From Candidatus Peribacteria bacterium (GTDB lineage Bacteria > Patescibacteriota > Gracilibacteria > Peribacterales > Peribacteraceae): a stretch of DNA of 64,000 nucleotides. The position numbers and the translations under genes are program-made. This document shows, in pieces, positions 1-64,000 of this stretch. The notes below the pieces were generated by a model. It was not told the origin of the DNA and did no database searches. It worked only from the letters and a program-made list of their open reading frames with translations. Where the stretch lies: contig JAHFJP010000001.1 of assembly GCA_023245765.1 (NCBI GenBank), positions 1 through 64,000 on the forward strand, read 5' to 3'. The first letter of the stretch is position 1; each line of letters begins with the position of its first letter.

Positions 1-177
1 CGCGAAGAGCGCCCGGTCGAACTCCTCTTCTTTTTCGGGCTTCAGGAACGGGGGAGCGGGAATCGTCAGCGTCTCGGTAAAGCTGACCTCATCATCGAGC
101 GAATAGGTGAGCTCAATCGCCCCCGCGTGGGGCTTCCACGCGTAGGAGTCGAAGATGAAGGTTCCGTACTGCTTCAT
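1..177 (-). CDS. N-terminal fragment of a hypothetical protein, possibly MurL-like
   Basis: The window cuts this gene, leaving 59 N-terminal codons from an ATG at 177. The peptide begins MKQYGTFIFDSYAWKP and continues with alternating hydrophobic strands and a proline-rich stretch (TIPAPPFLKPEKEEE). The opening, with an F-x-FDSY motif followed by a 'L-x-YSLDD' strand, reminds me of the start of MurL-type peptidoglycan-precursor epimerases, but 59 residues are not enough to decide. A TACACT hexamer (187-192, minus strand) lies nine bases before the ATG, so the transcript is probably leaderless. Coding is well supported; the function is a guess. Confidence 0.5.
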   Translation of the reverse strand, partial: MKQYGTFIFDSYAWKPHAGAIELTYSLDDEVSFTETLTIPAPPFLKPEKEEEFDRALFA

Positions 178-186
178 AGAGAGAAC

Positions 187-192
187 AGTGTA
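187..192 (-). promoter_or_regulatory. -10 element of the leftmost gene
   Basis: Reads TACACT on the minus strand, nine bases upstream of the ATG at 177. No Shine-Dalgarno lies between them. It fits the -10-next-to-start pattern seen across this window. Confidence 0.5.
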
Positions 193-282
193 GCAGCCCG
201 GCTTTCCGTCTCGGCGCGGCCGAGCCGCGACGGACGTCTGCGGACTACGCCGCGGTTAACGGCTAGGGTATGCTTGATGTAT

Positions 283-366
283 GCCGAAGTGGCGGAATGG
301 TAGACGCGCACGACTCAAAATCGTGTACCGCAAGGTGTGAGGGTTCGACTCCCTCCTTCGGCACCA
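283..366 (+). tRNA. tRNA-Leu (anticodon CAA)
   Basis: A class II tRNA with acceptor arms GCCGAAG/CTTCGGC, anticodon stem CACGA/TCGTG, loop CTCAAAA with anticodon CAA at 316-318, and a long variable arm. The T loop is GGGTTCGACTCCC. Discriminator A363 and an encoded CCA (364-366) complete it. It decodes UUG. A TATGCT hexamer at 271-276 may be its -10 box. Confidence 0.96.
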
Positions 367-397
367 CCCCCCCCATGCAGAGGGTCACGAAATCCTG

Positions 398-403
398 TAT
401 ACT
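398..403 (+). promoter_or_regulatory. -10 element (TATACT) of the ABC importer operon
   Basis: TATACT ends eight bases before the ATG at 412, so the transcript should begin at or just before the start codon. No clear -35 is visible. Confidence 0.6.
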
Positions 404-411
404 AGGATGAA

Positions 412-1131
412 ATGAAGAAGCACCGCATTCGCATCTACCGCAGCAAACGGCACCTCTGGATCACGCTCCTCACGGTGATCGCGCCGTTCGTGTACCTGCT
501 GCTCTTCTCGCAGATCGCGCACATCGCATCGGCACAGCTGTTCGCCGATCTCCTCGTCTCGTGCTGGCGGCTGCTTGTTGCCTACATCCTAGCAGTCATC
601 CTCGGGTGGCTGATGGCCGTGTGCTTCTACCATGGCAAGCGTGCGATCGTGATGCTGCCGTTCTTCGATGTCCTCCAGAGCTTTCCGACCTTTGCCGCAC
701 TGCCGATCGCCGTCTACTTCTGGGGCCAGACGAACTTCACGACGATTGTCTTCCTCGTGCTCACGGTGATCTGGCCGATCTTCTTCTCCATTCTCAGTTC
801 GATGAAGCTGATCAAGCATGACTGGGAGGAAGCCGTGGAGATCGCCGGGCTGCGCGGGTGGGATTACCTGCGACTCTTCCTCTTCCCACTGAGTATTCCC
901 GGACTCATCACGGGCTCGATTGTCGGACTCGGCGAGGGATGGGAAGCGCTGGTAGCCACGGAGATGATCGTCGGGATGCAGACGGGTCTTGGCCAATTCT
1001 TCCAGAGCAACGCCACCAGTACGGGCGTGACGGTCTTCGGCATCCTCGGCTTTTTGATCCTGATCTTCGTCATCAACAAGCTCCTCTGGATTCCGCTCCT
1101 CGACTGGAGCCACCACACGATGGAAGAGTAA
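412..1131 (+). CDS. ABC transporter permease, NitT/TauT/SsuC type
   Basis: This 239-residue inner-membrane protein has about six hydrophobic segments. A binding-protein-dependent permease loop (EAA motif) covers EAVEIAG at residues 140-146, followed by a conserved FPLSIPGLITG stretch. It is the membrane channel of an importer of the nitrate/sulfonate/taurine class; the substrate cannot be read from sequence. The start is the ATG eight bases after a TATACT box. The ATPase gene follows after five bases, so the two form an operon. No substrate-binding protein gene adjoins, which is odd for an importer. Confidence 0.88.
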   Translation: MKKHRIRIYRSKRHLWITLLTVIAPFVYLLLFSQIAHIASAQLFADLLVSCWRLLVAYILAVILGWLMAVCFYHGKRAIVMLPFFDVLQSFPTFAALPIAVYFWGQTNFTTIVFLVLTVIWPIFFSILSSMKLIKHDWEEAVEIAGLRGWDYLRLFLFPLSIPGLITGSIVGLGEGWEALVATEMIVGMQTGLGQFFQSNATSTGVTVFGILGFLILIFVINKLLWIPLLDWSHHTMEE

Positions 1132-1136
1132 TCCGT

Positions 1137-1877
1137 ATGCGACCCGCTATCACCCTCACCGGCATCAGCAAATCCTTCCGCGGCCCGCACGGGACCAGCG
1201 TGCAGGCGGTGCAGAACGTTTCGCTGCAGATCGAGGAGGGAGAGTTTTTCGTCTTCGTCGGCGCATCGGGATGCGGCAAGTCGACGCTGCTGAGGATCAT
1301 GAGTGGCCTCGAGAAAAACTTTGAAGGACAAGTCGACTACGCCGACGGTATCTTCCATGCCGATCGTAGCTTCGTCTTCCAGCAGTTCGCGCTGTTGCCG
1401 TGGCTCACGGTCTTCGGCAACGTCGAGATGCCGCTCGTCGCGCGCGGCATCGGTGAGCAGGAACGCCGTCACGCGGTGACGGCCGAGCTGAAGCGGTTCG
1501 GTTTGGAGAAATTCGCCGGATCGGTCCCGCATGAACTCAGTGGAGGGATGCGTCAGCGCGTTGGGCTCGCCCGTGCTCTCGTCACCAATCCCAAGATCTT
1601 GTTCCTGGATGAGCCGTTCTCTGAGCTCGATTCCTTCACCGCGACGGCGCTGCGCAAAGATCTGCTCCAAATCTGGGCCGAGCGCAAAATGACGGTCGTC
1701 ATGGTCAGCCACATCGTTCCCGAGGCACTCGAACTCTCCGATCGCATCGCGGTGCTGAGCCCGCGTCCGGGGCAGCTGGAGAAAATCATTATCAACACAC
1801 TGCCGCGCCCGCGGCAGCAGCGGAGTCCAGATTTCTTCAGACTAGAGGATGAGATGTATGGCTTGATCAAGGCGTAA
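1137..1877 (+). CDS. ABC transporter ATP-binding protein, NitT/TauT type
   Basis: A 246-residue ATPase that should power the permease encoded five bases upstream. Walker A is GASGCGKS (residues 42-49), the signature LSGGMRQR starts at 134, and Walker B with the catalytic Glu is ILFLDEPF (about 154-161). The H-loop histidine lies in VSHIVPEA. The frame stays open upstream to 858, but that part overlaps the permease in another frame; the start MRPAITLTGISKSF gives a normal family N-terminus. Co-transcribed with the permease. The specificity is unknown. Confidence 0.92.
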   Translation: MRPAITLTGISKSFRGPHGTSVQAVQNVSLQIEEGEFFVFVGASGCGKSTLLRIMSGLEKNFEGQVDYADGIFHADRSFVFQQFALLPWLTVFGNVEMPLVARGIGEQERRHAVTAELKRFGLEKFAGSVPHELSGGMRQRVGLARALVTNPKILFLDEPFSELDSFTATALRKDLLQIWAERKMTVVMVSHIVPEALELSDRIAVLSPRPGQLEKIIINTLPRPRQQRSPDFFRLEDEMYGLIKA

Positions 1878-1916
1878 TTTCTCAGAAGTGATGAGGGTCT
1901 AAGCGGATGCGCAATG

Positions 1917-2372
1917 TCACGCCGCTGTCACGTTTCCGCCGTCGCCGGGCTTGGATGATGTTTGATCCGACTCATCAATCTCTTGCACTTCATCCGTGTA
2001 GGTCGCAAGGGGAATGGCCACAGCGTCCGAGCCCGATGACGGGCTGACGACGGGCACGGGGCTGAAGGGCGGACCTCCGCGGTCGCCCTCATCATCACCA
2101 CGATTCTCCCCGCCCGATTGATTGCTCCGGAGGCAACTCTGCATCTGTTTTTTCAGCTTTCCGAGTTGGACATATATTCTCAGCGCAATGTTGACGTCAG
2201 CCATCGTTTCCACCAGACGATTTCCTTCCGTCAGCACCCCACAGATGACCTGCATGATTCTTTTAACCTCCTCCTGCTCGTTCCCCTGAACAGCCTGTTG
2301 CAGATTCGGGAGAAGCAATTCTGCTTGTCGGCTTCGCTCGAACCAGAGGCCGGATCCTTGGGAGGAATCCAT
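1917..2372 (-). CDS. hypothetical protein with helical N-terminus and disordered acidic tail
   Basis: This 151-residue protein is not recognised. Residues 1-85 are rich in Leu, Glu, Gln and Lys and look helical (for example QGNEQEEVKRIMQVICGVL). Residues 85-151 are low in hydrophobics, full of Gly, Asp, Ser and Pro, and probably disordered. No signal peptide or membrane segment is present. It converges with the ABC ATPase gene. Upstream on its own strand lies a Ser/Thr-poor 130-base gap with no strong promoter. It is probably a real gene because the codon pattern holds along its length, but the function is unknown. Confidence 0.55.
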   Translation of the reverse strand: MDSSQGSGLWFERSRQAELLLPNLQQAVQGNEQEEVKRIMQVICGVLTEGNRLVETMADVNIALRIYVQLGKLKKQMQSCLRSNQSGGENRGDDEGDRGGPPFSPVPVVSPSSGSDAVAIPLATYTDEVQEIDESDQTSSKPGDGGNVTAA

Positions 2373-2501
2373 AGAAGAAAAAGGCTACTACACCTGTGTT
2401 CTGCCGTCCATATACGCGCACGTTTTTACTGGAGCAGAACGCCATGTGCGCCTCTTGAAGCGGAAATTTCATGGCGGTAGAAAGTGCCATAGACTGTTGC
2501 C

Positions 2502-2610
2502 GTGCGCATCGCATCTCTCTCCCGCGGCTACCGAAATCCTCTTCAGCCTCGGCCTCAGTCAGGACATCGTCTGCGTCGATTACTGCTGCTCATCTGCATG
2601 TGCTATTTGA
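2502..2610 (+). pseudogene. remnant of a BtuF-like gene (paralogue of the gene at 3248)
   Basis: From a GTG at 2502, preceded by a TAGACT box at 2490-2495, the sequence reads VRIASLS and then needs a one-base frameshift near 2521 to continue as PAATEILFSLGLSQDIVCVD. This matches the first 27 or so residues of the protein encoded at 3248 (RIACLSPAATEILFALGL, then ENDIVCVD). The nucleotide match is only around 70 percent, so it is an old paralogue and not a recent duplication. Similarity stops after VCVD and a TGA follows at 2608-2610. Confidence 0.6.
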
Positions 2611-2646
2611 CTGGTGAAAAGCCAAGGTGGAGGTGGGGCAAATGAA

Positions 2647-2678
2647 AACCGCCTCCCCACGATGGGAAAGAGGCGGTT
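2647..2678 (-). terminator. terminator of the 2717-3091 gene
   Basis: Arms AACCGCCTC (2647-2655) and GAGGCGGTT (2670-2678) are perfect nine-base complements. On the minus strand the hairpin runs into TTTTCATTT. It sits 39 bases after the stop of the minus-strand gene that ends at 2717. Confidence 0.65.
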
Positions 2679-2716
2679 ATACAGTTCCTTGGCATCGGAA
2701 CGAACGACTCCCGAGT

Positions 2717-3091
2717 TCAGTCGCACTCGGCACCGCAGGGCGGAGTCTCCGGCAGACACTTGCCGTCGTTACACGGCTCATCGTCGCACCCCTGGTCTTT
2801 CGGGGTGTGATGGAGGAAGTAGCCGAAGACCGTTTGACAATCGGCAGCGTACTTCTTCGTGTGAAGAATGTGCGCGTGCCATGCTTTGTCGGCTGTCCGT
2901 GACGGACGTCCAATCTGGTGAGGGTTGTCCAGACGATCCTGCAGAAACTGCCGGTACGCCTGGATAGACTCACCTGCTTCTGCTGCCGTCAGGCAGTATT
3001 CGCCTTGGGGATCCGTCAACTTGTGACAAACGCATTCCAAGTCGAGTTCTGCGATTGTCGACGACAGTGTCGCTGTCGCGAAGGCGCTCAC
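2717..3091 (-). CDS. small glycine-rich-domain-like (GRDP/DUF1399-type) protein
   Basis: A 124-residue soluble protein starting at GTG 3091, with a strong Shine-Dalgarno AAAGGAG (3098-3104) six bases upstream, one of the few clear SD sites here. The core ADKAWHAHILHTKKYAADC followed by VFGYFLHHTP matches the conserved D-x2-WHxHIL-x-T-x2-Y-x3-C-x-x-x-FG-x-F-x-HH pattern of GRDP-like proteins, whose biochemical role I do not know. The C-terminus is cysteine-rich (eight Cys in the last 35 residues), suggesting metal binding or disulfides. It lies between a decayed BtuF-like copy and the intact one, is AT-richer than the core genes, and has its own terminator, so it may be an acquired cassette. 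Confidence 0.7.
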   Translation of the reverse strand: MSAFATATLSSTIAELDLECVCHKLTDPQGEYCLTAAEAGESIQAYRQFLQDRLDNPHQIGRPSRTADKAWHAHILHTKKYAADCQTVFGYFLHHTPKDQGCDDEPCNDGKCLPETPPCGAECD

Positions 3092-3207
3092 GCGAGGCTC
3101 CTTTCAAGGAACGAGAATAGGCTCATTGCTGAGCCACATACCCGCCGAGCACGTGCTCAGCAGGGGCGGAAATGGTACTCCAGTCATGTTCGCGTGCAAG
3201 ATATGTT

Positions 3208-3236
3208 TTGCTGAGCAATGAAGGGCTTCCTATAGT
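3208..3236 (+). promoter_or_regulatory. promoter TTGCTG-17-TATAGT of the BtuF-like gene
   Basis: The -35 TTGCTG (3208-3213) and -10 TATAGT (3231-3236) are 17 bases apart. The expected transcription start, near 3243-3246, is almost at the coding start, implying a leaderless mRNA. Confidence 0.65.
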
Positions 3237-3247
3237 GTAGGTGACAT

Positions 3248-4012
3248 ATTCGCATCGCCTGCCTCTCTCCCGCGGCAACAGAAATTCTCTTCGCCCTTGG
3301 ACTGGAGAACGACATCGTCTGTGTTGATCAGTTCAGCAATTTTCCTGATGGTGCGAAGAACATTCCTCACCTCAAGGGACATCGGGAGATCGATAGTGAT
3401 GCGCTCAGGAAAATCGCTCCGGAGCTCGTGATCACGGGAACCGTCATTCAGGAGAGGCTCGCACATGAACTCAAAACTGCTGGTTTCGGCGTCGTTCATC
3501 AGGATCCGCGGACGATCAATGAGATCTACGAGAGCATTCGGCAGCTCGGTACGATTCTTGAGCGTCCACAGGAGGCGGAAGCTCTCGTCTTGAAGATGCA
3601 GCAGGGGTTTAACAGTGTGAAAAAGAAATCCGTTCTTCTGGAGCCAGATCCTCGCATTTATGTTGAAGAATGGCACCTGCCTCCAATGGTATCGGGCAAT
3701 TGGGTGCCGGAAGTGGTGAGGATCGCCGGCGGTCTGCCGTTTCCGATCAGAGACGGCGAGCTGAGTCGTGAAGTTTCGCTTGAGGACGTTGCACGATTCG
3801 ATCCCGATCTCATCGTCATCAGCTGGTGCGGGGCGGGGAGTCTTGCAGATAAGAAGATTCTCATGAAACGCGAGGGGTGGGAGAGCGTGCGTGCAGTTGC
3901 GTCAGGTCATGTCCGCGTCATCGATGATTCGCTCCTCAACAGGCCCGGTCCGCGGCTTGTGGAAGGGGCGCAGCGGATCTACGGGTGGTTATTTGAGTTG
4001 CTGCATTCGTGA
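3248..4012 (+). CDS. BtuF-like (cobalamin/iron-complex-binding fold) protein without signal peptide
   Basis: The reading frame is closed by a TGA at 3242-3244, and the family consensus begins right after it (IRIACLSPAATEILFALGL). No ATG or GTG fits; an ATT at 3248 lies 11 bases after a TATAGT box and aligns with the GTG of the upstream remnant, so I infer an ATT start. An ATG at 3428 would remove the first lobe. The 254-residue product shows the two-lobed periplasmic-binding-protein type III layout: N-lobe to about residue 105, linker helix, then a C-lobe with DPDLIVISWCGAG and RPGPRLVEGAQRIYGWL. Lacking a signal peptide, it should be cytoplasmic, so a role in import is doubtful. Confidence 0.72.
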   Translation: MRIACLSPAATEILFALGLENDIVCVDQFSNFPDGAKNIPHLKGHREIDSDALRKIAPELVITGTVIQERLAHELKTAGFGVVHQDPRTINEIYESIRQLGTILERPQEAEALVLKMQQGFNSVKKKSVLLEPDPRIYVEEWHLPPMVSGNWVPEVVRIAGGLPFPIRDGELSREVSLEDVARFDPDLIVISWCGAGSLADKKILMKREGWESVRAVASGHVRVIDDSLLNRPGPRLVEGAQRIYGWLFELLHS

Positions 4013-4045
4013 CGGTACGCTGTGGGCACCTTCCCCATTTGCTCC

Positions 4046-4681
4046 ATGCAACTCTCCGTTCTTGATTCTCTGATTGCTTCCAAGAGTCTCCTCAAACATC
4101 CCTTCTACGTCGCTTGGTCCAAGGGGGAACTGACGCTCGATCATCTTCGCACATACGCCAAAGAATATTTTCACCTCGTGGAGCGTGTCCCGGGCATTGT
4201 GGCGAGGGTCTCTGTCCGCGTGACCGATCAGAATCTCAAAAATCGCATCCGAGAGAATATGGTCGAGGAAGCGGAGCACGTGGAACTCTGGAAGCGCTTC
4301 GCGAGCAGTCTCGGTATCTCGGAGGACGAGTTGCTCAATCACCAGGCATCGGAAAAAGTTCAGAACGCAGTCAAAGCTATGGAGTCGCTCGCCGAGCAGG
4401 GAACGGAGGAGGGGATCGTCGGCATGTATGCGATGGAGGCGGAGCTCCCCGCCATCGCGACAACGAAGAAGGATGGTCTCTGCAAGTTCTACGGTTTGAA
4501 TTCCGATGATGCTCATGTCTACTTTAATGAACATCTGAAAGAAGAAGAACATTTGAAGGTCTGGCGCGCGTTTGATGTTGATGCCAAGCGTGCCGAGGCA
4601 GCGGCGCAGACATCGCTCACCGCGCAGAATCAGGTTCTGGATGCGGTGTGTGAAGAGTGCGGCATTTCGATGGTCTGCTGA
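4046..4681 (+). CDS. CADD/TenA/PqqC-like iron oxygenase family protein
   Basis: A 211-residue, all-helical heme-oxygenase-fold protein. Residues 10-60 (HPFYVAWSKGELTLDH, then KEYFHLVERVPGIVARV) match the chlamydial CADD/PqqC pattern. Metal-ligand candidates are the Glu and His residues in EYFHLVE, EEAEHVELW and KEEEHLKVW, which follow the E-x(6,7)-E and E-x-x-H spacing of di-iron members. Chlamydial CADD provides para-aminobenzoate for folate; the same role here is only inference. An in-frame ATG at 4022 exists, but the family start is at MQLSVLDSL. It precedes gdhA by 40 bases, but gdhA has its own promoter. Confidence 0.8.
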   Translation: MQLSVLDSLIASKSLLKHPFYVAWSKGELTLDHLRTYAKEYFHLVERVPGIVARVSVRVTDQNLKNRIRENMVEEAEHVELWKRFASSLGISEDELLNHQASEKVQNAVKAMESLAEQGTEEGIVGMYAMEAELPAIATTKKDGLCKFYGLNSDDAHVYFNEHLKEEEHLKVWRAFDVDAKRAEAAAQTSLTAQNQVLDAVCEECGISMVC

Positions 4682-4684
4682 TGA

Positions 4685-4713
4685 TTGTAAGACAGAGACG
4701 TGTTGCGTAGTCT
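4685..4713 (+). promoter_or_regulatory. promoter TTGTAA-17-TAGTCT of gdhA
   Basis: The -35 TTGTAA (4685-4690) and -10 TAGTCT (4708-4713) are 17 bases apart. The ATG of gdhA follows the -10 by eight bases, so the mRNA is probably leaderless. Confidence 0.6.
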
Positions 4714-4721
4714 TACGGCAT

Positions 4722-6017
4722 ATGGCCACCAAGACTCCGTACCAGCGTTTTATCAAAAACCTCAAAGATGCGATGGAGGTGCTCAAACTCTCTCCGATGG
4801 AGAAGAAGCTGTTGCTTGAGCCGCAGCACAATCTTAAAAAATCACTCAGCATCAAGCGAGATGACGGTAAGAACGCCTCGTTCCCCGCATTTCGGATTCA
4901 ATACAACAACGCGCGCGGGCCGTACAAGGGCGGCATCCGCTACCACCCGGAGGCGGACGAAGATGAGGTGAAGGCGCTTGCGGCACTGATGGCGGTCAAG
5001 ACGGCGGTCGTCGGGATTCCCTTCGGGGGTGCCAAGGGCGGCATTCAGTGCGATCCCAAGACTCTCAGTGCGCGTGAATTGCAGGAGCTCAGCCGTGCGT
5101 ACGTCCGCGCGTTCAAAGAGCACCTGGGTCCGGATATCGATATTCCTGCACCGGATGTGAATACGACGCCGGCGATCATGGCCTGGATGCGCGATGAGTA
5201 CGAAAAGCTGACGCGCAGCTATGCCCCCGCGATGATCACGGGCAAACCGCTCAGTTATGATGGCTCACGGGGTCGTGATACCGCGACCGCGCGCGGCGGA
5301 TTCTTCATCCTCCAGGAGCTGATCGAAGGCGAGGCGCTCGACTCCAAGAATCTGCGCGTTGTCGTGCAGGGCTTTGGCAACGCAGGTGCGACGATGGCCA
5401 ACCTCCTCCATGGAGCAGGCTATACCGTTGTTGCGGTCTCCGACTCGCACGGCGGCATCTACAGCGAGGACGGCATCGATCCGGTCAGCATCGAAAAGTA
5501 CAAGAAGAAAACGGGCTCCGTCACAGGTCAGTATTGCAAAGGATCGGTGTGTGATACGGAGAAGATGAAGCTCGATCGTGTCCGCCAAGTCAGCAATGAG
5601 CAGCTCCTCGAACTCCCGTGTGACATCCTCGTCCCCGCGGCGCTCGATAACGTGATCACGGGGAAGAATGCTAGCAAGATCAAAGCGAAAATCATCTTGG
5701 AACTCGCCAACGGTCCGACGACACCGGAAGCCGATGACATCCTCCAGAAGCGCAAAATCAAAGTGATCCCCGACGTGCTCGCCAACGCCGGTGGCGTCAC
5801 CGTCAGTTACTTCGAATGGACGCAGGGTCGGAGTGGCGAGCAGTGGACCGACGATCAGGTCGACCGCGACCTCAAGCGCGTGATCCTCACCGCATACAAG
5901 GATGTCCGGCGCGAGGTTCATCGCAGGAAGATTCCGTACCGGCAAGCAGCGTTCATTCTTGGCGTAAAGAGGATTGTGGAGGCGATGCGGGTGAGGGGGT
6001 GGGTTTCAAACGGCTGA
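4722..6017 (+). CDS. gdhA: Glu/Leu/Phe/Val family dehydrogenase (glutamate dehydrogenase)
   Basis: At 431 residues this has the usual GDH length. The substrate domain carries GPYKGGIRYHP and VGIPFGGAKGGI, with the catalytic lysine of the PFGGAKGG motif. The Rossmann domain shows VVVQGFGNAGATMA (GxGxxG-type dinucleotide loop), and NAGGVTVSYFEW lies near the C-terminus. It interconverts glutamate and 2-oxoglutarate plus ammonia; the NAD or NADP preference cannot be assigned. The frame is open upstream to 4572, but the start MATKTPYQRF is at ATG 4722, eight bases after a -10 box. Two perfect palindromes follow the stop. Confidence 0.95.
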   Translation: MATKTPYQRFIKNLKDAMEVLKLSPMEKKLLLEPQHNLKKSLSIKRDDGKNASFPAFRIQYNNARGPYKGGIRYHPEADEDEVKALAALMAVKTAVVGIPFGGAKGGIQCDPKTLSARELQELSRAYVRAFKEHLGPDIDIPAPDVNTTPAIMAWMRDEYEKLTRSYAPAMITGKPLSYDGSRGRDTATARGGFFILQELIEGEALDSKNLRVVVQGFGNAGATMANLLHGAGYTVVAVSDSHGGIYSEDGIDPVSIEKYKKKTGSVTGQYCKGSVCDTEKMKLDRVRQVSNEQLLELPCDILVPAALDNVITGKNASKIKAKIILELANGPTTPEADDILQKRKIKVIPDVLANAGGVTVSYFEWTQGRSGEQWTDDQVDRDLKRVILTAYKDVRREVHRRKIPYRQAAFILGVKRIVEAMRVRGWVSNG

Positions 6018-6024
6018 TCATGGC

Positions 6025-6046
6025 GCGGCGCAGCATGCTGCGCCGC
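6025..6046. repeat. perfect 22-base palindrome centred on GCATGC
   Basis: The arms GCGGCGCAGCA and TGCTGCGCCGC are fully complementary, with no loop beyond the centre. It lies eight bases after the gdhA stop and may act as a terminator-like or repeat element. It is followed 20 bases later by a second palindrome with the same GCATGC centre. Confidence 0.8.
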
Positions 6047-6066
6047 TACAAATACCATGCGCACCC

Positions 6067-6094
6067 GTAGGGGCTTTGCATGCAAAGCCCCTAC
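6067..6094. repeat. perfect 28-base palindrome centred on GCATGC
   Basis: The arms GTAGGGGCTTTGCA and TGCAAAGCCCCTAC are exact complements. It sits between gdhA and trxB. Its sequence differs from the neighbouring palindrome except at the GCATGC centre. Confidence 0.8.
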
Positions 6095-6136
6095 ATTCCC
6101 CTTGAAGGATAACCATCAATCATTGATCATTGTCCT

Positions 6137-7144
6137 ATGTTCGACGTCATCATCATCGGCCTCGGTTGCGCCGGCTACACCGCCGCGATTTACTGCGCCC
6201 GCTACAAGCTCAAGACATTGCTCATTGGTGAGGTGGAGGGTGGCATGGGCATCACAGCCGCCGAAGTGGGAAACTGGCCGGGGGAAATAGAAATTCGGGG
6301 CCCGGATCTGATGGAGAAATTCGCGAAGCATGCGAAAAGTTTCGAAGAGGTGACGTCCAAGAGTGGGAGAGTCGTAAAAATCGAGAAAATCAGCGCAGGC
6401 ATTCTGCCTGCGAACGGCGCCGGAGGCGCCGCCAAGGGGGCAACCGGGTTCCCGGGGTTCCGGTTGACCTTCCAAAACGGTGACACCGTCGAAGGCAAAA
6501 CCGTCATCCTTGCAACAGGCTCTGCCAAGCGTCACCTCGGCGTCAAAGGCGAAGAGGAATTCTCCGGCAAGGGAGTCACGTACTGCGCGACGTGCGATGC
6601 CTTCTTCTATAAGAACAAAGACGTTGCTGTGATCGGAGGAGGGGACAGTGCTGTGGAAGGCGCGGCGATCGCTGCTCAAGTCGCGAAGACGGTCTACCTC
6701 GTCCATCGGAGGAAAGACTTCCGCGCGGAACCGTTCTGGGTCGAGAAGGTCAAAGAACGGAAGAACGTCGTGATGGTCCTCGAGAATCAGCTGAAGGAAA
6801 TTCACGGGGATACGAAGGTGAGATCAATCACACTGCAGAATCCTTTCAACGGATCAACGACGTTGAACGTCGACGGCGTGTTCATTGAAGTCGGCTCCAA
6901 TCCCTCGACGGAGCTGGGGAAGCAACTGGGAGCGGAGGTCGATGCGAAGGGGTACCTGAAAGTCGATGCCGCGATGAAAACGTCTGTCCCCGGATTCTTC
7001 GGCGCCGGTGACGTCACCAATGCCAGCAACTACTTCGCCCAGTTCGTGACGGCGGCGGGGGAGGGGAGTGTGGCGGCGAACAGTGCGTTTCAGTTCCTCA
7101 GTACCGCGGGGGCGGGCAAAGAGGGGTATATGGGGGGAGGGTGA
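6137..7144 (+). CDS. trxB: thioredoxin reductase-like FAD/NAD(P)-dependent oxidoreductase
   Basis: A 335-residue flavoprotein. The N-terminal FAD motif appears as IIIGLGCAGYTAAIY, the redox-active pair as TYCATCDAFF (CATC), the NAD(P)H motif as VIGGGDSAVEGA, and the FAD-binding end as FFGAGDVTN. It should reduce thioredoxin or a related disulfide protein in the cytoplasm. Family members are usually about 310-320 residues. The extra length comes from residues 86-110 (SAGILPANGAGGAAKGATG and following), encoded by three consecutive hairpins, which looks like an in-frame palindromic insertion in the FAD domain. A neighbouring transporter starts 14 bases after the stop. Confidence 0.9.
   Translation: MFDVIIIGLGCAGYTAAIYCARYKLKTLLIGEVEGGMGITAAEVGNWPGEIEIRGPDLMEKFAKHAKSFEEVTSKSGRVVKIEKISAGILPANGAGGAAKGATGFPGFRLTFQNGDTVEGKTVILATGSAKRHLGVKGEEEFSGKGVTYCATCDAFFYKNKDVAVIGGGDSAVEGAAIAAQVAKTVYLVHRRKDFRAEPFWVEKVKERKNVVMVLENQLKEIHGDTKVRSITLQNPFNGSTTLNVDGVFIEVGSNPSTELGKQLGAEVDAKGYLKVDAAMKTSVPGFFGAGDVTNASNYFAQFVTAAGEGSVAANSAFQFLSTAGAGKEGYMGGG
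6394..6466 (+). repeat. in-frame palindromic element inside trxB
   Basis: Three hairpins follow each other: CGCAGGC/GCCTGCG (6394-6412), GGCGCC/GGCGCC (6416-6430) and CAACCGG/CCGGTTG (6441-6466). Together they encode the glycine/alanine-rich residues 86-110 that family members lack. The first hairpin resembles the CAGGT/ACCTG palindrome at 46936-46951. Confidence 0.7.
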
Positions 7145-7146
7145 GC

Positions 7147-7152
7147 TATACT
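7147..7152 (+). promoter_or_regulatory. -10 element (TATACT) of the 7159 transporter
   Basis: TATACT lies six bases before ATG 7159 and immediately after the trxB stop, supporting ATG 7159 over the GTG at 7141. Confidence 0.55.
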
Positions 7153-7158
7153 CAACCA

Positions 7159-8055
7159 ATGTGGTTCCCCGTGCAGCTCCTCTCGTCATTCTTTCGTGGA
7201 GGAGAGAATGTCTTCAACTCGGTGCTCGTCGCGCATTACGACAAGCGTCCGTACGTGCTGCAGTGGTACCAGAGTCTCTTCACGCTGCCGGCGCTCGCGC
7301 TCCTCGCGCTCATCCACGGACACATCTCGTCGGAGTGGGCGCTGCTCCTGTTTGCCGCCGGCGTGATCTCGTACGTCGGCGACGCGCTTTTTTTCGTCTC
7401 CCTGCGATACATTGACGTTTCGCTGGTGAACATCGCGTGGGCGTTGCAGTCGCTGCTGCTCAGTGTGCTGGGATATTTCCTCTTTCACGAGGTCTGGACC
7501 GGATCGCAGACGATCGGCGCCGTTCTTGTGCTGAGCGGCATCGCATCCCTCTCGTGCTGGCATCGCTCAGTGGGCAATCCGCGGGCGCTACTTCTGCTTC
7601 CCGTCATCGCCGTGCTCTTCGCGCCGTTCCTCCTCGCCGAGAAGGCGGCGATCCAGAGCGGGGAGACGGTCTTCGTCACATTCTTCTGGGCGGCGCTCGG
7701 CCGGGAGCTTTTCTGCGGAATATTGCCGCTCTGCATTCCCCGGATGCTGAGAGCGATCGTGCACTCGCCATCGGCGCGGTTACCGTCGTTCCATCTGCTC
7801 AACGGGACGGTCATCGGGCTCTTTTACGTGAGTGCCTTCCTGACAACAGTCGCCCTGTCACTCGGGCCAGTATCGCTCGTGTCGATCGTCGGCAACGTCC
7901 ATCCGTTCTTCGTGTTGCTGCTCGCGTGGATTCTCTGGAAGGTGTTCCCTGCGATTTCCTCACGCGAAATCTTCAGTGCTCGGGCCGTTCGCATCAAGAT
8001 TCTGAGCTTCCTGCTCGTCTTCTCAGGCCTTGCGCTCCTGGCCCCGGCTCAGTAA
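7159..8055 (+). CDS. EamA/DMT-type membrane transporter
   Basis: A 298-residue integral membrane protein with about ten hydrophobic segments in two halves. The fold and length match the drug/metabolite transporter superfamily; typical elements are YVGDALFFVSLRYIDVSLV at the end of the first repeat and GPVSLVSIVGNVHPFFVLLL in the second. The substrate is unknown. The ATG is chosen because a TATACT box ends six bases before it; an overlapping GTG at 7141 is the alternative. A second EamA-type gene lies 340 bases downstream, but the two proteins are not close copies. Confidence 0.82.
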   Translation: MWFPVQLLSSFFRGGENVFNSVLVAHYDKRPYVLQWYQSLFTLPALALLALIHGHISSEWALLLFAAGVISYVGDALFFVSLRYIDVSLVNIAWALQSLLLSVLGYFLFHEVWTGSQTIGAVLVLSGIASLSCWHRSVGNPRALLLLPVIAVLFAPFLLAEKAAIQSGETVFVTFFWAALGRELFCGILPLCIPRMLRAIVHSPSARLPSFHLLNGTVIGLFYVSAFLTTVALSLGPVSLVSIVGNVHPFFVLLLAWILWKVFPAISSREIFSARAVRIKILSFLLVFSGLALLAPAQ

Positions 8056-8058
8056 CAT
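8030..8058 (+). promoter_or_regulatory. promoter TTGCGC-17-TAACAT of the bL33-like gene
   Basis: The -35 TTGCGC (8030-8035) and -10 TAACAT (8053-8058) are 17 bases apart. Both lie at the 3' end of the transporter gene, and the ATG follows the -10 by nine bases. Confidence 0.5.
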
Positions 8059-8067
8059 CTCCGGGCT

Positions 8068-8253
8068 ATGCCACGAGGAAAGCGCACCGTCTTCGGCATG
8101 TTCTGCACCAACTGCAATATGCGGGTGGGCACTGTCCGTTTGCACAAGCAGAAGGAGGGGAAGACGTGGAAGGACTTCAAAGTGACGAAGTTCTGCAGCA
8201 CGTGCAGGGTCAAGAAGCCGACGAAACAGAAGGAGGAGAGACATTCGAAGTAA
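8068..8253 (+). CDS. rpmG: probable ribosomal protein bL33
   Basis: A 61-residue, strongly basic protein with two zinc-ribbon CxxC pairs, FCTNC (residues 12-16) and FCSTC (about 44-48). The spacing, the Lys-rich linker and the conserved 'KFC-x-x-CRVKKPTKQKE' ending match Zn-binding bL33, which would sit at the large-subunit E site. The N-terminal 10 residues are longer than usual. It stands alone behind its own -10 box, with no ribosomal neighbours. An unrelated two-CxxC zinc-ribbon protein is the alternative. Confidence 0.65.
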   Translation: MPRGKRTVFGMFCTNCNMRVGTVRLHKQKEGKTWKDFKVTKFCSTCRVKKPTKQKEERHSK

Positions 8254-8377
8254 GCGCTTAGGCAGGTGGAGTTTTTCGATCTCCTGGATCCCCCCACCCC
8301 TGCCCCTCCCCCTATCGATACGCTCGCAGCTTCGCCGCGAGCTACTCGGGACAGGCTCAGGAGGGAAGATTTTTCTG

Positions 8378-8383
8378 TATGAT
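8378..8383 (+). promoter_or_regulatory. -10 element (TATGAT) of the 8392 transporter
   Basis: TATGAT ends eight bases before ATG 8392. The 120-base gap before it holds a GC-rich stretch with no gene. Confidence 0.55.
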
Positions 8384-8391
8384 GTCTGTGT

Positions 8392-9252
8392 ATGTCTCGG
8401 GAAGAACGTGTTGGGCAGAGGTTTGTTCTCGTTTCGATGATGATCGAGGGTATTTATCCGGCGTTAGTCCATGTGGGTTCATTGGCGTTCCCACCTATCT
8501 GGTTTGCGGCGATGTGCACGATGCTATCCGCTATCGTTCATTGCGCATTGGTAATCTACCGCGGTCGTTGGAATTTTACGTGGAAGTTATTCTGGCCGTG
8601 GGTTGGCATGACACTCTTCGTTCCTGTCATTCCTGCCATTTTCATTTTCTTAGGTACGCGATTGAGCACAGGAATCAATACGACGCTGCTCCTTCAGACT
8701 GAGTTACTCGCAGCCATCATCGTCTTCAGTTTCATTATTCGGGAGAAGTTGCCACTGCGGCAGTACGTTGGGGCAGCATTCGTTCTCATTGGAACGTTGC
8801 TGGTGCTCTTCCAGGGAACCTTGGAACTTCGCACCGGCGATCTCCTGATTCTTTTGGGAGTTTCTTTCTATCCCTGGGGGAACATTTGCGCGAAAAAGTT
8901 GCTCAAAACACTCGATCCGTTCCAGACGATGTTCCTGAGGGCATCACTCGGTGGAATTCTGCTGCTCCTGGTTAGCTGTATCGTTGAAGGATCTCCGTTC
9001 GTTCCATTGTCTATGCAGGGACCGTTCTGGATTATTCCGACGTACGCCTTGGTGGTCCTCGTCGGTTCAAAACTTCTTTGGTACGCAGGATTGCGGTATT
9101 TGCCGATTCTCAAAGCGACGTCGATGATTGTGGCGTTTCCGATCGTTGGATTCTTCGTTGCTGCTGTTTTCCTTCACGAGATTCCCACGATGTTTCAGAT
9201 CGCAGGATTTGTCAGCACCGTGTGCGGGCTCTTCCTGCTGACCCGGGTATAG
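8392..9252 (+). CDS. EamA family transporter
   Basis: This 286-residue protein has ten predicted membrane segments and the two-fold EamA layout. In the first half, RLSTGINTTLLLQTELLAAIIVF precedes REKLPLRQYVGAAFVLIGTLLV, the usual 'E-(x)n-G-(x)3-I-x-x-G' turn. In the second half, LPILKATSMIVAFPIVGFF plays the same role. It exports or imports an unknown small metabolite. The gene is AT-richer than its neighbours, which suggests a separate history from the 7159 transporter. Its TAG stop lies inside the -10 box of the next gene. Confidence 0.87.
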   Translation: MSREERVGQRFVLVSMMIEGIYPALVHVGSLAFPPIWFAAMCTMLSAIVHCALVIYRGRWNFTWKLFWPWVGMTLFVPVIPAIFIFLGTRLSTGINTTLLLQTELLAAIIVFSFIIREKLPLRQYVGAAFVLIGTLLVLFQGTLELRTGDLLILLGVSFYPWGNICAKKLLKTLDPFQTMFLRASLGGILLLLVSCIVEGSPFVPLSMQGPFWIIPTYALVVLVGSKLLWYAGLRYLPILKATSMIVAFPIVGFFVAAVFLHEIPTMFQIAGFVSTVCGLFLLTRV

Positions 9253-9253
9253 T
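9248..9253 (+). promoter_or_regulatory. -10 element (TATAGT) of the NUDIX gene, overlapping a stop codon
   Basis: TATAGT contains the TAG stop (9250-9252) of the upstream transporter and lies eight bases before ATG 9262. Confidence 0.55.
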
Positions 9254-9261
9254 ATCGGTGT

Positions 9262-9720
9262 ATGGAAGACGTCTACCGTCGCGCTGCCTCGATCCTCGTT
9301 CTCCGACCTGTTGAGAGGGGTTATCACATCCTTCTGCTCCACAAGCCGCGCAAGCGCGACGCCTGGCAGCTGCCACAGGGGGGAGTCGAAGACGGCGAGA
9401 GCGTCACGGAAGCGGCGTTGCGGGAACTCAACGAAGAAGCCTCACTCACCGGTTGCCGGGTGCTCGGAGTCAGTGAGCGGGTCTATCAGTACGACTTCCC
9501 CGCGTCGTTCCGCCGGTTTCGTCCCGATAACGTGAAAGGCCAGCGCATCGAGTATGTGTTCGCGCTCGCGCCGCATGATGCGACCGTCACAGTGGACGGC
9601 AAAGAAGTGGATAATCATGCGTGGATTGAACTCTCGCAGTTGCCGCAGTATGTGAAAAGGAGTGAGTATGTGGAGATTGTGACGGGTCTCTATGATGAAG
9701 CTCTCCAGCAACTCGCATGA
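9262..9720 (+). CDS. NUDIX hydrolase (RppH/Ap4A hydrolase-like)
   Basis: A 152-residue pyrophosphohydrolase. The Nudix box runs from GGVEDGE through RELNEEASL, matching G-x5-E-x7-REUxEExGU except that the final glycine is serine. The preceding WQLPQGG and the general length are those of RppH/Ap4A-type enzymes that remove pyrophosphate from mRNA 5' ends or dinucleoside polyphosphates. The substrate is unproven. If most mRNAs here are leaderless, an RppH role would act directly at start codons (speculation). The stop overlaps the recF start (ATGA), so the two are translationally coupled. Confidence 0.88.
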   Translation: MEDVYRRAASILVLRPVERGYHILLLHKPRKRDAWQLPQGGVEDGESVTEAALRELNEEASLTGCRVLGVSERVYQYDFPASFRRFRPDNVKGQRIEYVFALAPHDATVTVDGKEVDNHAWIELSQLPQYVKRSEYVEIVTGLYDEALQQLA

Positions 9721-10835
9721 GATTACTGTCTCTCTCCCTCGAGCAATACCGCAATTACGGCGCTCTGACCGTCGATTTTCCAGAGAATGATCTTCATTTG
9801 TTCGTGGGGCCCAATGGCAGCGGCAAGACCAATATTCTGGAGTCGATCGCGCTACTCTCGCTCACCAAATCGTTCCTCGGTCTCGAAGAAGAAGATCTGC
9901 GGCAGTGGGGGAAAGAACACTACCGGGTCCGAGCCCGGATGAAGACGGACGGCGGAGCCACCGAGGAATTGGAGATCGTCAGCCAGGTTCTCCCTCGGAA
10001 ACAGAAAGTTTGCTTCCATAATGGCGTGAAGATTTCGCTGTCGCAGATGGTGGGTCGTCTCCCCGTCGTCACCTTCCTGCCACAGGAGCTTGCACTCTTC
10101 GCCGGTCCTCCATCGGAGCGCCGGCGGTTTTTTGATCAGATTCTTTCGCAGGTGTCGCCGGGCTATTTTTCGTCGCTGATGGATTATCAGAAGGTTCTCA
10201 AGCAGCGCAATGCGCTGCTCAAGAGCATCGCCGAGCGCACTGCCGATGCGTCATTCCTCGCGCCGTGGGATGAAGAGATTGCTCTACTCGGGAGCGCGCT
10301 CACGCTCCTGCGCCTGGAGCTCGTCGAGACGTTCAATCTGGCCCTGCGCGAGGAAACGCAGGCGCTTGGAGAGTCGTGGAACGACGTCGTCGTGTCGTAC
10401 CGGCGAACCGGAGACTCGCGGGTACAGGAAGAGCTGCGGCAGGAGATACTGGAGCAGTTGAAGAAGTCCGTCGAGCGTGACGTGATTCTGCGCTCGACGA
10501 CGGTCGGTCCGCATCGTGACGATTGGGAGATTCATGCGGACGGCCGTTCGCTCATTTCGTTTGCATCGCGCGGGCAGCAGCGCGTCGCCGTCCTTGCGCT
10601 CCTGCTCCTGCAGGCGTCGTACCTGGAAGTGCGCCGGGGCGAGAAGCCGGTGATTCTCCTCGATGATATTTTCTCCGAACTCGACTCTGAACATCGCGAA
10701 AAACTCCTCGGTGCGTTCTCTGCGCATCAGGTGATCCTCACGGCGACAGATATTCCCGGCAGCGCGGAGTTTCCCGGAAGCGTGTTCCAGGTGGAGCAGG
10801 GGAGGGTTGCCCCCTATACTGCGCTCCATGCATGA
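9717..10835 (+). CDS. recF: DNA replication and repair protein RecF
   Basis: This 372-residue SMC-like ATPase loads RecA at gaps with RecO/RecR. Walker A is GPNGSGKTN (residues 31-39), the signature region reads SFASRGQQRVAVLALLL, and Walker B/D-loop is VILLDDIFSELD, all at the expected positions for a RecF of normal length. It overlaps the NUDIX gene by four bases. It is separated from dnaA by about 31 kb, unlike the dnaA-dnaN-recF cluster of many bacteria. The promoter of the next gene lies inside its 3' end. Confidence 0.93.
   Translation: MRLLSLSLEQYRNYGALTVDFPENDLHLFVGPNGSGKTNILESIALLSLTKSFLGLEEEDLRQWGKEHYRVRARMKTDGGATEELEIVSQVLPRKQKVCFHNGVKISLSQMVGRLPVVTFLPQELALFAGPPSERRRFFDQILSQVSPGYFSSLMDYQKVLKQRNALLKSIAERTADASFLAPWDEEIALLGSALTLLRLELVETFNLALREETQALGESWNDVVVSYRRTGDSRVQEELRQEILEQLKKSVERDVILRSTTVGPHRDDWEIHADGRSLISFASRGQQRVAVLALLLLQASYLEVRRGEKPVILLDDIFSELDSEHREKLLGAFSAHQVILTATDIPGSAEFPGSVFQVEQGRVAPYTALHA
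10815..10820 (+). promoter_or_regulatory. -10 element (TATACT) inside the recF 3' end
   Basis: TATACT ends seven bases before ATG 10828 and lies within recF coding sequence. Confidence 0.55.
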
Positions 10836-11409
10836 CCGCTACCTCCACGAAGGCGAGACTCTGCTCTGCGACCGCCGGTCATCCGCAGCCGTTTTGATCA
10901 TTGCGTTGCTGCGTGGCGTCGTGGAGACGCTGATCGTGGGTTCCATCCTGAGTGTGCTTGCTGCGCTGAGTTTGATCCTCGCCTTCGAGACCACGTTGGC
11001 GGTCTGGATGTACGCCGCGATATTCCTCATCTGTCTGGCTGTGATCGTGTTCCAGCGCGTGCACATCTGGCGGGAGGCGACGTTTCGCGTGACGACGGAG
11101 CGCATTCTGCTCGCCAATCCCACGGCCTTCTTCCACGCACCGCTCGTCACGGTGAAATGGCCGCAGTATCAGGAGTGTGAGGTGGACCACCGCGGGGTGC
11201 TCGACGTCTTCTTTTTCGCCCGCCCGCTCAAGATCCGCTACGGCACGGCCGATGCCCGGTACGAAGCGAAGTTCCCGTCACTGCGGTACGCCGAAGACCT
11301 CAAGCACTATCTCGACAAAGTCGACGCGGCTGTGCGGCGTAATGATCTTCAGTCACTCAAGCCTTTCGTGGCGAAGCCCAGGGGGAAGCGGGATGCAGAA
11401 AATGTCTAA
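10828..11409 (+). CDS. membrane protein with PH-like (bPH) domain
   Basis: A 193-residue protein with two adjacent membrane helices (about residues 19-70), a short YLHEGETLLCDRRSS N-terminus, and a C-terminal beta-rich domain (FRVTTERILLANPTAFF and EVDHRGVLDVFFFARPLKIRYGT). This is the usual order of bacterial PH-domain membrane proteins common in Patescibacteria. The function is unknown. It overlaps the recF end by eight bases in another frame. The start follows a TATACT box; an upstream in-frame ATG at 10807 lies before that box and is less likely. Confidence 0.7.
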   Translation: MHDRYLHEGETLLCDRRSSAAVLIIALLRGVVETLIVGSILSVLAALSLILAFETTLAVWMYAAIFLICLAVIVFQRVHIWREATFRVTTERILLANPTAFFHAPLVTVKWPQYQECEVDHRGVLDVFFFARPLKIRYGTADARYEAKFPSLRYAEDLKHYLDKVDAAVRRNDLQSLKPFVAKPRGKRDAENV

Positions 11410-11480
11410 TGATAAATCACTAAGAAATTTGTGAACTTCGTAACTTTCAAAATTTCTTAATGATTAAACATTAATCATTT
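11405..11480. repeat. inverted array of degenerate 8-base units (locus 1)
   Basis: The left arm holds units TAATGATA-AATCACTA-AGAAATTT; the right arm holds AAATTTC-TTAATGAT-TAAACATT-AATCATTT, roughly its complement. It separates two convergent genes and runs into the last codons of ruvC. The unit sequence differs from the other arrays in this window. Confidence 0.6.
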
Positions 11481-11949
11481 CTTTCGATAAGGCTCCATAC
11501 ACCGCGAGAGCCAGTGCATCAGCGGCATCATCCGGCGTAGGAACAGCCGTCAGATTCAGCATCCGCATCAGCATATCCTGCATCTGGCGCTTGTCGGCCC
11601 TTCCATCGCCGGTGATCGCCGATTTGAGCTGCAGCGGGGTGGGCTCGAGAACTTCTATACCGTGCTCCGCCAGCGTCAGTAGAATCACACCGCGCGCTTC
11701 GGCAACACCCATGGCCGTCTGGACATTGGTTTCGAAGAAGAGCCGTTCCACGACCGCGCAATCGGGTTGGACATCATCAAGGAGCGCGGACAGGTCATCG
11801 TGAATCTCCCGCAGACGCTCCGGTGTCGGAACGCCCGCCTTCGTTTCAATCGTCAGCCATTCAACGGGAATGATCCGGTGGACCGAGTCGGCCTGCACAA
11901 TGCCGATGCCGATCGTCGCCAGGCCAGGATCGATTCCGAGGATGCGCAT
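11464..11949 (-). CDS. ruvC: Holliday junction endonuclease RuvC
   Basis: A 161-residue RNase H-fold resolvase of normal length. Acidic catalytic residues are visible in ILGIDPGLA (Asp7), VVERLFFETN (Glu in the second strand) and PDDAADALALA (C-terminal Asp pair). It cuts Holliday junctions with RuvA/RuvB, which are not in this window. The ATG at 11949 is eight bases after a TATCAT box on the minus strand. The 3' end overlaps an inverted repeat array. Confidence 0.95.
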   Translation of the reverse strand: MRILGIDPGLATIGIGIVQADSVHRIIPVEWLTIETKAGVPTPERLREIHDDLSALLDDVQPDCAVVERLFFETNVQTAMGVAEARGVILLTLAEHGIEVLEPTPLQLKSAITGDGRADKRQMQDMLMRMLNLTAVPTPDDAADALALAVYGALSKEMINV

Positions 11950-11957
11950 GTGGCGGC

Positions 11958-11963
11958 ATGATA
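11958..11963 (-). promoter_or_regulatory. -10 element (TATCAT) of ruvC
   Basis: Minus-strand TATCAT lies eight bases before the ruvC ATG. A plus-strand TATGAT (11992-11997) nearby probably serves the divergent gene at 12020, with a 22-base leader. Confidence 0.55.
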
Positions 11964-12019
11964 GCAGATTGCAAAAACGGTCTTTTTCTGCTATGATATG
12001 AGGAAAACATCATATCCAC

Positions 12020-13474
12020 ATGTTGCATAAACACCGCCACTTTCTGGCCGCTCCGCTCTTCGCGCTTTCGCTCCTTGTGACAGTCGCAGGGGTCAGCGTG
12101 ACGAGTCGGGCGCAGGTGACTTCGGAAACCGGAACCGTCGCACTGGGCGACATCACCGCCGTGCATGCAGACAAGACATTCACCCTCCCGCGCGGCGTGC
12201 GTGGTCTCCTGCGGGAAGATGGCGTGCTGCACGATGACGGCGACGTTCTCTCGCTGCGGCAGGGAACACTTCTCGTTGCATCCGAGGCAATGACAGAGGT
12301 GCAAATCGACGATGTGTTCCTCTCGGCATTCCATGGGGGATTTTTGGTGACGCGCAACGGCACGACATTCTCCGTCCATGCACTGACGAGCCCCGTTCTG
12401 ATCGCTCGCGGTTCCTTTCGCTTGATCATCCCCGCGGGCATGCAGGGGTCGTGGGCAGCGGCCGGGAAACTGCCGTCACAGTTTGATCTTGCTGCTACTC
12501 TGGCCGATCGGCAGCGGTTACAGATGATCCCGGAGGGTTCTCTGCGCGATGAGCTCAATGCGCTTGCCGCTCTGCCTCCATCCCCGTCCCTCCAGCCTGG
12601 TGACACGTCTTCCGTGCCTGAGCTCTCGACGGAAGCTCTTTCGATTCTCTTGGCTGACACCGCAGAGCGTCCCAGTGCGTCACAGGAACTGCTGCAGTAC
12701 CTCCGGGATGATGACCTGTGGCTCCTGCTATCGTTTCATCATAACTATCAGGCTGCGGCCTGGGAAACCTCCGGCTCGCTCGGCATCTCTGCCGATGCCC
12801 GTGTTCTGCGCTGGCTCCAGTTGCCTTCTTCCGATGTTGGTGGAGATGCCGTCACCGCTCTTGCCATGGACCGGTGGACGGAGCAGACGGAAAAATATGT
12901 GAATAGTCTCATAGAGCCCCAGTCGTTCCTTGAGCCGCTCCTGCAGTCACTGCGCGGACACAGAGCCTTCGCAGAGCAGAGGGGCTTCCCCGAACGTCTG
13001 GAGCGCATGGCGCATGCACTGCACACCGTCATCGAGCCGTTCAAAGACCGTCTCTCCAACGATGCAAAAAGCCTCTATGCCGGGTGGCAGGAGCTCGATG
13101 CCATCGCCCCGTACACCGAGCCCGCGCCGCTACCTGCGCCCGTCATTGAGCCCGCTCGCCCCGCGAAGCTCGCCGAAGGCGAGCGAAGTGGGGAGATCAT
13201 CCCCGAGCCGTTCGATGCAACTGCGGTCGAAGCGCGCGCAAAACAGATGCTCCTCGATGCCGGAGCGCTCTTCACGACGCAGACCGTTTTGCATGCCGAG
13301 AGTGCCGACAAGGTGACGGTACAGCATCTTCTGTTCGCCTCTGCCGATGGTGAGCACCAGTATGAATGTGTTCTCGATCTGACTGCCCGGCAGCTCAAGA
13401 GCATTCACCGTGACGGCCAGCTGATGCCGTATCCGCTCAGCGTGGAGGGGTTTGGGGCATGGGCAGGACGTTGA
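12020..13474 (+). CDS. exported hypothetical protein
   Basis: This 484-residue protein starts with a clear signal peptide (hydrophobic core LFALSLLVTVAGVSV, then an Ala-Gln site). The N-terminal third is beta-rich and resembles FecR-type surface domains in its rhythm, but I cannot name a family. The central part (about 230-370) is helical. Residues around 381-392 (PARPAKLAEGERSGEI) are encoded by a palindromic element and may be a linker insertion. It ends three bases before a convergent gene. Function unknown, probably outside the membrane. Confidence 0.75.
   Translation: MLHKHRHFLAAPLFALSLLVTVAGVSVTSRAQVTSETGTVALGDITAVHADKTFTLPRGVRGLLREDGVLHDDGDVLSLRQGTLLVASEAMTEVQIDDVFLSAFHGGFLVTRNGTTFSVHALTSPVLIARGSFRLIIPAGMQGSWAAAGKLPSQFDLAATLADRQRLQMIPEGSLRDELNALAALPPSPSLQPGDTSSVPELSTEALSILLADTAERPSASQELLQYLRDDDLWLLLSFHHNYQAAAWETSGSLGISADARVLRWLQLPSSDVGGDAVTALAMDRWTEQTEKYVNSLIEPQSFLEPLLQSLRGHRAFAEQRGFPERLERMAHALHTVIEPFKDRLSNDAKSLYAGWQELDAIAPYTEPAPLPAPVIEPARPAKLAEGERSGEIIPEPFDATAVEARAKQMLLDAGALFTTQTVLHAESADKVTVQHLLFASADGEHQYECVLDLTARQLKSIHRDGQLMPYPLSVEGFGAWAGR
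13159..13193 (+). repeat. intragenic palindromic element
   Basis: The inner stem CTCGCC/GGCGAG with loop GAA (13169-13183) is enclosed by CCCC (13159-13162) and GGGG (13190-13193). It stays in frame in the exported protein gene, in a low-complexity Pro/Ala/Glu stretch. Confidence 0.5.
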
Positions 13475-13477
13475 CCC

Positions 13478-13711
13478 CTATGCAACAGTAGTTTTCTTCA
13501 CGGGTTTTTTTGACGCGGCAATTTTCGTGATTTTGTATTTCATTGTGCTGCCGTCATTCCAATCAAGGTCTTGCCTGATTGCGACCTTCAGACCATTACC
13601 GGCAAACACCTCCCGGAGAACTTCGATAGCCGAGCGCGTTATCAAATCAACGCATGTCACATTGCCCTTTTTCAGTTCATCAATTGCGTCGGAAACGGTG
13701 CGGAATTCCAT
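13478..13711 (-). CDS. small hypothetical protein
   Basis: A 77-residue protein starting MEFRTVSDAIDELKKG. It has a helical N-terminus, a central VLREVFAGNGLKVAIRQD stretch, and a Lys-rich tail (KIAASKKPVKKT). An in-frame GTG at 13744 would add 11 residues, but these overlap a palindromic repeat, so the ATG is preferred. It is convergent with the exported protein gene, with three bases between stops. No family is recognised. Confidence 0.5.
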   Translation of the reverse strand: MEFRTVSDAIDELKKGNVTCVDLITRSAIEVLREVFAGNGLKVAIRQDLDWNDGSTMKYKITKIAASKKPVKKTTVA

Positions 13712-13740
13712 GGGGGCATTTTCATGAGGTAGTGGCTGCG

Positions 13741-13769
13741 CCACGTGGCGCCGAAGGCGCTTTACGTGG
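13741..13769. repeat. palindrome abutting the tRNA-Ile 3' end
   Basis: The outer arms CCACGT/ACGTGG and inner arms GCGCC/GGCGC surround a GAA loop. It starts at the encoded CCA of tRNA-Ile and could cap or process the tRNA transcript. There is no U tract. Confidence 0.45.
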
Positions 13770-13842
13770 TGGGCGATGATGGATTTGAACCATCGACCTC
13801 GACATTATCAGTGTCGCGCTCTAACCCCTGAGCTAATCGCCC
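13767..13842 (-). tRNA. tRNA-Ile (anticodon GAT)
   Basis: Acceptor arms GGGCGAT/ATCGCCC, anticodon stem CGACA/TGTCG, loop CTGATAA with GAT (13807-13809 on the complement), a standard T arm, discriminator A and encoded CCA. It stands alone, with no rRNA nearby. Confidence 0.96.
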
Positions 13843-13904
13843 GAAAACAACGTCAAACGCCGAGAAAGGGTACGGAGGAACCAAGGGATGGTCAAGAAGC
13901 CCCC

Positions 13905-15893
13905 TCACGCCGCTGATTCCACGCGGTTCTTCCGGAACACCTTCTTGACAGCATTTTTCACACCCTTGAATGAGTCGAGGATCTTCTGGACCGGTCCTCG
14001 TATGGAGGCTTTATCCTGGCGTCGTAGCAGTTCGTCGCCGGTTTCGTGCGCCGCTGTTCCCATCATCAGATACCCCTGTTCGCCGTGTTTTCCCTTGGAG
14101 TTCCCGGTCAAGTTTGCCGATCCCCCGAGAGTGATTTGCTTTGGCCATCCCATGTCGGAGACGATGCACTTGGAGTGGAGCGTGTGTTTGGCTTTATAGA
14201 CGCGAATCATCGGTGACAACTTCTTGAAGATTGCATCGTCCATGTTGTTCTCTCCTTTCAAATTTTTCCAATGTTCGTGCTTTCTTTTTCCATCAAGAAA
14301 ATGTTCGTACTCTTTCAAAAATGCCTTCGTTTGTCTGTAGGTGAATCCAAATTCATTCTCCAATGTTGCGCGGTTTTTCTCCTTCATTTTTTCGTTGAAC
14401 TCATCGATTTTCCGGAAACTGTCTTCTTCCATTTCCGCGAATTCCGCCCCTTCGGGAGTACCATGCAGTATGTAAATACGTAGCCCGCTTTTCGCCTTGT
14501 CGATCAACAGATTCGTCAGCTCTTCGTCGTGGATAAAGGCATGTTCGATATGCAGGGTATGCTTTGCGCCGCGGATAATCTCCTTCATGGCATACGTGAT
14601 CTGCTTTTTTTCCGGTTCCTCGCCGCTGTCATTGCTGTTACTGAGCACCTGGAAGACATCGCTGGACGTGCGTTTGGGAAGGAGAACAGGATCGGTGGAT
14701 TTGCGCGGTGCTGCGAGCAGATCGTCGGTTTCGGCATCGTCACCCTGCAGAAGCACTTCGTGGGAATAATCGTGATACATGTCCGGACCACCCGACCATC
14801 GCTCCCGAGGATCCTTTTTTTGCGGATCGCAATTCCCCGAATATCGAATGCCGATGTTTCTGCCCCCCAAAAACTTTCGCACGGTTTTCTTGCCACTTGC
14901 ATCAGTGCTGGTGAACCGGATGATCTTGGAGTGATCCATGTTTTCAATGCCGCGCTGCACGATCTTGAGAGACGACCCCAATGTGGTCTGCAATGTCTGT
15001 AATGGGTCGTTCATGGACAACAGATATTTGTCATCGAATGCCTTTCTCAAACGGGCATCAAACGCCTGTATTTCTTCGGGCGGCAGCTGCTCAATGACTT
15101 TTGAATTTCCCCGTACCATACCCAGCAGCCGGTGCCATCGCCGCCAATTGACGGAACCGAGAAAGGCGAGTGCTGCACTGAACATCGTTTTGCACTTCTC
15201 CCACCAGCGCATCTTTTTTTTGCTTCCAAACAGCAGACAACCGGCCAGATCCACCGTCACGTGCACCTGTACGCCTCTCGTGTGCGCCTCCACCAGCTGC
15301 TCAGCCAGATAGTTACCGGTTGCATCGTCATTCCATTCGAAAATATGGATGTCGATGCTGTCCCCGCTCTTTGCCTTTCGTATCCGTTCATCGAGCACGC
15401 GAAAATACTCGTCGCCACTGAAGTGCGGAGTGACAATGCTCGACGTACTGGCATTGGCACCCGTCCGTGCCACGATGCGTTCGATCGTGTTAAGCCGGAT
15501 CAATCCGTACAACGGGGGGTTCTTCTGCTTCAGGACCGGCCAGAGATCCTCCCGAGCGACCTTCAGGACAGCGGATACCGGAACGTCGCTCCATACTCCG
15601 TTCTCATCCATCCAACTGACACGTTGTTGCGTGAGGAGAGAATCGAGAATTTCCTGTTTTTTCATCGGAGGAGCACCGATCATACCGGTCTCCATCTTTG
15701 TGCTGTCGGCGGCGTTTCGAATTTGTCCCCGTCGTTGGACGTTCCTGTTCATACGGGAATCAACAGGTGCACGGTGAAAGAGCTGATCGATGCGAGAACG
15801 ATTCTGCCGAACATGCGTGTTGATCGTGCGTACGGCAATCTGCTTTTCGGCAGATTGTAAGCCCTCCATATCTTCTGTTTGTATTTCAGCCAT
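13905..15893 (-). CDS. phospholipase D-like (HKD) protein
   Basis: A 662-residue protein of the PLD superfamily. The second HKD motif is intact: HSKCIVSD followed by GGSANLTGNS near residues 570-600. The first reads HSKIIRFTSTD followed by FLGGRNIGIRYSG near 330-355, where the Asp is displaced, so catalysis by the first half may be altered. IDIHIFEWNDDATGNYLAEQL matches the usual pre-HKD strand. The first 110 residues are unique. No signal peptide or membrane helix is clear. It could be a phospholipase, nuclease or phosphatidyltransferase; the protein is longer than typical cardiolipin synthases and lacks their N-terminal helices. Confidence 0.82.
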   Translation of the reverse strand: MAEIQTEDMEGLQSAEKQIAVRTINTHVRQNRSRIDQLFHRAPVDSRMNRNVQRRGQIRNAADSTKMETGMIGAPPMKKQEILDSLLTQQRVSWMDENGVWSDVPVSAVLKVAREDLWPVLKQKNPPLYGLIRLNTIERIVARTGANASTSSIVTPHFSGDEYFRVLDERIRKAKSGDSIDIHIFEWNDDATGNYLAEQLVEAHTRGVQVHVTVDLAGCLLFGSKKKMRWWEKCKTMFSAALAFLGSVNWRRWHRLLGMVRGNSKVIEQLPPEEIQAFDARLRKAFDDKYLLSMNDPLQTLQTTLGSSLKIVQRGIENMDHSKIIRFTSTDASGKKTVRKFLGGRNIGIRYSGNCDPQKKDPRERWSGGPDMYHDYSHEVLLQGDDAETDDLLAAPRKSTDPVLLPKRTSSDVFQVLSNSNDSGEEPEKKQITYAMKEIIRGAKHTLHIEHAFIHDEELTNLLIDKAKSGLRIYILHGTPEGAEFAEMEEDSFRKIDEFNEKMKEKNRATLENEFGFTYRQTKAFLKEYEHFLDGKRKHEHWKNLKGENNMDDAIFKKLSPMIRVYKAKHTLHSKCIVSDMGWPKQITLGGSANLTGNSKGKHGEQGYLMMGTAAHETGDELLRRQDKASIRGPVQKILDSFKGVKNAVKKVFRKNRVESAA

Positions 15894-15968
15894 TTCCCCC
15901 CATTATACCAGATTTTTGCATTCTTGGGCAGATCGGCTTTGAGGCACTACGGCAGTGACGTTGCACAA

Positions 15969-15997
15969 AAAAACGGAGAGCAATGCTCTCCGTTTTT
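15969..15997 (-). terminator. strong hairpin terminator
   Basis: Arms AAAAACGGAGAGC (15969-15981) and GCTCTCCGTTTTT (15985-15997) are perfect complements with a three-base loop and A/T tracts on both sides. It follows the stop at 16018 on the minus strand and could also work on the plus strand. Confidence 0.85.
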
Positions 15998-16017
15998 GAA
16001 TCGTCTCTGAAAGCCTC

Positions 16018-16620
16018 TCAGTGCGAGGACGTCGATGCGCTTGCGGAGGACGCACTCGATGTCGACGACGTCGATGCCGCGGAACTCGAGGATGTTGCCG
16101 AACTCATCGACGCGCTCTTGGCGGAGGCGGACGCGCTTGCAGCGGCAGCCGATGCAGATGCAGCGGCAGCCGACTTGCTGCTCTGCATCCACATGTACAT
16201 GTTCTGGCGGTCGCGCTCCTTGTCCTTGATTTCCCGTATGCGGTAATGCTTCATCTTCTCCATCATATTCGTCTCGACCTTCATCATTTTGTTCTCCATT
16301 TTTTCCATTTTGTTCTCCATTTTTGCTTCGAGCTTCTCGCCTTTCATTGCGCTTTTGATGCGATCCAGGGCGGCTTTGAATCCTCCCGAAGCGCAGCGGC
16401 TGCGTGCCGGACCGCGCAGATCCTCACAGCTCGTGCCTCCCATCTTGGGAAGCGAAAACGTCCACTTTGAGCTCGTGGAAGATGAGGACATCATGGAACT
16501 GGAGGACGAGGACATCACGGAAGAACTGGAGGAGGTCGACGATGAGCTGTCGGCCAGTGCGGTGCCAGCCAGGCTGAATGCCAGCGACCCGGCGACCAGG
16601 ACATTGACGAATTTCTTCAT
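16018..16620 (-). CDS. exported Ser/Ala-rich low-complexity protein with Met-rich coiled coil
   Basis: A 200-residue protein with an N-terminal signal peptide ending near AGTALADSS. Residues 24-50 are almost pure Ser, residues 95-125 form a Met/Glu/Lys repeat (MENKMEKMENKMMKVE), and residues 150-200 are Ser/Ala only. A middle part with two Cys (GGTSCEDLRGPARSRCASGG) is the only globular-looking region. Probably a cell-surface or envelope protein; the Met-rich repeat could bind metal or form a coiled coil, but this is inference. A strong terminator follows. Confidence 0.72.
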   Translation of the reverse strand: MKKFVNVLVAGSLAFSLAGTALADSSSSTSSSSSVMSSSSSSMMSSSSTSSKWTFSLPKMGGTSCEDLRGPARSRCASGGFKAALDRIKSAMKGEKLEAKMENKMEKMENKMMKVETNMMEKMKHYRIREIKDKERDRQNMYMWMQSSKSAAAASASAAAASASASAKSASMSSATSSSSAASTSSTSSASSASASTSSH

Positions 16621-16687
16621 AAAAATTTGCTAAAGAAATAAAGGACGCGGGCATGCTACAAAGTCTTGGGTGGAAGAGGAATTGCCA

Positions 16688-16786
16688 AAAGTCAGCTTTT
16701 TAGCTTGTTAGCTAATTAGCTTTTTAGCTTTCTCCCCAAAAGTGTATGAAAAGCTAACCAGCTAAAAAGCTAAACAGCTAATACGC
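16688..16786. repeat. inverted array of degenerate 8-base units (locus 2)
   Basis: The left arm repeats AGCTTTTT, AGCTTGTT, AGCTAATT, AGCTTTTT; the right arm repeats AGCTAACC, AGCTAAAA, AGCTAAAC, AGCTAATA. The arms are inverted with respect to each other around a 17-base spacer. It lies between prs and the Ser-rich protein gene. Confidence 0.8.
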
Positions 16787-16793
16787 TCGCGAA

Positions 16794-17720
<927 letters not shown>

Positions 17721-17728
17721 GTGTACGC

Positions 17729-17738
17729 TACTATTCTA
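17729..17738. promoter_or_regulatory. overlapping divergent -10 boxes (prs and PRC-barrel gene)
   Basis: TACTAT (17729-17734, plus) lies eight bases before ATG 17743, and TAGAAT (17733-17738, minus) lies 12 bases before the prs ATG at 17720. The two boxes share two bases, so simultaneous use seems impossible. Confidence 0.5.
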
Positions 17739-17742
17739 CCAT

Positions 17743-18273
17743 ATGCGCGCGCGCTTTTCGAGGTCACGGGGCCTCCCCGTTCTCGACGAGGAAACAGGGG
17801 AGACCATCGGCACGATCAGCGGGATGGTCCTCAACCCCGACACCGGAGTCGTGGAAGGATTCTTTGTGCGTGCCGCGGGCTTCTTCCATCGCGAGAATCT
17901 CTTTCTCCACAGTCTCGATATTCTCCACTGGGGGCTGCGGCTTACTGTGCGGCACCAGGATGTTCTCTCGCCGATGGAGGACCTCGTGCGACTGCAGTCG
18001 CTCATCGCATCACAGCGCCCCATCCTTGGTCAGCGCATGGTCACCGAGAGCGGCAGAGTGCTTGGCCGCTGCAGTGACGTCCAGTTCTCCACCCGGGATT
18101 TCCGGCTTGAGTGGCTCTTTCCACGACGATTCTTCCGGTTGGGAATCCCCGTTCCCGCGTCGCAAATTCTCGAGGTGCGGCGGGAGGCGATTGTGTCGCG
18201 AGACACCGTTCTTCCGTCCAAAGAAAAACAAGAGAATGTTTCTCTTCTCCCGCAGATGCCGGAGGCCGTTTAA
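17743..18273 (+). CDS. PRC-barrel domain protein
   Basis: A 176-residue protein with two tandem PRC-barrel-like beta domains. The first has GLPVLDEETGETIGTISGMVLNPDTGVVEGFFV (about residues 8-40), the second GQRMVTESGRVLGRCSDVQFSTRDFRLEWLF (about 90-120). PRC-barrels occur in RimM and in photosynthetic or envelope proteins and usually bind RNA or protein partners. No membrane segment is seen. The start follows a TACTAT box. It converges on a VirB2-like gene across a repeat and a terminator. Confidence 0.78.
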   Translation: MRARFSRSRGLPVLDEETGETIGTISGMVLNPDTGVVEGFFVRAAGFFHRENLFLHSLDILHWGLRLTVRHQDVLSPMEDLVRLQSLIASQRPILGQRMVTESGRVLGRCSDVQFSTRDFRLEWLFPRRFFRLGIPVPASQILEVRREAIVSRDTVLPSKEKQENVSLLPQMPEAV

Positions 18274-18290
18274 AAAAGATTTCCTTATCT

Positions 18291-18330
18291 CCCTCTCCCT
18301 TCGCAAAGGGAGAGGGCGGGGTGAGGGTTT
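18291..18330. repeat. dispersed CCCTCTCCC palindromic repeat, copy 1
   Basis: CCCTCTCCCTT (18291-18301) and AAGGGAGAGGG (18306-18316) form a perfect hairpin, followed by CGGGGTGAGGGTTTT. In reverse complement it shares AAAACCCTCACCC, the TGCG loop and GGGAGAGGGAG with the copy at 27425-27500. Confidence 0.7.
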
Positions 18331-18342
18331 TTGAGCTCTACA

Positions 18343-18369
18343 AAAACCCCCGCGATGAGCAGGGGTTTT
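18343..18369. terminator. bidirectional terminator between convergent genes
   Basis: AAAACCCC (18343-18350) pairs with GGGGTTTT (18362-18369), giving T tracts in both directions. It serves the PRC-barrel gene (ends 18273) and the VirB2-like gene (ends 18393). Confidence 0.7.
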
Positions 18370-18392
18370 GAACTCTACAGAATCCGTCGCGA

Positions 18393-18776
18393 TCAGCACC
18401 CGCTACCACCCACACAGTTGCCGACGGTGTCGGTGAAGAATCCGACGATCACGCGGGCGAAGAGGATGACGAGGAGACCGATGATCACGAAGAGAATCGT
18501 CTTCTTCGCTTTGTCCTTCTGTTCGTCACCACCCTGCGAGACGATCAGACGGATACCGGCGATGACGATAAAGACCACCGCGGCCAGCGCGAGAAAGTCG
18601 AGGACGAACGTGAGAGCATTGAGGATGATCTGGCGGACACCCTGCTTGTCGACAGCCGAGGGCGTGCCCGGAATCGCGGGAATTTGCCCGCCGAACTGGG
18701 CAAAAGCGGATGCGGGGGCAATGATGCCCGTCGCAAGGAGCCACGTGCGGCAGGAGACTTTCTGGAAAAGGGACAT
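18393..18776 (-). CDS. TrbC/VirB2-like pilin-type membrane protein
   Basis: A 127-residue protein with a signal peptide (cleavage likely after ASAFAQ near residue 27), then two membrane helices (about 55-80 and 92-113) separated by a short charged loop GGDEQKDKAKK. This is the size and topology of VirB2/TrbC pilins and of the 'pilin' family common in Patescibacteria. The last residues VGNCVGGSGC contain two Cys. The long open frame upstream on this strand (to 20687) is a shadow of truB and other genes. A VirB6-like protein is encoded at 58236-60149. Assembly as a pilus is inference. Confidence 0.78.
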   Translation of the reverse strand: MSLFQKVSCRTWLLATGIIAPASAFAQFGGQIPAIPGTPSAVDKQGVRQIILNALTFVLDFLALAAVVFIVIAGIRLIVSQGGDEQKDKAKKTILFVIIGLLVILFARVIVGFFTDTVGNCVGGSGC

Positions 18777-18889
18777 AGGGAAAAGTGGGGAATTACCGCA
18801 ATATGTACTCCAGAGCTCCGCTCTCCGCAAGCGTAGGCACACATACAGAAGTGAATGAACTTGACTGGTTGTCAGTTTACTCTTTTTAT

Positions 18890-19450
18890 TTACTGATTGT
18901 GCAGTACACCTGTCGTGATGAGCACGGCGGCAGGCAGCGTAAACCACAGATCGAGATTCTGGATCATCAGACTCATGAGCATGCTTTGCTTCAGGATCGC
19001 GTCGAGCCCGGGTGTGGCGGTGACGTGCATATCGAGCAGCGACGTGCCGGCGATAAAGCTCAGCAGGGTCGCGAGCAGCAGGCCCGCCGTTGCAAACCCG
19101 CACAGCCCGGTCATGAGGACGTTCATCACCGTGCCGCCGTCTTTGGCGTACTGTACATGCAGGCCGCCGCGAACGGTCAGAAAGACGACGACCGTGATGA
19201 AGAGCGTTAATTTGATGATCGACATCACCGACGAGTCGAGCGGGATGCCGACCGAGCTGAGCATCGATTGTGTTTCGGCAAATCCGATGATGCGCTGCCC
19301 AAAATTGCCGATTCCCTGAATGGCGACGATCGCGATGTAGCTGCTGAGGATGATCTTCACCGATTCCTTCTTTCCGATGATGAAACTGTAGGTGACGACG
19401 AGAGCGAAGAAGACGATGATGAAGAGGTCCCAGGACAGCGTGAGGTTCAT
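18890..19450 (-). CDS. four-helix hypothetical membrane protein
   Basis: A 186-residue protein with hydrophobic segments at about residues 7-28, 33-50, 75-95 and 110-135, plus a C-terminal segment near 165-182. It resembles the CvpA-like/colicin-V-type layout in outline only; no family is recognised. It starts at the ATG seven bases after a minus-strand TATACT box. It lies 113 bases upstream of the VirB2-like gene on the same strand and could contribute to the same envelope structure (inference). Confidence 0.68.
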   Translation of the reverse strand: MNLTLSWDLFIIVFFALVVTYSFIIGKKESVKIILSSYIAIVAIQGIGNFGQRIIGFAETQSMLSSVGIPLDSSVMSIIKLTLFITVVVFLTVRGGLHVQYAKDGGTVMNVLMTGLCGFATAGLLLATLLSFIAGTSLLDMHVTATPGLDAILKQSMLMSLMIQNLDLWFTLPAAVLITTGVLHNQ

Positions 19451-19457
19451 GGAGACG

Positions 19458-19463
19458 AGTATA
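19458..19463 (-). promoter_or_regulatory. -10 element (TATACT) of the 18890-19450 gene
   Basis: Minus-strand TATACT, seven bases before the ATG at 19450. Confidence 0.6.
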
Positions 19464-19465
19464 CG

Positions 19466-19544
19466 GCAACCTAGGCAACCGACGAAACCGACGTAACCGA
19501 GGATCCTCGGTTTCTTTGGTTGCTTCGGTTTCCTCGGTTACTCT
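19466..19544. repeat. inverted array of degenerate 9-base units (locus 3), with truB -10
   Basis: The left arm repeats AACCTAGGC, AACCGACGA, AACCGACGT, AACCGAGG; the right arm repeats TCGGTTTCT, TTGGTTGCT, TCGGTTTCC, TCGGTTACT. The arms meet at GGATCC. The last unit supplies TACTCT (19539-19544), a -10 box six bases before the truB ATG. Confidence 0.8.
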
Positions 19545-19550
19545 GCACCC

Positions 19551-20405
19551 ATGCGGCATGGATTCCTGTTGATCGATAAACCTCTCGGCCCCACCTCGCA
19601 CGACGCCGTCGCGATCGTGCGGCGGTCGTTGCCCGAGCGCTCCGTGGGTCACCTCGGTACGCTCGATCCGGCCGCCACGGGACTCCTGGTCCTCGCGGTT
19701 GGGAAGAAGGCGCTCAAAGTTGTCCAACTCTTTACCGACCTCACCAAGGAGTACGAAGCCGACGTGAAGTTTGGGCAGATCAGCACCACCTACGATCGCG
19801 AGGGCATGCTCCAGCAGTACGATATCGGTATGGGGTGGACGCCGCCAGAGCAGGGCATGCTCCAGCGCATCATCAAGGATCGCTTCACCGGCAAAATCTC
19901 CCAGGTGCCTCCCTCCTACTCTGCCGTCAGCATTGGTGGAGAACGTGCCTACCGCAAAGCGCGCCAGGGCCGCCCGGTCGATCTGCCCGCGCGTGAGGTC
20001 GAAATCGAGAAGTGCGAGATCCTCTCGTACGACTATCCGAACCTGCGCCTGCGCGTCGCCTGCGGCTCGGGGACCTACATCCGTTCCCTCGCGCATGATC
20101 TGGGGCAGGTGCTCAAGTGCGGCGCGTACCTCAGTGGTCTCAAGCGAACGAAGGTGGGGGAGTGGTCCGTGGCGAACGCGAAGGCGCCGGATGCGATCAA
20201 ATGGACGGATGTGATTCCTCTCAAAGAAGTCCTCAAAAATTTTCCTCGTCGCGAACTCACCGAAAGCGACATGGAAGAACTGCGCTATGGGAGGAATATC
20301 GAAGCGGAAGTCGAGCCCGATACCATCGCCTGGTACGACGACCTGCCCGTGGCGATCCTCATTCCCGCGCCCGACGGGACAGCGCATGCGAGGAAGGTGT
20401 TCTAA
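19551..20405 (+). CDS. truB: tRNA pseudouridine-55 synthase TruB
   Basis: A 284-residue enzyme that makes pseudouridine 55 in the T loop of tRNAs. The catalytic Asp lies in GHLGTLDPAATGLL (about residues 33-46). Further family motifs are YEADVKFGQIS, QVPPSYSAVSIGGERAY, and GTYIRSLAHDLG near 180. The length is normal, with a short C-terminal part. The start is the ATG after a TACTCT box that belongs to an inverted repeat array. Confidence 0.95.
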   Translation: MRHGFLLIDKPLGPTSHDAVAIVRRSLPERSVGHLGTLDPAATGLLVLAVGKKALKVVQLFTDLTKEYEADVKFGQISTTYDREGMLQQYDIGMGWTPPEQGMLQRIIKDRFTGKISQVPPSYSAVSIGGERAYRKARQGRPVDLPAREVEIEKCEILSYDYPNLRLRVACGSGTYIRSLAHDLGQVLKCGAYLSGLKRTKVGEWSVANAKAPDAIKWTDVIPLKEVLKNFPRRELTESDMEELRYGRNIEAEVEPDTIAWYDDLPVAILIPAPDGTAHARKVF

Positions 20406-20409
20406 GGAA

Positions 20410-20437
20410 TTGCATAAAATACAAAAATTGTTATAGT
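20410..20437 (+). promoter_or_regulatory. promoter TTGCAT-16-TATAGT
   Basis: The -35 TTGCAT (20410-20415) and -10 TATAGT (20432-20437) are 16 bases apart. The GTG start at 20445 follows the -10 by seven bases. Confidence 0.6.
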
Positions 20438-20444
20438 TACATTT

Positions 20445-21770
20445 GTGAATCTTGCCGCTCTCCAAGAAGCGTTCGCCACCCACGCACTTCTGCTTCACGA
20501 AGAAGCAAGCAAAGTGGGAATTCCCGTATCCATTGAAGATGCAAAAGTCCTCCTGCTCTTTGCACAGGCCAAAGAAATTTCTCAGAAGATTGCTCTGCTT
20601 CTGAAGATCAACACTCCGGCTCTCGAGGCAATTACGGAGATCGTGACCCATGTGCACAAAAAATTTCTTGAGGGGACTCGATTGCACGAAAGAAAGGAAA
20701 TAGTCTTCCTTTCCGAGGGGTTAGAAACGGTTGGACTGAGAAAAGCTGTTCATGATTTCATTGAACGTCGCTTCAACGATTCTGAGGAAGCACTTGATGA
20801 ATCAGCATTGAATGGAATACCGGGCTTGGAAAAGCACGGCAGAATTCGCGGGGAGGCGGCTGCAATCATGAAGCGTGCACAGAATCTCCGTGCACTCATT
20901 CGTGGATTCGAGAATGCGACAATGTTGTTCACTGCTCTCGCGGGCGAAGCGCCAAGTGGTCCGATAGAATGGGACGTTCGGTCGTATGGTATATGTCTGG
21001 TTGTATCTCGCAATGACGGTCTGAAATTGTGCAAGAGGAGCGGGGCATGGCTGACCGCAGGGCATGCAGGAGATTGCAGCACGAATATTCCTGCACTCGA
21101 TAAGTACCTCTCTCTCGTATACAACGAGGAAGTAATTGGGAAAGAACGCAGTGTCGACGAAAAGCATGGAACTGTGAATCATGAACAGATGCACATGTAT
21201 TTTCACGCAATTGATCTTGATGATGATCTGGAAAATACCAGAGAAGAAACCAGTACCCTCGCGACACTGTTCAATCCGCTTGATGGAGATGTTCGATTGC
21301 TGTGTCAACGCTCTGCGCTTCTTCATGCCAACTTCCATTTGCGTCAGGAAATGATTTGTCAGCTGCTGTATCCCGGAACCGAAGGTCTTGAGAATATCTA
21401 CCAGAAGTATGACCCTCGCTTTCCGTATGTCGCCCTCTGGGATCCTTGGTTTGGAGATAAGGAGATCGATGGACTTGTCGAAGGGGTACATACGGCACTA
21501 GGTGTGCCTGCATTTACGTCCTTGATTCCGCGCTCACAGAAAGAGCTCATCCCGGAATGGTGGTCTTCTCTCAAAAAACGCCTTAAGGATACGATGGAAG
21601 AAGAAGTTACTCCCTACAAACATGCAACTGAAGAGATCACTGCTCTGCTCAAGGAAGGGCGCTCTCTCGGCATCCCTGTCTGGGACTTCGTGGATATCTT
21701 TGTGGGAAACGAATTTCTCCGTATCCCCGAGATGCTTCGAATATTCATCGCATCGAAAAAGGCGGTGTAA
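20445..21770 (+). CDS. hypothetical protein with HEXXH motif (putative zincin)
   Basis: A 441-residue cytoplasmic-looking protein with a GTG start behind a good promoter. Residues 246-250 read HEQMH in the context KHGTVNHEQMHMYFHAIDL, a candidate HEXXH zinc site; Glu residues about 16-20 positions later (NTREETS) could be the third ligand. The N-terminal 240 residues and the C-terminal part are helical and not recognised. It is AT-richer than core genes and sits at the start of an accessory stretch. It ends one base before the next gene. It could equally be a non-enzymatic protein with a chance motif. Confidence 0.68.
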   Translation: MNLAALQEAFATHALLLHEEASKVGIPVSIEDAKVLLLFAQAKEISQKIALLLKINTPALEAITEIVTHVHKKFLEGTRLHERKEIVFLSEGLETVGLRKAVHDFIERRFNDSEEALDESALNGIPGLEKHGRIRGEAAAIMKRAQNLRALIRGFENATMLFTALAGEAPSGPIEWDVRSYGICLVVSRNDGLKLCKRSGAWLTAGHAGDCSTNIPALDKYLSLVYNEEVIGKERSVDEKHGTVNHEQMHMYFHAIDLDDDLENTREETSTLATLFNPLDGDVRLLCQRSALLHANFHLRQEMICQLLYPGTEGLENIYQKYDPRFPYVALWDPWFGDKEIDGLVEGVHTALGVPAFTSLIPRSQKELIPEWWSSLKKRLKDTMEEEVTPYKHATEEITALLKEGRSLGIPVWDFVDIFVGNEFLRIPEMLRIFIASKKAV

Positions 21771-21771
21771 G

Positions 21772-22446
21772 ATGTCTCGCGTGGAATATCGTCGCCTTGT
21801 CATCGTCCTTTCCACCGTCGCCATCAGCATCGTCGGCGTGACCCTGCTGGGACTCGTGCCGCAGTATTCCGACTGGAAGACGGGACTGCTACTCAATCTG
21901 ATCGAGAATACCGTGCTGCTGATCTATGTCCTGCGCACCCGGGATACGTTCATTCTGCATCTGATGCTCTTCGGCCTCTTCGTCGGGCTTGCGGAGCTCA
22001 TCGCCGATGCGTGGCTCGTCGATGCCACGCGCACGCTGGATTACGCATGGGGCGGCGGCCCGATGCTCTGGCGCTCGCCGATCTGGATGCCGCTTGCGTG
22101 GGAGATGGTCTCCGTCCAGTTCGGTTACCTCGGCATGCGGCTGATCGAGTGGCGTCGCGCGCTCGGCGTGTTCCTCATCGGTCTCCTCGGCGCGATCAAC
22201 ATTCCGTACTACGAAGAGATGGCATTGCGCATCCACTGGTGGCGCTACGTCGATACTCGAATGCTCCTCCACACGCCGTACTACATCATCGTCGGCGAGT
22301 TCCTCATTGCGATCTGTTTGGCCCTCACGGCACTGCCGCTGCGACGTCAGAGCATCTCAAAAACGATGCTCATGGGGATCTTGGGAGGGGTGCTGATCTT
22401 CCCGTGTTACGTGGTGGGGTTTTGGGCGACGGAGAAACTGTTTTAA
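21772..22446 (+). CDS. hypothetical polytopic membrane protein
   Basis: This 224-residue protein has about seven hydrophobic segments covering most of its length. Conserved-looking loops are ADAWLVDATRTLDY, GGGPMLWRSPIWMPLAWEM and NIPYYEEMALRIHWW, rich in Trp and charged residues in membrane contexts. I know such proteins as uncharacterised families only. It starts two bases after the preceding stop, so the two genes form an operon. Confidence 0.75.
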   Translation: MSRVEYRRLVIVLSTVAISIVGVTLLGLVPQYSDWKTGLLLNLIENTVLLIYVLRTRDTFILHLMLFGLFVGLAELIADAWLVDATRTLDYAWGGGPMLWRSPIWMPLAWEMVSVQFGYLGMRLIEWRRALGVFLIGLLGAINIPYYEEMALRIHWWRYVDTRMLLHTPYYIIVGEFLIAICLALTALPLRRQSISKTMLMGILGGVLIFPCYVVGFWATEKLF

Positions 22447-22489
22447 TTTTGCATTGCACGGAACGGCGCATGCGTGGAAGGTGTTTTCG

Positions 22490-22915
22490 CTAGTCCTGGG
22501 AAGTCGATACTTCCGCAAGTTCATTTGCGTCGATGCCAAGGTCTTCGGGAGTGAGCCCTGTTGCTGATAACCATGTATACATGTCTGCCAGAGGTTCCCG
22601 TACGTACATCCTGGTTCCTGACAACGCCCTCTTGTTCATGTGGAAATTACTTTTCGCCCGAGTCCAGTTTCGCATGGCCATCCCGATACGATTGGCCTGG
22701 AGGATGGCTGCGACGGTTCTGCCATCCGATTGTTCCTCTTCCTGGTGTTTCTCCATAAAATGTCGAACATCACCGCTGCCGCCATCCAAAACATATTTCA
22801 GAGCGTTTTTATACCAATACTGAGTATCACCCGTGCTCACTCCTTCGATGACGGTCGATGTCTCAATACCCACTGCCTGGAGAACTTCTGCTGCTTTTGG
22901 ATGGAGAGTGCCCAT
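22490..22915 (-). CDS. hypothetical protein
   Basis: A 141-residue soluble protein, mixed helix, starting MGTLHPKAAEVLQAVG. Notable segments are STGDTQYWYKNALKYVLDGG and TRMYVREPLADMYTWLSATGL. No membrane part, signal or motif is visible. It has a strong own promoter on the minus strand and is AT-richer than core genes. Function unknown. Confidence 0.62.
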   Translation of the reverse strand: MGTLHPKAAEVLQAVGIETSTVIEGVSTGDTQYWYKNALKYVLDGGSGDVRHFMEKHQEEEQSDGRTVAAILQANRIGMAMRNWTRAKSNFHMNKRALSGTRMYVREPLADMYTWLSATGLTPEDLGIDANELAEVSTSQD

Positions 22916-22925
22916 AGTCGATACG

Positions 22926-22956
22926 GTTATAATAGCTTTTTGTTGTATTCTGTCAA
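22926..22956 (-). promoter_or_regulatory. promoter with consensus -35 TTGACA
   Basis: On the minus strand TTGACA (22951-22956) is followed, 17-19 bases later, by ATTATAAC (TATAAC at 22926-22931). The ATG at 22915 is ten bases after the -10. This is the closest match to a sigma-70 consensus in the window. Confidence 0.65.
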
Positions 22957-23050
22957 GATGGTGGTTGGAAGTGGAGCACGAACGGAGATGCTTAGATCAG
23001 GGAGGGGTTTTCGTTGGACTTTGCCGGAGTGCAGACATACAGTTTTCTCC

Positions 23051-23302
23051 ATGATCAATCGCATCTTCGCCTCCATAGCGGTTCTCGTCATCATCTTTCC
23101 TCATTGTGCGTACGCAGCGAGCACCGGCCACGTGCCACCCGATGTGCGTGATCGATTGATCGATGCGATCGATGATGCGTTTGGGAAGGCGGACGATGTC
23201 ACGGACCAATTGCCGATCGATGACGGACAGAAGGGGACCATTTCCAACGTCCTCAAAACCCGGCACGACACTGTAAAGAACAGTATCGGGAATATACGGT
23301 GA
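23051..23302 (+). CDS. small exported hypothetical protein
   Basis: An 83-residue protein with a signal peptide (RIFASIAVLVIIFPHCAYAAS, cleavage near residue 20). The mature part is about 60 residues, acidic then basic, and helical (VRDRLIDAIDDAFGKADDVTDQ). The ATG follows TACAGT by seven bases, with TTGGAC 18 bases further up. It converges on the collagen-like protein gene with six bases between stops. Function unknown. Confidence 0.6.
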   Translation: MINRIFASIAVLVIIFPHCAYAASTGHVPPDVRDRLIDAIDDAFGKADDVTDQLPIDDGQKGTISNVLKTRHDTVKNSIGNIR

Positions 23303-23308
23303 GAAAAC

Positions 23309-23986
23309 CTACTGATTTTTACAACACACAGCGTAGGCGGTTGGAGGCTCTGCTAGTTGAACATCCGCACCCGGAACCCCGCTTGCATCATGCGATGAAA
23401 AGCAACTCCACCCATGAGGAGTGCCATCTTGGGCGCTGATGGGATTCTGCGAAAAACTCTGTGGCCGATGAATCGAATACAGGATCGATCCCGTAGAGAA
23501 TTGTTTTTCGACCTGATAATCAGGTCTGTAATAGCATCCTCCTCCTGTTGCGAATTCTCCGGATTCGCACGTCACAATCGTTGTACATGAAGACTGCCTG
23601 TCGAATATAGAATGAGTATTGTAACAGTTAGCGAATACAGCGTTGCTTTGCTTAAATTGACGGACAACGCATGATGTCACTCCTGGAGCACCTGTGTCGC
23701 CTTTTAACCCCTGCAGTCCCGTTGCCCCCGTTCCACCCTTCGGTCCTACCGGCCCCTGCTGACCTTGAGGTCCCTGTGGTCCTTGCGGTCCTGGTATGAG
23801 TTGAATGCTATCGATGCGTTCCCGAAGATCGCAGACGAATGCGGTGATTCCTATCTGCTTTTTCTTCGTGCAGTTCTGGTCAAAAAACTTTTGCGCATCA
23901 GATGCATAGTGATTCGCGAGCGCGACTCCTGAAACGAGAAACAGACAGATTCCCACGCCCCATGAAACGTACGTACGCGTTGTCAT
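23309..23986 (-). CDS. exported protein with collagen-like Gly-X-Y repeat
   Basis: A 225-residue protein with a signal peptide (WGVGICLFLVSGVALA). A collagen-like stretch of about 13 Gly-X-Y triplets (GPQGPQGPQGQQGPVGPKGG and following) lies near residues 73-111, followed by a Cys-rich C-terminal domain of 110 residues with at least nine Cys, likely disulfide-bonded. This stalk-plus-head order suggests a trimeric surface protein. An upstream in-frame start at 24031 would add 15 residues before the signal sequence and is less likely. Confidence 0.78.
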   Translation of the reverse strand: MTTRTYVSWGVGICLFLVSGVALANHYASDAQKFFDQNCTKKKQIGITAFVCDLRERIDSIQLIPGPQGPQGPQGQQGPVGPKGGTGATGLQGLKGDTGAPGVTSCVVRQFKQSNAVFANCYNTHSIFDRQSSCTTIVTCESGEFATGGGCYYRPDYQVEKQFSTGSILYSIHRPQSFSQNPISAQDGTPHGWSCFSSHDASGVPGADVQLAEPPTAYAVCCKNQ

Positions 23987-24071
23987 GACAACTAGACTGG
24001 ACGTGGACAATATGGATGTCAATTGTCTCATTGAGAGACCTGCACAAAGTTGCTACCGTATGCGGGTTCTC

Positions 24072-24148
24072 GGGTCAGTAGCTCAGTCTGGTAGAGCAGT
24101 TGCCTCTTAAGCAATTGGCCGTGGGTTCAAATCCCACCTGACCCACCA
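24072..24148 (+). tRNA. tRNA-Lys (anticodon CTT)
   Basis: Acceptor arms GGGTCAG/CTGACCC, anticodon stem GTTGC/GCAAT (one wobble pair), loop CTCTTAA with anticodon CTT, T loop GGGTTCAAATCCC, discriminator A and encoded CCA. Length 77. Confidence 0.95.
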
Positions 24149-24204
24149 TCCGGCTTCGCCCTGCGGGGCTACGCCGAGATAGGTGAAGATTCCAGGCTAG
24201 CCAT

Positions 24205-24714
24205 ATGAAACGTCTGTCATTACTTTTCATCGCACTGACGATCTGCGCCTGCGTTCCATCGAAGGAAGTACATCAGATGGAATATGGCTCAGGAATCGCT
24301 GTTGTTGATTCGTCGAATGTGTGGACGTACAAGATTGATGGAGTATCGACGGGCGTCCATCCGTATCCATTCGATAATGGTCCTGACTATTTTGAAGAAG
24401 GACTTGCTCGTTTTGTGAAGAACAACAAATTCGGATTCTTTGATACGAAGGCAAGAATTGTCGTTCCGGCAACGTACGACTTTGCTACACCATTCAAAGA
24501 AGGCCGTGCAGTAGTATGCAATGGATGCAAGCCATACACAGAAGGAGAATATATTTTGTACAAGGGTGGCAAGTGGGGCTTTATTGATACCGCAGGCAAG
24601 GTCATCATTCCTCTACAATACGACAGCGCAGAAATGTTTCAGGGTGGTCGAGCGGTGGTCGTCCTTGATGGGAAAACGATGACGATTGATACGCGAGGAG
24701 TTGTCCAGAAATAA
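24205..24714 (+). CDS. WG-repeat lipoprotein
   Basis: A 169-residue protein. The N-terminus MKRLSLLFIALTICAC contains a likely lipobox (ICA before Cys16), so it should be a lipoprotein processed by the Lgt encoded at 45985. WG/KWG beta-repeats follow: NNKFGFFDTKARIVVPATYD and GGKWGFIDTAGKVIIPLQYD, ending with MTIDTRGVVQK. WG repeats form beta-propeller-like ligand or protein-binding domains; the partner is unknown. AT-rich, accessory. Confidence 0.8.
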   Translation: MKRLSLLFIALTICACVPSKEVHQMEYGSGIAVVDSSNVWTYKIDGVSTGVHPYPFDNGPDYFEEGLARFVKNNKFGFFDTKARIVVPATYDFATPFKEGRAVVCNGCKPYTEGEYILYKGGKWGFIDTAGKVIIPLQYDSAEMFQGGRAVVVLDGKTMTIDTRGVVQK

Positions 24715-24727
24715 GACCAGAGCCGAT

Positions 24728-25009
24728 TTGGCGTGTATATACGCAATTGTCGAAATTTTGACAGAAAAAGCAGCAGACGTTCGGCAGAAAATAGAAGGAC
24801 TCGGTTTGAAGATTACTGAGGAGCAGGACAGTGATTATTAGTTCAAAGAGTTACGCCGCATGTACGTCCTGATGACAGGAGTGCCAAGTCGCACTCATTT
24901 CGCTGAACGCGGAGAAGCGCGAGCGTGGGCCCGTGCACCCGACCCACTATTCGTCCGATTGGTCATTCACCACTTTGTTCACAATCTCCAAGCCGTAGTG
25001 TTTTTTTAG
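24728..25009 (+). pseudogene. coding-like frame interrupted by an in-frame TAG
   Basis: From TTG 24728 one frame reads LACIYAIVEILTEKAADVRQ and on to EEQDSDY, meets TAG at 24839-24841, and continues in the same frame as FKELRRMYVLMTGVPS to a second TAG at 25007. The first half looks protein-like (charged helix), the second less so and it overlaps the antisense gene at 24947-25213. Most likely a decayed gene; chance is possible. Confidence 0.3.
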
Positions 25010-25213
25010 GACATCTTCGACAAGAGTGGAGAAGCTTTCACTCATGACTCTCACTTCCCAGGTGCCATCGTCACGTTGAATCGGTGTTCCTTCGGGTGCG
25101 CAGAACATTGCGCCAAGCCGATTGACGTGCTGATCCACTCGTTTCATTGCCTCGGGAGTCGTGTAGCCGTTTCCTTCGGGCGCCTTCACATAGAGTTGAA
25201 CCCATTTATCCAT
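24947..25213 (-). CDS. small hypothetical protein
   Basis: An 88-residue soluble protein (MDKWVQLYVKAPEGNGY at the start, acidic end VVNDQSDE). A TATACA hexamer lies 17 bases before the ATG on the minus strand. No motif is recognised. It overlaps the tail of an interrupted frame on the other strand. Confidence 0.55.
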   Translation of the reverse strand: MDKWVQLYVKAPEGNGYTTPEAMKRVDQHVNRLGAMFCAPEGTPIQRDDGTWEVRVMSESFSTLVEDVLKKHYGLEIVNKVVNDQSDE

Positions 25214-25238
25214 AAGAAATTTGTGGAAATTGTATACG

Positions 25239-25778
25239 TTATCTGCTTTTTTTAAAATGCCCTATTCTCACTGCTTCCCGAACTGAAAATAAGGCAAAGA
25301 ACACATTGAGCCAGAAGAAGATCCAGGTCGCGCTCAGGTAGCTGAAGGCGGCGATCAGGATGCTCCCGGCAATCAGGGCAATCTCACGCTTGACCGTGCC
25401 GCCTTTGAGTTCGTAGCCCAGCGCAATCCCGACGAGGCCGAGGATGAAGATCAGCGTCTCGGATCCTTGGGAGAGAGAGAAGGACCAGATGATCAAGCCG
25501 AGTGCGGCAACAATCGTCACCGTCGAGTCGATCCGGTCGTCGATGTCGAGCATCATGAAGACACTGCTGAGGATCACCAGCGCCTGCAGGAAGATGAAGA
25601 AGATCGGCCCGCCGGCGAGGTAGTTGAGGGTCGAATACGCGGCCATGAAGGCCGCTCCTATTGCAAAACACCAGTTCTTCGTTGACTGGTAGGGATGCTT
25701 TGCGCGGTGGTCCGGGAGGGCGGATCCGGTGACGAGGATCAATGAGCCGACGAGACCGAGGAGGAACGTTGGTGTCAT
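25239..25778 (-). CDS. hypothetical membrane protein
   Basis: A 179-residue protein with about six hydrophobic segments and almost no loops. Typical parts are LLGLVGSLILVTGSALPDH, FIFLQALVILSSVFMMLDID and LSATWIFFWLNVFFALFSV. It overlaps the preceding glycosyltransferase-like gene by four bases (ATGA), so it is translationally coupled to it. Function unknown. Confidence 0.7.
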   Translation of the reverse strand: MTPTFLLGLVGSLILVTGSALPDHRAKHPYQSTKNWCFAIGAAFMAAYSTLNYLAGGPIFFIFLQALVILSSVFMMLDIDDRIDSTVTIVAALGLIIWSFSLSQGSETLIFILGLVGIALGYELKGGTVKREIALIAGSILIAAFSYLSATWIFFWLNVFFALFSVREAVRIGHFKKSR

Positions 25779-26365
25779 GAGAGGGCTTCCATGCCGTTGC
25801 GCTGTATCGTCTTCCAGTCAAACGGCAGTTTGTAGGTTTCCATGGACCGGACGAGTGCGGCAAAGCACTGCCAGGCGTTTGGGCTCTCATAGAGGAATGC
25901 GTTGCCCGACTCCTGCACCGGGTCGTAGTTTTCGAGCAGCGGACAGGGGAGCGAGACGGGGACGATGCCTGCGCTCAGACAGAGCGCCAGTTCCTTCATG
26001 GTGCGCGGGTCGCTCAAAAAAAGCGCCACATCGCAGGCGGTGTACATCGAGCGCAGGCCGTCATCGGTATCGGGCATAATGTGGACGCGGTGACGGTGTT
26101 CTTTGCTGAGCTTGGTAAAGAGCGATCCGTACGACGCCGAGCCTTTGCCGACGACGAGCAGTTCCAGAGGGAGTGTGAGCAGACCGGGGAGGAGTTCCTC
26201 GAACACCGTGCCGCCGAGCTTTTCGCTCATCCCCGCGGGGAGGCAGACCATCGGCCGCTTGGGTTCTGCCGGCCAGCCAAAACTCTCCTGCAATTGTGCT
26301 TTGCTTTGCTGCTTCAGATCGAGCATTCCCGATGGTCGTTTTTGGCTCTGCATAGGCAGTTGCAT
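25775..26365 (-). CDS. C-terminal half of a glycogen/starch synthase-like GT-B glycosyltransferase
   Basis: A 196-residue protein matching the C-terminal Rossmann domain of GT5 glycogen synthases: KAQLQESFGWPAEPKRPMVC, LLTLPLELLVVGKGSASYGS, and IMPDTDDGLRSMYTACDVALFLSDP. Full GlgA enzymes have about 480 residues, and the N-terminal acceptor domain is absent. The typical E-x-C/S-G-L nucleotide-binding segment is altered (ELALCLSAGIVPVSLP). It may work with a separate N-domain protein or be regulatory. A TATACT box lies 20 bases upstream. It is coupled to a membrane protein gene. Confidence 0.68.
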   Translation of the reverse strand: MQLPMQSQKRPSGMLDLKQQSKAQLQESFGWPAEPKRPMVCLPAGMSEKLGGTVFEELLPGLLTLPLELLVVGKGSASYGSLFTKLSKEHRHRVHIMPDTDDGLRSMYTACDVALFLSDPRTMKELALCLSAGIVPVSLPCPLLENYDPVQESGNAFLYESPNAWQCFAALVRSMETYKLPFDWKTIQRNGMEALS

Positions 26366-26385
26366 GATGTTTGTGGTATCTCGTC

Positions 26386-26391
26386 AGTATA
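26386..26391 (-). promoter_or_regulatory. -10 element (TATACT) of the GT-B/membrane protein operon
   Basis: Minus-strand TATACT, 20 bases before the ATG at 26365, so this mRNA would have a short leader, unlike most here. Confidence 0.5.
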
Positions 26392-26465
26392 GCGGAAAAG
26401 CGTGTTTTTTGGGAGGGGGATGATGTTGATTATTCTTTACATTGGGATCTGATAGTCTGCTCACC

Positions 26466-27425
26466 ATGGATCACTTGGTATTGGTCGATGGGCATCACCT
26501 TATGTACCGCGCATTCTATGCGATTCCTGCGACCCTGAAGACCTCAAAAGGGGAGCAGACGAACGCCGTGTATGGGGTGGCGTCGATGCTGCTGGCGCTC
26601 CTCAAGGCCGAAGAACCGAGCCATCTTCTCTTCTGTTTCGATGCGGGGGAGGAGACCTTCCGGCATCAGGAGAACGCGACATATAAGGAGGGGAGAGCCG
26701 AGACGCCGGATGAGTTCTACCTCCAGATTCCGCGGATTCTGGAACTGATCGAAAGCTTCCCGGTCCAGCATCTCTCGGATCCCAAGTATGAGGCCGATGA
26801 CCTGCTCTGTGCCTATGCGAAGGCCGGCGAAGCTGTAGGGATGCGTGTCACGATCGTCACAGGAGACCGGGATGCGTTTCAGCTGGCGACGGATAAGATC
26901 CGTATTGCCATTCCCCACAAGGGCTACCAGGCCCCCGAATATCTTGGTCCACAGCAGATTTTGGCCAAGTACGGCGTTCGGCCCGACCAGATTGCTGCGT
27001 ATAAAGGGATCAGCGGCGATGCGTCGGATAACCTCCCCGGGGTCAAAGGAATCGGCCCCAAAGGTGCCGCGACCCTCCTCCAAAAGTACGACACACTCCA
27101 GGGAGTCTATGAGCATCTGGAGGAGATCAAAGGGTCCATGAAGGAGAAGTTGGCGCGTGACCGCGATCAGGCATTCTTCTGCGAGCGCATGGCCACACTC
27201 GTGTGCGACTTTCCGCTCGCGATCCCTCTTGAGACATTGGTGCTGCGTACGATTGCGACTGGTCGTGCCCAGACGTTCCTCCGGGATCTCGAATTCAATT
27301 CCCTCGGCAAGCGTCTGCAGGCGCTCTGCGAGACACCCTACGGCCGGGAGCATTTCGTGTGGGAAGGGGAGATGACGTCACAGAAAAAAATTGTAAAAGC
27401 GGAGGATCAGATGGCACTCTTTTAA
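26466..27425 (+). CDS. stand-alone 5'-3' exonuclease (DNA polymerase I N-domain)
   Basis: A 319-residue FEN-type nuclease homologous to the first 300 residues of PolA, without polymerase domain. Motifs: VLVDGHHLMYRAFYA at the start, CFDAGEETFRHQ, PKYEADDLL (metal-binding acids), TGDRDAFQLA, and the helix-hairpin-helix GISGDASDNLPGVKGIGPKGA. It should remove RNA primers and flaps. The start is ATG 26466 behind GATAGT (26451-26456). Palindromic repeats follow the stop. Confidence 0.92.
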   Translation: MDHLVLVDGHHLMYRAFYAIPATLKTSKGEQTNAVYGVASMLLALLKAEEPSHLLFCFDAGEETFRHQENATYKEGRAETPDEFYLQIPRILELIESFPVQHLSDPKYEADDLLCAYAKAGEAVGMRVTIVTGDRDAFQLATDKIRIAIPHKGYQAPEYLGPQQILAKYGVRPDQIAAYKGISGDASDNLPGVKGIGPKGAATLLQKYDTLQGVYEHLEEIKGSMKEKLARDRDQAFFCERMATLVCDFPLAIPLETLVLRTIATGRAQTFLRDLEFNSLGKRLQALCETPYGREHFVWEGEMTSQKKIVKAEDQMALF

Positions 27426-27500
27426 AACCCTCACCCGCCCCGCACCCTTGCGAAGCAAGGTGCGGGGCACCCTCTCCCACTGCGGTGGGAGAGGGAGTGA
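27425..27500. repeat. dispersed CCCTCTCCC palindromic repeat, copy 2, with extra palindrome
   Basis: AAAACCCTCACCC is followed by a palindrome with arms GCCCCGCAC/GTGCGGGGC (27437-27468), then CCCTCTCCCAC and GTGGGAGAGGG around TGCG (27470-27495). Outer parts match the repeat at 18291-18330. The rest of the gap to 27750 is AT-rich; it holds only a weak 60-codon minus-strand frame and the ftsA promoter. Confidence 0.7.
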
Positions 27501-27684
27501 ATCCATGAGTGATTTTTTTCGATGAATGAAGACGAAAGAATGAGTACAATCTGTATTCAGCATATTTTAGTCATTTTTAGCATGAACTAATTTTTTATAC
27601 TTTCATGTCCTCTAGCGGAAAAACATAGGTAAATTTTGTATTCACTTCATCAATGTCTGAATACCAAAGGTAGTCGGTTTGAGG

Positions 27685-27714
27685 TTGCACACGGTCTTTC
27701 CGGCACATTAGACT
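27685..27714 (+). promoter_or_regulatory. promoter TTGCAC-18-TAGACT of ftsA
   Basis: The -35 TTGCAC (27685-27690) and -10 TAGACT (27709-27714) are 18 bases apart. Unlike most promoters here it leaves a leader of about 30 bases, which contains AAGGAG (27736-27741), a real Shine-Dalgarno nine bases before ATG 27751. Confidence 0.55.
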
Positions 27715-27750
27715 GATCTCCGTTCTCCTGATTGTAAGGAGATGCGTGCC

Positions 27751-29040
27751 ATGGATTTCCCCTTCGGTACGCCACAATTTTCATCTCCTTCATCTGTCCT
27801 GTTTATGCCGAAAGAACGTGTCGTCGCCAGTCTAGATATCGGATCTGCCAAGATCCGCACTGTTATCGCCGTGGTCGATGGTGGCGACGGAGAGAGACGG
27901 ACACCGAACGTCATCGGGGTCGGCATCAGTCCGTCACTCGGTATGCGCAAGGGGCATGTGATCGACGTGGAGGAACTCATCCATAACATCATTTCATCAT
28001 TGGAAGATGCCGAGCGGATGGCGGGCGTACCGGTCAATCATGTCTTCGTCGGCATGAGCGGCAGCCACATTGAGGCGTTCGACAGCAGGGGCGTGATCGC
28101 GATCTCCGGATCCGAAATCACGATGGAGGATATCGGCCGCGTGCTCGATGCCGCCCAGGCCGTCTCGATCCCCCAGAACCGCCGCATCCTTCATATTGAA
28201 CCAAAGGCATATGCCGTCGACGAGCAGAAGGGCATCAAGAACCCGCTCGGCATGACCGGCATCCGGCTCGAAGTCGAAGCGCACATCATCACCGGCCAGG
28301 TGCAGCATGTGAAGAATGTGGAAAAATGCATCGACCAGGCGGGCGTCGATATCGACGCGCTCGTCCCGGCAACCATTGCCGCTGCGGAGGCGACCCTCAC
28401 CAAGCGTCAGAAGGAACTCGGCGTTGTCGTCATCGATATCGGCGCGGGCTGCACGAGCATCGCCGTCTTCGAGGAGGGGACGATCCTCCACTCCGTCTGC
28501 TTGCCTATTGCCGGCGAGAGCGTCACGAGCGATGTCGCGATCGGGCTGCGCACCTCCATTGATACCGCTGAGAAGATTAAGATCGAGTACGGATCGGTGC
28601 TGCCGGGAGAAATGAGCGAGCGCGAGATGATCGATCTCTCGTCGGTCAGCAAGGTCGACACCCAGACTGTCTCCAAGAAATACATGGCCGAGATCATGCA
28701 GGCGCGGTACTTCGAGATCTTCTCCCTTATTAAGGCGGAGCTCACCCGCATCGGCCGCAGCGGCATGCTCCCGGCTGGAGCGATCCTCACCGGTGGCGCC
28801 GTCAAAGCACCCGGTGTGCTCGATCTCGCGCGCGATGTCCTCGGACTGCCCGTGCAGATGGGCTTCCCGGTGGATATCGGCGGCGTCATCGAGAAGGTCG
28901 ATGATCCCGCCTACGCCACGGCACTCGGCACCCTCGTCTGGGGCGTCCGGGAAGATGAGCAGGGCGGGTTCCGTGCCAACTTCCAAATGAAACGCGCTCT
29001 TGCCAGTGCTGGGTCCTGGATTCGTAGTCTCTTCCCCTGA
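27751..29040 (+). CDS. ftsA: cell division protein FtsA
   Basis: An actin-like ATPase of 429 residues that anchors FtsZ to the membrane. Actin-fold phosphate loops are visible: VVASLDIGSAKIRTVIAVV (phosphate 1), VVVIDIGAGCTSIAVFEEG (phosphate 2) and AGAILTGGAVKAPGVLDL (adenosine). The 1C domain lies between them (NHVFVGMSGSHIEAFDS). The C-terminal RALASAGSWIRSLFP is a fitting amphipathic membrane helix. Three starts are possible (27742, 27751, 27805); 27751 has the best Shine-Dalgarno spacing, while 27805 gives the usual family start. Confidence 0.93.
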   Translation: MDFPFGTPQFSSPSSVLFMPKERVVASLDIGSAKIRTVIAVVDGGDGERRTPNVIGVGISPSLGMRKGHVIDVEELIHNIISSLEDAERMAGVPVNHVFVGMSGSHIEAFDSRGVIAISGSEITMEDIGRVLDAAQAVSIPQNRRILHIEPKAYAVDEQKGIKNPLGMTGIRLEVEAHIITGQVQHVKNVEKCIDQAGVDIDALVPATIAAAEATLTKRQKELGVVVIDIGAGCTSIAVFEEGTILHSVCLPIAGESVTSDVAIGLRTSIDTAEKIKIEYGSVLPGEMSEREMIDLSSVSKVDTQTVSKKYMAEIMQARYFEIFSLIKAELTRIGRSGMLPAGAILTGGAVKAPGVLDLARDVLGLPVQMGFPVDIGGVIEKVDDPAYATALGTLVWGVREDEQGGFRANFQMKRALASAGSWIRSLFP

Positions 29041-29115
29041 ACCACTCGCTTCGCTCGGGTTCAGGGCAAGCCATTCGGTTTCCTTCCTCTCCTCTAGCGT
29101 TTTCCCCTCCATTCT

Positions 29116-30372
29116 ATGTCTGATACATTCCGTTCTATTTTCTCCCGCGGCGGTACTGGTGCATCCGGTTCCGGAACCGGTGGGACGCAGGGCGACGACA
29201 CGACGGGTGGCCGCGAGGTTCGCCCCGACATGATCCCCGGAGCCACGATCCGCGTGCTCGGCGCGGGTGGCGGCGGCGGCAACGCCGTCAAGCGCATGGT
29301 GGAGGGCAAGCTCCAGGGCGTGGAGTTCATTGCCGTCAATACCGACGCGCAGGCGCTCTACCATAACCCTGCGGCAAAGAAGATCACGATCGGCCGCGGC
29401 ACGACGCGCGGTCTCGGTGCAGGCTCGAACCCCGAAATGGGTAAGCGCGCTGCGGAGGAGAGTTTGGAGGAGATCAAAGCCGCACTCGAAGGCACCGACA
29501 TGCTCTTCATCACCGCCGGGCTCGGCGGAGGCACCGGCACGGGCGGTATCGTCCCCATTGCCGAGGCGGCCCGCAGCATGGGCATCCTGACGGTCGCGGT
29601 CGTCACCCGGCCGTTCAGCTTTGAAGGCTTCAAGCGGAAGAAGCAGGCCGACGAGGCGCTTGAGGCGCTCAAGGGCAAGGTGGATACGCTGATTACGATC
29701 CCGAACGACAAGATTCTTTCACTGATCGACAAAACCACGCCGCTCACCGAGGCCTTCCAGGTGGTCGACGAAGTGCTCAAGCACGCGATCGAGGGCATCT
29801 CTTCGCTCATCACTGTGCACGGACTTGTGAACGTCGACTTCGCGGACGTCAAAACGATCATGCAGGACGCCGGTACGGCTCTGATGGGCATCGGCTACGG
29901 TACGGGCGATAGCCGCGCCTCAGAGGCCGCGCGCGCCGCTGTGGATAGCCCATTGCTCGAGGCGAGCATCCACGGAGCGCAGGGCATTCTCTTCAACATC
30001 ACCGGTGGCAACGACCTCAGCATGTTCGAAGTCGACGAAGCCGCCCGCATCATCACGGAGGCTGCCGCGCCGGAAGCCAACATCATCTTTGGCGCCGTCA
30101 TCGACGAGCAGTTCACCGGTCAGGTCAAAGTGACCGTCATCGCGACGGGCTTCGACGACCAGACGACCTCTGCCGCGCAGATGGCCAGCCCTGCCGCGCG
30201 CATCCTCAAGAGCAACTTCGGCCGCACGATCCTGCCTTCCGCCGCAACGACCGAGAAGACCGACGGCCGCCGCGAGGCGGTCACGGACGCGACGCTCAAG
30301 TCCACCGCGATGGATCTGAACATGGAAGAGCTCGAAGTACCGGCGTTTATGCGGAAGCCGTTGTCGAAATGA
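29116..30372 (+). CDS. ftsZ: cell division protein FtsZ
   Basis: The tubulin-like GTPase of the Z ring, 418 residues. It has a Gly/Ser-rich N-terminal extension of about 40 residues, the nucleotide start IRVLGAGGGGGNAVKRM, the signature GGGTGTG in LFITAGLGGGTGTGG, and the T7 loop NVDFADVKTIM with its catalytic Asp. The C-terminal peptide LEVPAFMRKP is the conserved binding site for FtsA. It follows ftsA after 75 bases, probably in one transcript. Confidence 0.96.
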   Translation: MSDTFRSIFSRGGTGASGSGTGGTQGDDTTGGREVRPDMIPGATIRVLGAGGGGGNAVKRMVEGKLQGVEFIAVNTDAQALYHNPAAKKITIGRGTTRGLGAGSNPEMGKRAAEESLEEIKAALEGTDMLFITAGLGGGTGTGGIVPIAEAARSMGILTVAVVTRPFSFEGFKRKKQADEALEALKGKVDTLITIPNDKILSLIDKTTPLTEAFQVVDEVLKHAIEGISSLITVHGLVNVDFADVKTIMQDAGTALMGIGYGTGDSRASEAARAAVDSPLLEASIHGAQGILFNITGGNDLSMFEVDEAARIITEAAAPEANIIFGAVIDEQFTGQVKVTVIATGFDDQTTSAAQMASPAARILKSNFGRTILPSAATTEKTDGRREAVTDATLKSTAMDLNMEELEVPAFMRKPLSK

Positions 30373-30518
30373 GGAGGGGACCGATGGGATCGACGTGACC
30401 GAGGGGACCAACGTGCATCAGCGAGAAACCGGGACCGGGGATCCCGGCTTCTCTGTAGGGAAAATTCGGGAGATACCTCGGTCCCGTCGGTTCCCTCGGT
30501 GCCTTCGGTCCCTTTAAT
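30362..30518. repeat. inverted array of degenerate 9-base units (locus 4)
   Basis: Left arm units: GGGGACCGA, TGGGATCGA, CGTGACCGA, GGGGACCAA (from about 30374). Right arm units: TCGGTCCCG, TCGGTTCCC, TCGGTGCCT, TCGGTCCCT (to about 30513). It fills the gap between the convergent genes ftsZ and dut. A smaller hairpin (GGGATCCC region) lies between the arms. Confidence 0.8.
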
Positions 30519-30948
30519 GCGTCCCCGTACTCCCAAACCCCCCCCTTGTCTCCTTTCCATGATCATCCACTTCGCTCCACTGCGCCTTCTCCACCTTCAC
30601 GAATACCCCCTGCGCGATGCGTTCCCCGCGTTCGACGGTGACCGGCGCATCGCTGATGTTCTGGACCTGCACGAGCAGTTCATCCTTTGCTCCGTGGTAG
30701 TCGCAGTCGATGACGCCGATCGAATGCGGACAGACGAGCGCCTTTTTCCGCGGGAGCGACGAGCGGGGGATGATGAGCAGCGCGTAGCCCTCCGGGACCT
30801 TCACGATCACGTTTCCGGGCACCAGAGCGATCTTTCCAGGCTCGATGACGGTGGTCTCCCGCGTGATCAGGTCAAAGCCGACCGCTCCCGCTGATTCATA
30901 TTTGGGGAGGGGCAGTGACGGGTCGACGCGTTGAAGAGAGACAAGCAT
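30514..30948 (-). CDS. dut: dUTP diphosphatase
   Basis: A 144-residue trimeric-type dUTPase that hydrolyses dUTP to dUMP. All five motifs are present: SAGAVGFDL, PRSSL, GVIDCDYHG (catalytic Asp), RIAQ and the C-terminal RGGFGSTG. Normal length. The start could be ATG 30948 or a GTG two codons earlier. Its last codons touch an inverted repeat array. It lies in the same direction as, and just downstream of, the giant protein gene. Confidence 0.95.
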   Translation of the reverse strand: MLVSLQRVDPSLPLPKYESAGAVGFDLITRETTVIEPGKIALVPGNVIVKVPEGYALLIIPRSSLPRKKALVCPHSIGVIDCDYHGAKDELLVQVQNISDAPVTVERGERIAQGVFVKVEKAQWSEVDDHGKETRGGFGSTGTH

Positions 30949-30982
30949 CGTCACAGAGGATGCACGCCTGAGCCTCTACCGT

Positions 30983-33900
30983 CTAGTGGTGCCCTCCCGA
31001 GGGTACCACCATGAGTTCTCTGCGAGCGACGTCGCGGGCTTCGACCGCTGCTTTCACGTTCTCCAAACTGACTTGCCCGCTGCTGCCGCCTTCATCGAAG
31101 AATCCGTTCGCGTAGTCCGGATTATCTGCACCACTCGACAGTTTGTAATCTTTTGTAAAGTCCATGAGCACTTCCTTGAGCACGTGAAGATTCTGCGGGA
31201 GCACTTCTTTGAGCGCCTGGACGAACGCTGGTGTGCCGTCGAACAGCTTGCGTCCGACAGTTGCATCTTTCTTGTCGATCTTCTTGCCTGCTACCACATC
31301 TTTGTCGGTTGCAATGTAGTCGCCGAGCAATCTGATCGGTTGCTCCTTCTCGTAATAATCCTGTGGCTCCCCGTTCGGGCCTTCTCTGGTTTTCTTGCCG
31401 CCGTCTTTCATCTTGTTCTGGCTGAGGTAGGTCTGCCAGTGGGATGATTGCTCGATTTTGTCCTTCAATCTCGTGACGAGCTTGATGACGAACTTGTTCA
31501 TGTTCTCGCGGTACTTGGCGATCGTGTGCACCCCATCGCTGGAAGGGGAGTGGCTTGCAAGCTGGCTCAAACTCAGGGTCGGACGCGTTTCCGTGTTGTA
31601 CCCGCGTCGGGCGAGAATGTTATCGACGTCGACGTATGCACCGAGTGCATCGGCGAGAATGCTCGCGTCTTCGGGTGTAAAGCGCTCTTCGCCGTTTTCT
31701 TCCAGCTGCGCCAGACGGCCGAAGATCTTGAACTTGGAACTGTAGCCGCAGTAGAGGTTTTTGAGCCCTTCCGGCGACATCTTCTGGCGGCTTCCACTGA
31801 TGACGTCGGCCATGCCGCGGACGGCGTTGAAGTCGAGTTGCGGGAGGAAGAGCGGCACGTCTTCGTGGTCGATCGTCTCGGAACTCGTCCGTGACGTGCC
31901 CTTGCTCAGACGTTCCTGGACGCCTTTGTTGCGGACGAGGTCGAGCTGGATCCAGAGCGTGGTCTTGGCGCCGGGCCGGAACGTGTCGACTCCATCTTTC
32001 GTTTCCCGCAGACGGTTGCGGAGGGCCTGCACTTCCGGCAGGGTGTTGTTCTTCTTGTAGAAGTAGTCGATGAAGGGGAACTGGTTGAGCACGCCGCCTT
32101 CCTCACCGGCGAGCGTGCGCAGGCGATCGATACTCAGGAGGCCGTCGGCGACGCCGCGGATGAGGTAGTAGAACTTCTGCTCCATGGTCATTTTACCGTT
32201 CTCAATGGCGTAGTGAATGATCTTTTCGAAGAGATGTGGCTTGATGTCCTCGGGCGGTGTGGTTCCGGTGTGGTGTTTTTCTTCGTACGTTTTCCATTCG
32301 TTCCAGAGGCGCAACTGCTTGTTGAGTTCGCCCTCCATGCCGCCGCGGAGGTTACTGAGCTGGTCGACCCACGGCGTGAAGTGCTCTTTGCCGCTCTTGG
32401 TCTGACTGTCGTTCTCGGAGCGCCAGTGGTAGTAGAGTTCTTTGTCGTTCCAGATGTAACTGATGATTTTTCTCAGCCACGTATCGCGCAGCACATCACT
32501 GCGGAGGCACGGCCGTTCCGGCATGTTGTAGCCCGAAATCGCATTGAGCGTTGTCCATGTGCCGGTGTCGTTCCAGTCCATTTCGCCACGACTGCAGAGG
32601 AGAGCGATGATACCGCGAACGGCGTCTTTGTTCTTCGTGGAGTGCAAAAAATGCTGCAGCGTGTGGCTGTCCTCGTTCTTCATGCCGTCTTTCCATTTGT
32701 TGGCCGCCTCTTCCTCCGTGCCCGAGTAGCGCCGCTGATGGTACGCGTGGAGCCCCGTCAGGTACTTGCCTGCGCCGGGAATCTGTTTGAGCAGACTGCT
32801 ATCTTGTAATGGCTTGGTGATGGCGTAGCCGATGTCTTTGAGAACGGCATCCTGGCGGCGTTTGTAGATGTCCTTGATGTCTTCCCACGTGTCGTTCCAC
32901 AGCCGCACGACGTCATTGATGCTCGCAAGCCGCACGCCGCCCGTGAGGGCTTCCCAGATGCCCACATCGCGGGCCTGCTTGGTGGTATCGAGTCTCTGAT
33001 TGTCGTAGTTGACCACCACTGTTTCGAGCTTCTCAGCATAGGCGATGAGCTTTTTGCAGCGCTCCTGTTGCTCGTGATCATCTTCCGGTGGTGTCTGAGG
33101 ATCACGCCACTGAGACTTCTCGCGGAATATTTTTTCGAGTTCGTTGAATTCGTCTTCGCCGTCCTGGTACTTGTCCTTGAGTTCCACAAACAGATCCGGC
33201 GGAAAATCTGGCGGTTCGGTGTAGGCGTAGATGAACTGCTTCACATTGCGCAGCGCACGGTCGGTATCGTTGAGCATTTCGCGCATGTTGAAGATTTCTT
33301 TCTGCTTTGGTGCCGCATCGGCATCGACCGTCATGCGTCTGCGGGTCGCGCGGCGAATGGGTTGGTCCTGCACCCGTCCCACCCGGTTGAGCCGTCGTCT
33401 GAAATCTTTTTCGATCGGACCGCTCTTCATCGGTGCACGGGGCTTGCGTTCCATCAGATCGAACAGTGACTGTTCTGCATCCGAGAATGGCCGAGCGATT
33501 CTGCCCGCTTTGTAATCGGCAAAGCGGATAAGCAGCTCTTCCATGAGTTCCTCCCGTTCGATGTTTGGTTCGAGGTGTTCTTCTCTGATCGCTTTGTACG
33601 AACCCCAGTCGAGAAGAGAAAGTGCCTGGTCAAACGTCTGTCCGCTTGGTGTCGATCGCGTGCTGAACTCGTCGAGGGTCCCCTGGATGAGCCTGGGGAA
33701 CAGTCCGGTTCTTGTCCGGAGAATATCGAGAATGGCATGCGCACGCTCATGTTCGACTTCGGGTCCGTTGCGGTCGACGCCCGGACGAATGGCGATGATC
33801 GGTCGTGGCTGATGATTTGGGCGATACTCCGCGGGAACGTTTTCCGGCAGATCATTGACTTCCTGGATGTTGTTGCGGACGTCATTGAGCATTCGCACGC

Positions 33901-36157
33901 ACTGTTCGATCTTCTCGACCTCTGTCCGCTCTGCGTAGAGCGACCGAAGTTTGCCGATCCCACTCTTGTTCTTGTCCTGCACCGCGGCATCCATCCTCTG
34001 CTCGATTTCCCGCTGTCTGCCGAGGAAAAAGTATCCGAGGTTCAGGTACTCGCTGATGCTGTGGCGCAGCGGCGGGTAGAGGCCGTTGCGCTCCGTGCGC
34101 TTGGGATCACCGGTTGTATCCGTATTCGCGCGCTCGGGGATGAGAATGCCGATGGCGGTCCGCAGGCGCCCGCGCGTCTGCTCGCGAATGTTAATGATTG
34201 CACTGTCCGTATCCAGATCCTTCGTTTCTGCATCGATCTGTGCGTCGATGGTTTTTACGTGTGCGACGGCACGTTCGAGCCGCGACGGATCGCGGAGGTA
34301 TTCGAGACATTGGGAGATCCGTGTTTGCGTGTGGATCGGGAACCGCGTGGGCGTGACGCACTTGTTCAGTTGCGCGCGCAGCTGCTGCGGAGATTCCCCA
34401 CCTGCGTAATTGCGGAGTCGCGCAAAGTAGTCTTTGAAGTCCGCAATGAACGCGTTTTTCTCCCCCTCGGGAATCGGCAGCAGCGACCGAATCATCTCGA
34501 GGCGCTCCGTCCAGGATTTTTGCGGAGCGGGCAGATTCTCGATCTCCCGGATTTTTTTCGCCATCTCATGCGCCCACGTCTCGGTGGCGATCTGTTCATC
34601 GCGCAGCGCGATGATGTCGGGTTCCGCCTCGAGCATTGTGCCGTCGCCCGCTTCGCGGTTGAGATCGTTCTCGCGCCTGTTCCAGACGGCGATGTCTTCT
34701 TTCGCGGAGATCAGGAAGTCCTGTTCGTCGTCTTTTTTCCGGTCCGGTGCGGGTGGCAACGTGTAGAACGGCTTGCCTTGTTCGTCCGTGTGGGCCGCTT
34801 CTCTGCACTGTCGCAGCGCCTGGGTCTGGACTTGTCCGTAGTCGTCGAGCAGGGGAATGATGCTGAAGCCGTGTTTGCCCAGGAACCGGCTTTCCAGATC
34901 TTGCGCTGCATGTTCCTCCTGCCGTGCGCGGCTCGGCGTCCAAGCGGGATTCCCGGACCGCGTGCGCGTGAGAAGAATCACCTCAGCCTTCTCGATTGTC
35001 AGTGCGGGGTCGACTGCGAGCAGCAGCTTCTCCAGCCGCGCCTTGTGCATCTTGAGCACCTCTTTGGCTCGTTCCTGCAGTTGTGCGTCGAGGACCAAAC
35101 GCAATGCAAAGCTTTCGCCCTGCAGACGCTCCATCACGGCGTCGGGCTTCTCCACATCCTGAGACTCTTTCGATGTCTGACTGCCGCCGAAGTTCCTCGC
35201 CTTGCGAATCTGCTTACGGACGTTTCCCATCATTCCCCGTCTGGCGTCGATACGGATATTGAGCTTTTCGTCCTTCGTCAGTTTCAATTCTTCAAAGTTC
35301 CCAGTGTAGGACTGAGATCTGATCGCGTCCGCTCTGCGTTGCCGGAAGATCTCGTCGAAGTATCGCTCAAAGAGCGTGTCGAGGTCCGAGCTCGCGACCG
35401 TTGTTTTTGCGGCGTCTTTTGCACGATCTTCGATCGCATCGGCAATCTTTTTTTCTAGGTCATCCTTGAGTTGCTCTTTCGTGTTCGCGTCCAGATTCTG
35501 CCGCTCAATCATGATGAACTGGTCTTCCAGTTCCGGAATACTTGGATCGATCTTCAAGGTGGCTCTGATCTTTTCCTGCAGATTCGCATACTGCGCGGCG
35601 CGATTTTCCATTTCGTGCGCGCAACGCAGCGTGATGGACGGATTTGCGCTGAGTTGTTCCATCACGAGTGGACGCAGACGCGTGTTGAGCTCATCACGCT
35701 TGTCCGCACCTGTCTTGTCGATCAGTTGATCGAAGTACGATTTCCGCTTTTTTGCGTTAATGACTTCTCTCGTGAATGACGGATCAATGGCCGGCTCCTC
35801 CAGGGTGATGCCAACAGACCGTGCGATCTCTTCCAGGGTTCTGTGACTGATTTGATTATCAATCACGAGGTATCCTGCAGTCAGCATCGACCTGTACGCG
35901 TCGAAGAGATTTTGAGATTCCAGATAGTCCATCCCACTGAGCTCCCGGAGAACCGAATGTTGGACGGATTTGATGGCGGAACCAACGCTGGCCACCGTTT
36001 CCGAATCTTTCGGAGTGCCTGCTTTCTCCGCATCTTTATCGGAGTCCGGCGCCGAACCTGGTGGCGGTGTCGGATTCGCAAACCGCGCCTCCCGCCGCTC
36101 CCGGGTGGGAGAGTGGTGAGGGGCAAGGTGGCCGGTGAGGAACCGGTCCAACTGCAT
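30983..36157 (-). CDS. giant hydrophilic protein (1724 residues) with HEXXH motif
   Basis: No family is recognised for this very large protein. The N-terminus (1-60) is Pro/Ser/charge-rich and disordered. Most of the rest is charged and helical, with many Arg/Glu-rich stretches. No signal peptide or membrane helix is seen. At residues 803-807 HERAH occurs in EVEHERAHAILDIL, followed some 65 residues later by EREELMEELLIRFADY, the spacing of a zincin with a distant Glu ligand. It starts in the stop codon of an upstream membrane protein (TAATG), so both are made together, and it may act at the membrane through that partner. At 5.2 kb it is the largest single coding investment in the window. Confidence 0.8.
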   Translation of the reverse strand: MQLDRFLTGHLAPHHSPTRERREARFANPTPPPGSAPDSDKDAEKAGTPKDSETVASVGSAIKSVQHSVLRELSGMDYLESQNLFDAYRSMLTAGYLVIDNQISHRTLEEIARSVGITLEEPAIDPSFTREVINAKKRKSYFDQLIDKTGADKRDELNTRLRPLVMEQLSANPSITLRCAHEMENRAAQYANLQEKIRATLKIDPSIPELEDQFIMIERQNLDANTKEQLKDDLEKKIADAIEDRAKDAAKTTVASSDLDTLFERYFDEIFRQRRADAIRSQSYTGNFEELKLTKDEKLNIRIDARRGMMGNVRKQIRKARNFGGSQTSKESQDVEKPDAVMERLQGESFALRLVLDAQLQERAKEVLKMHKARLEKLLLAVDPALTIEKAEVILLTRTRSGNPAWTPSRARQEEHAAQDLESRFLGKHGFSIIPLLDDYGQVQTQALRQCREAAHTDEQGKPFYTLPPAPDRKKDDEQDFLISAKEDIAVWNRRENDLNREAGDGTMLEAEPDIIALRDEQIATETWAHEMAKKIREIENLPAPQKSWTERLEMIRSLLPIPEGEKNAFIADFKDYFARLRNYAGGESPQQLRAQLNKCVTPTRFPIHTQTRISQCLEYLRDPSRLERAVAHVKTIDAQIDAETKDLDTDSAIINIREQTRGRLRTAIGILIPERANTDTTGDPKRTERNGLYPPLRHSISEYLNLGYFFLGRQREIEQRMDAAVQDKNKSGIGKLRSLYAERTEVEKIEQCVRMLNDVRNNIQEVNDLPENVPAEYRPNHQPRPIIAIRPGVDRNGPEVEHERAHAILDILRTRTGLFPRLIQGTLDEFSTRSTPSGQTFDQALSLLDWGSYKAIREEHLEPNIEREELMEELLIRFADYKAGRIARPFSDAEQSLFDLMERKPRAPMKSGPIEKDFRRRLNRVGRVQDQPIRRATRRRMTVDADAAPKQKEIFNMREMLNDTDRALRNVKQFIYAYTEPPDFPPDLFVELKDKYQDGEDEFNELEKIFREKSQWRDPQTPPEDDHEQQERCKKLIAYAEKLETVVVNYDNQRLDTTKQARDVGIWEALTGGVRLASINDVVRLWNDTWEDIKDIYKRRQDAVLKDIGYAITKPLQDSSLLKQIPGAGKYLTGLHAYHQRRYSGTEEEAANKWKDGMKNEDSHTLQHFLHSTKNKDAVRGIIALLCSRGEMDWNDTGTWTTLNAISGYNMPERPCLRSDVLRDTWLRKIISYIWNDKELYYHWRSENDSQTKSGKEHFTPWVDQLSNLRGGMEGELNKQLRLWNEWKTYEEKHHTGTTPPEDIKPHLFEKIIHYAIENGKMTMEQKFYYLIRGVADGLLSIDRLRTLAGEEGGVLNQFPFIDYFYKKNNTLPEVQALRNRLRETKDGVDTFRPGAKTTLWIQLDLVRNKGVQERLSKGTSRTSSETIDHEDVPLFLPQLDFNAVRGMADVISGSRQKMSPEGLKNLYCGYSSKFKIFGRLAQLEENGEERFTPEDASILADALGAYVDVDNILARRGYNTETRPTLSLSQLASHSPSSDGVHTIAKYRENMNKFVIKLVTRLKDKIEQSSHWQTYLSQNKMKDGGKKTREGPNGEPQDYYEKEQPIRLLGDYIATDKDVVAGKKIDKKDATVGRKLFDGTPAFVQALKEVLPQNLHVLKEVLMDFTKDYKLSSGADNPDYANGFFDEGGSSGQVSLENVKAAVEARDVARRELMVVPSGGHH

Positions 36158-36699
36158 TAGAGCTTACAGAGGCGGATAATGACGTCGAGGAAGTGTTCTT
36201 TTTGATCCGGCCGGAGGGGGATAAATTGGCTTAGGGTAGTGCGAATCAGGGTGGGGTCGATCTCGCCGGTCTGGATCCGGATATCACTCTGGAAGCGGGA
36301 TTTTCGGATAATCTTGAGTTCCGTGAAGAGCGGCGTCTGCACCAGCCAGAAGTCTTTGCACTGGTCCCAGGGCGTGAACGAATCTTCAAATTGCACGCCG
36401 TCGATCTCGATCTGAATGCTCCGAAGCGGCGTCTTTTCGTTGCGGACCAGGAAGTACACACCGCCGAGCAGCAGCGACACGAGCGTCAGTGTCCATGCTC
36501 CACTGAGGATTCCGTAGGCCGCGACAATCAGCACGATTGCGCCGCCGGTCATGTACCAGCGCGGCGTGTGTTCGTGGTTAAAATGCGTCGCGGCGCTCCA
36601 GGCGAGGAGCACTTTTGGCACCCGCAGACCGGGTGTAGCGGTCGTCGAATTCTGCGCAGTATTCATGGCCGGAGGAGTGGTGGGTGTTTGTGTGTCCAA
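36157..36699 (-). CDS. small membrane protein preceding the giant protein
   Basis: A 180-residue protein starting at TTG 36699, eight bases after a perfect TATAAT. It has a Thr/Pro-rich N-terminus, two close membrane helices (about residues 50-85: MTGGAIVLIVAAYGILSGAW and LTLVSLLLGGVYFLV) and a C-terminal cytoplasmic domain (about 95-180) with SIQIEIDGVQFEDSF and a Trp/Phe-rich strand. This two-helix plus PH-like-domain plan is common in Patescibacteria. Its stop overlaps the start of the giant gene. Confidence 0.75.
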   Translation of the reverse strand: MDTQTPTTPPAMNTAQNSTTATPGLRVPKVLLAWSAATHFNHEHTPRWYMTGGAIVLIVAAYGILSGAWTLTLVSLLLGGVYFLVRNEKTPLRSIQIEIDGVQFEDSFTPWDQCKDFWLVQTPLFTELKIIRKSRFQSDIRIQTGEIDPTLIRTTLSQFIPLRPDQKEHFLDVIIRLCKL

Positions 36700-36707
36700 A
36701 TCCTTAT

Positions 36708-36713
36708 ATTATA
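36708..36713 (-). promoter_or_regulatory. -10 element (TATAAT) of the giant-protein operon
   Basis: A consensus TATAAT on the minus strand, eight bases before the TTG start at 36699. It supports the TTG over the internal ATG at codon 12. Confidence 0.65.
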
Positions 36714-36776
36714 GCGGAAAAGTCGTGTTTTTAGTACGGGCGGATTCTTGATTATTGATAAAAGTATGGTTTTCTA

Positions 36777-36782
36777 TATACT
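36777..36782 (+). promoter_or_regulatory. -10 element (TATACT) of the GNAT gene
   Basis: TATACT, ten bases before ATG 36793, with TTGATA 16 bases upstream of it. Confidence 0.55.
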
Positions 36783-36792
36783 ATAGAGAAAT

Positions 36793-37425
36793 ATGCATCA
36801 GGTAGATATTCTTGGCCCCGAGCAGACCAGACAGGAGTTCACGGATGACAGAGTCCGCTGCTTCGCGGAAACAATCATCGCGTACTACGAAAGGAAACAG
36901 GCGGAGGATCTCGCAGCGTCGCAATCACGGATAGAGCGGCATGCCGGTCGAATTCTGTCGGCAGCAACGCGACTCTTCAAAGGAAAAAAGAAGCGAGAGG
37001 GGGAAATTACAGAGATGCAGTCATTGCTGGCTGGTTCCCGTGATAATGGCCAGCTCTTCACTGCGAGGGTCGGAGAAAAAATTGTTGCTACGACCGGATA
37101 CAGGCTCATCGGCAGCGATTCCAAAACACACAAGCCGGTGTGGGAAATCGTTCAGGTGTTTGTGTCCGATGAGCACCGTGGAAACAAACTGTCGTGGACG
37201 TTGATGGACGCCGCTGAGAATGCCATCAGAAAAGCTGATCCCATTGCAAATATCGTGATCGTATCGGACCACAAAACCGTCCAAAATTGGGCGAAAGCCA
37301 GGCAATACGGAAACATTACTCTCAAGGACCACTGGGAGATCGAACATCCGTCGGAGACACTTCCGAATCAGAAGAAGGCTGAATTTCAGGGGAAGGCGAA
37401 CACGCTACTGGCGTTCCGGAAGTGA
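36793..37425 (+). CDS. GNAT family N-acetyltransferase
   Basis: A 210-residue protein. The acetyl-CoA-binding motif A is visible in EIVQVFVSDEHRGNKLSWTL (V-x-x-x-x-RGxxLS, a variant of Q/RxxGxG/A), preceded by the strand TARVGEKIVATTGYRLIG. The N-terminal 90 residues are helical, with a basic patch (LFKGKKKREGE). The acyl acceptor is unknown. AT-richer than core genes; it converges on the next gene with one base between stops. Confidence 0.78.
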   Translation: MHQVDILGPEQTRQEFTDDRVRCFAETIIAYYERKQAEDLAASQSRIERHAGRILSAATRLFKGKKKREGEITEMQSLLAGSRDNGQLFTARVGEKIVATTGYRLIGSDSKTHKPVWEIVQVFVSDEHRGNKLSWTLMDAAENAIRKADPIANIVIVSDHKTVQNWAKARQYGNITLKDHWEIEHPSETLPNQKKAEFQGKANTLLAFRK

Positions 37426-37426
37426 G

Positions 37427-38443
37427 TCATGTCATCGGAGAATTCTCGTCAGCAACCTGTCCGATCTGGAACGCTGGCATTCTGCCGAGGTCCCGCGGCA
37501 GAGAGCGAATCCGCTCTGCATGGCGGAACAGAGAATGCTTTGCCGCTTCCAGACAACACTCAAAGACCACCGGGAATAATTCTGTTCCGGCGCAGCCCAC
37601 ATGAGGCTGGTGCAACTTGAGCGCAGGATCGCTCAGTCGATCCATGACGATTTCGCGGATGAGTGCGACGCTGTCTTCGCTCAGCAGCAGCGTGGATCCA
37701 TCGAGCGCGAAATCTTCCGCATGGAAAGGCTGCCAGAAGAAGCGCACTTTCTGTTGCCCGTCATTCTTTTCGTCATTTTCGGCATCCTGCGGCGTCCCGC
37801 GTCGAAGCACTCCATCGATCATGCGGAAGATTCCGTCGTGGGTCATAGCGGTTTCGAGCATTGTTGAGAGAACTGTTCTCGCGATCGTCAGATATTCCTC
37901 GGGCGTGGCATCCCGCCCGAACTCTGAATGGAATGCTTCCGGAATGACGTCGAAATATGAATAACTCACTATCGCGACGTTCTCGATGCCGAAGTTGATG
38001 ACTCCTTCGAGAATTCTCAATGCCTTCTCGTCATCATTCTCCCCCTCTGGGATAATGTTGGGACGAATCGTGAGGATCCGATCTGCAAATTTCCGAAGTG
38101 CGGCGCGTGTTTGCTCTCCGACGGCATCCCGTGCAGCGGCAGCCCGGCGTACTGCACCTCTATGGGCCTTCCGGACTTCGCTGAACGATGCGACGGTGAT
38201 TCTCCGCAAGCAGTCGATGATGTCTCTGCGCGACGGCGCGTTGAGAATGACGGTATTCATGAGCTGTAGCGAGTGCTCTGGCACGCTGACGTCGTGTTCG
38301 CCGCAGAGCTTCACCAGAGCCTTTGCGTGCGGATGGAACCAGGTGATCGCCTTCGGCGTTTTGCCGTCATGTTTCTGCAGCCCTGGTACGTCTGCATGCA
38401 GCGCATCGATCCACTCTTTCGTCGGGATACCGCGTTTGGGCAT
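37427..38443 (-). CDS. hypothetical protein
   Basis: A 338-residue soluble, helical protein. Notable segments: WFHPHAKALVKLCGEHDVSV, RKAHRGAVRRAAAARDAVGE and YSYFDVIPEAFHSEFGRD. The C-terminal third contains HVGCAGTELFPVVFECCLEA with three Cys. No known motif, signal or membrane part. The frame is open 23 codons further upstream to 38512, into the tRNA-Val region; the start MPKRGIPTKEW is preferred. Function unknown. Confidence 0.62.
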   Translation of the reverse strand: MPKRGIPTKEWIDALHADVPGLQKHDGKTPKAITWFHPHAKALVKLCGEHDVSVPEHSLQLMNTVILNAPSRRDIIDCLRRITVASFSEVRKAHRGAVRRAAAARDAVGEQTRAALRKFADRILTIRPNIIPEGENDDEKALRILEGVINFGIENVAIVSYSYFDVIPEAFHSEFGRDATPEEYLTIARTVLSTMLETAMTHDGIFRMIDGVLRRGTPQDAENDEKNDGQQKVRFFWQPFHAEDFALDGSTLLLSEDSVALIREIVMDRLSDPALKLHQPHVGCAGTELFPVVFECCLEAAKHSLFRHAERIRSLPRDLGRMPAFQIGQVADENSPMT

Positions 38444-38506
38444 AGGAAATAGGATGAGGTGGATTTCTGTGTGCGTCAAACTTCTGCTACGCTGCCCCGG
38501 CTCTTT

Positions 38507-38583
38507 GGGCAATTAGCTCAGCTGGTTAGAGCGCCACATTGACATTGTGGAGGTCACTGGTTCGAATCCAGTATTGCCCACCA
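38507..38583 (+). tRNA. tRNA-Val (anticodon GAC)
   Basis: Acceptor arms GGGCAAT/ATTGCCC, anticodon stem CCACA/TGTGG, loop TTGACAT with GAC, a standard T arm, discriminator A and encoded CCA. Length 77. Confidence 0.95.
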
Positions 38584-38592
38584 GCTCAATTT

Positions 38593-38856
38593 TTATTCAT
38601 AGTGCGTCCACATCCGGAGAACTTTGACGATGTGCTGTTTCTGCAAAACCTGATACACCAAGCGATGCTGAATGTTGATTCGGCGTGAATACGCTCCATA
38701 CAAATCTCCTATCAGTTTTTCAAAAGGAGGGGGATTCTGAAAAGGATTTTCTTCAAGGATTGCCAAGAGTTCCTTCGCTTTTGCGGCAAGAGGGGTGCCT
38801 TTGAGTTTCTTCGCATCTTTCTGTGCCTGCTTCATATAGACCAGGCGATATCTCAC
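38593..38856 (-). CDS. yoeB: Txe/YoeB family toxin
   Basis: An 87-residue RelE-superfamily mRNA interferase. The basic N-terminus (YMKQAQKDAKKLKGT), PPFEKLIGDLYGAYSRRIN and HRLVYQVLQ followed by VLRMWTHYE match YoeB, including the C-terminal catalytic His and Tyr region. It should cleave ribosome-bound mRNA when free of antitoxin. It overlaps the antitoxin gene by four bases and follows tRNA-Val on the opposite strand. Confidence 0.92.
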   Translation of the reverse strand: MRYRLVYMKQAQKDAKKLKGTPLAAKAKELLAILEENPFQNPPPFEKLIGDLYGAYSRRINIQHRLVYQVLQKQHIVKVLRMWTHYE

Positions 38857-39092
38857 AGGTCGATATGGCGGGAACCACGGGAAGCCGGTTCTTTCATCCC
38901 GCTCCGGATGGAATCGCGCATGCCGGGAATGGAGAGCAGATAGAGCGTTTCCTCGACGGCGCGCCAGTCATCTTCGGAAATGAGGACGGCATTCCCTTGC
39001 TTGCCGGTGATCACGATCGGTTCATTTCCGTCCTGCACGTTGGCGATCAGACGATAGAGCGTTGCGCGGGCTTTGGTGGCGGTCACTGTCAT
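38853..39092 (-). CDS. yefM: Phd/YefM family antitoxin
   Basis: A 79-residue DNA-binding antitoxin: MTVTATKARATLYRLIANV is the typical Phd/YefM start, EPIVITGKQGNAVLISEDDW the conserved centre, and the C-terminal residues bind YoeB. The ATG is eight bases after TACGAT (minus strand), and a palindrome overlaps that box, consistent with autorepression by the complex. Confidence 0.92.
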   Translation of the reverse strand: MTVTATKARATLYRLIANVQDGNEPIVITGKQGNAVLISEDDWRAVEETLYLLSIPGMRDSIRSGMKEPASRGSRHIDL

Positions 39093-39100
39093 ATGTACAT

Positions 39101-39120
39101 ATCGTACGCTTTTGCGTACG
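39101..39120 (-). promoter_or_regulatory. -10 box and palindromic operator of yefM-yoeB
   Basis: TACGAT on the minus strand is at 39101-39106. CGTACGC (39103-39109) and GCGTACG (39114-39120) form a perfect inverted repeat with a TTTT spacer. Binding there would block the promoter. Confidence 0.6.
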
Positions 39121-39151
39121 GTATTGCAACCTCTTTTTCTGCATCTTCAAA

Positions 39152-39175
39152 ACGTTCCACACCCCCATGGAACGT
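39152..39175. terminator. hairpin between yefM and comF
   Basis: ACGTTCCA (39152-39159) pairs with TGGAACGT (39168-39175); A's precede and CTTTT follows. The 178-base gap between the divergent genes also holds short frames with no convincing coding character. Confidence 0.5.
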
Positions 39176-39270
39176 CTTTTAGGCCTTCTGGAAGCCAAGA
39201 TAGACGACAGTCAAAAAGAATCTTTTCACAGAGGTCTTCCGTGATTTCTTGAAGAGCACAGGATGGTTTC

Positions 39271-39909
39271 ATGTTTCTCACTCTCCTAGATTTCCTCTTC
39301 CCGCGCCGGTCGCTGACCGGTGAAGGCAGCGCGTGGGTCACGGATGACGAGCTGCGGCAGTTGCAGTCACGCCCAGTGATTCTGGAGACGGCGCAGTTGC
39401 GCGCGCAAGGGCTGGAGTGTGTGGATCGGATTGTTGCTGTGGCGGATTATGATTCTGTGCCGATGCTGCATCAGGCAGTTCATCTGTTGAAGTATAAGAA
39501 GGTGCGGGGGGTATCTGAGGTGTTGGGAGGTTTGCTTGTGAGAGCTTCAGGAGAAGGAACTCGTTGCCCCACTCTCTGCCCGGTCCCACTTCATTGGATC
39601 CGGAGATTTTCGCGCGGATTCAATCAAGCAGAACTTCTTGCAGGCGTCGTCGGCCGCGAGAGGGGATGGGAGGTGCAGAATCTTTTGAAGAGAACTCGCT
39701 GGACCGGCTCGCAGGTGGGGCGGCATCGGAGAGAACGATTGATCGGCGTCAAAGATGCGTTCGCGATCCGGTCACGAATGCACATTCCGGCGCGCGTGAT
39801 TCTCGTCGATGATTTGTCGACGACCGGAGCGACGTTGAACGAGTGCGCGCGAGCGTTGAAAAAAGCCGGAGTGAAAAACGTCGAGGGATTAGTGCTTGCG
39901 CTCGGATAA
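39271..39909 (+). CDS. comF: ComF family phosphoribosyltransferase-like protein
   Basis: A 212-residue protein with a C-terminal PRTase domain: LCPVPLHWIRRFSRGFNQAELL, then GRHRRERLIGVKDAF and the PRPP loop VILVDDLSTTGATL (about 173-186). In other bacteria ComF assists DNA uptake. The usual N-terminal four-Cys zinc finger is missing; the N-terminus begins directly at LLDFLFPRRSLTGEGSA. With the pilin-like protein encoded at 18393 it hints at competence (inference). Confidence 0.85.
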   Translation: MFLTLLDFLFPRRSLTGEGSAWVTDDELRQLQSRPVILETAQLRAQGLECVDRIVAVADYDSVPMLHQAVHLLKYKKVRGVSEVLGGLLVRASGEGTRCPTLCPVPLHWIRRFSRGFNQAELLAGVVGRERGWEVQNLLKRTRWTGSQVGRHRRERLIGVKDAFAIRSRMHIPARVILVDDLSTTGATLNECARALKKAGVKNVEGLVLALG

Positions 39910-39974
39910 TCGTGAGCAGTTTTTGAGTTCATCGCATGGCAAAATTTTCCCTTCCAGAAGGCAAGACGAAGTGG

Positions 39975-40000
39975 TGTGGAAAACCTTTTTGTTTTCCACA
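39975..40000. promoter_or_regulatory. inverted repeat with DnaA-box-like halves
   Basis: TGTGGAAAAC (39975-39984) and GTTTTCCACA (39991-40000) are perfect complements around CTTTTT. Each half contains TTTTCCACA, one base from the DnaA box TTATCCACA. It overlaps the -35 of the rseP promoter. Confidence 0.5.
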
Positions 40001-40014
40001 GCAGCCCGTACCAT
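39986..40014 (+). promoter_or_regulatory. possible promoter TTTTTG-17-TACCAT of rseP
   Basis: The -35-like TTTTTG (39986-39991) and TACCAT (40009-40014) are 17 bases apart, nine bases before ATG 40024. Confidence 0.4.
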
Positions 40015-40023
40015 CGGCTTCCA

Positions 40024-41130
40024 ATGACTGTGCTGATTTCTGCACTGGCGTTTCTGTTGTTGCTGAGCTTCCTCGTGCTTATTCACGAGTGCGGACACTT
40101 TTTTGCCGCGCGATGGGCGGGTGTTGTCGTCGAAGAATTCGGATTCGGCCTCCCTCCTCGCGCCAAAACTCTTTTCCGTCGTGGCGGCACGCGGTTCTCG
40201 CTCAACTGGATTCCTTTCGGAGGGTTTGTCCGCCTGCAGGGCGAAAATGCGGCGTCCGAGCGCGAGCGCCGGACGACAGGGAGCTTTGCGCACGCGAGCA
40301 TCCCCGCGCGCGTCGTGATTCTGGTCGCGGGAGTCTTTATGAACCTGCTCTTCGCGCTTGTCGTCTTCACCGTCGGATTCTCCGTCTGGCAGTGGGTTCC
40401 GACATACCTCTCTCTTGAGGAGATGAAGAGCGCATCGATGAGCGGCGAGATCACACTCAGTCCGGGCGTGCGGGTCGGGAGCGTGCAGGCGGGGGGCACG
40501 GCGGCGGGGGCAAAGGTGCCTTCTCCCAGCACGCTGCTCAAAGTCGACGATATTCCCGTGTACGTTCCCGCCGATGTGGTGGAAGCGCAAAAGGGGAAGC
40601 AGTTCGTGAAGTACACGCTCATCAAAGAGGGTGCAGAGAAAGAATCCATCTACACCGTTCCCGTCCGCGATGGGAAGACCGGCATCGAGATCTCTTTTTC
40701 CCCGCACGTGTACTCCCCGCCGCGGTCGGTCCCCGCGGGATTCGTTCTGTCTCTGCGGGAAGTGAAGGTGACGACCGTGCAGACGATCATCGGAATTTCG
40801 CACCTGGTGCGGTCACTCGCGTGGCACGGGAGTGTGCCCGAGGGCATCACGGGCATCGTTGGCATCGCCCAACTTACGCACAATTCCGTGCAGGAAGGTT
40901 GGGGTGCATACATTCGCCTGATGGCCGTTCTGAGTCTCAGTTTGGCGATTTTGAATATCCTCCCGTTCCCGTCCCTCGATGGCGGCCGGCTGATCTTCGT
41001 TCTCGTCGAAGGCATCGCGCAACGGCCTGCGCCGCGACGGTTTGAATTGATCACGAACACTGTCGGATTCCTCATCCTCATTTTGCTCATCGTGCTTGTG
41101 ACATTTAACGACATCTGGAAGTTATTCTAG
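40024..41130 (+). CDS. rseP: RIP metalloprotease RseP (site-2 protease)
   Basis: A 368-residue intramembrane zinc protease. HECGH lies at residues 21-25 in the first membrane helix, the third ligand in LPFPSLDGGRLIF near 318, and a PDZ-like domain between (VRVGSVQAGGTAAGAKV). Four membrane segments are visible. It should cut anti-sigma factors or signal-peptide remnants. An upstream in-frame start at 39976 would add 16 residues inside the inverted repeat and is less likely. dnaA follows after 42 bases. Confidence 0.93.
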   Translation: MTVLISALAFLLLLSFLVLIHECGHFFAARWAGVVVEEFGFGLPPRAKTLFRRGGTRFSLNWIPFGGFVRLQGENAASERERRTTGSFAHASIPARVVILVAGVFMNLLFALVVFTVGFSVWQWVPTYLSLEEMKSASMSGEITLSPGVRVGSVQAGGTAAGAKVPSPSTLLKVDDIPVYVPADVVEAQKGKQFVKYTLIKEGAEKESIYTVPVRDGKTGIEISFSPHVYSPPRSVPAGFVLSLREVKVTTVQTIIGISHLVRSLAWHGSVPEGITGIVGIAQLTHNSVQEGWGAYIRLMAVLSLSLAILNILPFPSLDGGRLIFVLVEGIAQRPAPRRFELITNTVGFLILILLIVLVTFNDIWKLF

Positions 41131-41143
41131 TTTTTCGCCGCAA

Positions 41144-41175
41144 TTTTTCACTTTTCACTTTTCATTTTTCACTTG
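41144..41175 (+). repeat. single array of degenerate 7-base units before dnaA
   Basis: Units TTTTCAC, TTTTCAC, TTTTCAT, TTTTCAC run directly into the TTG start of dnaA. The complement resembles the GTGAAAA array before eno. Confidence 0.65.
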
Positions 41176-42633
41176 AATCCCACCGCCACTCTTTCCCCGG
41201 CTCCCACTTCTCCCGCTGTTTCGACGTCCGATCTGTGGCTGCGCATCCTCAAGATCATCGAATCCAAGATCCAGCGCGGACAGTTCATCACGTGGTTTAA
41301 AGATACTGCCGTGCTCGGTTTGGAAGAGGGGAATCTCGTCGTCGGATTGCCGCTGCCGATGTTCCTCACCTGGCACATGCAGCACTACCGCACGATGACG
41401 CTCGAGGCGGCGCAGGAGATCGATCCCAGCATCCGGGAGATCGTCTACACGGTCGACGTCGGGCTCAAGGACAACCGCGAGCGCAGCACCGACCTGCTTG
41501 AGCATTTTCCCGAACTGAAGAAGCGCAAGGTGGCGGGGCGCCAGGAGGTGAAACTTGCTGAGGGCATCGTCAGTAAAATCCTCAGCCCCAAGTACATGAT
41601 CGAGAACTTTATCGTGGGGACTAATAACCGCCTCGCGCATGCCGCCTGCATGGCCGTCGCCCGCGAACCGGGGGGCAAATACAATCCACTCTTCCTCTAC
41701 GGCGGCGTCGGGCTTGGCAAAACGCATCTGCTGCAGGCGACGGGCAATGCGATCCTCAAAGCACATCCGCGTTCGACCGTCGTCTACACCACGAGCGAGG
41801 ACTTCACGAACCAGGTGGTCGAGGCGATCCAGCATCAGAAGATGGATCAGTTCAACCGCCGGTACCGCACGGTCGATGTGCTGATCATCGACGATATCCA
41901 GTTCATTGCGAACAAGGACCGCACGCAGGAGATCTTCTTCCACACGTTCAATGCCCTCTACGAGGAGCGCAAGCAGGTGATCATCTCCGCCGACCGGCCG
42001 CCGCAGGAGCTTCAGTTGGAAGACCGTCTCATCTCCCGCTTCGCCCGCGGCATGATCGCCGACGTCTCGCAGCCCGACTACGAAACACGCCTCGCGATCC
42101 TCAGTGAAAAAGCTGCCGAATACGAAATCTTCCTCGACCGCGCGGTGCTCGAATTCATCGCGCAGCATGTGACCAAAAACGTCCGCGAACTCGAAGGCAT
42201 CCTGATGCAGGCGGTCGCGCTCTATGAGCTTGAGCAGCGGATGCCGACGGTGCGGTCCATTTCCGAAATCATGAGCAAGCTCAGCATGGATCCGCTCAAG
42301 GATGAGGAAACGGTTGGCTTCACGAAGGCCCCCAAGCGCAAGCCGACGTTTCAGGAAATCATGGAAGCGGTGAGCCGCTACTACTCGGTCAGTATTCAGG
42401 ACATGGTCGGTGCCAGCCGCGTTCGCGAAGTGCTCCACCCGCGACAGGTTGCGATGCTCCTCGGCAAAAAACATCTCGACATGAGTTACGTCCGCCTCGG
42501 TGAAGTCTTCGGTGGGCGCGACCACACGACGGTGATGAACGCGCTTAAAAAAGTCGACGGACGGCAGCATAATGATCCGCAGTTGCTCAGGGAAATCCGG
42601 GCCGTGGAGGTGGAGTTGGGATTGGTGCAGTGA
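41173..42633 (+). CDS. dnaA: chromosomal replication initiator DnaA
   Basis: A 486-residue AAA+ protein. Domain I spans about 20-90, Walker A is GGVGLGKT (177-184), Walker B is VLIIDDIQF, the arginine region is LISRFARGM, and the C-terminal DNA-binding signature is GGRDHTTVMNALKK. The start is TTG, which gives the normal N-terminus; no nearby ATG exists. dnaN and recF are not adjacent. No cluster of DnaA boxes is visible beside it, so the origin is not located here with confidence. Confidence 0.96.
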   Translation: MNPTATLSPAPTSPAVSTSDLWLRILKIIESKIQRGQFITWFKDTAVLGLEEGNLVVGLPLPMFLTWHMQHYRTMTLEAAQEIDPSIREIVYTVDVGLKDNRERSTDLLEHFPELKKRKVAGRQEVKLAEGIVSKILSPKYMIENFIVGTNNRLAHAACMAVAREPGGKYNPLFLYGGVGLGKTHLLQATGNAILKAHPRSTVVYTTSEDFTNQVVEAIQHQKMDQFNRRYRTVDVLIIDDIQFIANKDRTQEIFFHTFNALYEERKQVIISADRPPQELQLEDRLISRFARGMIADVSQPDYETRLAILSEKAAEYEIFLDRAVLEFIAQHVTKNVRELEGILMQAVALYELEQRMPTVRSISEIMSKLSMDPLKDEETVGFTKAPKRKPTFQEIMEAVSRYYSVSIQDMVGASRVREVLHPRQVAMLLGKKHLDMSYVRLGEVFGGRDHTTVMNALKKVDGRQHNDPQLLREIRAVEVELGLVQ

Positions 42634-42683
42634 GTAGAGCGGAGAATATTGACTTCTTGTGAAAAACAGTATAAAAAGATATA

Positions 42684-43394
42684 GTGAATCAGGAGCCAAT
42701 TCTCATCGAGCCTCTGTCGCCACTCAAGCCGATTTATCTGATGTCCGAACAAGGAGTGACCGACGACCAGATGCGGGCTATTACCGAGGGTATTCATGCG
42801 GTGCTCAATGTGGCGCAACAGAAAATGCCAATTTATGACTTTGGTCATTGGCGTCATACGCAGTGGCGTGACAATGGACAATTGCGGCCGTTCCACAGTG
42901 TTGATTGGTATCTTGAACGAGCACAAGAAGAGAGCGATCGTGCAGAGCAACTAAACGCAGACACCCTGCTCAATCTGCTCGCCATGGAACCCTGGCGCAA
43001 TCCCGATGAGGGCGGTCAACGTCATTATGACGTCGTTGTTCTCCAGAGTGATCTGTATTCCGGAAGCGACAACAACCGTTTCATTATTGGAGGAGCGTAT
43101 CCCGATCTGGGAGCGGCGATCTCCGTGAACAGATTTCAAGGATTGGAACCATCGTTGCAATTTGATTGCATCGTGACGGAGACCATCCACGAGATGGGCC
43201 ATGTTTTCGGACTCATACCTCCTGGGCGTCAAAGGAATGTTGAAGAATCGTTGGGAAAGCACTGCACAAACGTCTGTAGTATGCGACAGGGGGTGAATGT
43301 GCCGATGGATTGGATTCGGTTTACCCGCGATCGTCTTCAGCAAGGACCATTCTGCACTGACTGTGAACAGGACCTGCGAGGGTTCTTTGCATAA
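42684..43394 (+). CDS. archaemetzincin-like (M54-type) zinc protease
   Basis: A 236-residue protein. HEMGHVFG at 169-176 is the metzincin HExxHxxG site. It is followed by HCTNVCSM (193-200) and FCTDC (223-227), reminiscent of the archaemetzincin pattern HExxHxxGx2HC-x4-M-x17-CxxC, but with about 17 extra residues before the HC and longer spacing later. The start is GTG 42684, behind TATAAA and TTGACT. No signal peptide, so probably cytoplasmic. The Met of the 'Met-turn' would be Met200. AT-rich, between dnaA and thrS. Confidence 0.78.
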   Translation: MNQEPILIEPLSPLKPIYLMSEQGVTDDQMRAITEGIHAVLNVAQQKMPIYDFGHWRHTQWRDNGQLRPFHSVDWYLERAQEESDRAEQLNADTLLNLLAMEPWRNPDEGGQRHYDVVVLQSDLYSGSDNNRFIIGGAYPDLGAAISVNRFQGLEPSLQFDCIVTETIHEMGHVFGLIPPGRQRNVEESLGKHCTNVCSMRQGVNVPMDWIRFTRDRLQQGPFCTDCEQDLRGFFA

Positions 43395-43420
43395 ATGATG
43401 CATTCTTTTTAAGCATGCTG

Positions 43421-43426
43421 TACACT
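43421..43426 (+). promoter_or_regulatory. -10 element (TACACT) of the thrS leader
   Basis: TACACT ends six bases before the GTG of the leader peptide, so the leader itself is probably translated from a leaderless transcript. Confidence 0.55.
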
Positions 43427-43432
43427 CCGAGC

Positions 43433-43480
43433 GTGATCCGCTTCATCACCACGACCGCGACGACCACGACCCTCCTGTAG
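43433..43480 (+). CDS. threonine-rich leader peptide of thrS
   Basis: A 15-codon frame from GTG 43433 to TAG 43478-43480 encodes MIRFITTTATTTTLL, with seven Thr codons in an eight-codon run (ACC and ACG). It lies directly between a -10 box and the hairpin of a terminator, with its stop codon inside the 5' arm, exactly as in amino-acid operon attenuators. Stalling at the Thr codons when charged tRNA-Thr is short would change the folding of the RNA downstream. Too short for usual gene finders. No other evidence of expression is available. Confidence 0.72.
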   Translation: MIRFITTTATTTTLL

Positions 43481-43538
43481 GGATGGCTCTCGCGTGCGGT
43501 GAATCCCAGAGCCTCCCCCTACCGAGGTTCTTTTTTTT
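43477..43538 (+). promoter_or_regulatory. transcription attenuator of thrS
   Basis: The terminator stem pairs GTAGGG (43477-43482) with CCCTAC (43517-43522) and GGCTCT (43485-43490) with AGAGCC (43508-43513), followed by TTCTTTTTTTT (43528-43538). A competing hairpin, GGGAT (43480-43484) with ATCCC (43503-43507), shares the 5' arm, so both cannot form together. No T-box sequence is present. Confidence 0.7.
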
Positions 43539-43561
43539 CCTGTACGTTTCCCCGTACCACC

Positions 43562-45898
43562 ATGCCGCTCGATACCTATTCCAAGCTGATTGAACTGCTC
43601 GATCAGCATAAAGCGAAGTACCGCCTGATCGATCACGAGCCCGAGGGCCGGACCGAAATCGTGAGCAAGATGCGCGGCAACAACGTCTCGCAGGCGGCGA
43701 ACTGCATTGTCATGATGTTGAAGATTGGGAAGAAAGAGACGAAGTACGTCCTCGCTGTCTATCCCGCGGATAGGAAGCTTGATTTCAATGCAGTGAAAGC
43801 ATTGTTCAATGGAACCTACGCGTCGTTCGCGACCAAGGAGAAAGCGGAAGAACTTGCGGGCAGCGTTCTTGGGACGGTGCTGCCGTTTTCCTTCAATGAC
43901 GATCTCGAACTCATTGTCGATCCTCTTCTTCTGGAGAATGAGGAGATCTTCTTCAATGCCGCACGGTTGGATCGTTCCATGGCGCTGAAAACGAAAGACT
44001 ATGTCGCGATCACGAAACCGCGGCTCGAATCCATCGCGCAGTCAGCATCATCCGCATCAACCGGAGTCGCGGTTTCACCGGGCAAAAAGAAAGAAGGACC
44101 TGTCGTCGATGATCTCTACAAACTGCGCCACTCGCTCGCACACGTGCTCGCGCAGGCGGTGACTAAACTCTGGCCCGCGACCAAGATCACGATTGGGCCG
44201 CCAATTGAGTACGGCTGTTACTACGATTTCCTCTTCGAGAAGCCAATTTCCGAGGAGCACTTCCCCGCGATCGAGAAGGAGATGAAGAAGATCATTCAAC
44301 AAGGTCAGACCTTCCGATGCGATGAACTTTCCGCAGCCGATGCCAAGAAATTTTGGAAGGGTCGCAAGCAGCAGTTCAAAGTCGAACTCATTGAAGATCT
44401 GGAGAAGAACGACAAGGTCACGACCGTGACCAACTACGCCAACCTCGGTCCGAAAGGGGAGGAGACGTTCGTCGATCTCTGTCGTGGCGGCCATGTGGAG
44501 AATCTGAAGGAAATTCCCGTCGACGCATTCAAGATCATGACATTGGCCGGTGCCTACTGGAGAGGGGATGAGAAGCGCGAGCAGCTCACCCGGATTTATG
44601 TCGCCGCGTTCCCATCGAAAGCCGAACTCGATCAATATCTGCTGATTCTCGAAGAGGCCCGCAAGCGCGACCACCGCAAGCTTGGCAAGGAACTTGATCT
44701 CTTCACGTTCAGCGAACTCGTCGGGCCCGGACTTCCTTTATGGACTCCGCGGGGAACACTGCTGCGGAATTTATTGGATGGCTATGTGTGGGAACTGCGC
44801 AGCGCGAAAGGCTACGAGCGCGTGACGATCCCGCACATCACCAAAAAAGAACTCTACGAGACGTCCGGGCACTGGCAGAAATTCCAGAACGATCTGTTCC
44901 ATGTGCGGACGCGTGAGGGGCATGACTTCTGCATGAAGCCGATGAACTGCCCGCACCACACGCAGATCTTCGCGAGCAATCAACGGAGTTACCGCGATAT
45001 GCCGCAGCGGTACGCCGAAACCACGACCTGCTACCGCGACGAGCAGACGGGTGAACTGCACGGGCTCTCGCGCGTTCGGGCCTTTACGCAAGATGACGCG
45101 CACGTCTTCTGTCGTCCAAGTCAGGCGAAAGACGAGATCCTGAAGATCTGGGAGATCGTCGATACGTTCTACCAGACGGTCGGATTTGGAAAGCTCCGCG
45201 TACGTCTCTCACTGCACGATCCTGCTGCGTTTGAAAAATATCTCGGCACGCCCGCGATGTGGAAGAATGCGGAAGGGGAGCTCCGGAGTATCGCGGTCGA
45301 TCGCAAGGCGGACTTCTTTGAAGCACCCGGTGAGGCGGCATTCTACGGTCCCAAAGTCGACTTCATTGCAAAAGATTCCATCGGACGCGAGTGGCAGGTG
45401 GCGACGATCCAGCTCGATATCAACATGCCCGAGCGGTTTGACCTCTTCTGCATCGATGAGAAGGGCAACCACGAACGCTGCGTGATGATCCATGCGGCGA
45501 TCATGGGATCGCTCGAGCGCTTCCTCTCGATCTTCATCGAACATCATGCGGGCCTCTTCCCGCTCTGGGTCGCGCCTGTACAGGTGGGCCTCATCCCCGT
45601 TGCGGGAAGTCATGAAGATGCCGCCCGCGCGCTCGAGGCACAGCTCAAACAACACGGCATCCGGACGCAGTTCTTCGGTCATGAAGACTCACTGGGGAAG
45701 AGAATCCGTGATGGAGAGATGTGGAAGATTCCCTATCTGCTCGTGATGGGGGATAAGGAGGTGGAAGCGAAGAGTGTGACGGTCCGCAACGTCAAAACCA
45801 AGAAGCAGGTAACGGCGTCGATCCATGAGTTCCTCACCAAGACGATGGAGGACGTTCGGGACAGACGGTTGGAAGCGTCGATTGGAATACTAGAGTAA
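43562..45898 (+). CDS. thrS: threonyl-tRNA synthetase with N-terminal YbaK-like domain
   Basis: A 778-residue class II synthetase. The N-terminal 165 residues (LLDQHKAKYRLIDHEPEG, ANCIVMMLKIGKKETKYVLA) look like a YbaK/ProXp deacylase domain where a TGS domain normally sits. Then come the tRNA_SAD editing domain (KLRHSLAHVLAQ with HxxxH, and CRGGHVEN with CxxxH), the catalytic core (MKPMNCPHHTQIF, the motif 2 region TTCYRDEQTGELHGLSRVR with its Arg, and motif 3 near HAAIMGSLERFLSIFIEHH), and the anticodon domain. It charges tRNA-Thr. The start is ATG 43562; an in-frame ATG-like extension to 43499 lies in the attenuator. Confidence 0.94.
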   Translation: MPLDTYSKLIELLDQHKAKYRLIDHEPEGRTEIVSKMRGNNVSQAANCIVMMLKIGKKETKYVLAVYPADRKLDFNAVKALFNGTYASFATKEKAEELAGSVLGTVLPFSFNDDLELIVDPLLLENEEIFFNAARLDRSMALKTKDYVAITKPRLESIAQSASSASTGVAVSPGKKKEGPVVDDLYKLRHSLAHVLAQAVTKLWPATKITIGPPIEYGCYYDFLFEKPISEEHFPAIEKEMKKIIQQGQTFRCDELSAADAKKFWKGRKQQFKVELIEDLEKNDKVTTVTNYANLGPKGEETFVDLCRGGHVENLKEIPVDAFKIMTLAGAYWRGDEKREQLTRIYVAAFPSKAELDQYLLILEEARKRDHRKLGKELDLFTFSELVGPGLPLWTPRGTLLRNLLDGYVWELRSAKGYERVTIPHITKKELYETSGHWQKFQNDLFHVRTREGHDFCMKPMNCPHHTQIFASNQRSYRDMPQRYAETTTCYRDEQTGELHGLSRVRAFTQDDAHVFCRPSQAKDEILKIWEIVDTFYQTVGFGKLRVRLSLHDPAAFEKYLGTPAMWKNAEGELRSIAVDRKADFFEAPGEAAFYGPKVDFIAKDSIGREWQVATIQLDINMPERFDLFCIDEKGNHERCVMIHAAIMGSLERFLSIFIEHHAGLFPLWVAPVQVGLIPVAGSHEDAARALEAQLKQHGIRTQFFGHEDSLGKRIRDGEMWKIPYLLVMGDKEVEAKSVTVRNVKTKKQVTASIHEFLTKTMEDVRDRRLEASIGILE

Positions 45899-45982
45899 TA
45901 GAATATTAGGGCTTCGCAGTAAACGAGGTCAGCGCCCCCGGACGTCCCTAGTAGTCTAGTATTCTAGTACTCTACTATTCCC
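45885..45982. repeat. inverted array of degenerate 8/9-base units (locus 5), with lgt -10
   Basis: The left arm has GGAATACTA, GAGTAATA, GAATATTA; the right arm has CCTAGTAGT, CTAGTATT, CTAGTACT, CTACTATT. The last unit contains TACTAT (45973-45978), six bases before the lgt ATG. The left arm begins inside the last thrS codons. Confidence 0.75.
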
Positions 45983-45984
45983 GC

Positions 45985-46908
45985 ATGTTTCAAGCCTTCG
46001 AAATCGGCCCCTTCCTGATCTGGACCCGCCTCATCTTCATCCTTGTCGGTATCTGGCTCAGTACGGAGTTCTTTTTGCGCATTGCCGAGAGCGCCAATCT
46101 CAGCCTCCAGCATTTTCGCGATCACAGTCTGTGGTACGTGGTCGCGTTCGTGACCGGAGGCAGATTTGTGGCCATCCTCGCCGATTACAAGGCGTACCTG
46201 CGCGAACCGCTGAGGACGTTCTTCCTGCACGACGGGAACTTCAGCTTCCTCGGCGGTGCAATCGGCATTGGCGTGGTTCTCTACATCGTCACACGCGGGC
46301 AGCGCACGACGTTCCTCCAGTGGCTGGATGCACTGCTGCCGGCTGCTACGCTCGGTCTTGTCTTCTCCTGGCTTGGATCCTTCTTCGCGGGGGATGCCTA
46401 CGGCAAGCCGACCGACATGTTTTGGGGCGTCATCTACGACGCGAGCAATGTCCGTTACACGATTCCGCTGCATCCCGTGCAGATGTACTACGCACTCTTT
46501 TACTTCCTGCTCACATTTCTGCTCCTGATTATCCGAAAGCGCAGTAAGCGCGTGGGGGCCGAGACGCTCTTTGGCATCGTCGTGGCCTGCCTTGGAACGT
46601 TCCTGCTCGAAACGTATCGCGGGGACTTCAGCATTCCGGTCTTCGCCACGCTGTTCGATTTCATCTTGCTGACGTTCCTCTTCGTGAGCCTTGGCGTGTT
46701 CGCGCTCATCGAAAATCGCATCAGCAAATCCGTCTCGCTCGGGTACGAAGCGGCGCTCTTCACTGCCACGATTGCCTACATGTTCGCGCGTCCGTGGCTC
46801 GACTTCGAAACATATGAACTGCGCATCAGTCAGCTTCTCGCCGTACTGGCGCTGCTCGTGACCGTTGTGTATGTTGTGGTGGAACGACGGAGGTATCCGT
46901 ACTTTTGA
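45985..46908 (+). CDS. lgt: prolipoprotein diacylglyceryl transferase
   Basis: A 307-residue, seven-helix membrane enzyme that adds diacylglycerol to the lipobox Cys of prolipoproteins. Family elements: GGRFVAIL, HDGNFSFLGGAIG (variant of HGGLSFHG), GSFFAGDAYGKPTDMFWG and PLHPVQMYYAL (HPTQLYE-like). It is divergent from the E. coli enzyme but keeps the order. The lipoprotein encoded at 24205 is a likely substrate. Its -10 box lies in a repeat array. Confidence 0.85.
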   Translation: MFQAFEIGPFLIWTRLIFILVGIWLSTEFFLRIAESANLSLQHFRDHSLWYVVAFVTGGRFVAILADYKAYLREPLRTFFLHDGNFSFLGGAIGIGVVLYIVTRGQRTTFLQWLDALLPAATLGLVFSWLGSFFAGDAYGKPTDMFWGVIYDASNVRYTIPLHPVQMYYALFYFLLTFLLLIIRKRSKRVGAETLFGIVVACLGTFLLETYRGDFSIPVFATLFDFILLTFLFVSLGVFALIENRISKSVSLGYEAALFTATIAYMFARPWLDFETYELRISQLLAVLALLVTVVYVVVERRRYPYF

Positions 46909-46914
46909 TTTTTT

Positions 46915-46954
46915 CGCGGCCTGCGGCCGCGTGCGCAGGTAGGAATACCTGTGC
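46915..46954. repeat. pair of palindromes after lgt
   Basis: CGCGGCC/GGCCGCG (46915-46931) is followed by GCGCAGGT and ACCTGTGC (46933-46954). The second resembles the first hairpin of the element in trxB, which also sits beside a GC-rich palindrome. Confidence 0.55.
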
Positions 46955-46969
46955 TGGGAACTTCATTCT

Positions 46970-47278
46970 ATGTCCTTCTTCTTTTCCCTCCTCACCGACA
47001 ATCCTGCGATCAGGATGCTGCAGCTGTCGCTCCTGGGTGCGGCGGTCGTGGCGATTTATCTGGTCTTTTACACGACGCGCGATATCCTTTTGCGCACGCG
47101 GTCGTTTGTGTATCAACTCCTCTGCATTCTTCTCGTCGCCGTGCTTCCGGTCCTCGGCTTCTTCCTCTATCTTCTGATCCGGCCTGCGTCGACGGTGCGT
47201 GAGCGGGAAACGGAGAAGATGCTGAGAAAAATTCTGAAGAAAGAACTTTCCTCTTCACCTTCACCACCCACCCCATGA
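46970..47278 (+). CDS. two-helix membrane protein
   Basis: A 102-residue protein with two membrane helices (about 18-36 and 48-70) and a basic tail with KMLRKILKKELSSS. It resembles the PLD-nuclease N-terminal membrane hairpin family in outline. It overlaps the next gene by four bases, so they are coupled. Function unknown. Confidence 0.68.
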   Translation: MSFFFSLLTDNPAIRMLQLSLLGAAVVAIYLVFYTTRDILLRTRSFVYQLLCILLVAVLPVLGFFLYLLIRPASTVRERETEKMLRKILKKELSSSPSPPTP

Positions 47279-47682
47279 TGAACATCCTCACGTACCTCTT
47301 CTATCCGAACCCGGGACACCTCACGTACGACAGCACTCAAACACTGATCGCGTTCGCCGTCTGCGGCGGACTTCTGCTCGTTGCGCTGCTGATCCGTTTC
47401 TGGCGGGCGCGACAGATCAATGCGATCACCAAAAAGCTCAGCCGCTCCTGGTCGGCCGTCAGTTTCTGGTTCGGCGTGATCGGGCTGGTGCTGATCGTGT
47501 CCCGCGTCGAGAAGATCCAGTTTGTCGCGATGCGCTTCCTCTGGGTGATCTGGGCGGTTTTGCTCGTTGCTCTCGTGCTGCTCCAATACAGGATCTACCG
47601 CATGCGACACTACGAGCTCATGCCCCGGAAGGTGGCACCCGACGATCCGCGCGCGAAATACCTGCCGGGAAAGAAGAAATAG
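47275..47682 (+). CDS. three-helix membrane protein
   Basis: A 135-residue protein with membrane segments at about 23-41, 63-80 and 87-106 and a basic C-terminus (MPRKVAPDDPRAKYLPGKKK). The start overlaps the previous stop (ATGA). Proteins of this kind recur in Patescibacteria without known role. Confidence 0.7.
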   Translation: MMNILTYLFYPNPGHLTYDSTQTLIAFAVCGGLLLVALLIRFWRARQINAITKKLSRSWSAVSFWFGVIGLVLIVSRVEKIQFVAMRFLWVIWAVLLVALVLLQYRIYRMRHYELMPRKVAPDDPRAKYLPGKKK

Positions 47683-47743
47683 ACATTCGGCTACCCAATA
47701 ATGAATTGACTTCGCCGCAAGGTACGACGAAAATGCTCCTCCT

Positions 47744-48583
47744 ATGCCGTTAAAGCATTTGACGGAGACCGTTCTCGTCGTGCTGCTTGCGCTCGTGACG
47801 ATCGTCACGGGTGTCGTCGTATCAACCCTCCCGCATATTCCCGAGGGCTTCTTCCCGTGGACCATCATCTTCGTCGCGACGGTGCTCTTCCCCGCACTCG
47901 TGTACCCGCTTCTCAAGAACAACCGTGCCGATTACGCATTCCGCGCGCTGCATTTTGCGCCGGTGGCGATTACGATTGTCTGGATGTTCGTTGAGATTGC
48001 GATTCTCAAGCAGCCGCGCCTGGAAATCCTGCACCGGATCTACACCTGGGGCTGGAGCGCTCCGGCCGTCGCGCTCACGTTTCTGCTCCTTGCGGTCTTC
48101 TGCTTGCAGGTCATCCGCCGCCGCGTGCCGCGCATCACACTCCTGATTCTCTTCTTTGTGCCATTCATCGCCAGCGCGTATGCCAGTGAGAACTACACGC
48201 ACTGGAACACGCAGCTTGCGGCACTGCTGTGGGAAGCGAAGGAGCCCGTCATCATCGCGCAGAACTCTTCGTCGAGCATGAGCTCGATGCTCTCGCAGAG
48301 CGCAAAGGGTGAAAAGAACCTGGCATCGTCCTCGGTGCCCGAAGAGGAAGCCTGGCGGCAGAAGCTCCGCGAGGTGGAAGAAGGCAAAACACATTCTTCC
48401 GTGACGGCCAAGGGTCCGCTCCAGGGCATTGAGGCTGCGGCGAGTCTCTCCGAGGGAAAGAAGATCGTCGCCCACAAACGCACGAAACTCCCCAAATCCG
48501 GAGGGGAGATGGAGGCGATGGCAATTTTCATCATTGCTGCGTATGCAGCGGTGCTCCACAAGAGAGCAATGAACGTTGCGTAG
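47744..48583 (+). CDS. membrane protein with Ser-rich external tail
   Basis: A 279-residue protein: five hydrophobic segments in the first 150 residues, then a soluble, Ser/Glu/Lys-rich tail of about 100 residues (NSSSSMSSMLSQSAKGE), and a final hydrophobic stretch (MEAMAIFIIAAYAAVLH). The family is unknown. It ends at the first base of a 7-base repeat array that precedes eno. Confidence 0.66.
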   Translation: MPLKHLTETVLVVLLALVTIVTGVVVSTLPHIPEGFFPWTIIFVATVLFPALVYPLLKNNRADYAFRALHFAPVAITIVWMFVEIAILKQPRLEILHRIYTWGWSAPAVALTFLLLAVFCLQVIRRRVPRITLLILFFVPFIASAYASENYTHWNTQLAALLWEAKEPVIIAQNSSSSMSSMLSQSAKGEKNLASSSVPEEEAWRQKLREVEEGKTHSSVTAKGPLQGIEAAASLSEGKKIVAHKRTKLPKSGGEMEAMAIFIIAAYAAVLHKRAMNVA

Positions 48584-48613
48584 TGAAAAGTTGAAAGTGG
48601 AAAGTGAAAAGTG
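48583..48613 (+). repeat. single array of degenerate 7-base units before eno
   Basis: Units GTGAAAA, GTTGAAA, GTGGAAA, GTGAAAA, GTGAACC. It lies directly upstream of the eno -10 box. The complement matches the array before dnaA. Confidence 0.7.
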
Positions 48614-48619
48614 AACCTG

Positions 48620-48625
48620 TATGAT
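48620..48625 (+). promoter_or_regulatory. -10 element (TATGAT) of eno
   Basis: TATGAT, six bases before ATG 48632. It excludes the in-frame GTG at 48611 as start. Confidence 0.6.
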
Positions 48626-48631
48626 CTTGCC

Positions 48632-49909
48632 ATGTCTGCAATCAAGACTCTTCATGCGCGTCAGATATTAGATTCGCGGGGCACACCGACGGTTGAGGTG
48701 GATTGCCTGCTTGATGACGGCTCCTTCGGGCGTGCCGCAGTTCCGTCGGGTGCATCCACCGGCAGTCATGAGGCGCTGGAACTGCGGGACGGCAACAAGA
48801 AGGTCTACAACGGCAAGTCGGTGAGTAAGGCTGTTTCCAACGTCAATGACATCATCGCCAAGAAATTGAAAGGAACGCCGGTGTCGGATCAACGCACGCT
48901 GGATCAGATCATGATCGATCTCGACGGTGCGCCGAACAAATCCAGGCTGGGTGCAAATGCTATTCTCGCAGTCTCGATGGCGGTCTGTCGTGCCCGGGCG
49001 GTGTCGGAGAAGGCACCGCTCTGGAAGTCGCTCGCAGATCAATTCGATGTGAAGCTCGAGAAGGACGTGAAGCTGCCCGTTCCGCTCATGAACGTGCTCA
49101 ACGGTGGCGCCCATGCGGATTCGGGCCTCAGCTTCCAGGAATTCATGATCGTTCCAGTTGATTTTCCGTCATTTGCCGAAGCCCTCCGTGCCGGTGCCGA
49201 GGTGTTCTACGCGCTCAAGGACATGCTCAAGAAGTTCCAGTACGTGATCGCCGTGGGGGACGAAGGGGGATTCGCTCCGCACGTGGCCGATGCCGATCAT
49301 GCGTTCTCGATCCTCACACACGCGATCGAGGATGCCGGTTACGCAGGCAAGGTCAAACTCGCGATCGACTGCGCCGCGTCGGAGTTCTACAACGATGGAA
49401 AATACATCGCGGACCGCAAAACATTCACCTCTGCACAGCTGACGGACTATTACGCGCATCTGGCCGAGAAGTATCCGATCGTCAGCATTGAAGACAGCCA
49501 TGCGGAAGATGACTGGGACGGTTTCATTCTGATGCAGAAAAAGATGGGGAAGGGGATGCAGCTTGTCGGCGACGATCTCTTTGTGACCAACACGCAGCGC
49601 ATCACCGATGGCATCAAGAAGAACGCGGCCAATGCCGTCCTCATCAAGCTGAACCAGATCGGCACGGTCAGTGAAACGGCCGATGCGATCCAAATGTCGC
49701 AGAAGAACGGCTGGAACAGCATCGCGAGCCACCGCAGCGGCGAAACCGAAGACACCTTCATCGCCCACCTCGCGGTCGGCCTCCAGACCGGACAGATTAA
49801 GACCGGCTCCCTGAGCCGCACCGACCGGATCTGCAAATACAACGAGCTGCTCAGGATTGAAGAAGAACTCGGTAAAAAGGCTGTCTACAAGAGTCCTTTC
49901 GGAGTATGA
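48632..49909 (+). CDS. eno: enolase (phosphopyruvate hydratase)
   Basis: A 425-residue glycolytic enzyme converting 2-phosphoglycerate to phosphoenolpyruvate. Family signatures: ARQILDSRGTPTVEVD, VPSGASTGSHEALELRDG, NVLNGGAHADSGLSFQEFMI, VGDEGGFAP, and the Mg ligand/catalytic region SIEDSHAEDDW, LVGDDLFVTN and ASHRSGETEDTFIAHLAV. Normal length. Its TGA stop lies inside the -10 box of hicB. Confidence 0.97.
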   Translation: MSAIKTLHARQILDSRGTPTVEVDCLLDDGSFGRAAVPSGASTGSHEALELRDGNKKVYNGKSVSKAVSNVNDIIAKKLKGTPVSDQRTLDQIMIDLDGAPNKSRLGANAILAVSMAVCRARAVSEKAPLWKSLADQFDVKLEKDVKLPVPLMNVLNGGAHADSGLSFQEFMIVPVDFPSFAEALRAGAEVFYALKDMLKKFQYVIAVGDEGGFAPHVADADHAFSILTHAIEDAGYAGKVKLAIDCAASEFYNDGKYIADRKTFTSAQLTDYYAHLAEKYPIVSIEDSHAEDDWDGFILMQKKMGKGMQLVGDDLFVTNTQRITDGIKKNAANAVLIKLNQIGTVSETADAIQMSQKNGWNSIASHRSGETEDTFIAHLAVGLQTGQIKTGSLSRTDRICKYNELLRIEEELGKKAVYKSPFGV

Positions 49910-49910
49910 T
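49905..49910 (+). promoter_or_regulatory. -10 element (TATGAT) of hicBA, overlapping the eno stop
   Basis: TATGAT contains the TGA stop of eno (49907-49909) and lies six bases before ATG 49917. Confidence 0.55.
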
Positions 49911-49916
49911 GTGGAT

Positions 49917-50174
49917 ATGAAGAAGAAGCGCTTCGTTAGCAGGAAGAACCAGCCAGCACGCTCTCTGCCCGTTCTTATCGAACGAGACGAGGGAGGGATG
50001 TACATCGTTGAATGTCCCATTCTCTCAGGGTGTTATTCGCAGGGAAAAACACTTGATGACGCACTGAAGAATATCCAGGAAGTCATTGCACTTGTGAGCG
50101 AAGAAGAGCCGAATCGGGCTATTCTCCGCGATTACCTGCCACGTGAAATCAGCTTCCATACGATCACGATCTGA
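49917..50174 (+). CDS. hicB: HicB-type antitoxin
   Basis: An 85-residue protein with the HicB degenerate RNase H fold: LPVLIERDEGGMYIVECPIL, GCYSQGKTLDDALKNIQEVI. It lacks a C-terminal DNA-binding domain, ending HTITI, so autoregulation may be weak or absent. The toxin gene follows after two bases. The start is ATG 49917 behind TATGAT; the frame is open upstream into eno. Confidence 0.9.
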   Translation: MKKKRFVSRKNQPARSLPVLIERDEGGMYIVECPILSGCYSQGKTLDDALKNIQEVIALVSEEEPNRAILRDYLPREISFHTITI

Positions 50175-50176
50175 GA

Positions 50177-50404
50177 ATGACAATCTTTCCCATCGTTTCC
50201 GGACGGGAAGCGGTGAAGTGTTTTCTGCGTCTCGGATATGTTCTTGTGAGGCAACGCGGGAGTCACATGCGTTTAACTCATCCTTCGGATAGGAACAGGA
50301 AGTCTCTCACTATTCCCGATCACCGAGAGTTGGGAAAAGGACTGCTCAGAAAGTTGCTGCGTGACGCTCAGATCACTGTCGATGATTTTTTGAAGTTGCT
50401 GTAA
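50177..50404 (+). CDS. hicA: HicA-type toxin (mRNA interferase)
   Basis: A 75-residue double-stranded-RNA-binding-fold toxin. The catalytic His lies in VRQRGSHMRLTHP, with SLTIPDHRELGKGLLRKLLR following. It should cleave mRNA in a translation-independent way unless bound by HicB. The order antitoxin-toxin is the reverse of classical hicAB. Its 3' end overlaps the opposite-strand gene by 32 bases. Confidence 0.92.
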   Translation: MTIFPIVSGREAVKCFLRLGYVLVRQRGSHMRLTHPSDRNRKSLTIPDHRELGKGLLRKLLRDAQITVDDFLKLL

Positions 50405-50642
50405 TCCAGAACCGTTTCAACCACGGCAGCGTCAGCGTCGAGAAGACGTACGAGATCGTTGGAATGAGTGAGAGCAACAGAAAACGTTCTTCACCAATCA
50501 GCCAGAGCAGGAGTACTGCGGTGAGGTACGTCAGCAGAGCGAGAAAAGCCCGCCGCGTGAAACTGACCTCCCACGCTTTCTCCGCTTCGACGCGACGATT
50601 TCGTTCAAGAATCAATTCCAGTGACCGTTCAAGATTTGTCAT
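50373..50642 (-). CDS. two-helix membrane protein
   Basis: An 89-residue protein: a charged N-terminal helix (MTNLERSLELILERNRRVEAEKAWE), then two membrane helices (about 31-48 and 52-72) and a basic tail. This plan (N-terminal 'E-x-R-N-x-R-V-E-x-x-K-A-W-E' followed by a hairpin) is common in Patescibacterial genomes, without known role. It overlaps the hicA end on the other strand. Confidence 0.72.
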   Translation of the reverse strand: MTNLERSLELILERNRRVEAEKAWEVSFTRRAFLALLTYLTAVLLLWLIGEERFLLLSLIPTISYVFSTLTLPWLKRFWITATSKNHRQ

Positions 50643-50664
50643 ACAAGTTATGAATGAATTTCGT

Positions 50665-50700
50665 GGCCCCGCACAACTCGCTGCGCTCGTATGCGGGGCC
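50665..50700. repeat. palindrome GGCCCCGCA/TGCGGGGCC
   Basis: Perfect nine-base arms around an 18-base loop. It shares GCCCCGCA and its complement with the extra palindrome at 27437-27468. Confidence 0.6.
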
Positions 50701-50757
50701 AAAGATCTTCGGCTTCACGCTTCGCCCTTCGGGCTCGCGTTCAGCTCGAATTCACTT

Positions 50758-50834
50758 TGGTCGGGACGACAGGACTTGAACCTGCGACCTCATGCACCCC
50801 ATGCATGCGCTCTAGCCAACTGAGCTACGTCCCG
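50758..50834 (-). tRNA. tRNA-Pro (anticodon GGG)
   Basis: Acceptor arms CGGGACG/CGTCCCG, anticodon stem CATGC/GCATG, loop ATGGGGT with GGG, a T arm with GGTTCAAGTCC, discriminator A and encoded CCA. Length 77. Position 32 is A instead of the usual pyrimidine. Confidence 0.93.
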
Positions 50835-50954
50835 ATTGTGAAGGATCCTACAGCATGCATGAACGGCGTGACAGCCGCTCCCGTTTGTCAAAATATCCAG
50901 CTTTAGACCATTGAATTCCGAGGGTCGCGAGACTAGACTGGGCCATCAAAATTT

Positions 50955-52523
50955 ATGGGGAAACCCCCTCCATCCACATCTTCCATTGAATCAACGCTCC
51001 AGGCTCTCCGCGAAGCCATCTGGTCGCGGCGACCGATCCTGGGGGATATCATGCGTAAGCACGGCGACATGCAGCTGTTTGAGTACGCGCAGGACTTCAT
51101 GGACGTCAACGACGCGCCCGTTCTTGACCCGTACAAGCCTGAGATCATCGATACGCTGTGTGATTTGATCGGTCAGCGTTTGGGGCCGGATGTGGCAACT
51201 CGCGCCCGAAAGCAGCTCAAGAAATTCGCCCTCGTCTCCACCGCCGATCACCATTCCACGATCGATCATCCGTTCTGGGTGAACGCCAACATTATTTCGG
51301 GTCTGCCGTTCCTCGAGAAGCCCGATCCCGATGTGTTCTCGCTCGTCGTGCTGTCGTTTGCCAGTGTCTCGCTAAACAATGCGTCGGGATTCGCACGGGG
51401 AATTCTCTTCCATGGCGGCATGGGCAATTCCAGCAATCTCATCCGCCTGCCGGTGCTGCCGGATAAGGAGAAGATGGGAATCGTGTACAGCAGCCGTGCA
51501 TTCACGCGTGAGGATCTTGACCGCGCGCAGCAGTCACTGCACGAAAAGGAGAGGGCAGGGGAGATCACGCCGCAACGTCGCGCGGGGATCGCGGGATTTC
51601 TGGAGGACTATTACGGAGCCAAAGACGTCCTCGATTCTCCCGATCTTTCCACGCAGATCACCAAGATCAACTTCCGTTTCTGGCCCAAGCTCTTCCATCC
51701 GGCTAAAGGCGAAGAGCCCGGACGGCGCATGCTCGATCTGATTTACTTCGAGATCGAGACGCTCGTGACCGAACTGCTGCTGCGTCGTCACCTGACGGAG
51801 AATACACTGATCAACCGGCTGCTGTTCCGCGATGACTACCGCAAGCTTGTCCTGGAGTGTTTCGACGGCATCGCCGGCGCGTTTTCTCACAAGAAAGGAT
51901 GGGGGACCTACATGTTCTGGGCGATCGATGCCAATCACCACCGTGTGCGTTTGGAGCTCGACGGAAACAGGCTGGTCTCCAAAACCCAGCCGGATCTCTC
52001 GGTCGACTTTACCCCGGATGCGATTGCGCAGGCGCTCAAAGACCGTCGCATCTATCCGAGCATGCTCCTCTGCTACATCATGGTGTCGCTCTACTACGGC
52101 ATGAAGTGCCTGGGCGGGTTTTGCCAGGTGCATGATCTGACAGTGACGAAGGAGGCGTGGGGCAAGATGCTCCGAGCGGTCGGCGAGAGCAAAGAAGCCG
52201 ATGCGCTGACGCCGATCCAGACCAAAGAGCTCGGCGGCGACGGTATGGTGCTCGCGTACTCGCGCTCGGCATCGGGCACGGAAATGTTCCCCGCGACGGG
52301 CATCGACATGTACCTGAGCGAAAAAGATACGGGTGTGGAGAAGTACCTCAACCGGTCAAAGGAAGTGACGATGCAGGAGATGATGAATCCGATGCTGCCC
52401 GAGATGTATACGGTGCTCTTTACCGCCGATGAGCGCGATCCCGAACTTCTCAAAATCTCCCCGGAGGCGATCCTGCGGGAAACGGGTCTGCAGGAGAAAC
52501 TCGCTGCGGAGGCGAGGAAGTGA
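50955..52523 (+). CDS. hypothetical protein, 522 residues
   Basis: A soluble protein of core-like base composition, so probably a resident gene. Conspicuous segments: VSTADHHSTIDHPFWVNANI (His-rich, near 97-116), LFHGGMGNSSNLIRLPVLPD, WGTYMFWAIDANHHRVRLEL and YYGMKCLGGFCQVHDLTVTK. The clustered His, Asp and Cys residues could bind a metal. It reminds me of no family that I can name. The start follows TAGACT by 15 bases. A RelE-type module converges on its end. Confidence 0.75.
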   Translation: MGKPPPSTSSIESTLQALREAIWSRRPILGDIMRKHGDMQLFEYAQDFMDVNDAPVLDPYKPEIIDTLCDLIGQRLGPDVATRARKQLKKFALVSTADHHSTIDHPFWVNANIISGLPFLEKPDPDVFSLVVLSFASVSLNNASGFARGILFHGGMGNSSNLIRLPVLPDKEKMGIVYSSRAFTREDLDRAQQSLHEKERAGEITPQRRAGIAGFLEDYYGAKDVLDSPDLSTQITKINFRFWPKLFHPAKGEEPGRRMLDLIYFEIETLVTELLLRRHLTENTLINRLLFRDDYRKLVLECFDGIAGAFSHKKGWGTYMFWAIDANHHRVRLELDGNRLVSKTQPDLSVDFTPDAIAQALKDRRIYPSMLLCYIMVSLYYGMKCLGGFCQVHDLTVTKEAWGKMLRAVGESKEADALTPIQTKELGGDGMVLAYSRSASGTEMFPATGIDMYLSEKDTGVEKYLNRSKEVTMQEMMNPMLPEMYTVLFTADERDPELLKISPEAILRETGLQEKLAAEARK

Positions 52524-52532
52524 TGACGGTGT

Positions 52533-52811
52533 CTATCCCACGAGTTCCTCCGTATCCGGATAGATTGTTGACCGGTGGCCGAACAATTCAATACGAACGA
52601 CGTTTTCCATGATTCTGTACACGACGCGGTATTCACCAACCCGCAGACTCCATAGTCCGTGCAGAGGATGGCGCAGGGGTTTTCCGAATAGAGATGGCTC
52701 TCTTGTGAGTTTCTCTTCAATCATGAGGCGAATGCGCTCTTTCACATTGTTCGGCAAACGCCGGAATTTTTTCCAGTCGATGTTCGGCCCGTATTCAATG
52801 TGATAGGTCAT
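52533..52811 (-). CDS. RelE/ParE-type toxin
   Basis: A 92-residue protein with the RelE fold: YGPNIDWKKFRRLPNNVKER, KPLRHPLHGLWSLRVGEYRVVYRI and VRIELFGHRSTIY, including the conserved G-x-x-x-L-R-V-G-x-Y-R-V-x-Y. It probably cleaves mRNA on the ribosome. It overlaps the antitoxin gene by four bases. ParE-type gyrase inhibition is less likely, given the C-terminal His. Confidence 0.87.
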   Translation of the reverse strand: MTYHIEYGPNIDWKKFRRLPNNVKERIRLMIEEKLTREPSLFGKPLRHPLHGLWSLRVGEYRVVYRIMENVVRIELFGHRSTIYPDTEELVG

Positions 52812-53038
52812 GAAACCTTCTTCCAGAACTCCTCATGAGATATATATTTTCCTCCTTTCGCTATGCGCTCAGCGGCTATAGTTGCGAAGTAATCGTCCTC
52901 CGCGAGTTCCAGAGCGTTCTCGATCAATTGAAGGGCTTTTTCCGATTGAGACATCTCATCCCGAACGGCGATCTTCTGGAGATAGACCGCGATGTGTTTC
53001 GGCAATGTGAGATTGAGCCTCTTCTTCTTTGTCGGCAT
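52808..53038 (-). CDS. antitoxin of the RelE-type module
   Basis: A 76-residue protein: a basic ribbon-helix-helix-like N-terminus (MPTKKKRLNLTLPKHIAVYL), a helix ALQLIENALELAEDDYFA, and the C-terminal toxin-binding region ending HEEFWKKVS. The promoter has a perfect palindrome, as expected for autoregulation by an RHH antitoxin. Confidence 0.85.
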   Translation of the reverse strand: MPTKKKRLNLTLPKHIAVYLQKIAVRDEMSQSEKALQLIENALELAEDDYFATIAAERIAKGGKYISHEEFWKKVS

Positions 53039-53044
53039 GTATTT

Positions 53045-53065
53045 AGTGTAACACTGGTGTTACAC
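53045..53065 (-). promoter_or_regulatory. -10 box and operator palindrome of the RelE-type module
   Basis: The minus-strand -10 TACACT (53045-53050) lies six bases before the ATG. GTGTAACAC (53046-53054) and GTGTTACAC (53057-53065) are perfect complements with a TG spacer and cover the -10. Confidence 0.7.
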
Positions 53066-53147
53066 CTTGCGCAAGGCGGATGCTATCAAAATCTTCCTTG
53101 TCCTTTGGCTAAGATTCTGCTTCCATAATCGCTATTTGGCATGGTAC

Positions 53148-53176
53148 TTGCATATTTAATTAAATTATGTTATAGT
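53148..53176 (+). promoter_or_regulatory. promoter TTGCAT-17-TATAGT
   Basis: The -35 TTGCAT (53148-53153) and -10 TATAGT (53171-53176) are 17 bases apart in a very AT-rich stretch. The gene at 53224 would have a leader of about 40 bases, longer than most here. Confidence 0.65.
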
Positions 53177-53223
53177 ATTCAGTTCGCTAACGCTCACTGC
53201 TAACCGTCCTTCCTATCTAGTCC

Positions 53224-54576
53224 ATGAGCCTCAATCCCAAAGATCTATCGGCCGCAACGGGTGCGATCAATGAGCATCAGCGTCTGCTCGTGATCCCCCA
53301 CGCGAACGTCGACCCCGACGGGCTGAGTTCGGCGCTTTCGTGCTACCAGATGTTCAAAAGCATCGGGAAAGACGTCACCGTGATCTGCCCCGATACGCCG
53401 CCGGAGTCACTGCGGTTCCTCCCCGGCTTCGAAAAGCTCGAAGGCGAGATCGCCGAGAGCCAGAACTTCGTCGTGACGATCAATCTGGAGGACGGCGTGG
53501 AGGTCGATAAGCTCCGCTACACCGTCGAAGATCACAAGGTGAACATCATCGTGGTGCCGAAGAAAGGGAAGATCGGCAGTCGCGCCGTCACGTTTGCCGA
53601 AGGACCGCGTCACTACGATCTCATCGTCATGGTCGATACCGCCGATCTCGCGTTGCTTGGGAGCCTCCACACCGATCACATGGATCTCTTTTCACAGGTC
53701 CCCATCCTCAATATTGATCATCACATCAGCAACATGCGCTACGGTCAGCTGCATTTGATCGACCCCACCGCGGCCTCGGCCACCGAAGTCCTCTACAACT
53801 GGTTCCTCCAGGTGCCCGACTGGGCCGGGAAGATCACGCCGGATATCGCCACGCTGCTACTCACCGGGCTTATCACGGATACAAGAAGTTTCCAGAACCC
53901 CAATACCACGCCGCGGTCACTGGAAGTCGCCGCCGAACTCCTGGAGCGCGGTGCCCGTCAGCAGGAAATCATCCAGCACATCTACAAAACGAAGCCGCTC
54001 AGTACTCTCAAGATCTGGGGCCGTGCTCTCAACCGCATCCAGATGGACGCCCAGGCGGGCATCGTGTGGTCGAGCATCAGCCGCGAAGATCTGCAGGAGA
54101 TGGAAGCATCGTCCAAGGAAACCCATGGCATTCTCGACGAACTGATCTCGACGATTCCGAATGCCGATATCCATGTGCTCTTCACGGAGGTCGAAGAGGG
54201 CGGGCTCAAAGCGAGCATGCGCAGTTCCGCGATGATCGACTGTTCACGCCTCGCTGCCGAAACGTACGGGGGCGGCGGACACCCGAGAGCGTCGGGATTC
54301 CGCGTCAAGAACTACGACAACTTCCAGCTGCAGGTCCTGGAGTCGGTCAAGAAACTGAAGGAGGGGATGGTGAGGCAGCGGAGGGAGGGAGATGAGCCAC
54401 GAGTGGTGCGGGCGGTCGTGACTCCTCAGGCGACGAAAGGAACCAAGGCAACCGAGGGGACCAAGGTGTCCGAGGCGCCCAAAAAGAAGCACAAAGGAAA
54501 AGATGTTGTTCGCGGTCTTCAGAATGGCAAAGACAACGGAGGTGGAACGGATATCGTTGGAAAAATCACGCAATAA
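53224..54576 (+). CDS. DHH/DHHA1 family phosphoesterase (NrnA-like)
   Basis: A 450-residue protein. The N-terminal DHH domain has HANVDPDGLSSAL, VMVDTADLALLG and LNIDHHISNMRYG (the Asp-His-His metal site); the DHHA1 domain ends with YGGGGHPRASGFRV. Such enzymes degrade nano-RNA or cyclic dinucleotides. The last 80 residues are an unrelated Lys/Thr-rich tail, partly encoded by a 9-base repeat array (ATKGTKATEGTKVSE). It is upstream of infB, in the position where rbfA/nrnA occur in other bacteria. Confidence 0.88.
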   Translation: MSLNPKDLSAATGAINEHQRLLVIPHANVDPDGLSSALSCYQMFKSIGKDVTVICPDTPPESLRFLPGFEKLEGEIAESQNFVVTINLEDGVEVDKLRYTVEDHKVNIIVVPKKGKIGSRAVTFAEGPRHYDLIVMVDTADLALLGSLHTDHMDLFSQVPILNIDHHISNMRYGQLHLIDPTAASATEVLYNWFLQVPDWAGKITPDIATLLLTGLITDTRSFQNPNTTPRSLEVAAELLERGARQQEIIQHIYKTKPLSTLKIWGRALNRIQMDAQAGIVWSSISREDLQEMEASSKETHGILDELISTIPNADIHVLFTEVEEGGLKASMRSSAMIDCSRLAAETYGGGGHPRASGFRVKNYDNFQLQVLESVKKLKEGMVRQRREGDEPRVVRAVVTPQATKGTKATEGTKVSEAPKKKHKGKDVVRGLQNGKDNGGGTDIVGKITQ

Positions 54577-54648
54577 CCTCGGCCCGCCCATATCGAACAA
54601 CGTTCGGTCAGGTCACCTCGGCACCGTCGGTCCCCTCGGTGCCCTTTC
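54435..54648. repeat. inverted array of degenerate 9-base units (locus 6), one arm coding
   Basis: The left arm (54435-54480) repeats AAAGGAACC, AAGGCAACC, GAGGGGACC, AAGGTGTCC, GAGGCGCCC inside the DHH gene. The right arm (54608-54648) repeats GGTCACCTC, GGCACCGTC, GGTCCCCTC, GGTGCCCTT between this gene and infB. Confidence 0.75.
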
Positions 54649-54703
54649 ATGCGCCCGGAATACCTGATAGAGTTCTTCCGGTCATTATCTCAATCCGTAT
54701 CCC

Positions 54704-56986
54704 ATGCGCCTCGTCCAAGTCGCAAAAATCTTAGGCATGACAGGACAGGAACTCCGCCACGAGCTCACGCAGGTGAACTTCGGCGTCAAGCCGACGGACC
54801 GTGAGGTGCCCGAGTCGCTCGCCAAGGGCATCATCCGGTTTGTCGCACAGAAGAAGGGCCTCACGATTGATCTGGAGAATATCGGTCTGATGAAGGATGA
54901 CGGTGAGGAGGAATCGTCCGATGAATCGTCCGCGTCCGCCCAGGAGGCTGCGCCAGCCCAGGCGGCAGCAGCTCAGCCCGCGGCGCCCACCGGTGTTGCT
55001 CCCCGCACGGGAGGCGGTGACAGCTTCACCGTCATGCGCAAGCTGACGCTGGAAGACGTTCCCAAGGAAGCGATTGCGCGGCAGGAGCAGCAGCTGAAGA
55101 AGCTCACCAAAGAGGAGCGCGAAGAGCAGGCACGTGAGCAGCGCAAGACGGCCGCGCTCGCACGATCAAAAACCTCTGCGGCGCAGCGCGACCAGGAACA
55201 GATCAAGAGCAAGGAAGGTCCGGTGACGATTCCCGACATGATCACGGTAAAGGAGCTCAGCGAAAAAATGGGCGTTCAAGTTCCCAAGGTCATCGCGGCG
55301 CTCATGAAGAACGGCGTGATGGCGACGATCACGCAATCGATCGATTTCGATACGGCGGCGATTGTCGCAACCGAGCTCGGCGTCACGTTGGAGCGTGAGG
55401 AGCGCAGCGCCACGGCCGAGCAATTGATTGCGCGCAACCTCAAGGAACTCATCAAGGATGACCAGGAGAACTTGAGCCCACGCCCGCCCATCGTCGTGGT
55501 GATGGGCCATGTCGATCACGGAAAAACCGCGCTCCTCGATGCCATCCGCTCAACCGACGTCGTCTCGCAGGAGGCCGGCGGCATCACCCAGCACATCGGC
55601 GCGTATCAGGTGGAGCACGAATCGTCCCTCGTCGGCCGCCGCGCGATCACGTTCCTCGATACGCCGGGCCACGAAGCGTTTACCGCAATGCGCGCACGGG
55701 GGGCCCAGGTGACCGACATCGTCATTCTGGTTGTTTCCGCGGAGGAAGGCGTCAAGCCGACGACGATCGAAGCCATCGACCATGCCAAGGACGCCGGCGT
55801 GCCGATCCTCGTCGCGCTCACAAAGATCGACAAGGAACGGGCCGATCTCGATCGTGTCAAAGGCGAACTGGCCGCGCACGAGCTCCAGCCGGAGGAATGG
55901 GGCGGCAAGACGCCGATGGTGCCGTGTTCGGCGGTCACCAAACAGGGCATTCCCGATCTGCTCGATCATCTGCTGCTCATGGCTGACGAACTCAAGCTCA
56001 CCGCAAATCCCAATCGCTCGGCTATCGCAACCGTCATCGAAAGTCATCTGGATACCTCCATGGGGCCGCTCGCGACGGTGATCGTGAATACCGGGACGCT
56101 GCGTGTGGGTGATATTTGCGTCTGCGGCAAGATCACGGGGAGAGTGAAAGCACTGATCGACGCGCATGGAAAACGGCTCAACGAAGTTCGCCCTTCCGGT
56201 GCCGCGCGGATGTCAGGGCTCGAGAGTGTGCCGACCGTCGGCGATATTCTGCAGATCGTCGCATCCGACCGGGAAGCGCGTGGGCTCCAGGAAGCGTTCA
56301 GCGAGCATGCGGGCCGGGTGCAGAAGCACACCTTCGCCGATCTCGTCTCGCGCCTGAGTGCCGGCAAACTCAAGCAGCTCAAAGTCGTGCTCAAAGTCGA
56401 TACCCAGGGCTCTCTTGAGGCCATCAAAGAAGCGCTCAGCAAGCTCGCCACGCCGGACCGCGATGTCACGGTGAAAGTGATTCACGGAGCGATCGGCGCC
56501 GTCTCCGAGAGTGATGTGATGATGGCCTCGGCGAGCGAAGGCATCGTCCTCTCGTTCCACGTACCCGTGCCGCCGGACGTCAACCGCACCGCCGAACGCG
56601 AGGGCGTCAAAATCCGCCAGTATGAGATCCTCTACGAAATGCTCGACGAGGTCGAAAAACTCCTCAAGGGCCTGGTCGAACCGGTGGAAGAAGAGAAGAT
56701 CCTCGGCCATCTGGAGGTCCGCGGTATCTTCCTCAACAAGAAGAGCGAGCAGATCATCGGCGGCAAGGTGACCGACGGCATCCTCAAGCGCGTGACGTTT
56801 CGGCTCATCAGAGAAGAGGCAGTGGTCGGCACCGGCCGCATCACCTCGCTCAAGCACGTCGACAAAGACATCAAGGAAGCCAAAGAGGGCCAGGAGTGCG
56901 GCATGCGTGTCGAAAGCACCGTCCCCGTGCAGGAGGGGGATAGATTGGAGGCGTACGTGCGAGAGCTCAAGCGCAAAGAGGAGTAA
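54704..56986 (+). CDS. infB: translation initiation factor IF-2
   Basis: A 760-residue GTPase that places initiator tRNA on the ribosome. It has an IF2_N domain ([20 protein letters not shown]), an Ala/Gln/Glu-rich linker, a second IF2_N-like segment ([21 protein letters not shown]), the G domain with [20 protein letters not shown] and TKID, then domains II-IV. Normal order, with a short N-terminal part. In a genome with many leaderless mRNAs, IF2 dependence of initiation is of interest. Confidence 0.97.
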
Positions 56987-56990
56987 CCAG

Positions 56991-57009
56991 CGCACGTCTT
57001 CGACGTGCG
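56991..57009. terminator. possible terminator of infB
   Basis: CGCACGTC (56991-56998) pairs with GACGTGCG (57002-57009) around a TTC loop, between convergent genes. Only a weak T run (57022 onward) follows. Confidence 0.45.
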
Positions 57010-57026
57010 GTGAATGACATCATTTT

Positions 57027-58202
57027 TCAGACAACCGTCACCCCCGGTCGCGGTACGGGCGCTCCACCCGGCCCCGGCGGTCCCTGAATGTGCCCCAGCA
57101 CTGCGCGCTGGGCAAAGGGCATCGTTGCATGATTGAGTTCATTGGCGAAGTTCCGAAAATCCGTGCCGAGGCCACCGTCGGTATCGAGCATCTCCTGGAT
57201 GCGCGGCTGAATCCTCGACGGTGCGAATCCGAGGATCGCCGCATGCTGGTCTTTGAGCTGCTGTTCATCGCGATTGCGGTGCGTGGGGTTGAGGTGATTG
57301 CTCCCGTTCATGTAGGCGAGCAGGAGCTGATTATTATCTCGGCGTGCCTCGTAGTAGTCACGGACGAAGGCCATCCAGTCGGGTCCACGAATGTTGTAGC
57401 GGTTACGCAGATCGCGAAACGCGGTTCCCCGGAGGAAGTCCAGCTGGGTACCGATGCGGTCTGCTCCGCTCTGCGTGAGCCGGTCGTAGCCCATGATTGC
57501 CGCCGTCGCGACGCCGTAGGCCAATGGAAGCGTCCAGTTCGCTTCCTCGTCCTTCGCAAAGAACGCGAGGAGGCTCGTGCCGATCACGCCGGCCGCTCCG
57601 GCAATAGCAAGGCCCGTCTGGAGGAGCTGCCCCTCGCGCGTGCGGCCCGTGGGCTGGCTCGTTTCGTAGACGGGATCGGGCATAATCAGCGACGGATGTG
57701 GCGGCTCCACTGCCTGTGCGTACGCAGAAAACACGTTTTCAATGTTCGTGACAGCGGTCGCAAACCCCGCATCTTCCGGAGAATTGCGCGACGCGTTTGC
57801 GAGTGTGCGTAGTTGCTGTAGCTCCGGCCGGATGCTCCTGGTGAGTCGTACCATTGCGACGGGATCGCCGGTACTTTCCGTGGGGGGCGTGGTCGAACGA
57901 TCGCGAACCGTGCGCTCCGCGGCGCGCTTGAGTCCACTCAGGTGATTCGTCCATCGCATCTGGACGGTCGGTTCCAGCTGGCCGAGCGTTCCTTCGGCAA
58001 TGGCGAGGCTGGCGGCAAGCTGCGGATTGGCCATGCGCTTCTGTGCGCCGGTGATCCAGTCTCGGAGTGTTTTCTCCATCCGTTGCAGCTCAATCTCGGA
58101 TTGCATGCCTGCAAGCTTGTTGCGGGTCTCGCTGCGGATCGCACGCATTTTGACTCCCTCCTGGAAGTTCTGTTTATCCGGTGATTGTCCAAGACCGCTC
58201 AT
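57027..58202 (-). CDS. hypothetical protein with two membrane helices
   Basis: A 391-residue protein: a long helical, charged N-terminal half (residues 1-180), then two membrane helices (about 207-230 TGLAIAGAAGVIGTSLLAFF and 236-255) and a soluble C-terminal part ending in a Pro/Gly tail (GPPGPGGAPVPRPG). It lies 33 bases after the VirB6-like gene on the same strand and probably belongs to the same envelope apparatus. No family recognised. Confidence 0.7.
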   Translation of the reverse strand: MSGLGQSPDKQNFQEGVKMRAIRSETRNKLAGMQSEIELQRMEKTLRDWITGAQKRMANPQLAASLAIAEGTLGQLEPTVQMRWTNHLSGLKRAAERTVRDRSTTPPTESTGDPVAMVRLTRSIRPELQQLRTLANASRNSPEDAGFATAVTNIENVFSAYAQAVEPPHPSLIMPDPVYETSQPTGRTREGQLLQTGLAIAGAAGVIGTSLLAFFAKDEEANWTLPLAYGVATAAIMGYDRLTQSGADRIGTQLDFLRGTAFRDLRNRYNIRGPDWMAFVRDYYEARRDNNQLLLAYMNGSNHLNPTHRNRDEQQLKDQHAAILGFAPSRIQPRIQEMLDTDGGLGTDFRNFANELNHATMPFAQRAVLGHIQGPPGPGGAPVPRPGVTVV

Positions 58203-58235
58203 AGGGGAGATGAATTAGGAAGAATCAAAAGTGCA

Positions 58236-60149
58236 TCAGGGCGGGGGCGGGGGTGCAGGCGGGGTCGGTGCGGGTGCGGGAGGTGTGGCGCCCGGCGTGA
58301 AGTTGCCAATGTTGTTCTGCCGGCGCGTATCGGTGAGGAACTTCTGCAGTTGATCGTGGCGTGCCCGGTCGATTCTTCCCGCATTGAGCAGGTGTGTGAC
58401 GATCTGGCTGTCGGTCTGGTTGTTGAGTGTCGAGAATTGCGATCGTAGTTGCGTAAAGCCCGTGTTGAGCTGTGCGTGGGCATTGGCGTTGTTTGCTCCG
58501 GGGTTGGTGAGCGCCTGCGTAAAGTTCGTTTCGTTGATGTTGGTGACGAACTTCTGATTGTTGTTGATTTGTTTGATCGCCGCGTCGTTTGCCGGCCCTC
58601 CCTGCAGACGCGCTGTTCTGCCGAAGGTACCACGGTCGAGGCGTCCGGTCGCTTCCAGATCCTGACGGATAGCCCGCGGGTCGATGCCGCGGAGTCCCTG
58701 CTGGATCGACATGAATTCCTGTTTGCCTTCGGCGTTTCTGCGGCCCGGCACGGGGATCAGTGGCAAGCTCATCGGCCACTGAGCGGCGATCGAACCAAGA
58801 CTGGAACCAATGCCCTGGATGCGTTCGGTGAAGTGACCCATGAAGCCCGCCTTGTCGGCCTTGAGCGCGTCGAAGCTGTACTTCCAGATGATGAAGAGCG
58901 CGATGCCCATCCACAAAAACTGCCACATGTCGCGAATACCAACAAAAACAGGAAGAATCGGGAAGTTGCCCAGGTTATCCGGTGGCGGCAATTGCGCGCC
59001 GGCGTTGAGCATGATGAAGCCGATGACAAACGGCACGGCGACTTTTGCGGGCAGGAAGACGGCCTGCAAAAAGTGCTCCTGCCATTTCCAGAAGAGATCG
59101 CCGTATTCGCCCTCGCGGAGCTTGGGGAACGCGAATCCCAGCGCCACCAGCGGCATAAAGGCGATACTGACCCAGATCACCGGGATCCGGATGAAGAATG
59201 CCGCCGCCATGGCGAGCAGCGGAAAGACGATCGCGATCTGGATGATCAGCACGAAGACCAGCTTGATCAAGGTCCCGGAGAGCCGCATGAACGTTGTCGT
59301 GAGCCGCTCCCCTGGTCGCTCACTCACTTCAAATGCCGCCGGCTGAATCTGTCCGAGCCACTGCAGCCGCGCGTGGTTCACCACAAGGCCCTGGAAGATC
59401 TTCGTCGGCAGGCGTACCTGTGCGTCGGCCTCGTTGATCGGCACTTTCTGGACGCAGACAAGGCCCCGCATGGGGCAACGCCAACCGGTTGAACCGTCTC
59501 TGGTATCACGGAAGCTCCCGTCTGGTTCGGCGACCGTCCCGATGCGGTCCGCTTCGCTGAGGAAGCGGAACTGTGTCACGATTTCGCACCGTCGTGGCTC
59601 CGTATCACCGGGCTGTGCCGGCATCACGCAGTTATCGGCACCGAGCAGAGAGGGGAGCTGGTAGATGGTGTACGTGAGGACCTGGGACGCATCGAAGATC
59701 ACGCGTGGGATGAACCACGAGAAGTTCACGAGGACGAGTCCGATGACGAACTTAAAGAGATGCTCCTTCATCTTCGTGCCGTCGGCGGTGACAATCATGA
59801 TCACCGCGCCGATGATGAGCGCGAGAGCGAAGCCCAGGTTTACGAGATCGCGCGTAAACTGCCATATTTCACGCAGCATGTTGACGAGGTTCATGTTGAG
59901 CTCGCCGTTACTCTGCATGTTCATGCCGAACATGAACTGCGGGTCCATGAGCAGCTCGAGGACGGAGAGCAAGAACCAGGAGAGGAATTGCAGAACCGAA
60001 AAGAGCACCGCAGCAATCTGCGTCGCACCCGAGACTGTCGATGTCGAGAGGCTCGGCGTCTGGGCAAAAACCGGGTGGGGAAGAATCACACAGAAAACCG
60101 CAATAACGACCAGGGAAAGTAGGCCTCTGAGGAGTTTTCGGGCAGACAT
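58236..60149 (-). CDS. VirB6/TrbL-like polytopic membrane protein
   Basis: A 637-residue protein with a signal sequence (LLSLVVIAVFCVILPHPVFA), about seven membrane helices between residues 40 and 440, and a soluble Asn/Gln-rich C-terminal part ending in Pro-rich repeats (PAPAPTPPAPPPPP). An extracellular-type loop with several Cys lies near 170-235 (DNCVMPAQPGDTEPRRCEIV). This layout is that of VirB6/TrbL channel proteins, frequent in Patescibacteria beside pilins and VirB4 ATPases, though neither ATPase is present here. The start is ten bases after TATACT. Confidence 0.78.
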   Translation of the reverse strand: MSARKLLRGLLSLVVIAVFCVILPHPVFAQTPSLSTSTVSGATQIAAVLFSVLQFLSWFLLSVLELLMDPQFMFGMNMQSNGELNMNLVNMLREIWQFTRDLVNLGFALALIIGAVIMIVTADGTKMKEHLFKFVIGLVLVNFSWFIPRVIFDASQVLTYTIYQLPSLLGADNCVMPAQPGDTEPRRCEIVTQFRFLSEADRIGTVAEPDGSFRDTRDGSTGWRCPMRGLVCVQKVPINEADAQVRLPTKIFQGLVVNHARLQWLGQIQPAAFEVSERPGERLTTTFMRLSGTLIKLVFVLIIQIAIVFPLLAMAAAFFIRIPVIWVSIAFMPLVALGFAFPKLREGEYGDLFWKWQEHFLQAVFLPAKVAVPFVIGFIMLNAGAQLPPPDNLGNFPILPVFVGIRDMWQFLWMGIALFIIWKYSFDALKADKAGFMGHFTERIQGIGSSLGSIAAQWPMSLPLIPVPGRRNAEGKQEFMSIQQGLRGIDPRAIRQDLEATGRLDRGTFGRTARLQGGPANDAAIKQINNNQKFVTNINETNFTQALTNPGANNANAHAQLNTGFTQLRSQFSTLNNQTDSQIVTHLLNAGRIDRARHDQLQKFLTDTRRQNNIGNFTPGATPPAPAPTPPAPPPPP

Positions 60150-60159
60150 AAATCCAAGA

Positions 60160-60165
60160 AGTATA
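60160..60165 (-). promoter_or_regulatory. -10 element (TATACT) of the VirB6-like operon
   Basis: Minus-strand TATACT, ten bases before the ATG at 60149. Confidence 0.58.
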
Positions 60166-60428
60166 CCAGTTTTTCGTGTTCTTTGCCATCTACAGTTGGA
60201 GCATCAGGATGCGCAAAGATGCAGTTTTTTTCAGAGAAATGCCGATCGTGTGAATAGGGTGGGGAGAGGACTAGTACGGCGCCATAATTAGGAAATTTCG
60301 TGACTCTATTTTGTGTTCAACAATGATGAATAAATTTAACAAAAATGATCATATTAAGCTATTTGAAGCCAAAATATGTGAATAATATATATGTTCATTA
60401 TGTCGTATACTTTTCTTGCGCTATCCAT
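60166..60428. other. gene-free, AT-rich intergenic stretch
   Basis: No coding frame is convincing here. From about 60281 to 60420 the sequence is extremely AT-rich compared with the rest (AAATTTCGTGACTC, TAAATTTAACAAAAATGATC, AATAATATATATGTTC). No DnaA-box cluster or large hairpin is seen. It may be a regulatory region for the divergent genes. Confidence 0.5.
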
Positions 60429-60445
60429 GTACTCATGAGTACTGT
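60429..60445 (+). promoter_or_regulatory. palindromic operator overlapping the -10 of the wHTH regulator
   Basis: GTACTCATGAGTAC (60429-60442) is a perfect 14-base palindrome. TACTGT (60440-60445), 11 bases before ATG 60457, overlaps it. Autorepression by the regulator encoded downstream is plausible. Confidence 0.5.
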
Positions 60446-60456
60446 TTGTGATCAGC

Positions 60457-61044
60457 ATGTCCTCATCCACTCTCAAAGCACTGTTTTCGTCGCAGACGCG
60501 GGTCAAACTGCTCTCGACGTTCCTGCTCCATCCGGATAGTGAATATTTCATCCGTGAGCTCACACGACTCCTCGGCGAGCAAATTAACTCCATCCGTCGT
60601 GAACTCGAAAATCTCCGCCGCGTGGGACTCGTGAAGGCACGGCATCGCAACCGCAAGAAGTACTACCGCGTCGATACCGAGTTTCCGCTCTACCAGGATC
60701 TGCGCAATCTCTTCAGCAAGGAGGTACAGGCCGAAAGCCCGATCGTTGCGAGTCTCAAGAACATGCCGAATATTGCACTGATCGTCCTCGCGGGATCCTT
60801 TGCAGGGACCGAGAGCAAGGTCGATCTGCTCATCGTCGGTACGGTCAAAAAGGAACTCATCGAAGCGCTGCTGCTCCAGGATCCGGAGATGAAACACGTG
60901 AAGTATTCGATTTTCCCGGAGGCGGACTTCCTCTACCGCCTGAGCCTGAAGGACCGCTTCATTCTCGAGATTCTCAACGATCCCCGGCATATCACGGTGC
61001 TGAATACGATTGGCGAGAAGATCGCAGAGGCGCAGGGAAAATAG
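60457..61044 (+). CDS. winged-helix regulator with nucleotidyltransferase-like C-terminal domain
   Basis: A 195-residue protein. Residues 1-75 form a winged helix-turn-helix (LFSSQTRVKLLSTFLLHPDS, ELTRLLGEQINSIRRELENL, basic wing HRNRKKYYRV). Residues 100-190 resemble a minimal nucleotidyltransferase fold (IVLAGSFAGTESKVDLLIVG) with only one clear acidic residue, so probably non-catalytic. This combination is common in archaea and Patescibacteria. The upstream palindrome suggests autoregulation. Confidence 0.82.
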   Translation: MSSSTLKALFSSQTRVKLLSTFLLHPDSEYFIRELTRLLGEQINSIRRELENLRRVGLVKARHRNRKKYYRVDTEFPLYQDLRNLFSKEVQAESPIVASLKNMPNIALIVLAGSFAGTESKVDLLIVGTVKKELIEALLLQDPEMKHVKYSIFPEADFLYRLSLKDRFILEILNDPRHITVLNTIGEKIAEAQGK

Positions 61045-61045
61045 G

Positions 61046-61146
61046 AGGGCTGCGAAGGGTAAAAAGGGTTGAGAGGGTTGAGAGGATTTTGGGTTTTTCC
61101 TTTTCCGCCCTCTTTACCGTCGTAGCCCTCGCTCGCCCTCCTCTTG
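61046..61146. repeat. inverted array of degenerate 9-base units (locus 7)
   Basis: The left arm repeats GGCTGCGAA, GGGTAAAAA, GGGTTGAGA, GGGTTGAGA; the right arm repeats CCGCCCTCT, TTACCGTCG, TAGCCCTCG, CTCGCCCTC. It lies between the regulator and rplS. Confidence 0.7.
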
Positions 61147-61180
61147 CGGCTACCGAAAACTCGTGTAACCTGTTCCGGCT

Positions 61181-61630
61181 ATGACTTCGCAATTGCTTCA
61201 TACGCAGGCCAAGAAATACCTCCGCAAAGTCCCTGACGTTGCGCCGGGCAACACCGTGCGTGTGCATGAGCGGGTCAAGGAAGGCGAAAAAGAGCGGACC
61301 CAGATCTTCGAAGGACTGATCATCGGCATTCATCGCGGTCACTCGCAAACCGACGCGTCCTTTACCGTGCGCCGGATCGTCTCGGGCGTGGGTGTCGAAA
61401 AGGTCTTCCCGATGCATTCGCCGGTCGTAGAGAAGATCGAGGTGAAGAAAATTGCGAAGGTTCGCCGCGCGCGCCTCAACTTCCTCCGCGGTCGAAAGGG
61501 CAAAGCGGCGAGGATGAGTGAGCGGTTCACGACCTCAGAAGAGTTCGGTCAGGCAGTGGCGGATGAGCCGGTTGTTGCAAAAGAAGAAGTGAAGGCAGAG
61601 GCCGAAGTGGTCGCGGAAAAGAAGGCGTAG
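61181..61630 (+). CDS. rplS: ribosomal protein bL19
   Basis: A 149-residue protein. The bL19 core covers residues 1-115: PGNTVRVHERVKEGEKERTQ, FEGLIIGIHRG, FTVRRIVSGVGVEKVFPMHSP, KIAKVRRARLNFLRGRKGKA. The last 35 residues are an acidic Ala/Glu/Val tail not found in classical L19. It sits at the 30S-50S interface. TAACCT lies nine bases before the ATG. No trmD/rimM neighbour is present. Confidence 0.95.
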   Translation: MTSQLLHTQAKKYLRKVPDVAPGNTVRVHERVKEGEKERTQIFEGLIIGIHRGHSQTDASFTVRRIVSGVGVEKVFPMHSPVVEKIEVKKIAKVRRARLNFLRGRKGKAARMSERFTTSEEFGQAVADEPVVAKEEVKAEAEVVAEKKA

Positions 61631-61639
61631 TTTAGCGCT

Positions 61640-62287
61640 TCAGTATCCCAGGATTTCCATCAGATCTTCAATTTTGTCGATCACGAAATCTGCCCCCACA
61701 GTCGCTCCTTCAGGAGTTTCTTTTGTCGTCAGAAGACAGGCGGACATATGAGCGCGTTTCGCCGCCTGAACATCAACATGTTGATCGCCGACATACATGC
61801 ATGCTGTGGGCGCGATGCCGATGCGCTCCGCAAGCAACAAGAGGCCATACGGATCGGGCTTCATCTTCGTTCCCGTGTCATCGCGCGTCACGATGGTCGC
61901 GAAGAGTGATGAGAGGTGGAGTCGTTCGTCCATTGCGTCAACGAAGCGCCGTCGCGATCCCGTCATCATGCCGAGCGGTCCGAGTGCTGCGCAGCGTTGC
62001 AGTGTCTTCTGTGCTCCTCCGGTCCACTGCACGTGTTCACGCAGGAGGCTGGCAAAACGGTTATCACGATCATGATAAAAGTGCTCGTTCTCCTGAGGGT
62101 CGGCTCCGCATTGTTCAAGGATGCCTTCGTAGTGCAGGCCGGCGTGATAGAAGTCCGTGAGGAACCTCTCGGCGTCCATGACGACGCCCAGCGGTGCCAA
62201 TGCCCGGAGATTCGCCTTTATCCACAGCGGCACGCTATCGACCAGCGTTCCATCAAGATCGAAGAGAATCGCTTTCGGTTGGGGCAT
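61640..62287 (-). CDS. HAD family hydrolase (phosphoglycolate phosphatase-like)
   Basis: A 215-residue phosphatase. Motif I is LFDLDGTLVDS (nucleophile Asp), motif II MMTGSRR (Thr/Ser), motif III KMKPDPYG (Lys) and motif IV YVGDQHVDVQAA (acidic pair). A helical cap lies between residues 15 and 85. The substrate is unknown. The ATG is six bases after TACACT. It is divergent from the CsaB-like gene. Confidence 0.9.
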   Translation of the reverse strand: MPQPKAILFDLDGTLVDSVPLWIKANLRALAPLGVVMDAERFLTDFYHAGLHYEGILEQCGADPQENEHFYHDRDNRFASLLREHVQWTGGAQKTLQRCAALGPLGMMTGSRRRFVDAMDERLHLSSLFATIVTRDDTGTKMKPDPYGLLLLAERIGIAPTACMYVGDQHVDVQAAKRAHMSACLLTTKETPEGATVGADFVIDKIEDLMEILGY

Positions 62288-62293
62288 GCGGAT

Positions 62294-62299
62294 AGTGTA
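62294..62299 (-). promoter_or_regulatory. -10 element (TACACT) of the HAD gene
   Basis: Minus-strand TACACT, six bases before the ATG at 62287. The divergent -10 at 62312-62317 is only 12 bases away. Confidence 0.58.
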
Positions 62300-62311
62300 G
62301 CGCTCTATGCG

Positions 62312-62317
62312 TATACT
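62312..62317 (+). promoter_or_regulatory. -10 element (TATACT) of the CsaB-like gene
   Basis: TATACT, six bases before ATG 62324. Confidence 0.6.
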
Positions 62318-62323
62318 CTCTCC

Positions 62324-63310
62324 ATGCGCTGTCTTCTCATCGGCAACTACGGCGTGGGGAACTTGGGCGACGAAGCACTCAAAGACTATTTTCTGACGCG
62401 CTTTCCGGATATTGAATGGACGGTCCTCTCCGCGTCTCCCAGGACGTCGTCAGACGTTCCCCGGCTGCCCTTTGGCCTGCGATCACTCTTCACGCCATGG
62501 TGGAACACGCTCCGCGCGTTTAGAGCCTCTGACGCGGTCGTATTCGGCGGCGGGTCGCTCTTCACGGATGTCGAGTCTGTGTACGCGTGTATGCTCTGGT
62601 GGTGGCATGCACGAATCGCGAGATTATTCGGCAAGCCCGTCATCCTCGCATTCCAGGGTATTGGTCCATTCAAGACGAGCGTGGGGGAGTGGTGCGCGAG
62701 GGACGTCATTTCCCGGGCGGCATTCGTGTCGGTGAGGGATGAAGAGAGCGGGGAGAGAGTGAAGAAGTGGACCCGCCTTCGCCAAGGCTTCGGTGGGCAA
62801 GAAGTGGAAAGTGGAAAGTGGACGGAAGTTTTCCTGACGGCTGATCCGGTGTTGAGTCTTCTTGAAGGCTCGTCGCAGACGTCAGGTCTTGCCATTGCGC
62901 TGATTCCACGGGCGAATTCAGGTGATGACTTTTTGGCGCAGGCAATGAGCGTTGTGGAGCGCGACCCATCATCCGTGGTGATTATCTCCATGCAGGTGGA
63001 CTCGTCTGACGAGCGTTCCTTCTGTCTCTCGCTGAAGGAAGCCATCGGTGTGAGAGCAGCGATTCATGTAGTCCAATCACTCCATGAGCTTTCGGCCCAG
63101 CTCTCGCGGAGCTCACGGGTGGTCACGGCGCGGTACCATGGTGCACTCGCGGCGCTCGCTCTGGGGATCCCTGTCGATATCATTGCCCAGCATCCGGGTG
63201 ACAAGCTCGATGCACTTAGGACGATTCAGGGAACCACGGGTATTGAGGAGCTGCAGCGGCTTGTACAGGATGGTGAGCGGGAATTGCTAAAATATTTAAA
63301 TATGTTATAA
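62324..63310 (+). CDS. csaB: polysaccharide pyruvyl transferase, CsaB-like
   Basis: A 328-residue enzyme of the CsaB/PS_pyruv_trans family: LLIGNYGVGNLGDEALKDYF at the N-terminus, AVVFGGGSLFTDVES, ILAFQGIGPFKTSVGEW and RVVTARYHGALAALALGIPV (the conserved RxHGxxxA motif). It would transfer pyruvate to a cell-wall polymer that anchors S-layer proteins. Residues near 150-167 (RLRQGFGGQEVESGKW) are encoded by a palindrome plus a 7-base repeat and interrupt the expected KRVKKW...EVFLTADP alignment. TATACT precedes the ATG. The stop overlaps the next -10. Confidence 0.88.
   Translation: MRCLLIGNYGVGNLGDEALKDYFLTRFPDIEWTVLSASPRTSSDVPRLPFGLRSLFTPWWNTLRAFRASDAVVFGGGSLFTDVESVYACMLWWWHARIARLFGKPVILAFQGIGPFKTSVGEWCARDVISRAAFVSVRDEESGERVKKWTRLRQGFGGQEVESGKWTEVFLTADPVLSLLEGSSQTSGLAIALIPRANSGDDFLAQAMSVVERDPSSVVIISMQVDSSDERSFCLSLKEAIGVRAAIHVVQSLHELSAQLSRSSRVVTARYHGALAALALGIPVDIIAQHPGDKLDALRTIQGTTGIEELQRLVQDGERELLKYLNML
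62772..62822 (+). repeat. in-frame palindrome and 7-base repeat inside csaB
   Basis: CCCGCC (62772-62777) pairs with GGTGGG (62792-62797) and GCC with GGC in the centre. GTGGAAA, GTGGAAA, GTGGACG follow at 62804-62824. The inserted residues are RLRQGFGGQEVESGKW. Confidence 0.65.
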
Positions 63311-63311
63311 T
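63306..63311 (+). promoter_or_regulatory. -10 element (TATAAT), overlapping the csaB stop
   Basis: TATAAT includes the TAA stop (63308-63310) and lies nine bases before ATG 63321. Confidence 0.62.
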
Positions 63312-63320
63312 AGCAACAAC

Positions 63321-63899
63321 ATGCACATCACTCAACGACGACTCAAATCGTTCGCCATCGCGCACGACTCGCTCCCGGCGTTCCATGCGGGCTATCTGGC
63401 CGTGACGGTGCTTATTGCAGCGCTGCTCAATGTCGGCGCATTTGCCCTGCTCATCGCTGCGCACGCTGCGCTCGATTTCGTGAAGTACCGCGAGGTGCAC
63501 GGGCGGTCCTGGCACCAGACACTCCTCTCGACGTTGCGTGAAAGTCTTCTCGATCTCTTCCTGCTCTTCGGGGCACTGGTGCTTGCCGTCTACCTCCATC
63601 ATGGGAGTTCGCTCATCGCGCTGAGCGGCCTCGCGCGTGCGGAAGCCTCGTTTTTCCGTGGGATTATTCTTCTCGCGCCTCGCGTCGAAATCCTCTGGAA
63701 CGGCGTGTGGATTTTTTCGAATTTCAAGCAGCACCTCTTCGTCTCTCTTGAAGCATCGGGACCATGGAAGAGATCCGAGCGGCTCTTTGTGCTGGGAGTT
63801 GCCGTTTCGCTCTTGCTGATTGCACTGTCATTCCAGTTCTTCGATACGGAGGGGGTCGTCAAGATTCTGGATAATCAACTGGTGCCGTGGAGAATCTAA
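63321..63899 (+). CDS. hypothetical membrane protein
   Basis: A 192-residue protein with four hydrophobic segments (about 24-50, 75-92, 100-120 and 155-170) and charged loops (KYREVHGRSWHQTLLSTLRE). No motif recognised. Own consensus -10 TATAAT. Its stop overlaps the stop of the opposite-strand partial gene. Confidence 0.72.
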   Translation: MHITQRRLKSFAIAHDSLPAFHAGYLAVTVLIAALLNVGAFALLIAAHAALDFVKYREVHGRSWHQTLLSTLRESLLDLFLLFGALVLAVYLHHGSSLIALSGLARAEASFFRGIILLAPRVEILWNGVWIFSNFKQHLFVSLEASGPWKRSERLFVLGVAVSLLLIALSFQFFDTEGVVKILDNQLVPWRI

Positions 63900-64000
63900 A
63901 ACGGCGGTCCATCCGGAAACAGTTGCCTCTCCACGTCCTTCACCTGCGCATACCATCGTTTGTGCTCTTCGCTGATGGTGCCGTTGCCATACCGCTCCGC
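63896..64000 (-). CDS. C-terminal fragment of a gene running off the window
   Basis: The last 34 codons read AERYGNGTISEEHKRWYAQV and on to RQLFPDGPPF before TAG at 63896-63898. Charged and helical, clearly protein-like, but too short for a family call. Confidence 0.55.
   Translation of the reverse strand, partial: AERYGNGTISEEHKRWYAQVKDVERQLFPDGPPF

Follow-up and report, generated by a model that had tools for sequence, protein, structure and literature searches.

In Escherichia coli the thrLABC operon is preceded by the thrL attenuator, which combines a short leader peptide carrying a dense run of threonine codons with alternative hairpins and an intrinsic terminator. The Patescibacteria are a very large group of mostly uncultured bacteria with small genomes, and regulation in them is almost unexplored. 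Elsewhere, leader-peptide attenuators have been described at aminoacyl-tRNA synthetase genes, namely pheST in gamma-proteobacteria and trpS and leuS in Streptomyces (PMC1262725), and a His leader lies at hisS in Bacillus (PMC2965389). The trpL attenuator of Sinorhizobium meliloti is leaderless, in that its RNA begins with the ATG of a 14-codon leader (PMC7298713), and a leaderless thrL has been proposed upstream of thrS, the threonyl-tRNA synthetase gene, in Streptomyces lividans TK24 (PMC8079986). A literature search on attenuation and leader peptides in Patescibacteria returned nothing relevant among sources that exclude most subscription journals. Here we analyse a 64,000-nucleotide stretch of Patescibacterial DNA (the window), in which the region upstream of thrS very probably forms a ribosome-mediated transcription attenuator, by which thrS expression is adjusted to how much threonyl-tRNA is available. 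Its parts are as follows:

43421-43426, plus strand: -10-like box TACACT, read from the sequence, 6 nt upstream of the leader GTG
43433-43480, plus strand: leader peptide frame MIRFITTTATTTTLL, with a GTG start, 15 codons, 7 of them Thr, and a TAG stop at 43478-43480
43448-43471, plus strand: regulatory codons ACC ACG ACC GCG ACG ACC ACG ACC (7 Thr)
43457-43493, plus strand: predicted 1:2 (protector) hairpin, from the minimum-energy fold of 43433-43545
43485-43490, plus strand: arm 2, the antiterminator 5' strand GGCTCT, which pairs with 43508-43513
43508-43515, plus strand: arm 3, AGAGCCTC, the antiterminator 3' strand and at the same time the terminator 5' strand
43524-43538, plus strand: arm 4, the terminator 3' strand GAGGTTCT with the T run, from the terminator scan and the fold
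43562-45898, plus strand: thrS, threonyl-tRNA synthetase (TIGR00418, 640 bits)

The whole element spans about 120 nt. Much of it had been called in the original prediction, and the sequence bears out a 15-codon GTG frame with seven Thr codons downstream of TACACT (43421-43480), a GTG six bases past the -10 box (box end 43426, GTG 43433) and a terminator hairpin with a T8 tract. The terminator has the layout AGAGCCTC-N8-GAGGTTCT followed by the T run, its arms lying at 43508-43515 and 43524-43531 and the T8 at 43531-43538, and thrS starts 24 nt downstream of the T run. Two details had to be corrected: the frame does not end inside the terminator 5' arm but 27 nt upstream of it, and the arm shared by the competing structures is not part of GGGAT/ATCCC but is AGAGCC (43508-43513, the terminator 5' arm), whose partner is GGCTCT (43485-43490). 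GGGAT (43480-43484) and ATCCC (43503-43507) form a separate helix outside the terminator arm, and the core of the 1:2 hairpin in the minimum-energy fold is CCCT (43470-43473) paired with AGGG (43479-43482). The element thus holds a short frame of cognate codons, an intrinsic terminator, an antiterminator that shares an arm with it and, in silico, a choice of hairpin that depends on ribosome position.

The thrS product carries the Pfam domains tRNA-synt_2b, HGTP_anticodon, tRNA_SAD and tRNA_edit. Besides its own SAD editing domain it has an N-terminal editing domain of the YbaK/ProX type (PF04073, residues 32-148; 43562-44100); this N-terminal part also aligned in the enzymes of G049, G039 and G054, and most threonyl-tRNA synthetases of the family are without it. 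Between dnaA and thrS lies a 236-aa frame (42684-43394) that matches no Pfam family but contains HEMGH, a motif like that of metalloproteases.

No clear -35 box was seen upstream of TACACT (43421-43426). The position of the leader start relative to the -10-like box is nevertheless strongly preserved: a TANNNT box ends 6-9 nt upstream of the start codon in 14 of the 15 thrS leaders found by first inspection of upstream regions (background 5.3%, binomial tail 2e-17), the same spacing is seen in 12 of 14 further loci, and in the GTG-started leaders the box is exactly 6 nt away, so that transcription would be expected to begin with the G of the GTG. A Shine-Dalgarno-like tetramer was found upstream of none of the 15 leader starts. 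Because a TANNNT box so placed precedes nearly all leaders, the leader is probably leaderless, its GTG lying at the RNA 5' end or directly beside it, with the transcription start taken from the spacing. At 10 of the 15 loci thrS itself is preceded, at a distance of 7-10 nt, by another TANNNT box, and is thus likely to have an additional transcript that is leaderless; thrS in the window has no such second box, and on its read-through mRNA a Shine-Dalgarno-like site was not found. Judged from sequence, leaderless transcripts may be common in the window's genome. Of the window's 35 frames that reach 200 aa or more, one has a Shine-Dalgarno-like pentamer near a start candidate, and 10 have a TANNNT box 5-9 nt before it.

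What the analysis shows are the parts, their conservation and the predicted dependence on ribosome position; from these we infer the transcription start, the translation of the leader, the termination and the response to the amino acid in the cell, as follows. RNA polymerase would start at the leader GTG or within a few nt of it, and a ribosome would initiate at the RNA 5' end without a Shine-Dalgarno site. When Thr-tRNA is scarce, that ribosome would stall on the first Thr codons and break the 1:2 hairpin, leaving GGCTCT free to pair with AGAGCC; this pairing would block the terminator, and thrS would be transcribed. With plentiful Thr-tRNA the ribosome would reach the TAG and cover GGCTCT, the terminator would form and transcription would end near 43538. 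If the leader were not translated at all, the 1:2 hairpin and the terminator would both form, and transcription would likewise end.

The dependence on ribosome position was modelled by placing the A site of a ribosome at each codon in turn, masking 13 nt downstream and folding the RNA that the ribosome did not occupy; the folding is at equilibrium and not co-transcriptional. In the window the terminator has a predicted probability of 0.00 when the A site lies on codons 5-9. The value is 0.52 for codon 11, exceeds 0.9 from codon 12 onwards and reaches 0.96 when the ribosome is at the stop codon; it is also 0.96 with no ribosome on the RNA. This dependence indicates that the first codons of the Thr run are the ones that matter, as would be expected if the ribosome stalls the first time its A site is left empty. 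The contrast in the window was matched by 0 of 200 shuffles, and at 11 of the 15 thrS loci no more than 1 of 200 equalled it, tests in which the relatedness among loci is ignored; L019 was matched by 4 of 200, and in the remaining three loci (L024, L027 and L043) the switch was not clearly above the shuffles in this simple folding test. Most of the 14 further loci show a similar contrast, which is less clean in L147, L149, L200 and L202.

When the thrS leaders were aligned with MAFFT, RNAalifold returned no consensus pairs. Since the arms shift between thrS loci in the alignment, we relied on the ribosome-position test above and on a test in which arms were swapped between loci. Arm 2 pairs with the arm 3 of its own locus at a mean of -18.7 kcal/mol, compared with -13.6 kcal/mol for swapped arms, and 0 of 10,000 permutations (uncorrected for relatedness) were as good; the window's own duplex, at -17.6 kcal/mol, ranks first among the 15 possible partners. 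Arms 3 and 4 also pair better within than between loci (permutation p = 1e-4, again uncorrected for relatedness). For the aspartokinase-type leaders (below), column-wise pair counting on the MAFFT alignment A3 neither supported nor contradicted covariation.

Almost every one of 57 family genomes has thrS, and the named near relatives of the source genome are Candidatus Peribacteria. The 15 loci from the first inspection, of which L019 and L024 are weak cases, include the leaders MIHFVTTTTTTTTLQ (L002, from the window's genus), MQHLFVTTTTTTTTSF (L027), MHLLRTTTTTTTTPMRRS (L044) and MSQRATTTTTTTTSR (L049). A sequence profile built from 13 of these 15 loci and searched across all 74 family genomes added eight thrS loci, so that at least 23 of the 74 genomes (two of them weak), in 15 of 40 genera, have a Thr leader and terminator at thrS; the counts are minima because the profile uses sequence only and upstream sequence was read for part of the family genomes. 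In those genomes the element consists of a Thr run, a stop codon, competing arms and a terminator, followed by thrS. All four Thr codons (ACA, ACC, ACG and ACT) are used among the relatives, and it is therefore the amino acid and not the nucleotide string that is conserved. Extending the search with this profile to the class and phylum yielded leaders of thrS in families f16 (L200), f10 (L202 and L203), f39 (L209) and f69 (L211), and 90 thrS genes sampled phylum-wide gave one clear leader, in f6 (L231); outside the family, then, six genomes in five other Patescibacteria families have a Thr leader at thrS, with the same stop codon, competing arms and terminator. The comparison of relatives proposed with the original prediction thus came out in its favour, and together with the modelled switch it supports the predicted layout of ribosome-mediated attenuation. 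The element is real and recurrent but patchy: it is absent from about two thirds of the family genomes, including G024 (L003) of the window's own genus, and many genomes have instead a TANNNT box directly upstream of thrS.

Some candidates were set aside during this survey. An Asp/His-rich +2 frame over the leader is a by-product of codons that start with A; it is not conserved where the third bases of the Thr codons vary (L047), is not the frame of the GTG or ATG adjoining the -10 box, and was rejected as a real frame. The R1 matches L160, L201, L204-L208 and L210 have no supporting leader or gene and were regarded as chance. The threonyl-tRNA synthetase frame of L203 (G157) stays open only with TGA decoded as Gly, which extends the occurrence of the Thr leader to a genome apparently using code 25.

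The hairpin could simply end transcription of the gene upstream (42684-43394), which is on the same strand and ends at 43394, 114 nt before the hairpin, with the Thr-rich frame being accidental. Yet relatives with different upstream sequence keep the order of box, Thr frame, arms and terminator before thrS, and the own-arm pairing and position switch exceed their controls; as to accident, the leader is the only frame of 8-30 codons with at least six Thr in a nine-codon span on either strand of the 64-kb window. We give this explanation a very slight chance. There is a slim chance that the leader works chiefly through translation or RNA stability, or through a Thr peptide acting in trans, instead of through transcription termination: the S. 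meliloti leader peptide peTrpL functions in trans (PMC7298713), and at two f68 loci the Thr run is present and a U tract is not evident. A U tract follows the hairpin in nearly all thrS cases, however, the T8 of the window among them, and the arms compete for the terminator and not for the thrS start 24 nt past the T run.

The remaining alternative to an attenuator read by a translating ribosome is an RNA that senses its ligand directly, a T-box or riboswitch, beside which the short frame would be incidental. T-box matches do lie directly upstream of thrS in other Patescibacteria (G310, G340, G354, G328 and G419), although all five are below the curated cut-off. A search of the window region against Rfam gave no convincing family match, Thr_leader did not match it up to E = 10, and the T-box model (RF00230) matched neither this region nor any of 40 family genomes; moreover, the element of about 120 nt has no conserved aptamer beyond the leader frame and terminator arms. 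Direct sensing here has barely any chance of being correct. The T-box matches elsewhere mean that thrS seems to have two alternative sensors of tRNA charging in one phylum, and suggest that its control has been exchanged between T-box and leader peptide.

Threonine, methionine, lysine and isoleucine belong to the aspartate family of amino acids, and the thrS-leader profile also matched leaders before other genes. Fifteen family genomes have divergent aspartokinase genes, distant from the curated aspartokinase models, and a leader rich in Thr, Lys and Met with a terminator precedes all but one of the readable ones (leader loci L183-L187, L190-L193, L195, L197, L198 and L152). A Thr/Lys leader, MPMSATVTTTKTKTARKRG, precedes asd (L164). 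The codons of these aspartokinase and asd leaders are cognate, a point in favour of the attenuation proposed at thrS. A second profile found related leaders, rich in Met, Lys or Ile, in 41 of the 74 family genomes. Scans of the window's own genome with two RNA models gave a second strong case of a leader-peptide attenuator, MLRTLVTTTTKTTTSRQGRVQLQ (L161; G000:C70:1283-1410), upstream of a 259-aa gene that matches no Pfam family. The next gene there resembles an acetyltransferase and is truncated where the contig ends. A close aspartokinase was not found in this genome.

Met-rich leaders (for example MMMSMMMTPLRGGC) with terminators also lie before proteins of unassigned function (L320, L327, L329, L333, L337-L339 and L332), several of which share an 'N-APR' motif and possibly constitute an uncharacterised methionine-related family. 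Met-rich leaders and terminators occur at L341, L342 and L343 as well, with hisS about 300-400 nt downstream in L341 and L342, and Lys-rich (L323, L324, L326, L335 and L336) and Ile-rich (L159 and L345) leaders precede further genes without an assigned function.

The related leaders at aspartokinase, asd and other genes, which were less thoroughly tested than those at thrS, suggest a wider regulon. We lean towards the view that Peribacteria and their relatives have an aspartate-family regulon of leaderless attenuators (Thr at thrS, Thr/Lys/Met at nearly all aspartokinases, Thr/Lys at asd, and Lys, Met and Ile before unassigned families) in which codon content predicts the amino acid of the gene and which replaces the T-boxes of other Patescibacteria. 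If the attenuators work as proposed, transcription and translation would be tightly coupled and leaderless RNAs efficiently initiated in these reduced cells, and leader codon content would provide testable functions for uncharacterised genes.

Among the known systems, the T-box likewise responds to tRNA charging in its control of synthetase genes, thrS of some other Patescibacteria among them, but it binds the tRNA directly, involves no leader translation and has no match in the window's family. The pheST, trpS, leuS and hisS leaders similarly place a synthetase gene under a leader rich in its own amino acid, with other amino acids and in other phyla. The S. meliloti trpL attenuator differs in serving a Trp operon and in having a mapped transcription start, where ours comes from box spacing. 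The E. coli thrL attenuator (Rfam Thr_leader) resembles the window element in its short Thr-dense leader, alternative hairpins and terminator; here, however, the target is a synthetase gene and not biosynthesis, the leader start adjoins the -10 box, the codon run is without Ile, and Rfam gives no match. The S. lividans thrL also stands before thrS and is reported as leaderless, but its frame MKRVRPFLETTPGFVPAR has just two Thr codons and a clear intrinsic terminator is missing there (PMC8079986), compared with the seven Thr codons, competing arms and T8 of the window. The original expectation of novelty holds for the phylum but has to be moderated for thrS as a target, for which this proposal is one weak published precedent. 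The mechanism is of a known kind; what appears to be new is that it occurs in this phylum, that it has all four arms at thrS and that it likely serves a regulon.
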